A DNA stretch of 33,820 nucleotides from Verrucomicrobiales bacterium (GTDB lineage: Bacteria > Verrucomicrobiota > Verrucomicrobiia > Limisphaerales > UBA9464): positions 1-33,820 of the forward strand of contig SXSK01000163.1 of NCBI GenBank assembly GCA_005793375.1. The letters run 5' to 3'. Positions 1 through 33,820 of the stretch are shown one piece after another (position 1 is the stretch's first letter; every line of letters begins with the position of its first letter). A program made the position numbers and the translations under genes. The notes beneath the pieces were generated by a model. That model did no database searches. It worked only from the letters and a program-made list of their open reading frames with translations, and was not told the origin of the DNA.

Positions 1-3000
1 CTGCAGCGCCGTGAACTTCAACAGCCCCGCGTTCAGGAATGACAGCGGTCCAACTTGCGGCACAACGCTGCCGATCAGCAGCCCCAACTCCGCTTCATCC
101 AGGAACACACCGATCGCCCCCGCTCCTTCAAGCTCCGCCTTCGTCAACTCGCCGTTCAACGCCGCCGCTTCCAGCACCCCAGCCGCCCCGTCCGTGTAGC
201 CCACGAACACATCCACATCCGACAGCCCCGCTTCTAGTGTCCGGATTGGCAGGTTCCAAATCATCGATCCGTCACTGGGCGCTCCCAACTGTCCGTCGTC
301 GTCCGCCGACGTGTGGTAGGCCTTCAGGGCGGTGATCACGGCGTTGCCCACTGGATTGATCAGTCCCGTCTGCACGTCCACGTACTCCACCCCGCCCTTG
401 TTGAAGCTGAACCCACCACTCACGTACACAAAGTCGCTCACTCGCAGCAAGACCCGATCCGCCGACGCTCCAACGACGGGAGAATTGTAGTTCAAAGTGA
501 CAGGATCGCCGCCTGTGTTGATCTCGTAACCGGCGGTGAAGCTCGATTCGAAATTGACGACTGCTGGAGGGCCGAGCGGCGCGCTCGCCCATCGTTTGCC
601 TGTATTGAGCCGAACCTCGATGTTGTCAGCTCTCAGGTCCAATTCCGGAACCCCGACGATTTCCACGGAGTCCGCCGTTGCATTCAGCGCCACAAAATGG
701 AGACCGAGAGCGTCGAAGGTTGGAAGGTCCGTCGAGCGTGCGAGCATGAACACCAAACCGACGTCGATTCCGCCGGCCCAAACGCCGATAGCACCCGAAG
801 AAAGCTCATTTCGTTGGAGAATTCGGTCTGTCCCGGGGTTCAATTCCTCATCGTAGCCAGCGAACACATTGATGTTCGTCGCCGCGATCTGGAAGCTAGT
901 GACGGGAAGATTGTAGATCATCGAATAATCCGCGCTCCGGGCTAGCCCTGGGCCGGAGGGATCCGTCGAAGTGATTACGGACAATCCCGCCGTAACGCCA
1001 CTGGTTGAATCCAACCCCGTGGCTACATCCACCGAGTCATTCAGCAACGATTTGGTGAAAGTGATTCTCCCCGAAACATGCACGAAGTCTTCAAGCGTCA
1101 GAGTGAGATCAGCTGACAACTCGACGGTTGAATTCTGAACCCTAAAACGAGCCGTTCCCGTGACCCCCGGCAGGCTGACGGTTTCGTCGATGGGATTCGC
1201 GCCGAGAAGCTCCTGGATTCCGTCCAAAGCAAATCCCAGTACCATGTCGATAGAAAGTTGCCCCGCACCGCCAAAGCTCGACACCAAGTCTTTCACACGA
1301 CTAAAGGCTTCCTTGGCATAATCGACCGGATTGATGATGCCAAACTGGATGAGTTTTAAGCCGGACTGAACCTTGCTCAACATCAGGTCATCGGAAATCA
1401 CATAACCAGCCGCGGTCGCGTCATCGTCGCCCTTGAGCACCTGAAGTATTTTGCGCTGGGAGTAGACATTATTGGTCAGCCCTGTGTGATCCACTTCCTC
1501 TCCTGCACTGACAGTGGTGATTTCCAACTCGAAAAGCTTGCTGCCAATTCGTGTGTCTCCTTCAAACGTGCCCCAGGCTGAGACCGTGGGCACTGTCCCA
1601 TCCCCTTCGGGTCCATTGGACGATGATTCTTCGTCGAAGTACCAGTCCCCATCCGGGAGATTGCCAATCAGCTGATCGAACGGCAGGATCTCGTTTTTCA
1701 ATCCTTTCGAAAGCTGGAAGCCATTGGTCAATGCAACTCGATCCGTCATGTCGACCGATCCACTGTAAACGATGGTCACCTTGCTAAGGACACGATCCAC
1801 GAAACCATTGACGCCACCATACAGGTTCCCCGCACCACCGTACTGCGCCGGGGCATTCAAATCGTAAATCAGATCGTTCTGAATGCTTCCACTGGGTAGG
1901 CCCGCTGTTAAATCGGGGGCCAAAATCTCGTAGCTGCTGTTACCGTCAAGGTCCGCGAAATCATACGCCGCCAGGAGATCGCGAAGGGTTCCGATATATT
2001 GAGGGATGAAGGCGATTTTCGAAGGGACCGACGCATGGTCAATAATGGAACCGTCCGGATTCTGAATATCCTCGCCAGCGAGCAGGTAGTCGTAGGCCAT
2101 GTCGAGCACTCTACCCAGGACGCGCGAGGCTGACTTGTCGCTGAGATCATTCTGCAAGAAAGCGAAGGTGGAGGTCACCCCCTGATTGGGAACACCCGAC
2201 TGGATCAACTGGTTGACTTGAGGGAGCTGCTTGGCGCCGCCATCATAAGAACGGTTTTGGTAGGCATCGCTTTGAATGTAACTCCTGGCGAGCAAACCTC
2301 CGGTGCTGTGCGTGACAAAGTCCACCGCCGCCAAGGCCGAACCCGTCAGGGTGTCCCAAGTCTCAACCGCCCGGTCGAGCCAATAACCCAGGTAGTCTAC
2401 TCCCGATTCGTAAATAGTATCTGTAATTGTCGGGGCCGTGAGTGCCGAGATCAGCCCATCACTCGTTAGGTCCTGGCGGGCTACCGGCACGCGCCAATCC
2501 CAATTCGCGACGAAGAGGTCGACGTCTCGGGTGTACCCGACATTGACTAGGGACTGAACCAAGTTCGAGTACGCGTTGCTCAACGGCTCGAGGACAAGCT
2601 TGTCCGGGCTCGGGCCCCGATTCAGGAGCCAGTCTTTCACACCTGCCTCGCTCACATCCCCCGCGAAGCTTCCGCCGAACCCCGGGATAAACACAACGGG
2701 TCGCGGCTGCGCTTCGCTGGCAGCCACTACTTCGAGGGTCAACTTGGTCGAGCTGAAGATGGGTTTGAAGAAGAATCCGCTCGAGAAAACCAAACCTTCG
2801 TAGTTATCGAAACTGCCCGAGTAACCATTTGCGTATGTGACGATGTCGAATTCATCGCCCAGGTTCGGGGCAAAAACACCGGTACCCGGATCGATCAAAC
2901 GGACATCCAATGTCCCGCCGAACACCAACTCATCTGTAACGTTGATCTGGTCGTAGCGATCCAGGGGGCTGCTGACGCCTTCAGGCGAGACCGCTGCTGT

Positions 3001-3924
3001 TGCCCCACCAATCTCGATCACCAGAGTACTCGACCGTTCAAGAGTCAGATCGGCGAACTGCAAGAAGCCCGGCGAATTCCCGGGGCTGATCACGCCAAAA
3101 TTTCTCACGGGACCCGCGACCGATCCGTTGCCAGAGAGCGTGCTTCCAAACGGGGTTACCAAACCTTGGTCCGCGAGATGAGGTTCGTCCGAGTTAAGAT
3201 GAATCCCTGGCGGCGCGTTCACAGATGCGCCAATGGCGGAAGACGACGAATTAGGCGTCACTGGTTGGGAACCTTGTGTCGATAAAGAAGAACTCTCCTC
3301 ATCTGGCGAGATGGAGCCTCCGGAGACAATCGATCGGACAAGAACAGGTTCCGCTGGCGGGCCATTCGCCGAACGCAGCGTTTCGGTGAGTTTTTCCGTC
3401 GCTGAATTAAGAAAATCAATGGGCTCGGCTGCGGAAGAAACCTCGGCCTCGTCGGTCAGTACGACGAGCCCTGAGGGAATCTGGGAAGCCAGATCAGCCG
3501 TCGCGAGCTGCCCGTTTCCCGCTTCGCTATTGGCTGAATCTTTCATCTCCGAATCCGAAATTGCGAGAGCCGTCGCTGGATCATTCGCGGCGTCACTGGC
3601 GGTTGACGATTCATCCAGGACGCGGCCGGAAACGCCTTCGGAGAGGTTCAGTTTCTCATCGGTTAAGCCGCCGAATATACCGTCTAGCCCCCAAGCGTCT
3701 CTCGTAGTTTCCATGGGAAGGAGCGCTTCCTCGGAGATCGAATTGCTTAACGTGTGGTGCCAGTCTCCGGAGTGAAGGATGACGTCCGTCGGCGAATCCG
3801 ATCCTGAAGCGAAACCTCCGTCGGGTTCGGAGGACACACTTTGGGAGATAAAATCAGCGGAGAGAAGCAACCGTTGCTCTAGGTGCTCCAATTCGAACAG
3901 ACAGTTCTTTGAACCAGTTTTCAA
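1..3924 (-). CDS. Giant LEPR-XLL-type surface protein with LCAT-like lipase domain and long repeats (3' end outside window)
   Basis: The frame is open from the window edge to a TAA at 3934-3936, giving 1308 residues with the C terminus missing. No ATG precedes the N-terminal motif, so TTG at 3924 is the likely start. Residues 9-25 (LFELEHLEQRLLLSADF) match the LEPR-XLL motif found at the N terminus of giant surface proteins. Residues ~260-300 resemble the autotransporter-associated strand (VISPGNSPGFL). Residues ~405-830 look like an LCAT/PGAP1-type alpha/beta hydrolase: oxyanion-like PVVFIPGFGGSF at 409-420, a nucleophile elbow THSTGG with Ser540, EGDGTVP with Asp775, and DHTGL with His813. 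After ~930 a ~220-residue unit appears twice: DFVHVSG at 946 and DFVYVSG at 1164, SMIYNLP at 1001 and SMIWNLP at 1220, GAIGV at 1044 and 1269. Secretion and lipase or esterase activity are inferred; substrate is unknown. It lies 190 bp downstream of batE on the same strand. Confidence 0.85.
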   Translation of the reverse strand, partial: MKTGSKNCLFELEHLEQRLLLSADFISQSVSSEPDGGFASGSDSPTDVILHSGDWHHTLSNSISEEALLPMETTRDAWGLDGIFGGLTDEKLNLSEGVSGRVLDESSTASDAANDPATALAISDSEMKDSANSEAGNGQLATADLASQIPSGLVVLTDEAEVSSAAEPIDFLNSATEKLTETLRSANGPPAEPVLVRSIVSGGSISPDEESSSLSTQGSQPVTPNSSSSAIGASVNAPPGIHLNSDEPHLADQGLVTPFGSTLSGNGSVAGPVRNFGVISPGNSPGFLQFADLTLERSSTLVIEIGGATAAVSPEGVSSPLDRYDQINVTDELVFGGTLDVRLIDPGTGVFAPNLGDEFDIVTYANGYSGSFDNYEGLVFSSGFFFKPIFSSTKLTLEVVAASEAQPRPVVFIPGFGGSFAGDVSEAGVKDWLLNRGPSPDKLVLEPLSNAYSNLVQSLVNVGYTRDVDLFVANWDWRVPVARQDLTSDGLISALTAPTITDTIYESGVDYLGYWLDRAVETWDTLTGSALAAVDFVTHSTGGLLARSYIQSDAYQNRSYDGGAKQLPQVNQLIQSGVPNQGVTSTFAFLQNDLSDKSASRVLGRVLDMAYDYLLAGEDIQNPDGSIIDHASVPSKIAFIPQYIGTLRDLLAAYDFADLDGNSSYEILAPDLTAGLPSGSIQNDLIYDLNAPAQYGGAGNLYGGVNGFVDRVLSKVTIVYSGSVDMTDRVALTNGFQLSKGLKNEILPFDQLIGNLPDGDWYFDEESSSNGPEGDGTVPTVSAWGTFEGDTRIGSKLFELEITTVSAGEEVDHTGLTNNVYSQRKILQVLKGDDDATAAGYVISDDLMLSKVQSGLKLIQFGIINPVDYAKEAFSRVKDLVSSFGGAGQLSIDMVLGFALDGIQELLGANPIDETVSLPGVTGTARFRVQNSTVELSADLTLTLEDFVHVSGRITFTKSLLNDSVDVATGLDSTSGVTAGLSVITSTDPSGPGLARSADYSMIYNLPVTSFQIAATNINVFAGYDEELNPGTDRILQRNELSSGAIGVWAGGIDVGLVFMLARSTDLPTFDALGLHFVALNATADSVEIVGVPELDLRADNIEVRLNTGKRWASAPLGPPAVVNFESSFTAGYEINTGGDPVTLNYNSPVVGASADRVLLRVSDFVYVSGGFSFNKGGVEYVDVQTGLINPVGNAVITALKAYHTSADDDGQLGAPSDGSMIWNLPIRTLEAGLSDVDVFVGYTDGAAGVLEAAALNGELTKAELEGAGAIGVFLDEAELGLLIGSVVPQVGPLSFLNAGLLKFTALQ

Positions 3925-4036
3925 ACTGTAATCTTAGCGCCCCTCTCCGACCAATTTGCCCTGCCCGCAACCCCGTGACTATCGACGCGATAAAACACAT
4001 CGGTGAGCGGTGAGTGAGTTGGCGGAGTAGCTAAAA

Positions 4037-4063
4037 CTAATAGTCCACCAAAACGCGCGTCAA
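4037..4063 (-). promoter_or_regulatory. Possible sigma70-type promoter for the giant surface protein
   Basis: On the minus strand TTGACG (4063-4058) is followed after 15 bases by TATTAG (4042-4037), about 115 bases upstream of the TTG start. The spacing is shorter than the ideal 17. This is the best promoter-like pair in the 190-base gap after batE, and no terminator hairpin is visible there. Weak evidence. Confidence 0.25.
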
Positions 4064-4114
4064 TAATTTTCGGATGCCAAATCAGACTTCCAGCGATTCC
4101 ACGGGGCAGAACAA

Positions 4115-4900
4115 TCACTCCACCACATGCACGTGTTGGATCTGCATCCAACCATGACGCGCTTGGTTGGGGGCTTCGACCAAGGCCCAGCCCTTCTGAG
4201 TCTCCATCACCCAAACTTCTACCCCATCGGTCAGGCTGAACGCCTCCTTGGATTCTTCCAGAGGACTGAAACGAGCCTTGGCTTCACGCAAGATCACCAC
4301 GCCCACACGATGCGCCTGATCGACCCAGATGGCATAGACGGCGATCAAGACCGTGACGGCGCACGCCAACCCCGTGACCACCCGGTAACCACGCAAGTGC
4401 TCGCCCCAAAGTGGCCGGGTGCGGCCCGCAAACAGCACACCGGCGTAAAACCAAGTGACAATACTCGCCAAGCCGATCCATTCGAGCGTCCGAAGCCACC
4501 CAAGCCATTCGCGGTACCATGGCTCCGGCATTGACCCTTTGCCGACTTTGGTTCTCACAAATGCCAGATTCTCTAAGATATCGGAATCGCGTGGCGCTAA
4601 ATGCTTCGCTCGATGATAGTGCGCGATAGCCAAGCCCAATCGCTGCGCCTTGAACCAGCTGTTGGCTAGATTGAACTCGAGCGCCACTGACGTTTGACCC
4701 GCCGAACGGAGACGTTCGTATGCCGTAGCTGCTTCCTGGAACTTGCCATCGTCATAAAGGCGATTCGCCACGTCGAAATCCGCTGCGACGTCCGCCCGCA
4801 ACTCGATCCCCGCCGCAGCCCAGAGCGAGCAAATCATCAGCAAGGTCAATAGACGGCGAAAGTGCGTCATCTGCGCCTCGGGCATTCGTATCAGGCTCAA
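4115..4900 (-). CDS. batE: BatE-like protein: TPR, two membrane helices and SH3-like domain
   Basis: 261 residues from TTG at 4900. A hydrophobic signal segment (~12-36) is followed by TPR-like helices (~37-110, including ALEFNLANSWFKAQRLGLAIAHYHRA), two membrane helices (~133-157 and ~170-195) and a C-terminal SH3-like domain (~197-261, ending GWALVEAPNQARHGWMQIQ). This architecture is that of BatE, the last protein of Bat operons. The TTG overlaps the batD TGA and sits 7 bases after GGAGG, which favours translational coupling. ATG at 4870 has GAGG 5 bases upstream and a more compact signal peptide, so it is a real alternative start. Probably a periplasm-facing membrane protein acting with the other Bat proteins. 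The biochemical role of the family is not settled. Confidence 0.8.
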   Translation of the reverse strand: MSLIRMPEAQMTHFRRLLTLLMICSLWAAAGIELRADVAADFDVANRLYDDGKFQEAATAYERLRSAGQTSVALEFNLANSWFKAQRLGLAIAHYHRAKHLAPRDSDILENLAFVRTKVGKGSMPEPWYREWLGWLRTLEWIGLASIVTWFYAGVLFAGRTRPLWGEHLRGYRVVTGLACAVTVLIAVYAIWVDQAHRVGVVILREAKARFSPLEESKEAFSLTDGVEVWVMETQKGWALVEAPNQARHGWMQIQHVHVVE

Positions 4901-6723
4901 GCGTTTCCCTCCAGTGCCGCCAGAGCTGCGCAGGCCGACTCCGCGCGCGTCCGAACACGTTCCAATTCAGTGACCGTGCTGATGGGAGAGTACCGCGCTT
5001 GGTTGATGGTTTCGAATAGTTCGGCCAAATTCGACAGGTGATCCTCGGCGAGGCCGCGGGGGCAGAGACGTTCCTCCAAAACCGCTTCAGTAATGCCCGC
5101 CGCCGGCATTCCCAGGGTCAAGCCGATCCGTTCCTGGAGGAGTGCACCAAGTGCCGCGAAGAACTCCGGCGCCTGGTTGGCCTGTGCATGAGACTTCAGC
5201 AGGGCCAAGCCCTCGGCAATGGCGCGCTGCGATAAAAGTCGGCGTTGGCGGACTGGATCGTTCGCCAAGCGTTCCCGGTACGACTTCACTGCCGAAAAGA
5301 TCCAATACAGCGGCAATGGCAACAAGCCGAAGGCGAGAGCCCAAGGCGCCCGATCCGAAGCATTCAGAGCCACCATGGAGCCAAATGAGGATCGAATGTG
5401 GCGTAACTCTTCCTGCGTCCCCCCGGCTGGAGTCATAGGCTCCCCACTGACCGCCTGGCGACTTGGAGCCGCTTGAGCCACTTTCGAAGGACGCACGATC
5501 AAGGGAATCGGCGGATGCTGGATCGATTGGTATCGCCGCGTTTCCGGGTCGAAATAGGAAAACCGAATTTCGGGAATGCTGGCCAGCGAGGCAGATTCCG
5601 GTTCGATCACGAACTCGTAAGTTTTGGTTCCCTGGATACCGAGGGCATCGGAGGACTGGAGATGTTCGGTGGGCGGATAGGATTTCCAACCTCGAGTTTC
5701 AGCCAATTGGGGTGGCCCTAACGAATCGAGATTGCCCTCGCCAGAGATACGAACCCGGACCGTAATCGGCTCACCGACGGCCAAGTTCGTCGGGGAAGCC
5801 TCGACTTCCATCTGGAACTTACCGACAGCCCCCGAAAACGAAGCGGGCTTGCCCACCGTTGGCAACGCCACCACTTGCAACACATTGGTACCGCTACTCA
5901 ATTTCACACGCCGGTATTCGCCGCCGCCAAAAAAATCATCCAACATTCCAAAGGGATCGCGACGCCGATTAGACCGATTGGGCACTTGGACCACGGCTTC
6001 GGTCTCAGCCGGCCCCACGTTGAGTGCCCCAAGTTTTGCAGCGGTCGCAGACATGCGCCAAGTGATCACAGCGAATTGGCGATTGTTGATCGTGGTCTGG
6101 GATTGCTGAGCGCCAGCCGACTTGCCGATAACAAACCCCTCGAGTGCTAGTTTAGGGACCGGTGGATTCAGCTCACGGATTTGCAGCGCGGTGTAGAGTC
6201 GAACTTCGACGGGGAAGGTCTCCCCGTAAAAGACCTCCTGACGTGGCAGAACCACTTTTAGACTGACAAACTCTTCATTGCCCCCGGCACCAGCAACCGA
6301 ACTACCCTTCGTGACCTTCAGGGTCAGCGGGCGACTGGAATACGTTTTTCCATCTATCGTGATCGATAACCCAGGCAATCGGACCTCACCGGGTCCCTGT
6401 GGGGTGACGACGTAACGATAGGTGATCGTGGATGTCGACTGGCCGTTGACAATACTGATCGTCCGCGCGGGTCCGGCGTAATTGACAGAGGCATTGGTCA
6501 TCGCTGGAAGCTGAGGAGGCCGCTGCATCTGGATGTCTTCGAAGATCAGATTCAGCATGGTGGTTTCGCCCACCTCCACGGTGTCGTTATCGAAGGACGT
6601 CGTGAACTGGGCTCCCACCAAGTGCAGCATCGCCCACACCAACGCCAAAAGCGTGGCTCCACCGCGATTCGCGGGTAGATACCCATTCGAGATGGCCAGT
6701 GAAGCGCTCACGCGAAAATTCAT
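4897..6723 (-). CDS. batD: BatD family protein (oxygen-tolerance protein)
   Basis: 608 residues from ATG at 6723. An N-terminal hydrophobic segment (ATLLALVWAMLHLVGAQ) is followed by several beta-sandwich, Ig-like segments (DNDTVEVGETTMLNLIFED near the start; TNLAVGEPITVRVRISGEGN later), a membrane helix near residue 465 (APWALAFGLLPLPLYWIFS) and a cytoplasmic helical tail of ~125 residues. This matches the BatD family. The frame stays open upstream to a TTG at 6777, but AAGGA lies directly against that TTG with no spacer, so ATG 6723 is preferred. batE overlaps its stop codon. BatD is thought to be the extracytoplasmic partner of the VWA proteins BatA and BatB; this comes from the family, not from the sequence. 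Confidence 0.88.
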   Translation of the reverse strand: MNFRVSASLAISNGYLPANRGGATLLALVWAMLHLVGAQFTTSFDNDTVEVGETTMLNLIFEDIQMQRPPQLPAMTNASVNYAGPARTISIVNGQSTSTITYRYVVTPQGPGEVRLPGLSITIDGKTYSSRPLTLKVTKGSSVAGAGGNEEFVSLKVVLPRQEVFYGETFPVEVRLYTALQIRELNPPVPKLALEGFVIGKSAGAQQSQTTINNRQFAVITWRMSATAAKLGALNVGPAETEAVVQVPNRSNRRRDPFGMLDDFFGGGEYRRVKLSSGTNVLQVVALPTVGKPASFSGAVGKFQMEVEASPTNLAVGEPITVRVRISGEGNLDSLGPPQLAETRGWKSYPPTEHLQSSDALGIQGTKTYEFVIEPESASLASIPEIRFSYFDPETRRYQSIQHPPIPLIVRPSKVAQAAPSRQAVSGEPMTPAGGTQEELRHIRSSFGSMVALNASDRAPWALAFGLLPLPLYWIFSAVKSYRERLANDPVRQRRLLSQRAIAEGLALLKSHAQANQAPEFFAALGALLQERIGLTLGMPAAGITEAVLEERLCPRGLAEDHLSNLAELFETINQARYSPISTVTELERVRTRAESACAALAALEGNA

Positions 6724-6770
6724 CCCAACCGATTCAATAAGAAGAGATTCATGGCTGCTGCAGTGAGTGG

Positions 6771-7790
6771 TTACCAATCCTTAAAGATTCGATCCTTGCC
6801 CTTGCGAGGCGACTGTTGCACCCGAAACAACATCGCCTTCTCGCCGCCCTTTTGTGCGTCCAACAGTTTTTCCGCCATGGCGGGCGTCATCTTGCCGGTC
6901 ATTGCAGCCTGCCGCTCTTCTTCTGCGTCCTTCTCGGCCTGGGCATCCGGCTTGGACGACGGGTCGCCGTCGGGTTTCTTGTCCTTCTGCGCTGCATCCT
7001 TCTGATCCGGCGACTGTCCCGAACCATCCTGACCTTCCTGCGAATCCTGATCGGATTTGGAGCCGGACTTCTGTGAATCTTTCTTCTCCTGATCCTGCTG
7101 CTGTTGGGACTTCTGATCCTGTGAATCCTTCTCCTTAGAATCCTGGGACTTGGAATCGTCCTGCTTCTGATCTTCGTTCTGCTTGTCCTGATTCTGATCC
7201 TGGTTGTCCTTGTCCTCGTTGGGATCGTCTTTCTTATCCTTGGAATCCGGTTTTTGATCCTTCTTCGGTTGCTTCGGCATCTGCTTCTTTAATTCCTCGA
7301 GCATCCGCTGGACGATCGATTGATTGTGCTGGGCGTCCGTATCGTCGGATTTTAAGGACAAGGCACTGCCGTAATGCTTCAGTGCCTGCTCCCAATGGGC
7401 CATTTTTTCTTCAGGCGATGAGGACTTATCACCGAGTTGATACTGGGTATTGCCGAGATTGTAATAGGTCTTCTGCTGTAGGTCGAGGTCTTGGGTAGCT
7501 AGCGAGCCTTCGAATCCCAGCATGGCATTGGTGTAATCACCGCGCTTGTAAGCGGAGGCCGCTGTGTTGTAGGTCAATCGCTGGTCATCCGGCCGCTCCC
7601 TCAATAGTTTCTGATACTCCGATTGAGCCGCCTCAAAGCGACCGGCTTCATAGTGCTTGCGGGCCGTCGTGGGAGAGGCTGCGTGACTCGTGGTTGTTAC
7701 TGGGAGCCACGCCACCAAAACTAACAACCACAACTCGGTTCGATACCACCGGAACGACTCGCAATGGATGTTCACTAAACAGGCGTTCAT
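6771..7790 (-). CDS. batC: BatC-like TPR protein with extreme D/K/Q/S-rich tail
   Basis: 339 residues from ATG at 7790; an in-frame GTG at 7808 is an alternative. A signal or anchor segment (LWLLVLVAWLPVTTTSHAA) leads into TPR repeats (~44-165: ARKHYEAGRFEAAQSEYQKL, YYNLGNTQYQLG, WEQALKHYGSALSL). From about residue 170 to 295 the protein is almost only D, K, Q, S, E and N, encoded at roughly 6900-7290. It ends with a conserved-looking helix (MTPAMAEKLLDAQKGGEKAM). TPR plus charged linker plus short C-terminal helix is the BatC layout. The linker is unusually long and biased and is probably disordered. The gene follows batB after a short gap and precedes batD. Confidence 0.82.
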   Translation of the reverse strand: MNACLVNIHCESFRWYRTELWLLVLVAWLPVTTTSHAASPTTARKHYEAGRFEAAQSEYQKLLRERPDDQRLTYNTAASAYKRGDYTNAMLGFEGSLATQDLDLQQKTYYNLGNTQYQLGDKSSSPEEKMAHWEQALKHYGSALSLKSDDTDAQHNQSIVQRMLEELKKQMPKQPKKDQKPDSKDKKDDPNEDKDNQDQNQDKQNEDQKQDDSKSQDSKEKDSQDQKSQQQQDQEKKDSQKSGSKSDQDSQEGQDGSGQSPDQKDAAQKDKKPDGDPSSKPDAQAEKDAEEERQAAMTGKMTPAMAEKLLDAQKGGEKAMLFRVQQSPRKGKDRIFKDW

Positions 7791-7794
7791 AGGT

Positions 7795-8853
7795 TCACGC
7801 GGAGACACGGGACCAACTCGGGCTTTCGCTCAAGACTCTCGATTCACCCGAATTCACTCGTCGATGGTCTGCAATGAATACTTCCAGCATCAGGACGAAT
7901 GCCGCCAAGGCGAGCGGCCACTGAAATTGTTCCTGAAATCGGCGCATTTTCTTTGCCGTGCCTTCCCGCTTGGGCAATGGAGCCAACCCGCGCTCATAGA
8001 GTGTGGCCATGGTGCGGCTATTCTGAAGGGGTAAATAAAAACCGTCCGCCTTTTGAGCGATCTGTTTTAGAAGATCCTCATTCAATCTCGACTTCACCGC
8101 ATTGCCCCGGCTGTCCTTCACAAAGACTTTGTTGCCGTACGGATCGGTCGTGAACAGCAGTTCGCCCGACGGACTGCCCAAACCGATCGTGAAGATCCGG
8201 ACGCCCTCTTTCGCCGCTCGTTCCGCCGCTTCTAAGACGCCTTCCTCATGATCCTCGCCATCGGTCATGAGCACCACGATCCGATGACCACCCGAATCTT
8301 TGCTGAAGGAATTCACGGCGATATCGATGGCTTCAGACAACGCGGTGCCTCCCTGCGGAATGATGTCCGTATCGAGCTGCAACACAGTCTGACGAAACGC
8401 TTCGTCGTCGATGGTCAATGGACATTGAAGGAACGCACCACCCGCGAACGCCACTAATCCGAGACGATCTTCCTTGGCCACCGTCATGAGGTCTTGAGCC
8501 GCCAACCGCGCACGCTCCAAGCGGTTGGGCTTTAGGTCGGCCGCCAACATGGATTTCGAAGTGTCGATGGCCACCATGATATCCAGGCCACGAGACCGGG
8601 CCTCCTCTTCGGTCATGCCCCATTGCGGCCGAGCGAGGGAGAACAAAAGCAACGCGACGGCGATCCCCGAGAGGGTGGACTTCAGCACCTGCCGCTTTCG
8701 GGACACACCCACCGTCAATTGCGCCAACAACCGGGATCGAACGAACAGGGATATGGCCCGTTGCTTCTCCCGCCATGCCCACCACAAAAATAGAGCGGTT
8801 GCCGGCAACAGAAAGCCCGCCAAGTAAACGAAGAATGGTTGACCCAGATTCAT
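7795..8853 (-). CDS. batB: BatB: membrane-anchored von Willebrand factor A protein
   Basis: 352 residues. ATG at 8853 overlaps the batA stop as ATGA and has GGAGG 8 bases upstream; this decides the start over GTG 8868. Two N-terminal membrane helices (~8-27 and ~58-74) precede a VWA domain with the MIDAS motif DTSKS at 97-101, the loop GGTALSEAID and the third metal-site segment MTDGEDHEEG. A C-terminal helix (WPLALAAFVLMLEVFIA) closes the domain. It is the second VWA protein of the Bat operon. VWA domains of this type bind metal and mediate protein contacts; the partners here are presumably BatA, BatC and BatD. Confidence 0.92.
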   Translation of the reverse strand: MNLGQPFFVYLAGFLLPATALFLWWAWREKQRAISLFVRSRLLAQLTVGVSRKRQVLKSTLSGIAVALLLFSLARPQWGMTEEEARSRGLDIMVAIDTSKSMLAADLKPNRLERARLAAQDLMTVAKEDRLGLVAFAGGAFLQCPLTIDDEAFRQTVLQLDTDIIPQGGTALSEAIDIAVNSFSKDSGGHRIVVLMTDGEDHEEGVLEAAERAAKEGVRIFTIGLGSPSGELLFTTDPYGNKVFVKDSRGNAVKSRLNEDLLKQIAQKADGFYLPLQNSRTMATLYERGLAPLPKREGTAKKMRRFQEQFQWPLALAAFVLMLEVFIADHRRVNSGESRVLSESPSWSRVSA

Positions 8854-9845
8854 GGCAGCTTCCTCCACACAGTATGGCTCAGGATGAGCTCCAGAGCGAA
8901 CAAGACCGCGCCTGGAAGGACGAAATAGGCATACAATTCTTCGTAAAATTGAAATTTCTTCGCCTCCACCTCGGTGCGCTCCAGCTTGTCGATCTCCTCA
9001 TAGATCTGTTTAAGGGTTTCCGTGCTGTCGGCGCGATAGTACTTCGCACCGGTCTTAGCGGAGATCTGTTTCAGAGTCTCCTCATCGATGTCCACCGGCA
9101 CCCGGACATACATTTTGCGGCCAAACGGATCGGTTTGGGGAAAAGGTGCTGTACCTTGGGTACCAACCCCGATCGTATAAACCTTCACTCCCAACGCCTG
9201 CGCCGCCTCGGCCGCGGTCAACGGTGGTACCTTGCTCGAATTATCCTGCCCATCGGTCATCAAAATGACGATCCGACTCTTCGATTTGAGGCCTCGCAAG
9301 CGATTCACACTCGCGGTCAGTGCCGAACCCACCGCTGTTCCATCGCCAATCTGGCTGACATCCAACCGTTTGAGGTTCGTGAAGAGAAAATCATGATCCA
9401 ATGTGAGTGGCGCCGCGACGAACGCTTGTTTAGCGAAGGCCACGATGCCAATCCGATCGTTTTGGCGCTGATCGATGAACTTGGTGATGACTTCCTTGGC
9501 GATCTCCACTCGATTCACTCGTCGACCCTGCAGCTCAAAATCCTCTGCCGCCATGCTGGGAGAAAGATCGAGGGCAATCACGATGTCAATACCGCTGGCT
9601 TTGACCGAGGAAGTCCCCTGTCCGATCTGCGGTCGAGCCAGTCCCACGAATACCAAGACGAGGGCGAACCACCGGAGAAAAAGCAACACTCGACCGGCTC
9701 GGGAGCGGTTGAGCTGGGTAATCCCTCGCACCAAGGCAGTGCTAGAATACAAAAAGGCGCTCTCACGCCCGCTGCGTCCACGAACCCAAGCCAGTATTAC
9801 TACCGCTGGAATTCCCATTAACCACCACGGCGACACAAAGTTCAT
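8850..9845 (-). CDS. batA: BatA: membrane-anchored von Willebrand factor A protein
   Basis: 331 residues from ATG at 9845, whose first bases overlap the upstream gene's stop as ATGA. Membrane helices at ~7-21 and ~50-71, VWA domain with a complete MIDAS (DLSPS at 93-97, GDGTAVGSAL, MTDGQDNSS), and a C-terminal helix (YFVLPGAVLFALELILS). First of two adjacent VWA genes, the usual BatA-BatB pairing. The two differ clearly in sequence, so this is an old paralogy and not a recent duplication. Four-base overlaps on both sides indicate a tightly coupled operon. Confidence 0.92.
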   Translation of the reverse strand: MNFVSPWWLMGIPAVVILAWVRGRSGRESAFLYSSTALVRGITQLNRSRAGRVLLFLRWFALVLVFVGLARPQIGQGTSSVKASGIDIVIALDLSPSMAAEDFELQGRRVNRVEIAKEVITKFIDQRQNDRIGIVAFAKQAFVAAPLTLDHDFLFTNLKRLDVSQIGDGTAVGSALTASVNRLRGLKSKSRIVILMTDGQDNSSKVPPLTAAEAAQALGVKVYTIGVGTQGTAPFPQTDPFGRKMYVRVPVDIDEETLKQISAKTGAKYYRADSTETLKQIYEEIDKLERTEVEAKKFQFYEELYAYFVLPGAVLFALELILSHTVWRKLP

Positions 9846-10702
9846 GGTGTCGCCTCTCCCCCGCCAGTCGTCCGGCCGGATCCAACGGTTTCCCGCGGCA
9901 TATAACGGGCTTCTCCCGCCAATTCCAGAGATTCCGAGGTGTCCACACCCGATTCCGGGGATGTCAGCGGTGGCGGCGCTTCCGACGAATCAATTTGAGG
10001 AGCCAAATTTGGCGGGCGGATTCCAGCGGTTTCGTCTACCAGTCGCAGTGCGGCTTGGTGCAAGTCCTCAAGCTCGACTCGGGCGGGTTCGACCCGAGCG
10101 AATTTGACAAGATCGCATCGGGTCAGAAAGTCTTCGAGCACCCGTTTGTGTGAGAGATCGAGCACGAAACTTTGTTGTAGGTCGGCCAGAAATTCCTCAG
10201 TGGTCTGGTCCGGCGCGCGCAATCCAAATTGAGCTTCGAGATACGAGCGGGTGATTTCCGCGATCGCAAAGCAGAAGGGCTGGGGTTGATCAATGAGGGA
10301 CAAGGCTTCGCGGAGCCGATCTCGAGCGGTGACGTCTGCGGGAATCTCCTGGGCGGTGGCGCCCCGTTGAGCGCGTTTTTGCCACAATCGCCACGCCCAC
10401 CATCCCAAGCCGGCGACTGCGAGGGCAAACACCCCGCGCCAAACCCACAGCCAACTGGAGGGGATTTCCACGACGCCGCGAATATCCCTGAGTCCGCTGG
10501 GAACGTTCATGGCGGCAGTCCGATTGGTAGGATCGAGCGTCACCACACCATTGCTAACGGCTCCTTCGACCCCAGGTGCCGACGCCAGCATTAGCACCCA
10601 GGCGAGACAGAGCCCAAACCAGACCCGGGAATACGATCCCGGATTTGACCTGAGACAACCATAGTATTGATAACGCGCAGGCAACGCTTCCGAAGTGAAC
10701 AT
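9842..10702 (-). CDS. Bat-operon membrane protein, DUF4381-like
   Basis: 286 residues from ATG at 10702; in-frame TTG at 10744 is possible and no clear ribosome site separates them. It has a signal-like segment (GLCLAWVLMLASAPGVEG), a short extracytoplasmic part (~60 residues), a membrane helix (VWRGVFALAVAGLGWWAWRLW) and a cytoplasmic helical domain with the signature segments YLEAQFGLRAPDQTTEEFL and DLVKFAR. That domain is seen in small membrane proteins coded just before batA in many Bat operons and resembles the BatD C-terminal region. The last ~60 residues are Pro/Ser/Glu-rich. Here it is the first gene of the operon. Function unknown. Confidence 0.7.
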   Translation of the reverse strand: MFTSEALPARYQYYGCLRSNPGSYSRVWFGLCLAWVLMLASAPGVEGAVSNGVVTLDPTNRTAAMNVPSGLRDIRGVVEIPSSWLWVWRGVFALAVAGLGWWAWRLWQKRAQRGATAQEIPADVTARDRLREALSLIDQPQPFCFAIAEITRSYLEAQFGLRAPDQTTEEFLADLQQSFVLDLSHKRVLEDFLTRCDLVKFARVEPARVELEDLHQAALRLVDETAGIRPPNLAPQIDSSEAPPPLTSPESGVDTSESLELAGEARYMPRETVGSGRTTGGGEATP

Positions 10703-10943
10703 CACGGCAGCATGAGTGCCAACCCTGAGACAACGGCGGTTCAAATTCGTTTAATTCGGTTATTGGGATCCTTCGCGACAGCTTTTCGGCCGAAGGTCGC
10801 AAACATCCCAGCAACCGACTCTCACCGCCGTAGGCATCCCCAGCAAGGCTTGGTTGATTGAATCGTTTGTAACTGCTTGAGAATTGACCACATGGCAGGT
10901 CGGTTTCAATCCTAACCAAACCCTGGGTCTCGCTCAAAGCCGC

Positions 10944-11243
10944 TCACTCAAAATCGTAAACCACAACCTTCTTGCAATACTTCTTGAACACAGTCTCAAC
11001 AAACGTCACGTGCTCAGGATGCGCCTGGTAGACATCCTGGGTCGCTTTGTCTGGAAAAACCAAGTTCAGGGCCACCTGGTAGGATTGATCCACAACGGGA
11101 CGTGGGCTGCCCACCATCTTCCCGGCGTGATAATGCAGAACGCCCGGAATGTTTTTCAGATATTTGTGACATCCCGCCAGCAACTCATCGGCGGCCGCGG
11201 GATTGGTGGGGTCGGTCCAAAAAATGACAACGTGCGAAAACAT
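10944..11243 (-). CDS. Dabb family (stress-responsive alpha/beta-barrel) protein
   Basis: 99 residues from ATG at 11243. The opening FSHVVIFWTD, the middle PGVLHYHAGK and the end YQAHPEHVTFVETVFKKY follow the Dabb pattern of small dimeric ferredoxin-like barrels. The length is typical of a single-domain member. The first His (H4) and the later AHPEH are conserved positions of the fold. Some relatives act in polyketide cyclisation or stress response, but nothing here assigns a substrate. It stands alone between the secreted Ig-like protein and the Bat operon, with ~240 bp to the start of the first bat gene. Confidence 0.85.
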   Translation of the reverse strand: MFSHVVIFWTDPTNPAAADELLAGCHKYLKNIPGVLHYHAGKMVGSPRPVVDQSYQVALNLVFPDKATQDVYQAHPEHVTFVETVFKKYCKKVVVYDFE

Positions 11244-11296
11244 GGGTGGGGAACCTACAACGTTCCGCGCTCAAGGCCAGCGTTCTGTTGAGCGGA

Positions 11297-13114
11297 CTAG
11301 GGATTGACTGCGCGGTAGAAGAGTGGAAACAGATTCCCCGCTTGAGAGTCCGGAAAGACCGCGTTGCCGGCGCCGTCCGTTCTGGCGCTACCGACCGTGA
11401 TCCAGGAGACCGGTGGCGTGAGATTTCCGGTCCGCTCAATCCGGTACATGCTTCCGGGCGTGCCAAGGAGGGTCAGTTCCGGTTCAGCGTTGGGCAGCAG
11501 TTTGTAACTTGTGAAGCGTGCGGGGCCCACAGTGCCGCCTCCACCGGTGTTGAAAGTCATGCGGGTGGTGTTCGCGATGGCGCCCGATCCGACCATGTTG
11601 GCGACCGTATTGTCCGAGAAGTAAAACATCTTAGAGAACGAGAGTGATGCCTCGTACGTTCCGCCAGACTTGAAGGTGTTCGCGGGAATAACCACCGAAG
11701 TCGCTGTGACCGCCAGTTCGCGCGGAACGCACTTGTCAGGTGCTTGAAACACCGTCTTGCCCATCCCATCGATGATCACCAGACCGATGTGGTCCTTGGC
11801 GGACGCTCCGGCAAAGGCATTCCAACTCAAGGTGAAATCTTTGGCGATGTTGATGTTCTGAGCTTCGCTGTAATTCGCGAATTTGGGCACCGGCGGATTG
11901 CTGGCCGGCATCGTCATGGAGATCACCCGTTCCGGTTGGCCCGTTTGAGTAAAGCGAAGCGTATAGTTGCCCGCAGGGTAACTGGTTTCCAAGGCTGCGG
12001 CGGTCTTGGGCGCTGTGTCTGCATATAACAGCGCATTGATGACTCCCGGAGCGACGAGAGGCTTCTGTGTGGCGTTTGGCAGGGTGACGCTAGCCGTCGT
12101 GGCGTTCGGACCGGCGTCGGGACTAAAGATGATCGCCGCGAACCCAAAAGGGCGCGAATCCTCAGGAACGGGGTCTGCCGCAGATGCCTGCACATAGTCG
12201 CCACTCTTGGAGATGCTGTAATTTCCCCACCCATCCGGAATACCATCTGGATTACAATTGCCGCCACCGGCGCCCGCCTGGGTCATGAAGCCACCGCTGT
12301 AAGTGCCATCGGGCAGAGCGTCGCCCGTGGCGCTTTCAATTTTCACCGTGGAAGACCCGGGGTTTAGGCTCCAGCCCACGACCGTTTGAGTTGGAAAATC
12401 CTGCGAGTAATCGCACGTGAGAACCTTACCGTCCGCGCTCCAACTGAAGACGAACTTGGCGGCATCTGCGCCAATCCACGCAATGGCATCACCGAGGGCT
12501 GTGACCTTCTTCATCGCCTGGTCGAACGTGAAGACGACGTTGACCTTTGGATCGACGTTCAGCGCTCCCTCGGCCGGAGGGTCGCTCGCCACGAGCTTGG
12601 GTCCGGTATCGTCGCCACCGCCACCACCACCACCGTCACCGCTGCGCGTAGTGAAGCTGCCGGTGGCGGTGGCGAGCGGCGAGCCATTCGCGCCGGACAA
12701 CGGAAGGGCCGATCCGGGGGGATTCAGTTTCCAGGAAATTGTGGTGTTCGGAGGAAGGTCCCCACTGGGAGTCAGCGTCAGAGTGCGCCCGGCGGCGCTC
12801 CACGCGTGATCGTAGTTAACCGAGTCCGCCGGAGTGAATTCGATGTTGCCAATCAGGAACGGCGGCATGGATGGGATGATGGGCAACGAATCGTTTATGC
12901 TCTGATCAAACGTAAAGACGAGCGGGGCGTTGACGGCGACACCCGTGGCACCCCGAGCCGGGGTGACTGAGGTGAGGGTGGGTGCCACCTGGGACCAAGC
13001 GCTCGGCAACAGTGCCGACAGGAGCGCCGCAATCACGCAGCCAAGGCCGAGGTGTCGAACGAGGCGGTGGAAAAAGCGGGTGGGAGAGCTTGGGAAGGTA
13101 ACTACTTGTTTCAT
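11297..13114 (-). CDS. Secreted protein with two SbsA Ig-like (Big_5) domains
   Basis: 605 residues. ATG at 13114 has AAAGGA 5 bases upstream, so it is preferred over TTG 13132. A signal peptide (HLGLGCVIAALLSALLPSAWS) precedes two Ig-like domains with the SbsA pattern: TLTSVTPARGATGVAVNAPLVFTFDQSI and, after a poly-Gly linker (a run of seven Gly), LVASDPPAEGALNVDPKVNVVFTFDQAM. The middle region (~290-520) has beta-rich segments I do not recognise. The last ~60 residues (GTPGSMYRIERTGN to LFYRAVNP) match the C-terminal beta module common in secreted verrucomicrobial proteins. Probably extracellular or cell-surface; ligand unknown. The gene is divergent from the kinase at 13594. Confidence 0.75.
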   Translation of the reverse strand: MKQVVTFPSSPTRFFHRLVRHLGLGCVIAALLSALLPSAWSQVAPTLTSVTPARGATGVAVNAPLVFTFDQSINDSLPIIPSMPPFLIGNIEFTPADSVNYDHAWSAAGRTLTLTPSGDLPPNTTISWKLNPPGSALPLSGANGSPLATATGSFTTRSGDGGGGGGGDDTGPKLVASDPPAEGALNVDPKVNVVFTFDQAMKKVTALGDAIAWIGADAAKFVFSWSADGKVLTCDYSQDFPTQTVVGWSLNPGSSTVKIESATGDALPDGTYSGGFMTQAGAGGGNCNPDGIPDGWGNYSISKSGDYVQASAADPVPEDSRPFGFAAIIFSPDAGPNATTASVTLPNATQKPLVAPGVINALLYADTAPKTAAALETSYPAGNYTLRFTQTGQPERVISMTMPASNPPVPKFANYSEAQNINIAKDFTLSWNAFAGASAKDHIGLVIIDGMGKTVFQAPDKCVPRELAVTATSVVIPANTFKSGGTYEASLSFSKMFYFSDNTVANMVGSGAIANTTRMTFNTGGGGTVGPARFTSYKLLPNAEPELTLLGTPGSMYRIERTGNLTPPVSWITVGSARTDGAGNAVFPDSQAGNLFPLFYRAVNP

Positions 13115-13593
13115 AAACGTCCTTTTCAACAAAGATTGAATCAGTAAGAGTAAGAAATTGCTTTCGACGCTTCGCGAAGACTGAGGTTTTATTTTCAGTT
13201 TGGTTGTTGTTTTTAGCGACCTTTTGACTGGGCTCCGCCTGAGTCAAGACCGTTTTGAACCCACTTTTGACGGGAATGGGACACTATGGGGCTGGCTGAC
13301 GCCGCACAATGGATCGGCCCGAACGCCCGGCGAGGCAGGCATGCGCAGCTCCGAGTTACCGACGCCCCATGGGATGCTGGGGGAAAAAGCGGCAGAGGGC
13401 TGCCGCGCTCCAAATCAATCGGACCGTGCCACTCGAATGGCGACGCCTTTGGAGCGCTGTAGCCCTCCACCGCTTTTGGGGAATTCCCGGGAGAACGACC
13501 TCGAAATGTCGGCAGCTCGGAGATGCACCGCGGCAGGCGATTCCGCGCACCATCTCTTGACACCACAACCTAGCCCCACAAAATTGGCGGATT
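13115..13593. other. 479-bp divergent intergenic region carrying hairpin and repeat element A
   Basis: No gene is supported here; open frames on both strands are translations of the repeat. The left part (13115-13330) holds the upstream region of the Ig-like protein, including a hairpin at 13224-13247 (TTGACT and AGTCAA arms with an inner GGC/GCC pair). TTTTGAC-like heptamers recur at 13222-13228 and near 13264. The right part holds the inverted-repeat element listed separately. The kinase start follows 60-70 bases after that element. Confidence 0.6.
13336..13530. repeat. Imperfect inverted-repeat intergenic element, copy A
   Basis: The left arm (13346-13414) and right arm (13447-13520) are inverted copies of each other. 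AGCGGCAGAGGGCTGCCGCG at 13388-13407 pairs with the complement of 13447-13476, and CTCCGAGTTACCGAC at 13349-13363 with the complement of the stretch around 13507-13520. Nested inside is a perfect 7-bp stem, GCGGCAG/CTGCCGC (13389-13406). A 26-base segment (13461-13486) recurs without change in copy B (21011-21036). MITE-like or REP-like; no coding capacity. Confidence 0.75.
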
Positions 13594-14658
13594 GTGACTG
13601 TTCCGTTTTCCATCCAAGACACACTGCGCTACGACGTGGTGCGCCTCATTTATGAAGGCGGTATGGGTGCTGTTTATGAGGCAGAGCAGCATGGCGCGCA
13701 GGGATTCGTCAAGCGCTTGGCCATGAAGGTAATTCGCGATCGCTTTGCCAAACAGCGGCAATTCATAGAGAACTTCATCGGCGAAGCCAAACTGGTGGCG
13801 GATTTGATCCATACCAACATCGTCCAAACCTATCACTTGGGCGAATCCCGCGGCGTTTACTTCATCACTATGGAATTGATTCAGGGGGTTAACCTCGAAC
13901 AGTTCATGGGCCACCTGCAACAGCACAACGCCAAGCTTCCTATCGAACTCGCCGTGTTCATCGTCAGTCGTGTCGCTCGCGGCCTGGCTTACGCCCATGC
14001 AAAAGCCGGCCACGATGGACGTCCACTCGGAATCGTGCACCGGGATGTCAGCCCAAAAAACGTGATGATCGCGTTTGAAGGGGATGTGAAGCTCACGGAT
14101 TTCGGGATTGCCAAGGCTCGGGGGTTTCTTGTGGACAAAGAGGGGGAAGTCATTGCCGGGAAGGCGGACTACATGAGCCCGGAGCAGGCGGATTTTCAGA
14201 TCACCGATAAACGGTCCGATCTCTTCTCCGCGGGCGTGGTGCTGGCCCAACTGTTGGTTGGCCACAATGTGTTCAAGTCCTCCACGCCTGAGGAATCCCG
14301 GCGACGGATCCTGACCTTTCCGATTCCCGATTTCACGTCCCTGAATCCGGAAATTGAAGTCCGGCTGAACCAGATTTTACAACGGTGTCTGTCACGCACG
14401 TTGAGTGCCCGGTACCAAAACGCCGACGAACTCCTCTACGATCTGGAATTCTTCATCTATCACAAGGGATACGGCCCTACGAACGAAACCCTTGGAAAAT
14501 TTGTTCGCGAACTCTTCGGCAAAGAGGCCTTACTGCCAGCGAACGACCCGACCCGAGGTTCCACCCGCAAGATCAACCGCAGATCCAAAACCGATAACAG
14601 CACAACGGGTGGAACCGTTGAGCAAACGCGTACCACCGCCCGTTCCCGAAGGCCATGA
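13594..14658 (+). CDS. Soluble Ser/Thr protein kinase (Hanks type)
   Basis: 354 residues starting at GTG 13594; the first in-frame ATG lies inside the glycine loop, so a non-ATG start is needed. Kinase landmarks are complete: EGGMGAVYEA (Gly loop, 21-30), Lys45 in AMKVIRD, Glu64 in the C helix, IVHRDVSPKNVMI with catalytic Asp151, LTDFGIAKA with DFG at 169-171, and the activation segment KADYMSPEQAD. Conserved late segments (DLFSAGVVLAQLLVG, ARYQNADELLYDLE) are present. There is no membrane helix or sensor domain. The last ~40 residues are Thr/Arg/Ser-rich and may be a phosphorylated tail. HRDVSPKN in place of HRDLKPEN is typical of many bacterial kinases of this class. The next gene starts 22 bases after the stop. 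Confidence 0.93.
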   Translation: MTVPFSIQDTLRYDVVRLIYEGGMGAVYEAEQHGAQGFVKRLAMKVIRDRFAKQRQFIENFIGEAKLVADLIHTNIVQTYHLGESRGVYFITMELIQGVNLEQFMGHLQQHNAKLPIELAVFIVSRVARGLAYAHAKAGHDGRPLGIVHRDVSPKNVMIAFEGDVKLTDFGIAKARGFLVDKEGEVIAGKADYMSPEQADFQITDKRSDLFSAGVVLAQLLVGHNVFKSSTPEESRRRILTFPIPDFTSLNPEIEVRLNQILQRCLSRTLSARYQNADELLYDLEFFIYHKGYGPTNETLGKFVRELFGKEALLPANDPTRGSTRKINRRSKTDNSTTGGTVEQTRTTARSRRP

Positions 14659-14680
14659 ATTTCCGGGCTCCCATTGCTCC

Positions 14681-15610
14681 ATGAACTCACGAAACTCACG
14701 CGCTCGAAACGCCTCCGCGACACCCCCCGGTTCCAGAGTGGTCAACCTGGGACTCATTCAGCAAGCCGCCTCAGCCAGTCCCGCCGAAAATCTCGCGCGC
14801 ACCCTGGCTGCCGCTGAAAAAGCGGCGGCCACAGGGGCCCAAATCATCTGCACCCAGGAACTCTTCACAAGTTACTACTTTTGCCAAAACGAGGATCACA
14901 AGTGGTTTCAACTCGCCGAGCGTATCCCTGGCCCCAGCACCGCAGCGTTTCAAAAACTGGCCAAACGCCGCGGCGTGGTGGTCATCGCGTCCCTGTTCGA
15001 GAAGCGCGCTGAAGGACTTTACCACAACACGGCGGTCATCATCGACGCCGACGGCTCATTGCTCGGGATTTATCGCAAAATGCATATCCCAGACGATCCG
15101 CTGTACTACGAAAAGTTCTACTTTACTCCGGGCGATTTGGGATTCCGCTCCTGGAAAACCCGCTTTGGTACCGTCGGCGTCCTGATCTGCTGGGATCAAT
15201 GGTATCCTGAAGCCGCCCGGCTCACCGCCATGAGCGGTGCCGAAATCCTTTTTTACCCAACCGCCATCGGGTGGCACCCCTCTGAAAAGGCGGAATACGG
15301 TGCGCACCAACACCTGGCGTGGGAAACCATCCAACGGTCCCATGCCGTTGCCAACGGTTGCTACGTGGCGGCTGTCAACCGGATAGGCCTCGAACAGCCC
15401 AACGGCGGAGACGGTATCCAGTTTTGGGGCCAATCCTTTGTTTCCGGAACTTCCGGCCAACTCCTGGCCAAGGCGTCTTCTGACCAAGAAGAAACACTGA
15501 TCGTACCTGTGGACTTGGCCAAGGTGGATGTCACCCGAACCCATTGGCCGTTCCTACGCGACCGTCGCATCGATGCTTATGGAGATCTGACGCGTCGCTT
15601 CATCGATTAA
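14681..15610 (+). CDS. aguB: Carbon-nitrogen hydrolase, N-carbamoylputrescine amidase type
   Basis: 309 residues from ATG at 14681, the first ATG in this frame after the kinase stop. The nitrilase triad is visible: Glu60 in CTQELF, Lys133 in YRKMHIPDDP and Cys170 in LICWDQWYPE. Family segments YFTPGD, FYPTAIGW and the C-terminal HWPFLRDRRIDAY agree with N-carbamoylputrescine amidase, which releases putrescine, ammonia and CO2 in the agmatine route of polyamine synthesis. The usual partner, agmatine deiminase (aguA), is not in the window. A start at GTG 14738 would remove a basic, low-complexity N terminus. A related omega-amidase role cannot be excluded, but the motifs favour AguB. Confidence 0.85.
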   Translation: MNSRNSRARNASATPPGSRVVNLGLIQQAASASPAENLARTLAAAEKAAATGAQIICTQELFTSYYFCQNEDHKWFQLAERIPGPSTAAFQKLAKRRGVVVIASLFEKRAEGLYHNTAVIIDADGSLLGIYRKMHIPDDPLYYEKFYFTPGDLGFRSWKTRFGTVGVLICWDQWYPEAARLTAMSGAEILFYPTAIGWHPSEKAEYGAHQHLAWETIQRSHAVANGCYVAAVNRIGLEQPNGGDGIQFWGQSFVSGTSGQLLAKASSDQEETLIVPVDLAKVDVTRTHWPFLRDRRIDAYGDLTRRFID

Positions 15611-15749
15611 GACCCTGTCGGTCATTTGGTGAGAGCGCCGCTGGATCCAACGCGCGACACGACGCGGAAGTTCCAAGTTTCGACCGCTCATTGATCACCC
15701 GGAGGTTGCAGTCCACCTGCAAAGCTCGTCTGATGACTTCAGCACTCGA

Positions 15750-16709
15750 ATGCGTGTTCTAGTCTTAAGCGACGTCCACTATGCCTCGGAAGGGGAACAA
15801 GCGCGGCGCGGTCATGAAGCCACGGTGATCGGCAATCCGATTCTGCGTGTGGCCGCAAACCTGTACCGGCGTCACATTTGGCTCAAGGATCCTTACGGCC
15901 AAAATCATCTACTTCAACAACTCATAGACACCGCTGGGGTTGCTGAGTTGGTGATCGCCAATGGGGATTTTACTTTGGACACAGCCTTTGTTGGGGTCAG
16001 TGACAATGCCGCCTTGGAGAGCGCACAAAACTGTCTGGCCAAACTTCGGGACAACTACGGTCTCCGATTTCACGCCACGATGGGAGACCATGAATTGGGA
16101 AAAAAGAGCCTGTTTGGGGGCGCCGGCGGACCTCGTATCCAAAGCCTGTACCGCACCGTTCAGAACCTGAAGATTTCGCCCTTCTGGCAATTGGATTTGG
16201 GTGATCGAGTACTGATTGGGGTGGCTTCCTCCCTGGTGGCGCTACCGCTCTTCCAGCCGGAGATTCTACCTGAAGAACGAATGGGGTGGGAACAAGCCCA
16301 GGCCGACCACATGACCGAGATTCGCGCGTTCTTCGAAAACCTGCCTTCCAACCGACGCGTGATCTTGTTCTGTCACGATCCCAGCGCGTTGCCCTTCCTG
16401 CATCGCGACCCCATCATTCGACGTCGCCTGCCGCAACTCGAAACGACGGTAATCGGGCATCTCCATACCCCTATGGTCTTCGGTGTGAGCCGATGGCTGG
16501 CTGGCATGCCGGTGCTGAAAGGGATGGGGAATACCGCGCGACGATTGAGTGCCGCGTTGAATGAAGCGCAGTGCTGGCGTGAGTTTCATGTCCAGCTCTG
16601 CCCGTCGCTGGCCGGTTGTGAGTTGCTTAAAGATGGTGGCTATCTGACAGCGGAACTGCCGACTGGGGGAAAGCGCGTGAACTTCCATCGCCATTCCCTG
16701 CCCCGCTGA
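15750..16709 (+). CDS. Calcineurin-like metallophosphoesterase
   Basis: 319 residues from ATG 15750. Metal-ligand motifs appear in order: LSDVHY (7-12), ANGDFTLD (~70-77), GDHE in place of the usual GNHE, LFCHDP, and VIGHLHTP. The GDHE change retains a polar residue at the Asn position and may tune activity. No signal peptide or membrane segment is seen, so it is probably cytoplasmic. The substrate could be a nucleotide, a phosphodiester or a lipid intermediate such as UDP-diacylglucosamine; sequence alone does not decide. The 139-base gap before it contains a small hairpin (15706-15722). It converges on the lycopene cyclase gene with only 13 bases between them. Confidence 0.85.
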   Translation: MRVLVLSDVHYASEGEQARRGHEATVIGNPILRVAANLYRRHIWLKDPYGQNHLLQQLIDTAGVAELVIANGDFTLDTAFVGVSDNAALESAQNCLAKLRDNYGLRFHATMGDHELGKKSLFGGAGGPRIQSLYRTVQNLKISPFWQLDLGDRVLIGVASSLVALPLFQPEILPEERMGWEQAQADHMTEIRAFFENLPSNRRVILFCHDPSALPFLHRDPIIRRRLPQLETTVIGHLHTPMVFGVSRWLAGMPVLKGMGNTARRLSAALNEAQCWREFHVQLCPSLAGCELLKDGGYLTAELPTGGKRVNFHRHSLPR

Positions 16710-16722
16710 GTGGGTTGTTCCC

Positions 16723-17439
16723 CTAAGAACGCCAAAACCAACGCCAGAGCAGCAGGCTTTGCACGACCAACAGGGTCGTCAGATAAAAGAACACAGCTTC
16801 TTCCCATGGTAAGATTCGAAACCATTTCGGGCCGAGAATCTGGCGTTCATCAAAAAACCAGAGCTTCCAACGCACCGCCATCACGTCGGCCAGAGTGAGG
16901 TAAGTTCCTACCAATACCATCACGCCGGTGATGAGCGGAAGTTTGGGCAGCAGTAGGTCCGGCCCCAACGCCAGCTGAAGCAGAACGATCGGCACCATCC
17001 AGAATCCGATGTGGAAGGCATAAGCGGGCCGGCCAACCCGCCCAGGCCAACGCCAAACTCGCCAACCCACCACCACCCAGATTGTGGTGATTAGTCCGCA
17101 AACCCAAAGCGGGGTTCTCGCGGGTTGCCACGCCAAATCCGGTATGCACGGTTCCAGCGCCAGAGTTACTCCAATTGCCATCAGGCTTTGCAGCCCAAAG
17201 AACAAGCATTCTTCCACGGGCAGCTCGAAGATTCGGAACGTGTAGGTGCCGGGACGAAATCCCCAGATACCCCGTTTCACCGCCCAATTGTCCCAAGGGA
17301 CGGTAAATCCATAAACAATGCCCAGGGTGATCAAAGTCGCCTGCCAATGACCATTCGCCATCCACCGGCTGGACTGCGTGACCAATCCCAAGGCAACCCA
17401 GGGCACTACGAACAGCAGATGAAAGCGCAAATAGGTCAC
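16723..17439 (-). CDS. Fused CrtYc-CrtYd type lycopene cyclase
   Basis: 238 residues, all membrane, with about seven hydrophobic helices. The two halves repeat the lycopene cyclase domain: VPWDNWAVKRGIWGF and LPVEECLFF (Glu76, Glu77) in the first, WFFDERQILG and LPWEEAVFF (Glu213, Glu214) in the second. This is the heterodimeric CrtYc/CrtYd enzyme joined in one chain, as in fungi, archaea and some bacteria. It should cyclise lycopene ends to beta-rings in the membrane. The start is GTG at 17439, 15 bases after the pxpA stop; there is no earlier ATG. No other carotenoid gene lies in the window. Ring specificity (beta or epsilon) cannot be read from the sequence. Confidence 0.88.
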   Translation of the reverse strand: MTYLRFHLLFVVPWVALGLVTQSSRWMANGHWQATLITLGIVYGFTVPWDNWAVKRGIWGFRPGTYTFRIFELPVEECLFFGLQSLMAIGVTLALEPCIPDLAWQPARTPLWVCGLITTIWVVVGWRVWRWPGRVGRPAYAFHIGFWMVPIVLLQLALGPDLLLPKLPLITGVMVLVGTYLTLADVMAVRWKLWFFDERQILGPKWFRILPWEEAVFFYLTTLLVVQSLLLWRWFWRS

Positions 17440-17454
17440 AAAGGAAGCGTCCGG

Positions 17455-18219
17455 TCAGGAACCAGTCTGAGACGTTGCACTCACCGCAGCGTGATGCACT
17501 CGGGAATGACGTTGGAGGCACTGGGCCGCCGCCGCCGCCATGGCCACGGCGTTGGGCGAATCACTATGGAGGCACACCGTCTGAAACCGCAACCCAATCG
17601 GAGTGCCGTCGCGTGCACACCATCGGCCCGTTTTTAGATACTCCCGCAGTCGCTTCGCCACCGCGCTAGAGGTTCGAACCAATGCGCCGGGTTTTCCCCG
17701 GGGAACCAAGGTTCCATCGGGTTCATAGTGGCGATCCACAAACCCTTCCTCCCAAACCCGCATTCCCAATTGTCGTGCCCGAATCGCGACCCTTCCCCCA
17801 GCTCGGGCATAGAGGCGCAATCCAGGAAAACACGTTCGAATGAGGTCCAAATACGCTTCCGCCAAACCGACGTCGGCATCTGTCGCATGATAAAGCGTTC
17901 CGTGGAGTTTGACGTGATGCAGCCGAACCCGGTGTTTCTGACAAAGTCGATGAAGTGCGCCGACCTGATGGAGCACCAACAGTTGAAACTCGCCGGGTTG
18001 AAGCGTCAAGTCACCGCGACCGAAATTGCCGGCCGCTCCTGGGTGTGCACCGACCCGAACGCCTCTTGCGGACGCCAACTGAAGGCAACCTTCCATCGAT
18101 GCCACGTCGCCGGCATGCCCGCCACAGGCAACGTTCGCCGACGTCACCATGCGCATAAGCGCTCGAGTCTTTTGCCAGGTTTCGCCTTCACCCAGATCGC
18201 AGTTGAGATCAAGTTTCAT
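17455..18219 (-). CDS. pxpA: 5-oxoprolinase subunit A (LamB/YcsF family)
   Basis: 254 residues from ATG 18219. Family signatures: LDLNCDLGEGE at the N terminus, ANVACGGHAGD (~29-39), VGAHPGAAGNFGR, and HHVKLHGTLYH near 102-112. PxpA works with PxpB and PxpC to open 5-oxoproline (pyroglutamate) to glutamate with ATP, a repair step for a spontaneous product of glutamine and glutamate chemistry. The pxpB-pxpC fusion ends 33 bases upstream on the same strand, so all three subunits are present. The C-terminal stretch after LHSDSPNAV is Ala/His-rich and likely variable. Confidence 0.93.
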   Translation of the reverse strand: MKLDLNCDLGEGETWQKTRALMRMVTSANVACGGHAGDVASMEGCLQLASARGVRVGAHPGAAGNFGRGDLTLQPGEFQLLVLHQVGALHRLCQKHRVRLHHVKLHGTLYHATDADVGLAEAYLDLIRTCFPGLRLYARAGGRVAIRARQLGMRVWEEGFVDRHYEPDGTLVPRGKPGALVRTSSAVAKRLREYLKTGRWCARDGTPIGLRFQTVCLHSDSPNAVAMAAAAAQCLQRHSRVHHAAVSATSQTGS

Positions 18220-18252
18220 GGCTAATCGTCACGCGTCTTCGGCTCACACACT

Positions 18253-19824
18253 TCAAACAGAAACGGGCTCAAATCGGATGGAGCGGCCTGGAGACGTTTG
18301 AACCACCCAGATCAAATCCTCAGGATCGATCATTCCCAGTTTGTGGTAGCCACCAATGGTAGGCCCGTCCGGCAACGTGATGATCGGTTGACCGCTCGGA
18401 GGAATTTGGATGGAACCTACGAGCACCGGTTCGCTGATCAGTGAGTGCGAGGGAGCGGCGACTTGAGGACCTTCCAGACGATAACCCGCGCGATCACTTT
18501 GTGCCGAGACCTTCCAGGTGTTGGCGAAGAACGCCTGCCGAGCCCGGTCAGAAAACTCGTTCCATTGGGGGCCTGGCCAGACACGCACCACGGGCGGGTG
18601 CGGATAGTCGCGCGGAGCTAGATCAGCAAGTAGTCTCCGGGCGATGGGAGCCCAGGATGACGTGGCATTGCTGGCCCGACGCTCGATGACATCGCCCACC
18701 GCCAATTCGCGTCCCATGCCTGCGCGGTGGTTGGCACTGGCACTTCCCAGGATCCGGGGACTGTCGACACCGCCCTCGATACCGAGATATGCCCAGGTTC
18801 CCTCGAACGGGTGCGGGAATTGAAGCAGACTGCCGGGAGGCATCCACTGGGCTTCTGATCGACGCAGCGTCCCCCCGGTTGAAGGACCACCGATCGCAAT
18901 CCAGGCGCCGTTCAAGACCTGAAACTGCTGTCCTTGGAGGCAGAGCTCCAACACCGGTGCGTCCGGTGGGTTTCCTACCAACAAATTAGCTTCAGCCGCT
19001 GCCAATGGATCCATGGCGCCACCCGGTGGGACACCATAGCGGCGCCAGCCAGGACGCCCCATGTCCTGAATGGTGGTCCGAATCCCCGGATGCAACACCC
19101 TCAGGCACGGCAAGGATTTGCCGCTACCTGCTAACTGAAACACTTCCGAGTCCGACGCTACCGCGCAGGAGTCGGTTGGCTCCACAAAACGAACCTCATC
19201 GCCCGGGCGCAAATGAAACATCTGAGGAATCTCCGACGCTTCGGGACGAAATAATCGCACCGACGTCGATCCAATCAGATTCCATCCCCCGGAAGTGGGT
19301 AGGCTGTAAATGCCGGTGTGTTCGCCTCCGATACCGACACTGCCAGGTGCCACACGGGGACGTGGCGTCGGCAATCGAGGCGTGTTCAACCGGGGGTCCA
19401 ATCCTCCAAGATACGGAAACCCGGGAGCAAATCCCAGACAATGTACCCGGTAACGTCCACTGCGATGACGTTCGACCACTTCGGTCGCGCTCAATCCGCA
19501 ATGCGAAGCGACCCGATCCAAGTCAGGGCCGCCATACGTTATGGGCAGCTCCATCAATCGCGATGGGGCGAGAGGGAGGGTGTCCTTGTCGGATGTTGCC
19601 ACCGCTAGTTCGAGCTGTCGCCAAGACTCTTGAAAGTTCGATTCAGTCCCAGGCTGAAACTCACAGAGCAATGAACAAAATGATGGCACCAATTCTCGCA
19701 AGCGCGCCAGCGGACTGCCTTCCAACACCTGCATCAATCGACGAGATCGCTCCAGCGCTGCCGCATCCGCCTGGACGGCGAATTCAATCAAAATGGCCTG
19801 GGGTCCATAGCGCAGGAACTTCAT
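18253..19824 (-). CDS. pxpBC: 5-oxoprolinase subunits B and C fused in one protein
   Basis: 523 residues from ATG 19824 (GAGG 4 bases upstream). The N-terminal half (~1-230) is PxpB/KipI-like: LGFAPGFPYLGGLD, PRPRVAPGSVGIGGEHTGIY and SGGWNLIGST. The C-terminal half (~240-523) is PxpC/KipA-like: RTTIQDMGRPGWRRYGVPPG, AMDPLAAAEANLLVGN, and near the end PIITLPDGPTIGGYHKLG. In E. coli and Bacillus these are separate genes; the fusion fixes the B:C ratio. It begins 6 bases after the pheA stop. The older annotation for this family, allophanate hydrolase or urea amidolyase, is less likely because pxpA is next door and no amidase domain is present. Confidence 0.92.
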   Translation of the reverse strand: MKFLRYGPQAILIEFAVQADAAALERSRRLMQVLEGSPLARLRELVPSFCSLLCEFQPGTESNFQESWRQLELAVATSDKDTLPLAPSRLMELPITYGGPDLDRVASHCGLSATEVVERHRSGRYRVHCLGFAPGFPYLGGLDPRLNTPRLPTPRPRVAPGSVGIGGEHTGIYSLPTSGGWNLIGSTSVRLFRPEASEIPQMFHLRPGDEVRFVEPTDSCAVASDSEVFQLAGSGKSLPCLRVLHPGIRTTIQDMGRPGWRRYGVPPGGAMDPLAAAEANLLVGNPPDAPVLELCLQGQQFQVLNGAWIAIGGPSTGGTLRRSEAQWMPPGSLLQFPHPFEGTWAYLGIEGGVDSPRILGSASANHRAGMGRELAVGDVIERRASNATSSWAPIARRLLADLAPRDYPHPPVVRVWPGPQWNEFSDRARQAFFANTWKVSAQSDRAGYRLEGPQVAAPSHSLISEPVLVGSIQIPPSGQPIITLPDGPTIGGYHKLGMIDPEDLIWVVQTSPGRSIRFEPVSV

Positions 19825-19830
19825 TCGCCC

Positions 19831-20895
19831 TCAATCTCCGTTCGGGTAACTGCCCAATTCTTTTACAAAACTGCAATGTTTACCCAATTCTTGAATGGCC
19901 CGAGCGACCTTAGGTTCGGAAGAATGCCCATCGCAATCCACGAAGAACAAATACTCCCATGCCTTGCGCTTGCTGGGACGGGACTCGATTTTGGTCATGT
20001 TGATTCGAAACCGACGGAATGGAGCCAACGCCGCGTGCAGCGCGCCCGCCTGATCCGCAATACTGAATACCACGCTCGTTCGATCGCGGCCGGAGGCCGG
20101 GGGCGACGTGCGGCCCAAGACCACAAAGCGTGTCGCATTGGCCGAATTATCCTGGATATCATGTTCCAGCACCGGCACCCGATAGGTCTCGGCAGCAAGA
20201 AGTCCGGCGATCGCAGACGAGGTGCGGCTGGACCCGATTAATTCGGTCGACCGCGCATTCGAACTGGTCTCGATGATCTCGGCCTCCGGCAAATGCCGCT
20301 GAATCCATAGGCGACATTGCGCGAAGGTCTGTGGGTGGACGTAAAGTTTGCGAATGGCTTCCTTGGATGCCGCGTGACTCAGCAAACAATGCTGAATGGG
20401 CAAGACGATTTGAGCCACGAGTTTCAGGTCGGTGTCTACCAACAGGTCCAACGTCGGCGTGACAGCCCCCTCGGTTGAATTCTCGATGGGCACCACCCCG
20501 TAATCGGCGCGGCGTTTGGACACTTCGCTAAAAACTTCGGCAATGGTCTTCTGGGGCGCGTAAGCGAGACTCGAGCCAAATCGTTTCAGTGCCGCTTGAT
20601 GGCTGTAGGTGGCCACAGGCCCCAAGAAGGCAATGGTCGTCGGTTTCTCGAGCGCCAGGGCACTCGACATGATCTCGCGATAAATCGCCTGGAGACCTTC
20701 GTTGGTAATGGGGCCGGAATTGTATTTGCACACCCGCTCCAATACCGCCCGCTCGCGATGCGGTGCATAGATTTCCTCGCCCGCCTTCAGCTTGATCGCC
20801 CCAATCTCCAGGACGTGACGTGTCCTCTCATTAAGCAACTGGACGATCTTCGCATCCAACGTATCAATGGCCTTGCGGTGTTCTAACAGCGACAT
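19831..20895 (-). CDS. pheA: Bifunctional chorismate mutase / prephenate dehydratase
   Basis: 354 residues from ATG 20895. Residues 1-85 form an AroQ-type chorismate mutase (LLEHRKAIDTLDAKIVQLLNE). Residues ~87-265 form the prephenate dehydratase domain (IAFLGPVATYSHQAALKRFG, VVPIENSTEGAVTPTLDLL, and the catalytic Thr in NATRFVVLG). Residues ~275-354 form the ACT domain that binds phenylalanine (GALHAALAPFRRFRINMTKIESRP, then WEYLFFVDCDGH). It makes phenylpyruvate for phenylalanine and should be feedback-inhibited through the ACT domain. First gene of a four-gene run with pxpBC, pxpA and the lycopene cyclase. Confidence 0.96.
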   Translation of the reverse strand: MSLLEHRKAIDTLDAKIVQLLNERTRHVLEIGAIKLKAGEEIYAPHRERAVLERVCKYNSGPITNEGLQAIYREIMSSALALEKPTTIAFLGPVATYSHQAALKRFGSSLAYAPQKTIAEVFSEVSKRRADYGVVPIENSTEGAVTPTLDLLVDTDLKLVAQIVLPIQHCLLSHAASKEAIRKLYVHPQTFAQCRLWIQRHLPEAEIIETSSNARSTELIGSSRTSSAIAGLLAAETYRVPVLEHDIQDNSANATRFVVLGRTSPPASGRDRTSVVFSIADQAGALHAALAPFRRFRINMTKIESRPSKRKAWEYLFFVDCDGHSSEPKVARAIQELGKHCSFVKELGSYPNGD

Positions 20896-21244
20896 GTTGC
20901 TGAGAGCAAATCATGGATCCCCCAGCCGGGTCAGCCGCGAAATCCATGGTTTGTGGAAAAAGCCTCGATATGGAACGACCAACTGACACCCACGCCTTTT
21001 GAGCGCGATGGCCCTCCACCGCTTTTGGGGAATTCCATGGACGACCGATCTCCAAATGTCGGCAACTCAGCGATCCGCCCGCACACAGAAAAGGGCCAAG
21101 ATTTCTGTTAAATTATCGCGACCGACGTGAAATATTCTAAGAATCCCAGCGAAAACGACGATACCTGCCGTTAGGAACCGTGGAATGGATTCAGGAAATC
21201 GTAGGTCCTCATCGCTTGGCGCAACTGGATGAAAAGCAATTCTC
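20896..21244. other. 349-bp divergent intergenic region
   Basis: No gene is supported. It lies between pheA (minus) and the PEP-CTERM-like gene (plus) and carries repeat copy B. At the pheA side AAATCATGGAT (~20907-20917) and ATCCATGGTTT (~20942-20952) form an inverted pair enclosing a GC-rich spacer. From 21080 to 21244 only promoter space for the plus-strand gene is expected, and no convincing -35/-10 pair stands out. Confidence 0.5.
20925..21075. repeat. Imperfect inverted-repeat intergenic element, copy B
   Basis: It shares with copy A, in the same order, a CCATGG box, GGAAAAAGC, GGA-CG, ACGCCTTT, and the exact 26-base segment at 21011-21036 (copy A 13461-13486). The shared tail AAATGTCGGCA-CTC follows. 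It lacks the GCGGCAGAGGGCTGCCGC hairpin found in copy A, so it looks internally deleted or from another subfamily. Confidence 0.7.
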
Positions 21245-21964
21245 ATGAGACTCATCAATAGGACACCAGCGTTGGGGATCATCGGGGCATTGGCCGTCAG
21301 CGTCTCAGGGACCGCGAGCCAAATTACCTTCGAATCGCTTCCCGGCAACAATACCTCTTTTGCAACGGCATTGGAGTACCAACTCAATTGGAACGTCATC
21401 AAGGCGGCGAACCCGACACCTCCGGCTGGCTATGGCAGCGCGGCGGCCACTCTTTGGGATTGGGATGGGAGTGCGTGGCCTCAACCCGGACAGATTCTCA
21501 ACCAAGGGCTCATCAACGGGGGATCCAATATCGATATTGCCTTTCACTACCGCGTGGATTTCTGGCTTGACGCGAGCGAGGCGGGCGAAATGGCGCTTAG
21601 GATTGCTCCAGACTTCGGATTTGGAGGCAGTGTTGTCCTGGACGGAACCGCCGTTGGGCATAACCCAAATGACATGTGGTGGAACTCGAGTTGGAATGAC
21701 AGCAACCAACTGTTTGAATTCACTGTGAATCTCGCCGCCGGTCACCATAGCGTCGATGTTTACGGGCAGGAAGGTTGCTGCGACGGACCGACTGCGGGCC
21801 AGTTTTCTTTGAAGCAAGGTCCATGGGTTTCGTTCTCCGACACGGACGGGCTCAATTCGAATTCCGTTCCCGAGAACCTCGGTGTGATGTCCTTCGCTGC
21901 GACACTGGCAGCCCTCGGATTAGCCCGGTTTCGATTCCATCGCGCCTTCGAGCTCCAAGCCTAG
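21245..21964 (+). CDS. Exported PEP-CTERM-like protein with CC-x-G motif
   Basis: 239 residues from ATG 21245. A signal peptide (LGIIGALAVSVSGTASQ) precedes a beta-sandwich-like middle (HYRVDFWLDASEAGEMALRI, LAAGHHSVDVYGQEGCCDGP). The C terminus has the PEP-CTERM layout: VPE (VPENLG), one hydrophobic helix (VMSFAATLAALGLARF) and a basic end (FRFHR). The CCDGP pair of cysteines resembles PEP-CTERM proteins described by a CCxG motif. Such proteins are thought to be cut and sorted to the envelope by an exosortase, which is not in this window. The function of the mature protein is unknown. Its stop lies 2 bases from the end of scpB, which converges on it. Confidence 0.75.
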   Translation: MRLINRTPALGIIGALAVSVSGTASQITFESLPGNNTSFATALEYQLNWNVIKAANPTPPAGYGSAAATLWDWDGSAWPQPGQILNQGLINGGSNIDIAFHYRVDFWLDASEAGEMALRIAPDFGFGGSVVLDGTAVGHNPNDMWWNSSWNDSNQLFEFTVNLAAGHHSVDVYGQEGCCDGPTAGQFSLKQGPWVSFSDTDGLNSNSVPENLGVMSFAATLAALGLARFRFHRAFELQA

Positions 21965-21965
21965 G

Positions 21966-22697
21966 TTAAGTCAGCGGCGGGGAACTCGAGTTATCTTGCT
22001 GGGGAGTCGTCTGATTGGCCGGGGTCACATCGGACGCCACCGGCGTTTCTGCCTGTTCTAAGGTCATTTGCTCAGGAACTGGCGAGGCGGATTCTTCCTC
22101 GGCGGTTGCCAATGTTTCGGGACGCTGGACGGGGATTCGCCTAAGTTCATCTGCTGCTGGCAGGGCTTCTAAACCCGCCAGACCAAAATACTCCAGGAAT
22201 GCCGGCGTGGTCACGTAAGTCATCGGGCGTCCAATCACCTCGGCTCGGCCCGCTTCCGCGATCAGGCCGCGCTCCTTGAGAGTGACGATAACACCATCGG
22301 CAGCTACACCGCGAATCTGTTCGACCTCCGCCCGTGTAATGGGTTGGCGATAAGCGATGATCGCCATGGTTTCCAGCGCGGGTTGCGACAATCGCGTGGG
22401 GCGGTTCTTGACCCCCACCAACGCGCGTAGCCAGGGGGCAAAATCGGCCTGCGTAATGAACTGCCATGCGCCCGCCACGCAGACGAGCCGATAACTGCGG
22501 GCCGCAGTCTCGTGGTCTGCTGCAAGCGTCGCCAACGCCTCTTCGATCTTCTCCAACGGATGCTTTTTGAAGGCCCGGACATACTCGCTCGCCTCTTCTT
22601 CGTCCGCTGCGCGATTCAGGATGTCCCTGAGTTCGGTGACACTGAGCGGCTTCTGTGAGGAGAACAGCAGAACTTCGAGAATGAACTTCAGCTCCAT
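21966..22697 (-). CDS. scpB: Segregation and condensation protein B
   Basis: 243 residues from ATG 22697 (MELKFILEVLLFSSQKPLS, the usual ScpB opening); ATG 22718 would add seven residues. Two winged-helix domains follow, with the signature LSQPALETMAIIAYRQPITRAEVEQIRGV (around residues 107-135), then GRPMTYVTTPAFLEYFGL. The last ~60 residues are a Glu/Ala/Pro-rich tail outside the conserved core. ScpB dimers bind ScpA, which closes the Smc ring for chromosome condensation and segregation. It follows scpA on the same strand, the typical order. Confidence 0.94.
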   Translation of the reverse strand: MELKFILEVLLFSSQKPLSVTELRDILNRAADEEEASEYVRAFKKHPLEKIEEALATLAADHETAARSYRLVCVAGAWQFITQADFAPWLRALVGVKNRPTRLSQPALETMAIIAYRQPITRAEVEQIRGVAADGVIVTLKERGLIAEAGRAEVIGRPMTYVTTPAFLEYFGLAGLEALPAADELRRIPVQRPETLATAEEESASPVPEQMTLEQAETPVASDVTPANQTTPQQDNSSSPPLT

Positions 22698-22771
22698 GAA
22701 GAAAAGTTGTTGGACCATTGAGTAACGTGTCGACAGAGATGGCTAATTCGGGTTCAGGCGACTTGGGCGTA

Positions 22772-23593
22772 TCAGATCAAGGGCAGTTGACCCGAGGACG
22801 GCTCGGATTCGGTTTGGGGCATTTCACCCGTCGACGCAAACTCCGGTGCAGAACCCGGAACCGGTTCCGGAGCGCGTTGAATATCGATCTCCCCAAAGAC
22901 TTCGGATTGCATGCAGACGATCTGTCTCATCCGAATCAACTCCAACAGCGCCAAAAAGGTGCACACCACTTCAATCCGGTTCATAGCAGCGCCGAAGAAT
23001 TCGGAGAACTTGAGACCGTCTTTGGCCAGAATCCGCGTACGAATTTCCTCAATCTTCTCACTCACCGTCCAGGGATCCGCGTGAATCTCCCGGACATCGT
23101 CCCTCGACCCATAGCGTTTGAGAATCGTACTGACCGCATTGATCAAGTCGAAAAGCGATGCCGGCGAACGGGGTCCTTGAGGAGTCACTTCCAACTCAAG
23201 ACGTCCAGGCCGTCGCGCGAACACATTCTCCTGTTCGGTTTCCTTTAATTGGAGCTGCGCCGCGACATCCTTAAATTTCTTGTACTCCACCAACCGACGA
23301 ATGAGTTCATAGCGCGGATCGTCTTCCGGTGTCTCATCCTCGGCGACGTCGACTTGTTGATCCTTGGGAAGCAGTTCTCGGCTCTTGATGTAAATCAGAG
23401 TCGCGGCCATCACCACAAACTCACCAGCCACTTCCAGATCCAGGTCCTGCATCTGATTAAGGTACTCGATGAACTCGTTCGCGATTTGCGTGAGGTTGAC
23501 TTGGTAAATGTCCACCTCCTGCTTCTTCACCAAGTGAAGCAGCAGATCGAGCGGTCCCTCAAAGACTTCAAAGTGAACACGATAATCGCTCAT
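22772..23593 (-). CDS. scpA: Segregation and condensation protein A (kleisin)
   Basis: 273 residues from ATG 23593. N-terminal signature VHFEVFEGPLDLLLHLVKKQEVDIYQVNL is followed by EFVVMAATLIYIKSRELLP and a C-terminal winged helix (VVCTFLALLELIRMRQI). The final ~40 residues are a Pro/Glu/Ser-rich tail. ScpA is the kleisin that bridges the Smc heads, with ScpB on its middle region. No smc gene is in the window, as is common. About 75 bases separate it from the scpB start. Confidence 0.95.
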   Translation of the reverse strand: MSDYRVHFEVFEGPLDLLLHLVKKQEVDIYQVNLTQIANEFIEYLNQMQDLDLEVAGEFVVMAATLIYIKSRELLPKDQQVDVAEDETPEDDPRYELIRRLVEYKKFKDVAAQLQLKETEQENVFARRPGRLELEVTPQGPRSPASLFDLINAVSTILKRYGSRDDVREIHADPWTVSEKIEEIRTRILAKDGLKFSEFFGAAMNRIEVVCTFLALLELIRMRQIVCMQSEVFGEIDIQRAPEPVPGSAPEFASTGEMPQTESEPSSGQLPLI

Positions 23594-23679
23594 GAATGGA
23601 ATGGTCAGCCAACGGCGAGGGACACACTAGAAAACACGCGGCACGATTGGCAACGGTGTTGAAGCCGGGACGCGCGGAT

Positions 23680-24963
23680 TCATTGACCCAAAAAATCGAG
23701 GCAAATCAGATATTGTTTGTCGCGTCCATACAACTTTCCACCCGCAAACGCAGACATCGCCCGTGTTTCTTTGCCGAATCCTTGAACCCTCATTCGTTCC
23801 TGGAAGGCCTTGGGACCGGCGGAGCTCACCACGACTTCTCCACTTTCCAAGACCACCAGCAAATCACCCCCCACCAGGAGGACACAACCCGGGCCATAGC
23901 CGTCCTTCGACCAAGCCACTTTCCCGGTGTTCAGTGCCACGCACCGCAAATCCGGCTTGGCACCATCGACCCGCCCATGAAACCCATAGAGATAACCCTG
24001 GGAATGCACCACACTGGAGAACTGAGAGGACAAACTTTCGTCGTTGCTCCAAAGTTTCTGAACCTTGTCGGGACTCATCCGCAGCAGGATTCCACCGACG
24101 TCATAACTCGAGGTAAGAAACACCTGGTCTTGAATGACGAGAGGAGCAGTGGCGTTGACCGAGGCACTCATCGAAGCCCGCCACGGCTGTTCAAAGTGGA
24201 CCCTGCCCGTAATGGGGTCCAGCCCCACCAAGCCGGTTCGTGTAAAAAACAACACTCGTCGAATTCCCCCAGCCAACTCTGCCATGACGGGCGCCGAATA
24301 ACTCGCTTCGTGATCGGTGGCCTTCCAAGCCAAACGTCCTGTGTCACGATCCAGAGCAATGATCCCAGCGCCATCGCTGCCGCCGATATTTAACAACACG
24401 TTGGTGCCGTCAACCAATGGGGAACAAGCCATTCCGAAAAAACCCTTGCCAGCACCCCACTGCTTTCGCGCGTTGACTCGCCATGCGACGCTCCCGTCCG
24501 ACAAGTTCACGCCAATCACGTCCCCATCCGCCCCCATCGCATAGACCCGCGATCCGTCCACCACGGGCGTGCCTCGCGGCCCGTTGTCGAACCCAAAATC
24601 ATCGACATACGTCGCCGGGTAGGCCGCCTTCCAAAGGGATTTGCCAGTGACTGCATCAAAGGCTTCAATGATTTCTTGATTGTCGCTGCGATGGAACAAA
24701 ATGGCTTTGCCTTGCGAAACCACCGGCCCGCTGTATCCCGCACCCACCCGGGCTCGCCATAACTGAGGCGGTCCATCAGCCGGTAATTTTTTCGGAATCA
24801 CTTCCGCTGTCGTCCCATTTCGGAAAGGTCCGAGGAACCGGGGCCAATCGGCCGCCCGTGAAGAACCCAAGCCAAGCTCCACACCCAAAAAAGAGAGTGC
24901 CGCACCCACCAACACAGAAACTCGTCGGGCAAAGCCGTCCCGAGCCAGCGTCTGGCTTCTCAT
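23680..24963 (-). CDS. Exported PQQ-type beta-propeller protein
   Basis: 427 residues. ATG 24963 has GGAGG 6 bases upstream, which decides it over ATG 24987. A signal peptide (VSVLVGAALSFLGVELGLGSSRA) is cut before ADWPRFLGPFRNG, a start typical of verrucomicrobial and planctomycete propeller proteins. Repeated blades carry the W-type motif (IIEAFDAVTGKSLWKA, VIGVNLSDGSVAWRV, IIALDRDTGRLAWKA, LRCVALNTGKVAWSK). No quinoprotein dehydrogenase active-site signature was recognised, so a BamB-like scaffold role is as likely as an enzyme. It is the last gene after tonB-exbB-exbD-exbD and starts ~40 bases after the second exbD. Confidence 0.85.
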   Translation of the reverse strand: MRSQTLARDGFARRVSVLVGAALSFLGVELGLGSSRAADWPRFLGPFRNGTTAEVIPKKLPADGPPQLWRARVGAGYSGPVVSQGKAILFHRSDNQEIIEAFDAVTGKSLWKAAYPATYVDDFGFDNGPRGTPVVDGSRVYAMGADGDVIGVNLSDGSVAWRVNARKQWGAGKGFFGMACSPLVDGTNVLLNIGGSDGAGIIALDRDTGRLAWKATDHEASYSAPVMAELAGGIRRVLFFTRTGLVGLDPITGRVHFEQPWRASMSASVNATAPLVIQDQVFLTSSYDVGGILLRMSPDKVQKLWSNDESLSSQFSSVVHSQGYLYGFHGRVDGAKPDLRCVALNTGKVAWSKDGYGPGCVLLVGGDLLVVLESGEVVVSSAGPKAFQERMRVQGFGKETRAMSAFAGGKLYGRDKQYLICLDFLGQ

Positions 24964-25005
24964 TTGAATCCTCCAAGTGTTTTGCATGCAGTCCCTCGCT
25001 CAATC

Positions 25006-25428
25006 CTAACGCCGTTCAGTTGCCGTCGGCTCCGAGATGTTGAACGAAACCCTCGAGATACCGGCGAGTCGCACCGCATCCAACGTTTCAATCACTGTTC
25101 CATGGCTGGCCTCGGGATTGCCGGTAATGTAGACACTGACGTTGCTATTCATTAGGAAGCGATTGGTGAGTAGCGTGTGGAGCTCCACACGGCTCAAATG
25201 CTGCTTGTCCACCAACGTGTCACCGTTCCGGTCAACATTGAGATTGATAAGATCCGGCTTCTCTCCTGTGGCTTTGGTCGCGGTAGGCAGATTCATCTTC
25301 ATCGATTGGAGCCGGATCATGGTCAGGCTCACCATCATGAAGCTCGCCAATAGAAAGAACATCACATCAATGAGCGGAATAATCTCAATACGTGCCCTTC
25401 GTTGGCGAATGGGAGAAGCAATTCTCAT
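25006..25428 (-). CDS. exbD: ExbD/TolR family protein, second copy
   Basis: 140 residues from ATG 25428, overlapping the previous exbD stop as ATGA. One N-terminal membrane helix (IEIIPLIDVMFFLLASFMMV) carries the conserved Asp of the proton path, followed by a periplasmic domain (VSVYITGNPEASHGTVIETL). It is clearly paralogous to the preceding exbD: the helix region is nearly identical, the periplasmic parts differ. Together with ExbB it should use the proton gradient to drive a TonB-like or Tol-like partner. Confidence 0.92.
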   Translation of the reverse strand: MRIASPIRQRRARIEIIPLIDVMFFLLASFMMVSLTMIRLQSMKMNLPTATKATGEKPDLINLNVDRNGDTLVDKQHLSRVELHTLLTNRFLMNSNVSVYITGNPEASHGTVIETLDAVRLAGISRVSFNISEPTATERR

Positions 25429-25892
25429 GGTGTCGAGGCCTTTTCGATGGGGGCCGTGGCAAACTGGACTCGTTGAATTCCAGCGCTGCGCACCGTATTG
25501 AGCACCCGGATGACACTGCCGTGGGTAGCGTCCCGATCTCCGCTCACATAGACGTGGAGATTGGTCTTCGCACGATAGGCGTTGGTAAGGAGGTTCAGCA
25601 CCTGAGGCATCGCCAACAACTGTTTGCCAACGTAGGTCTCTCCAGCCTTGTTGACAGTAATATTGAACATGTCGGGGTTCAGATCTTTTTGGGACGCCGC
25701 CGCCTGCGGCAAGGCGATCTTGACAGACTTCATCTTGCTCATCGAGAGGCTCACCATCATGAAGCTCGCCAGGAGGAAGAACATGACGTCAATCAATGGA
25801 ATTATTTCGATGCGCGCCCGTTTGCGCGGCATCGCCGATCCGAATTTGCCCGCCCGCATGACGGGTGCTGTGCCGCCGCCGGATCCTGCCAT
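25425..25892 (-). CDS. exbD: ExbD/TolR family protein, first copy
   Basis: 155 residues from ATG 25892; ATG starts further in (MRAGKF, MPRKRAR) are possible because the first ~20 residues are Gly-rich and unlike the family. The membrane helix IEIIPLIDVMFFLLASFMMVSL has the proton-path Asp, and the periplasmic domain ends LHVYVSGDRDATHGSVIRVL. Thirteen bases follow the exbB stop before this start. Having two ExbD paralogues side by side allows a hetero-dimeric ExbD in the motor. Confidence 0.92.
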   Translation of the reverse strand: MAGSGGGTAPVMRAGKFGSAMPRKRARIEIIPLIDVMFFLLASFMMVSLSMSKMKSVKIALPQAAASQKDLNPDMFNITVNKAGETYVGKQLLAMPQVLNLLTNAYRAKTNLHVYVSGDRDATHGSVIRVLNTVRSAGIQRVQFATAPIEKASTP

Positions 25893-25904
25893 AAATATTA
25901 GGGG

Positions 25905-26567
25905 CTAGCGATTCTGCACCGAGGATTCGCGGCGGAAATCAACGGTATCGAACCCCTGTCGTTTGGCTTTGTTCACCATGACCTCCACGTTGGTGGCTGC
26001 AGTTTCCAGTTCAAATTGCAGTTTGGAGACCCGTTCGGTGAGGAAATTGAAAGGAACCAAATTAAAAATGGCGATGCCGAGTCCCGCCGCCGTGGCGATC
26101 AACGCTTCGCCAATACCAGCGGACACCCCCTCGATGGCCAGTTCACCCCCCACCTTGCTAAAGGCGCTCATAATCCCCGTCACGGTGCCCAGCAACCCCA
26201 GCAATGGGGCCACCGTGATACAGGTGTCCATCACCATGAGGAATCGACCCGCCCGCTTGATCTCAGCACCAGCGGCGACCTGAAGTGCACCTTGCAGCGA
26301 TGAATTCACGTGGTTCAGCCCATGCCAAATCATACGAACAACCGGGTCCTGGCTCTCACTCGACTGGCGGGCGGCTTCAGGAAAATCCCCATTTTCGAGC
26401 GCCGCCAGCACTTTCTCCAAACGTTCCGGCTGTCTTCGAGAACTTTCTCGAATCCACCAGACGCAGCGTTCACCGACGATGGCGATCGACACGATGGCGA
26501 CGACGAGGATAGGCCACATGATGTAGCCTCCATGTTTGAACAGTTCGACAAGCGAATTGGCGAGCAT
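25905..26567 (-). CDS. exbB: ExbB/TolQ/MotA family proton-channel protein
   Basis: 220 residues from ATG 26567. Three membrane helices: YIMWPILVVAIVSIAIVGE (~15-33), DTCITVAPLLGLLGTVTGIMSAF (~110-135) and GEALIATAAGLGIAIFNLVPFNF (~152-175). The segment APLLGLLGTVTGIM and the ALIATAAGL motif are the family signature. The cytoplasmic loop between helix 1 and 2 has the usual length. It forms the stator or motor pentamer around the ExbD helices. It lies between tonB (82 bases upstream) and exbD. Confidence 0.94.
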   Translation of the reverse strand: MLANSLVELFKHGGYIMWPILVVAIVSIAIVGERCVWWIRESSRRQPERLEKVLAALENGDFPEAARQSSESQDPVVRMIWHGLNHVNSSLQGALQVAAGAEIKRAGRFLMVMDTCITVAPLLGLLGTVTGIMSAFSKVGGELAIEGVSAGIGEALIATAAGLGIAIFNLVPFNFLTERVSKLQFELETAATNVEVMVNKAKRQGFDTVDFRRESSVQNR

Positions 26568-26649
26568 ATTGGGTAGTGATGAGTCTGAGATCGTTGAGTA
26601 GCGTGTAAGCCGGAGATAAGAAGGGAATTCGAATGGGTGGACTCAGGCG

Positions 26650-27429
26650 CTAATCGGGGAAATTCATTTTGAAATTGTAGTAAAAGGAAATATTCGTCTC
26701 CTGACCGATGAACGTGCCCTTGCGTTGGAACCAATCCAGGACAAACTGATCCCATGCCGGATGTTCTGAAGGCTTTTGGATTCGCAGGTTGATGATCTGG
26801 CCGCCTGTGGTCACGGTGAACCGGAATTCCGTGGTGGCCGATCCTCTGGGCAGGTTCTTCTTGAGACCCGGGGGGAGGTCCTGGACATCGGGAACAGGAA
26901 TGAACCCATCTCGACCCCGCTTTCCAAACCCCGAAAAGCGGACAGGAGTGTCACTCTGGGGCTTCGCTGTCGGCGGCTGTACCGGTCGGGTGATCACGCG
27001 GGGCGGCGGCGTGGCCAGCGCGGCATTCGCCGCAACGGCTGTCGGTCCTTCCACCGGCATGGCAAATTTCACATCGACGGTGTTTAGAGCGACAATCGTC
27101 GGCAATACCGGCTGCTCTCGCGGCGCTTGATCCGGCTCTTCCTCCTCGGTTTCAGGTCGTTGCTGAAATTCCTGGGGCTTCGGTTGGTGAGCTTCCACCT
27201 GGACAACCTGAGGTTCCTCAGACTGGATCTTCAAAATCAGCGCTGCCGGCGTTTGAATGCCAATAGTACCAATCAACAGGACACAAAGGCACAAGGTATT
27301 GACCCAGGCCACCTTTCGATTGGGATCCCGATCCGCCTTCGGCAAGCAAAACTGAGCCAATTCGTCCCTTAAGACGTAGCTCGGTGCCGGTGCGGAATCG
27401 GCGTCAATGCTCGAGGCGTTGGTACTCAT
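26650..27429 (-). CDS. tonB: TonB-like energy transducer
   Basis: 259 residues from ATG 27429; the frame stays open upstream to 27627, but the upstream part looks non-coding. A ~45-residue cytoplasmic N terminus precedes one membrane helix (WVNTLCLCVLLIGTIGI). A Pro/Glu/Gln-rich periplasmic linker (QPKPQEFQQRPETEEEE and on) leads to a TonB-C-like domain (FRFTVTTGGQIINLRIQKPS, HPAWDQFVLDWFQRKG). The cytoplasmic extension is longer than in E. coli TonB but usual for this phylum. It begins the cluster and is divergent from the prepilin-like gene. Confidence 0.82.
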   Translation of the reverse strand: MSTNASSIDADSAPAPSYVLRDELAQFCLPKADRDPNRKVAWVNTLCLCVLLIGTIGIQTPAALILKIQSEEPQVVQVEAHQPKPQEFQQRPETEEEEPDQAPREQPVLPTIVALNTVDVKFAMPVEGPTAVAANAALATPPPRVITRPVQPPTAKPQSDTPVRFSGFGKRGRDGFIPVPDVQDLPPGLKKNLPRGSATTEFRFTVTTGGQIINLRIQKPSEHPAWDQFVLDWFQRKGTFIGQETNISFYYNFKMNFPD

Positions 27430-27670
27430 GATCGAACTTGCACGGTCAAGATCCACCCAGGCTCCCTCTGCCTGTTGAGGAAAAGCTATGCAAATACCCG
27501 CCATGGGCAAGCCGTTTCCAGTTTGTCGCCCTTGGGTATTTCCGAGCCGCATTGCAGCCATCGTTAATTCAGGAGGTCGTTTCTGGATCCACCCGCGTTG
27601 CGGTATTTCGCAATTCCTGCTGTTCACCGGTCGGCATCCATGTAGTTTATCGCCAATCTCCCGCGTGCCT

Positions 27671-28525
27671 ATGATTGCATCGACAACTCAACGGTTCCCA
27701 CAAACGCACATTCCTCGCCGGCGCGTAGACGGTTTCACCCTGATCGAACTTCTGGTTGTCATCGCGATTATTGCGATACTGGCCGGCATGTTATTGCCAG
27801 CGCTGGGCAAGGCCAAAAGCAAGGCTCACGGCATTCAATGCATGAACAACCAGCGGCAACTGACCATTGCGTGGGTTCTCTATGCCAATGACAACAATGA
27901 CAATTTAGTCTGGAATGACTTGACCGCGGATGGCGCGGGCTGGGTCCGGGGCGTCTTGGATTACTCCGGTTCCAATCCGCACAATACCAACACCTTGGGG
28001 TTGATGAATCCCAACTATGCCAAGCTGGCTCCTTACACCCAATCCCCTGGCATCTATAAGTGTCCGGCCGACCGGAGCTATGTCACGATCGGCGGCAAGC
28101 GTCACCCACGCGTTCGCAGCTTGTCCCTCAGCCAGGCCATGAACTCTCGAGATGATTGGTTGAGTCATCTCACCAAGAAAAAGTATGCGGTCTTCCGAAA
28201 GCTCAATGATGTCAATATCATGGGGCATTCTCAGGCGTTTGTTTTCATCGATGAACATCCCGATGGCATCAACTTTGGGGACGTGGCCGTAGCGATGAAC
28301 GATGGGTTACCACCCCAGCAGGTTCACATCATTGATTACCCAGCCAGCACCCACAATGGCGCCGGTGGAATGAGCTTCGCCGACGGCCACGCCGAGGTGC
28401 ACAAATGGCTCGATGGCCGAACCAAACTTCCCTGGAAAAATGCCAGCATGGCCCTGGTCGTGGCATCGCCGCGAAATGTCGATATGATTTGGCTCTCCGA
28501 ACGAACGTCCATCGCACTGAAATAG
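27671..28525 (+). CDS. Prepilin-like protein of the H-X9-DG type
   Basis: 284 residues from ATG 27671. Prepilin peptidase site: basic leader RRRVDG then FTLIE, with Phe22 as +1 and Glu26 as +5, followed by the hydrophobic helix [22 protein letters not shown]. Near the C terminus [13 protein letters not shown] fits H-X9-DG, which gives this large verrucomicrobial and planctomycete family its name. The start lies after the upstream in-frame region because the leader is then ~21 residues, the normal size. Such proteins may build pseudopili or stay in the envelope; many copies per genome are usual. Specific role unknown. Confidence 0.88.
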
Positions 28526-28611
28526 ACGCTGGTCAGCCTGCAACCCAAGCAACCCGGACGACGGGCGAATCGTGCAGCCCACATCGCGTTGGGGGATATT
28601 TTATCCAAGGA

Positions 28612-29502
28612 TCAACGCCCCCCTGCACCCGCCACTTTCTGTTGAACCGCTCCAAATACTTGTTTCAATAGATCGGTGGTTCTCGCCGCCGCGCTCTCGC
28701 GGATCCGCCGTTCTTCGTCCCCGATCTTTAGAAACAACCCATCTAAACTCTTCGACGTCACGTAGGAGTCCAGGTCCACCGTATCCACTCCCAAAAGCCC
28801 TGCACCCAGTTTTCCAAAGCCACCCAGCGCGCCACCCTGGGCCTGATCCAGCATCTGTTTGTACACACGCGTGACGCCAGCCTGTTCGGTGGCACGCTTC
28901 ACGATCGGAAGGAATCGTTCCTGCAGATTCGTGGTGCTGGTTCGTCGAAAATAGGCCGTGGCCGCGTTGTTGGTGCCCACCAAGATTACCTTCGCATCCT
29001 GAAGAGTCATCTGCTTCAGGGAGTCGCCCAAGACCGCTGCCGCTTCAGGGACGGCCTGCTCGGCAGCCCGGTTTAACGTGGTGACAAATTGATCCGCCAG
29101 AGCATCCTGCTTTAACGTGCGGAGGGTGCGCTCGACCTTGCGCAAATTCTCCGGCATTGGAATGCGCACCGCGGCGTCTTTCAGGAAACCATCGGCGACA
29201 CCTAATCGCCCGACGGCTGACTCAACACCCTTGGCCAAGGCTTCTTTAAGCCCCGTCGCCACCTGAGCTTCCGACAAACCGGCAAGTGCCGCAGACGACG
29301 CCACCGCGCTGTCGGAAGACTTCTTCTTGCCGATTCCTAGTCGATCGAAGAGCCCCTGGGCCGACGCCACCGAGGACATCGCGAGAAACAGCGCCAGACA
29401 ATGCCCCCATCGAACGTTACCGAGTGCCGACAAGCGCCATGGCAAAGCAGGCGCGTGCGTGGTCGAAGGGAGAGCTCGGGACGAATAATCCGTGGATTTC
29501 AT
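28612..29502 (-). CDS. Exported DUF4197 protein
   Basis: 296 residues from ATG 29502. A long N terminus with a signal segment (WGHCLALFLAMSSVASAQG) precedes the DUF4197 domain (~70-296): LSEAQVATGLKEALAKGVESAV, LGVADGFLKDAAVRIPMPENL, YFRRTSTTNLQERFLPIVK, and YVTSKSLDGLFLKIGDEERRIR. These all match the family in order. It is predicted to be periplasmic; the family has no established function. It converges on the prepilin-like gene with 86 bases between, where no clear terminator is seen. Confidence 0.87.
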   Translation of the reverse strand: MKSTDYSSRALPSTTHAPALPWRLSALGNVRWGHCLALFLAMSSVASAQGLFDRLGIGKKKSSDSAVASSAALAGLSEAQVATGLKEALAKGVESAVGRLGVADGFLKDAAVRIPMPENLRKVERTLRTLKQDALADQFVTTLNRAAEQAVPEAAAVLGDSLKQMTLQDAKVILVGTNNAATAYFRRTSTTNLQERFLPIVKRATEQAGVTRVYKQMLDQAQGGALGGFGKLGAGLLGVDTVDLDSYVTSKSLDGLFLKIGDEERRIRESAAARTTDLLKQVFGAVQQKVAGAGGR

Positions 29503-29579
29503 AGAAAAGTCGGTTCAAGGACTCGCATCCTTCATACACGAATCGCAGGGAACCACAACCCAATAGAAATCGATGCCCC

Positions 29580-30584
29580 TTACTTCGGCCGCCCAATCAG
29601 ATACAACTGGCTGGGACGTGGCGCTGTCTGAGCCGCCTGAAGGAATTCATCCAGGTTAGCAAATCGACGGCCGGCGGTCGCCCGATGTTTCAGAAAGCTC
29701 CGCACCCACTTTGGGTGAAACCGGGCTTCGCTGAAATCCCAACCCTCGAGTTCATAGGACGGCCGAAGCAGGTCCAGAACTGCCTGAGTTGAACTCCCGA
29801 ATTTTTCGAGACCCATCGGATGCACTTCGATAAAGATAATGGGCCGCTGCTCCTTCAAGATTCGTTGAGCGCCTCGCAAAATCTCGAACTCAAACCCTTC
29901 GCAATCCACTTTAAGAAATGCCACCCGCTTCCCTTCAAGATCCGCGTCGAGCGTCGTCACATGGACCTGGACGATGTCCTGTCCGGAATGAGTGTCGGCG
30001 ATGGCTCTTTCCAGGTCCACGTCATGGGTCTGTAGTACACGCGATTTGGCCGCTTCCTCCGGTGTTGCCACCTCGCCGTTGAGCCCGATGGCAAACGGAA
30101 TCTCGCCGGGGGCCGCACCGCAGGCCACATTGCGACAAGTTACATCGCGCAATTGATTGTGGGAAACATTCAGCTCCAACAATCGAAAGAGGAGTGGCTG
30201 AGGTTCGTAAGCCGCGATGGGCAGTTGGGACAAATTGCGGAACAGCAGGGGGTAAATCCCGATATTGGCCCCGACATCAATCAACCAGCCGTCGCGCAAT
30301 GACTGCACTAACGGCGGAAGCAATCGGACTTCGGGAACATAGTTCTCACCCGCTAACAACAAGCCGGCACCCGATTTTGCCCAAGCCATGGGATGAACTA
30401 AGAGGCGGTTGGCGAAGGGGATACCCACCAAACCAGTACGGCCATTCCAGAAGGAGAGCACCGGATGATACTTCCGGCCCAAAGGCAGGATGCGATTCAG
30501 CCCTTGCAAAAAACCAGAACCCAAGAGGGGACGGATCTGGGGGAGCGATGTGCGTGCGGTGCTCAACCGGCCCAGCCTGACCAA
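29580..30584 (-). CDS. FkbM family methyltransferase
   Basis: 334 residues if the TTG at 30584 is the start; the true start is uncertain because no ATG lies in the first 60 codons. The SAM-binding motif LIDVGANIGIYPLLF (~100-114) and LKVDCEGFEFEILRGA (~222-237) are the FkbM landmarks. IEVHPMGLEKFG fits the following strand and helix. FkbM enzymes methylate sugar hydroxyls or similar groups on secondary metabolites and glycans; the target here is unknown. The gene stands alone and is divergent from tetR, with repeat copy C in the gap. Confidence 0.88.
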   Translation of the reverse strand: MVRLGRLSTARTSLPQIRPLLGSGFLQGLNRILPLGRKYHPVLSFWNGRTGLVGIPFANRLLVHPMAWAKSGAGLLLAGENYVPEVRLLPPLVQSLRDGWLIDVGANIGIYPLLFRNLSQLPIAAYEPQPLLFRLLELNVSHNQLRDVTCRNVACGAAPGEIPFAIGLNGEVATPEEAAKSRVLQTHDVDLERAIADTHSGQDIVQVHVTTLDADLEGKRVAFLKVDCEGFEFEILRGAQRILKEQRPIIFIEVHPMGLEKFGSSTQAVLDLLRPSYELEGWDFSEARFHPKWVRSFLKHRATAGRRFANLDEFLQAAQTAPRPSQLYLIGRPK

Positions 30585-30649
30585 GCCCCGCAGCGACTGT
30601 CAATGTGGAGCGTTTTGGGGGGTCCTAGACGCAAGCCCCCTACCGCCTT

Positions 30650-30730
30650 CTAGTCCACGGTTGAAAGGCAGAGGGCAACCGCTGCCCAAAAGGCGTGTGG
30701 TGTTTGGATGGCGGCATTCGAGCGCGGTTT
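30650..30730. repeat. Inverted-repeat intergenic element, copy C (degenerate)
   Basis: Read on the minus strand it follows copies A and B: a CCGCGCTCGAATG-like block, ACGCCTTTTGGGC, and GCCCTCTGCC in place of GCCCTCCACCGC. Matches are interrupted by an insertion of about 15 bases. GGCAG and CTGCC (30667-30671 and 30682-30686) can pair as a small hairpin. It lies in the 213-base gap between the FkbM gene and tetR. Confidence 0.5.
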
Positions 30731-30736
30731 TTTTAT

Positions 30737-30752
30737 TTGACTAAATGGTCAA
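30737..30752. promoter_or_regulatory. Palindromic TetR operator candidate upstream of tetR
   Basis: TTGACTAAATGGTCAA has perfect 5-bp arms TTGAC and GTCAA, centred about 53 bases before the tetR ATG. TTGACT can also serve as a -35 box, with TATTAC (30758-30763) as a weak -10 at 15-base spacing, so binding here would block transcription. The similar site before the efflux adaptor gene supports it as the cognate operator. Confidence 0.6.
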
Positions 30753-30797
30753 CATTGTATTACTCAGCGATCAACGCCACCGAGGCGTTTCGAATTT

Positions 30798-31400
30798 ATG
30801 GGCCGAACGAGTGATGCACGCGAACGTCTGCTGAAAGCTGTGGCCGAGTTGATCTGGACCGGTTCGTATGGCAGCACCACGATCGATCAGATTTGTGAAA
30901 AGGCGGACGTGCGGAAGGGCAGCTTCTATCACTTCTTCGAGTCCAAGTCGGACGTTGCCTGCGCGGCGATTCTTGATGAGTGGGAAACGTTTCGCGGTAA
31001 ACTCGACCCCATTTTTTCACCGACCCGCCCGCCACTCGATCGTCTGCGCGATTACTGCCGCAGTGCCTACGAAGAGCAAGTCGAACTGAAGAATCGATTT
31101 GGCCATGTCCTAGGCTGTCCATTAGCCAGCCTTGGCAATGAGGTTTCCACCCTGGAGTCCGGATTGCGAAAGGTGATTCAAGACATCATGCGTCAAGCCC
31201 AACGGTACCTGGAAACCACGATCCGTGACGCTCAAGCTGCCGGGTTAATCGCTGCGTGTGATCCGGCGGTTCGCGCCCGCATGCTGTATGCTTACCACGA
31301 AGGACTGCTGTCCCAAGCTCGCATCCAAGACGATCTCGATATCCTGCTCGAAATGGAGCAAGGCACCCTGGATATCTTGCGAATGATCCAGCATCCTTAG
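30798..31400 (+). CDS. TetR/AcrR family transcriptional regulator
   Basis: 200 residues from ATG 30798. The N-terminal helix-turn-helix (~6-55) reads ARERLLKAVAELIW, then STTIDQICEKADVRKGSFYHFFESKSD, a textbook TetR DNA-binding domain. The C-terminal part is an all-helical ligand and dimer domain (LGCPLASLGNEVSTLESGLRKV), which resembles the YcdC/AcrR-like group with a Cys in the ligand region. It precedes an RND adaptor and permease on the same strand, so a local repressor of efflux is the natural reading. The palindromes at 30737-30752 and 31478-31493 are candidate operators. Confidence 0.93.
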   Translation: MGRTSDARERLLKAVAELIWTGSYGSTTIDQICEKADVRKGSFYHFFESKSDVACAAILDEWETFRGKLDPIFSPTRPPLDRLRDYCRSAYEEQVELKNRFGHVLGCPLASLGNEVSTLESGLRKVIQDIMRQAQRYLETTIRDAQAAGLIAACDPAVRARMLYAYHEGLLSQARIQDDLDILLEMEQGTLDILRMIQHP

Positions 31401-31477
31401 CGCCTTCTATTCGACCTCGCACGCACCCCAAGTCGCCCGAATCCCCCAAACCACGACATTTCACCGCCCACTTTAAG

Positions 31478-31493
31478 TTGACCGTTTAGATAA
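31478..31493. promoter_or_regulatory. Second TetR operator candidate upstream of the efflux adaptor gene
   Basis: Read on the minus strand this is TTATCTAAACGGTCAA, which matches the tetR upstream site TTGACTAAATGGTCAA at 13 of 16 positions, in inverted orientation. One half-site (GGTCAA) is intact, the other is degenerate. It lies 20 bases before the ATG at 31514, where a repressor would block the start of transcription or elongation. Confidence 0.5.
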
Positions 31494-31513
31494 CAATTTG
31501 CCCACGCAATTTT

Positions 31514-32704
31514 ATGAAACTCCCCACACTGGGTACTACCGTCGCATCCCTTGGACTTCTCGCACTCAGCTCATGGGGGTGTGGTCCAAAGGGCAAGTCT
31601 GGCCAAGTGGGCGCTCCCCCACCGCCTGTGGTCACCGTTGCATCCCCAGAACGGCAGGAGATCGTGGAGTGGAATGAGTTCACCGGCCGGACAGCGCCAG
31701 TCGAGTTCGTCGAGGTGCGTCCGAGGATCTCTGGGCACATTCAGGAAATCCGATTCCAATCCGGACAAATGGTCGGGCAAGGGGATGTCCTCTTTGTCAT
31801 CGGTCCGCGGTGGCAACGTGCCGAATTGGATCAACGGGAGGCGGAGTTGGTAGTGGCCCGCGTACGGCGAGAAAACTCGGAACGCGAGGCCAAACGCAAT
31901 AGCCAACTGCTCGCGGGCCGCGCCATTTCCCAGGAGGAGGCCGACACTCGGGAATCTCGATTCCAAGAGGCCAAATCTCAGGTGTTTGCTGCGGAGGCGG
32001 CATGTAAATATGCCAGACTGGAACTCGAAAACACCGAGGTTCGCTCGCCGATTCATGGTCGCGTGAGCCGCGCCTTGGTGACCGTCGGTAACTATGTCAA
32101 CGGTAACGCGGGTGGAGCCACCGTGCTCACCACATTAGTTTCCGTTGATCCCGTGCATGTGTACGCGGACATGGATGAAAATGCGCTGCTACGGTTCAAC
32201 ACCTTGAGCCGATCTGGCAAACTAAGTCGTGGCGACGAAGGGAAAATCCCAGTCGAGTTGGGTCTCGCGGATGAAACCGGTTACCCGCACAAGGGCTTTG
32301 TCGAATCGTTGGACAACCGTGTCGACCCACAATCAGGAAGCATTTTGCTGCGCACCGTGTTTCCCAACCCCGATGGGCGTCTTTTGCCCGGACTCTTTGC
32401 CCGGCTTCGTTTGCCAGGTAGCGAAAAACACCCTGTCCTGCTCATCCAGGAAACGGCCATCGGTACGGACCAGGCGCAGAAATTTGTCATGACCCTGACA
32501 TCCTCGAACACGGCGGCTTACCGGCCAGTGACACTGGGTCCTTCACTGGATGGCAAGCGGGTGGTTCAAGCCGGTCTACAGGCCGGAGAACGCATCATTG
32601 TGAATGGCCTTTCGCGAGTGCGACCGGGAATGGTGGTGACGGCGCAGGAAGCTGGAACCGATGGAGCCACACCTTCGGTTGGGGCTGCGGCACAACAACA
32701 TTAA
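31514..32704 (+). CDS. RND efflux periplasmic adaptor (membrane fusion protein)
   Basis: 396 residues from ATG 31514. The signal segment ends at a Cys (LGLLALSSWGC), a loose lipobox, so it may be a lipoprotein. Landmarks: lipoyl half PRISGHIQEIRFQSGQMVGQ, a coiled-coil hairpin (~100-165, rich in E/R/A), the second lipoyl half LENTEVRSPIHGRVSRALV, then beta-barrel and membrane-proximal segments (NPDGRLLPGLFARLRLPG, GLQAGERIIVNGLSRVRPGM). This is an AcrA/MexA-like adaptor that links the inner-membrane pump to an outer-membrane channel. The permease begins 25 bases after its stop. Confidence 0.94.
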   Translation: MKLPTLGTTVASLGLLALSSWGCGPKGKSGQVGAPPPPVVTVASPERQEIVEWNEFTGRTAPVEFVEVRPRISGHIQEIRFQSGQMVGQGDVLFVIGPRWQRAELDQREAELVVARVRRENSEREAKRNSQLLAGRAISQEEADTRESRFQEAKSQVFAAEAACKYARLELENTEVRSPIHGRVSRALVTVGNYVNGNAGGATVLTTLVSVDPVHVYADMDENALLRFNTLSRSGKLSRGDEGKIPVELGLADETGYPHKGFVESLDNRVDPQSGSILLRTVFPNPDGRLLPGLFARLRLPGSEKHPVLLIQETAIGTDQAQKFVMTLTSSNTAAYRPVTLGPSLDGKRVVQAGLQAGERIIVNGLSRVRPGMVVTAQEAGTDGATPSVGAAAQQH

Positions 32705-32729
32705 GCCTTCGCCAACCATTTAAGGTGTT

Positions 32730-33820
32730 ATGAATTTCAGCCATTTCTTTATACGTCGCCCCATTTTCGCGGGAGTTCTTTCAGTCCTAATTTTTCTTCT
32801 CGGATTGATCGCGATGTGGCGTCTGCCGATCAGCGAGTATCCGGAGGTCGTTCCACCCACGGTGGTGGTGATGGCGACCTACCCCGGTGCCAGTCCCCGT
32901 ACCATTGCCGAGACCGTTGCGGCCCCGCTCGAACAAGCGATAAATGGCACTGAGAATTCGCTGTACATGTTTAGTCAGGCCACTGGCGATGGCGTGCTCA
33001 CACTGACAGTCACGTTCAAACTCGGCACCGACATCGACAAGGCCCAGGTCAATGTCCAGAACCGCGTGTCACAAGCTCTGCCCAAGCTGCCGGAAGAAGT
33101 CCGTCGACTGGGTGTTACCACGACGAAGCAATCCCCCGACCTCACCCTGGTCGTCAACTTGTTGTCCCCCGACGGCCGATACGACGATGTTTACCTGCGC
33201 AACTACGCCACACTTCAGGTGAAGGATGTGCTGTCGCGAATCCCAGGCGCAGGCGCTGTGCAGGTGTTCGGATCAGGCGATTACGCCATGCGTGTGTGGC
33301 TTGATCCCGAAAAAATCGCCTCGCGAAATCTGACCGCGAGTGACGTCGTCAGTGCCATCCGCGAACAGAACGTGCAGGTCGCAGCGGGGGCCATTGGTCA
33401 ACAACCGCAAACGGCCCACGTCGGCTTTGAGTTGCAGATCAACGCCAAGGGACGCTTAGTCGATCCCGAAGAATTCGGGCAAATTATCGTCAAGACCGGT
33501 CCCAACGGTGAAAAGACCCTGCTCAGAGATCTGGCGCGGATTGAGCTCGGTGCTGCGGGATACTCGCTGCGCTCATTGCTCAACAACAAGCCCGCCATCG
33601 CACTGCCCATATTCCAGTCTCCCGGAGCCAACGCGCTGCAATTGTCTGACAATGTGCGTGCGGCCATGGAATCGCTGAAGAAGGAGTTCCCTGAAGGCGT
33701 GGATTACGCGATCGTGTATGATCCCACTCAGTTTGTCCGCAGTTCTATCAAGGCGGTCGTGAAGACGCTTTTTGAAGCCATCTTGTTGGTGGTGCTTGTC
33801 GTGATCCTTTTCCTGCAAAC
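32730..33820 (+). CDS. RND efflux permease, AcrB-like (HAE1 type), 3' end outside window
   Basis: The first 363 residues from ATG 32730 (AAGG 5 bases upstream); the frame runs off the edge. The N terminus is typical: MNFSHFFIRRPIFAGVLSVL as first membrane helix, then LPISEYPEVVPPTVVVMATY, PGASPRTIAETVAAPLEQAI, and the porter segments QVNVQNRVSQALPKLPEEVR and DVLSRIPGAGAVQVFG. A second membrane helix starts at the edge (TLFEAILLVVLVVILFLQ). It is a proton-driven drug or solvent exporter. The proton-relay residues lie in the missing part. An outer-membrane channel gene may follow outside the window. Confidence 0.95.
   Translation, partial: MNFSHFFIRRPIFAGVLSVLIFLLGLIAMWRLPISEYPEVVPPTVVVMATYPGASPRTIAETVAAPLEQAINGTENSLYMFSQATGDGVLTLTVTFKLGTDIDKAQVNVQNRVSQALPKLPEEVRRLGVTTTKQSPDLTLVVNLLSPDGRYDDVYLRNYATLQVKDVLSRIPGAGAVQVFGSGDYAMRVWLDPEKIASRNLTASDVVSAIREQNVQVAAGAIGQQPQTAHVGFELQINAKGRLVDPEEFGQIIVKTGPNGEKTLLRDLARIELGAAGYSLRSLLNNKPAIALPIFQSPGANALQLSDNVRAAMESLKKEFPEGVDYAIVYDPTQFVRSSIKAVVKTLFEAILLVVLVVILFLQ

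Follow-up and report, generated by a model that had tools for sequence, protein, structure and literature searches.

The window, which is the whole stretch of 33,820 nucleotides that was analysed and an entire contig from base 1 (G000:C96:1-33820), raises the question of what is encoded by the long reading frame at its beginning and how such a protein would leave the cell. The frame encodes 1308 amino acids and is free of stop codons up to the contig end. Since the contig begins at base 1, the C-terminus of the protein is missing and only the N-terminal part is visible. Our favoured reading, which we hold to be reasonably probable, is that the frame encodes the N-terminal part of a giant exported protein with a serine ester hydrolase of LCAT/LPLA2 type, and that a SecA/M50-HlyD route exports it. 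The questions on the window genome were addressed by targeted searches, in which the remainder of the gene was matched only by the contig itself and weakly by another contig (C240). The features of the frame are shown in Table 1.

Table 1. Positions of the features of the giant protein in the window and the basis of their assignment.
Feature	Position in window	Residues	Strand	Basis or remark
N-terminal 1308 aa of giant LEPR-XLL protein	1..3924		-	TTG start, runs off contig
LEPR-XLL motif, candidate export signal	3835..3897	10-30	-	NF012209 profile, genome-wide scan
LRSANGPP motif	3355..3378	183-190	-	common to other LEPR-XLL giants
SPGNSPG beta-strand module, autotransporter-passenger-like	2743..3177	about 250-394	-	sequence
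ISPGNSPG motif	3067..3090	279-286	-	
LCAT/lysosomal-PLA2-like alpha/beta-hydrolase domain (predicted)	1405..2742	395-840	-	profile, conservation, predicted fold
Nucleophile (proposed), in THSTGG	2305..2307	Ser540	-	identical in 16/16
Proposed catalytic acid, in EGDGTVP	1600..1602	Asp775	-	identical in 15/15
Proposed catalytic base, in DHTGL	1486..1488	His813	-	identical in 15/15
First repeats of giant tail	1..1404	841-1308	-	~250-aa homologous units in 86% relative

The N-terminus contains LEHLEQRLLLSAD at about aa 12-24. The NF012209 LEPR-XLL profile, a 24-position N-terminal motif with a curated cut-off of 17 bits, scores 20 bits against the window protein, which bears out the LEPR-XLL motif that the sequence-only reading had recognised. 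The ISPGNSPG strand motif of that reading was likewise confirmed. An acidic linker with the ANGPP motif lies between the LEPR-XLL end and the SPGNSPG module. The LRSANGPP motif also occurs in some LEPR-XLL giants that do not have the lipase. The SPGNSPG module has a single plasmid match, in Azospirillum, to a protein annotated with an autotransporter domain (aa 255-372, 42%). Type V autotransporter export was considered because of this module, but the tail of the nearest relative, the end of which may be broken, showed no C-terminal beta-barrel.

The sequence-only reading had proposed a catalytic triad in the order and context of LCAT-type lipases, and all three residues and their motifs are in place and conserved in 15-16 sequences. 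Ser540 is invariant in the 16 aligned sequences, with identity down to 33%. Asp775 and His813 are invariant in every aligned sequence that has those regions, which are 15 and not 16 because the sixteenth sequence is truncated. Judged from the alignment, the conservation pattern of the three residues exceeds chance, and their invariance down to 33% identity suggests selection for catalysis. In the AF2 model, Ser540 is located between strand E139-145 and helix H147-156, and His813 follows strand E403-408 (domain numbering). The Thr of the elbow, which had been regarded as unusual, is present, but the position before His-Ser varies among relatives (T, S, A or V), and the Thr was rejected as a special feature.

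The Pfam LCAT model (PF02450) scores 19.6 bits against the whole fragment and 22.0 bits against the domain alone, so that the isolated domain passes the cut-off of 21 marginally. The same model matches 15 of the 16 family members. The domain profile matched Bacillus LipA and LCAT among PDB sequences at E about 1e-5, and the NWDWR region of the domain aligns with LCAT. Modelling by AlphaFold from 9 sequences was poor (pLDDT 52.5); the AF2 model based on 16 sequences has a pLDDT of 74 and a pTM of 0.81. The best Foldseek match of this model is lysosomal PLA2 (4x90, E 7.2e-10). LPLA2 and LCAT (4xx1, E 1.4e-7) occupy ranks 1-11 and are followed by bacterial lipases. For LPLA2 and LCAT the TM-scores, 0.45/0.53, are moderate. 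The type VI phospholipase Tle4 (4r1d) was also matched (E 1.6e-6), with a weak profile match. The structural search that had been suggested from the sequence thus returned LCAT-type enzymes and lipases and not a fold other than the alpha/beta hydrolase, and the predicted alpha/beta-hydrolase fold is well supported. The agreement of profile, triad conservation and predicted fold supports the original claim of an LCAT-type lipase domain inside a LEPR-XLL giant. Animal members of the LCAT/LPLA2 family have a disulphide in the membrane-binding subdomain. The sole cysteine in the 1308 residues is Cys8, which is outside the hydrolase domain, and disulphides of LCAT type are therefore absent. This absence argues for a distant branch of the LCAT/LPLA2 family and not for a close member.

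The same LEPR-XLL/lipase architecture was found in other Verrucomicrobiota, as the sequence-only reading had proposed to search for. The complete genome of Verrucomicrobia bacterium IMCC26134 encodes the lipase giant in a single uninterrupted frame of 14,158 aa and a second LEPR-XLL giant in a frame of 4,595 aa. Both giants and a secretion locus lie close together on one strand of that genome. The window gene stops at 1308 aa with the contig, whereas its relatives reach 4,000-14,158 aa. Its nearest relative spans ~5,150 aa in two frames, between which a single TGA lies, and exhibits RTX and EF-hand-like matches in the tail. The family was present in 3 of 388 sampled genomes and had no relative in the viral contigs searched. 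The class-wide search added only two weak fragments (in G827 and G737), which were left out of the analysis. The lipase-giant family is therefore rare, and it has apparently been exchanged between families.

The secretion locus consists of HlyD, M50-HlyD and SecA-like genes and is located, whole or in part, upstream of the lipase giant on six contigs (IMCC26134, G388, Prosthecobacter, UBA7681, Opitutaceae, and Bin_38_5, the last with the SecA-like gene only). The order M50-HlyD, SecA-like gene, LEPR-XLL start is exhibited by G664, G655, G008, G051, Prosthecobacter, and UBA7681, and by IMCC26134 and G388 with one extra gene between. Alphaproteobacterial plasmids have the same gene neighbourhood beside LEPR-XLL-type giants. 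In the loci that were read, the adaptor, M50 and SecA-like genes had no ABC transporter gene as a neighbour. Two relatives have a PqqD domain that passes the Pfam cut-off; the corresponding protein of the window genome gives a weak match (E 0.05). The locus genes of the window genome are on other contigs: C350 carries TolC, HlyD, GAF-HlyD and M50-HlyD, and C29 has the SecA-like gene at its end (C29/C70). The window gene is not adjacent to these genes and sits behind a Bat (aerotolerance) operon, which was set aside as a functional partner because relatives have other neighbours. The putative surface or secreted location that was first proposed gains independent support from the presence of the secretion locus beside several homologues.

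Across 313 genomes, LEPR-XLL proteins and M50-HlyD occur together in 44, singly in 13 and 11, and neither occurs in 245 (odds ratio 75). Kinship was treated at the genus level only, where the counts are 26/6/5/81 and the odds ratio is 70. The M50-HlyD gene was not found in two genomes with a lipase giant, G052 (82% complete) and G572 (93% complete). It might be argued that the giants and the SecA/M50-HlyD/TolC locus are functionally unrelated and co-occur because the lineages that have them share large genomes, since LEPR-XLL genomes without the locus (11/55) and locus genomes without LEPR-XLL (13/57) both exist. However, the conserved gene order in several genomes, the recurrence of these genes next to giants in Alphaproteobacteria and the strength of the association by genus make this improbable.

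Other readings concern what the domain does. A phospholipase on a giant fibre could attack the membranes of neighbouring bacteria or eukaryotes in the manner of Tle effectors, and not serve nutrient gain. The structural and profile matches to Tle4 agree with such a weapon, and giant repeat proteins would suit contact-dependent action. However, LPLA2 and LCAT are closer structural kin, and no immunity gene was recognised next to the giant either in the window, where the Bat operon is adjacent, or in relatives, where the secretion locus is; we consider this reading unlikely. An LCAT-like acyltransferase acting on surface glycans, sterols, hopanoids or the protein itself is just as unlikely in our judgement. 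LPLA2 and LCAT are transacylases as well as hydrolases, and they are the best structural kin of the domain, with which the alignment of the NWDWR region to LCAT agrees. Against a transferase stand the matches to true bacterial lipases, the missing LCAT-type disulphides and the fact that no acceptor-specific feature was identified. That the fold is present yet inactive, as a binding or structural domain, is very improbable given the invariant triad residues; nothing specific favours it, the activity itself being a prediction. An active ester hydrolase on an exported giant remains our preferred reading.

The giant is probably exported, and the likeliest route is the following. The LEPR-XLL end would be recognised by the PqqD-like domain of the M50-HlyD membrane protein, the SecA-like ATPase would drive the chain, and the HlyD adaptors and TolC channel would pass it outward. 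Export by these adaptors and this channel would present the hydrolase outside the cell, carried by a long stalk of repeats, and there it may cleave (or transfer) acyl esters of lipids. The parts follow in the order LEPR-XLL, acidic linker, SPGNSPG module, hydrolase, and thousands of repeat residues, the tail being taken from relatives. Comparison with relatives suggests that lipase giants are the missing cargo of the secondary SecA_DEAD/type-I-related locus reported by Kamneva, Poudel & Ward (2015; PMC4452313), who described its role as "completely unknown" and named no cargo. The text of that paper says nothing of LEPR, giant proteins or lipase; it names Methylobacterium extorquens AM1 as an alphaproteobacterium that has such a locus. 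Our literature search, which was thin in subscription papers and excluded preprints, found LEPR-XLL proteins nowhere tied to SecA or HlyD. The wider proposal, that LEPR-XLL giants in general are the cargo of the SecA-like/M50-HlyD/TolC system with LEPR-XLL as a signal read by PqqD and perhaps cut by M50, and with the lipase as payload, appears to us evenly balanced.

Most giant bacterial proteins of this group have no assignable enzyme activity, and these findings offer a predicted one, together with a candidate cargo and signal for a secretion locus that was described in 2015 without a role. If true, they would describe a type-I-like secretion route with a SecA relative as motor in place of an ABC transporter. 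IMCC26134, with the locus and two LEPR-XLL giants together, suits tests of both ideas.

Compared to known systems, the window protein shares with other LEPR-XLL proteins (NF012209) the N-terminal motif above cut-off, the repeats and, in its relatives, the giant size. However, it has a recognisable enzyme near the N-terminus, whereas no Pfam domain was found in the four non-lipase LEPR-XLL N-terminal stretches that were scanned. With LCAT/group XV PLA2 (PF02450; 4x90, 5txf) it shares the predicted fold, the Ser-Asp-His order and the DWR region, but the identity is ~15% in the structural alignment, and its domain has no cysteines, has a THSTGG elbow and is embedded in a giant multi-domain protein. 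Tle4 is an alpha/beta hydrolase like the window domain but is not within a giant protein, and its delivery and immunity context was not seen around the window gene. Classical type I secretion (HlyB-HlyD-TolC) shares HlyD adaptors, TolC and the RTX repeats of the nearest relative's tail, whereas the locus described here showed no ABC transporter and instead encodes a SecA-like ATPase together with an M50 membrane protein. The gene set of the Kamneva locus (GAF-HlyD, M50-HlyD, SecA-like, and sometimes TolC) is the one found in this work, where it is located beside the giants or in one genome with them.

The 1308-aa frame is the N-terminal portion of a longer protein, with the features set out in the table. 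The window corresponds to contig G000:C96; its assembly comprises 5.77 Mb in 426 contigs and has its relatives in Verrucomicrobiota. Upstream of the giant gene is a Bat aerotolerance-type operon (VWA, TPR, and BatD proteins; window 4115-10744), and the opposite contig end (window 31514-33820) carries MexE/OqxB-like RND efflux genes.

Parts of the giant gene and of the encoded fragment (aa, residues of the fragment)
Feature	Position	Strand	Remarks
Giant LEPR-XLL gene, N-terminal 1308 aa	3924..1	minus	TTG start at 3924, stop-free to base 1
LEPR-XLL	aa 10-30	minus	20 bits, cut-off 17
LRSANGPP in acidic linker	aa 183-190 (window 3355-3378)	minus	
SPGNSPG beta module	between acidic linker and hydrolase domain	minus	
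Hydrolase domain	aa 395-840	minus	
First repeat-region units	after hydrolase domain	minus	

The Pfam LCAT model (cut-off 21 bits) gave 19.6 bits for the whole fragment and 22.0 bits for the domain alone, and it was matched by 15 of the 16 family members. The family profiles matched Bacillus lipase A and human LCAT in PDB (E ~1e-5), with LPLA2 and Tle4 as weaker matches. Across the 16 aligned sequences, in which the relatives share 33-51% identity with the window, Ser540 never varies (16/16). Asp775 and His813 occur in each of the 15 sequences long enough to reach them, and either T, S, A or V precedes His-Ser. The AlphaFold2 model from this alignment exhibits a mean pLDDT of 74 and a pTM of 0.81, with block means of 81-96 across domain residues 11-160. 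The top Foldseek match is lysosomal phospholipase A2 (E 7.2e-10), followed by LCAT (1.4e-7), Tle4, and then Burkholderia and Pseudomonas lipases; LCAT was still the top structural match of a first, poor AlphaFold model. The predicted LCAT/lysosomal-phospholipase-A2-like hydrolase fold is well supported because the profile matches, the conserved triad residues, the AlphaFold2 model, and the Foldseek matches agree. The LCAT-type domain claimed by the sequence-only reading is thus upheld at the level of predicted fold.

The same architecture was identified in other Verrucomicrobiota, namely Verrucomicrobiales, Prosthecobacter/Verrucomicrobiaceae, Opitutaceae, and the closed genome IMCC26134, where the giant frame reaches 14,158 aa. 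The shared order is LEPR-XLL, usually ANGPP and/or SPGNSPG, the hydrolase, and long repeats. The LEPR motif is absent from the hydrolase frame in two sequences, one of which is cut at its start; the other, locus L084, has one upstream in another frame. The lipase-giant family is rare (3/388 genomes sampled across the phylum and 9/320 within the order), and no viral relatives were found. The sole plasmid match to the 1308-aa fragment covers aa 255-372 and is annotated as an autotransporter-domain protein, which is consistent with a passenger-type beta module.

A second N-terminal motif, LR.ANGPP (variants ANAPP and ANSPP), lies ~120-215 aa past LEPR-XLL in the window gene and at loci L126, L127, and L130. 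It is common to lipase and non-lipase giants, and no description of it was found in the literature searched. The window genome has two more LEPR-XLL proteins (G000:C240:13813 and G000:C315:13027); the C240 frame is 6,247 aa long, and its first 1,600 aa contain no Pfam domain. LEPR-XLL motifs also occur in still larger open frames (G513:C1:958944, 20,890 aa; G089:C21:61288, 17,972 aa; G016:C74:50953, 17,017 aa).

The nearest copy, in genome G052 (SXMN01000185.1), is 86% identical to the window, whereas two other G052 genes are only 69% and 63% identical to those of the window genome. Genome G011, from the window's own family, has the same two genes at 80% and 71% and the hydrolase at 33%. The tree pairs the window and G052 with full support, and the neighbours, judged by eye, differ (the Bat operon versus an acyl-CoA-synthetase-like fragment). 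These identities, with only two reference genes compared, the tree pairing, and the different neighbours indicate that the lipase-giant gene was apparently exchanged horizontally. In the G052 copy the hydrolase is interrupted by an in-frame TGA (L008:4600-4602) beside a 3-base gap, which reflects either an assembly error or gene decay; the tail of this copy carries RTX repeats and EF-hand-like matches.

Upstream of the giant, on the same strand, IMCC26134, G388, Prosthecobacter, and UBA7681 exhibit a GAF-HlyD adaptor, an M50-HlyD membrane protein, and a SecA-like ATPase. An NHL-repeat/MBG protein frame (1,411 aa, L024:1506-5738) separates the SecA-like gene from the lipase giant in IMCC26134, and frames of similar size occupy this place in G388 and an Opitutaceae contig. 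The latter has the same gene set, Bin_38_5 has the SecA-like gene, and several lipase-giant relatives have TolC and/or a small HlyD nearby. In the window genome, TolC, HlyD, GAF-HlyD, and M50-HlyD are consecutive on contig C350, and the SecA-like gene lies at the end of C29 and seems to continue from the start of C70. Four other genomes (G664, G655, G008, and G051) run from M50-HlyD through the SecA-like gene to a LEPR-XLL start. On alphaproteobacterial plasmids the same genes adjoin giants of ~10,500-12,700 aa; all three that were inspected have a LEPR-type N-terminus.

A small DUF3467 gene sits between the giant and adaptor genes at alphaproteobacterial loci L087, L088, L089, and L141. On a Citrobacter IncHI1B/IncP plasmid (NZ_CP142906.1:278995-287728, L143), an Ig-like giant, TolC, HlyD, and a distant M50-HlyD relative are consecutive; the SecA-like gene is not among the genes listed there, and this row is possibly a variant of the secretion system.

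Among 313 genomes of the order, 44 have both LEPR-XLL and true M50-HlyD relatives, 11 and 13 a single one, and 245 neither (OR 75); by genus the counts are 26, 5 and 6, and 81 (OR 70), where the M50 set omits eight genomes having only distant M50 matches (~31% identity or less), an exclusion chosen after seeing the table.

LEPR-XLL may be an export signal, as its position and this co-occurrence suggest, and would be bound by the M50-HlyD protein through an N-terminal PqqD-like domain. Leader peptides are bound by PqqD-like domains in RiPP systems. Two alphaproteobacterial relatives score over the Pfam cut-off for the PqqD domain; G011 and G664 stay below it, and the match in the window genome is weak. 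The chain would be driven by the SecA-like ATPase and conducted by HlyD/TolC, after Kamneva et al. (PMC4452313). Outside, calcium-binding repeats would fold into a stalk that carries the hydrolase, and from its fold and triad residues the putative enzyme may cleave or transfer lipid acyl groups. The weak points of this export model are that the window giant gene does not adjoin the secretion locus in its own genome and that the M50 gene is absent from the assemblies of two lipase-giant genomes.

The locus was described in 2015 by Kamneva, Poudel and Ward (PMC4452313), who proposed that the SecA-like protein may replace an ABC transporter as the ATPase and suggested the M50 protein as a possible membrane pore; they considered its broader role completely unknown. 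LEPR, giant proteins, and lipase go unmentioned in the text of PMC4452313, and the two papers with LEPR-XLL in the literature searched do not address a mechanism; the proposal of LEPR-XLL giants as cargo of this locus is therefore new as far as that literature extends.
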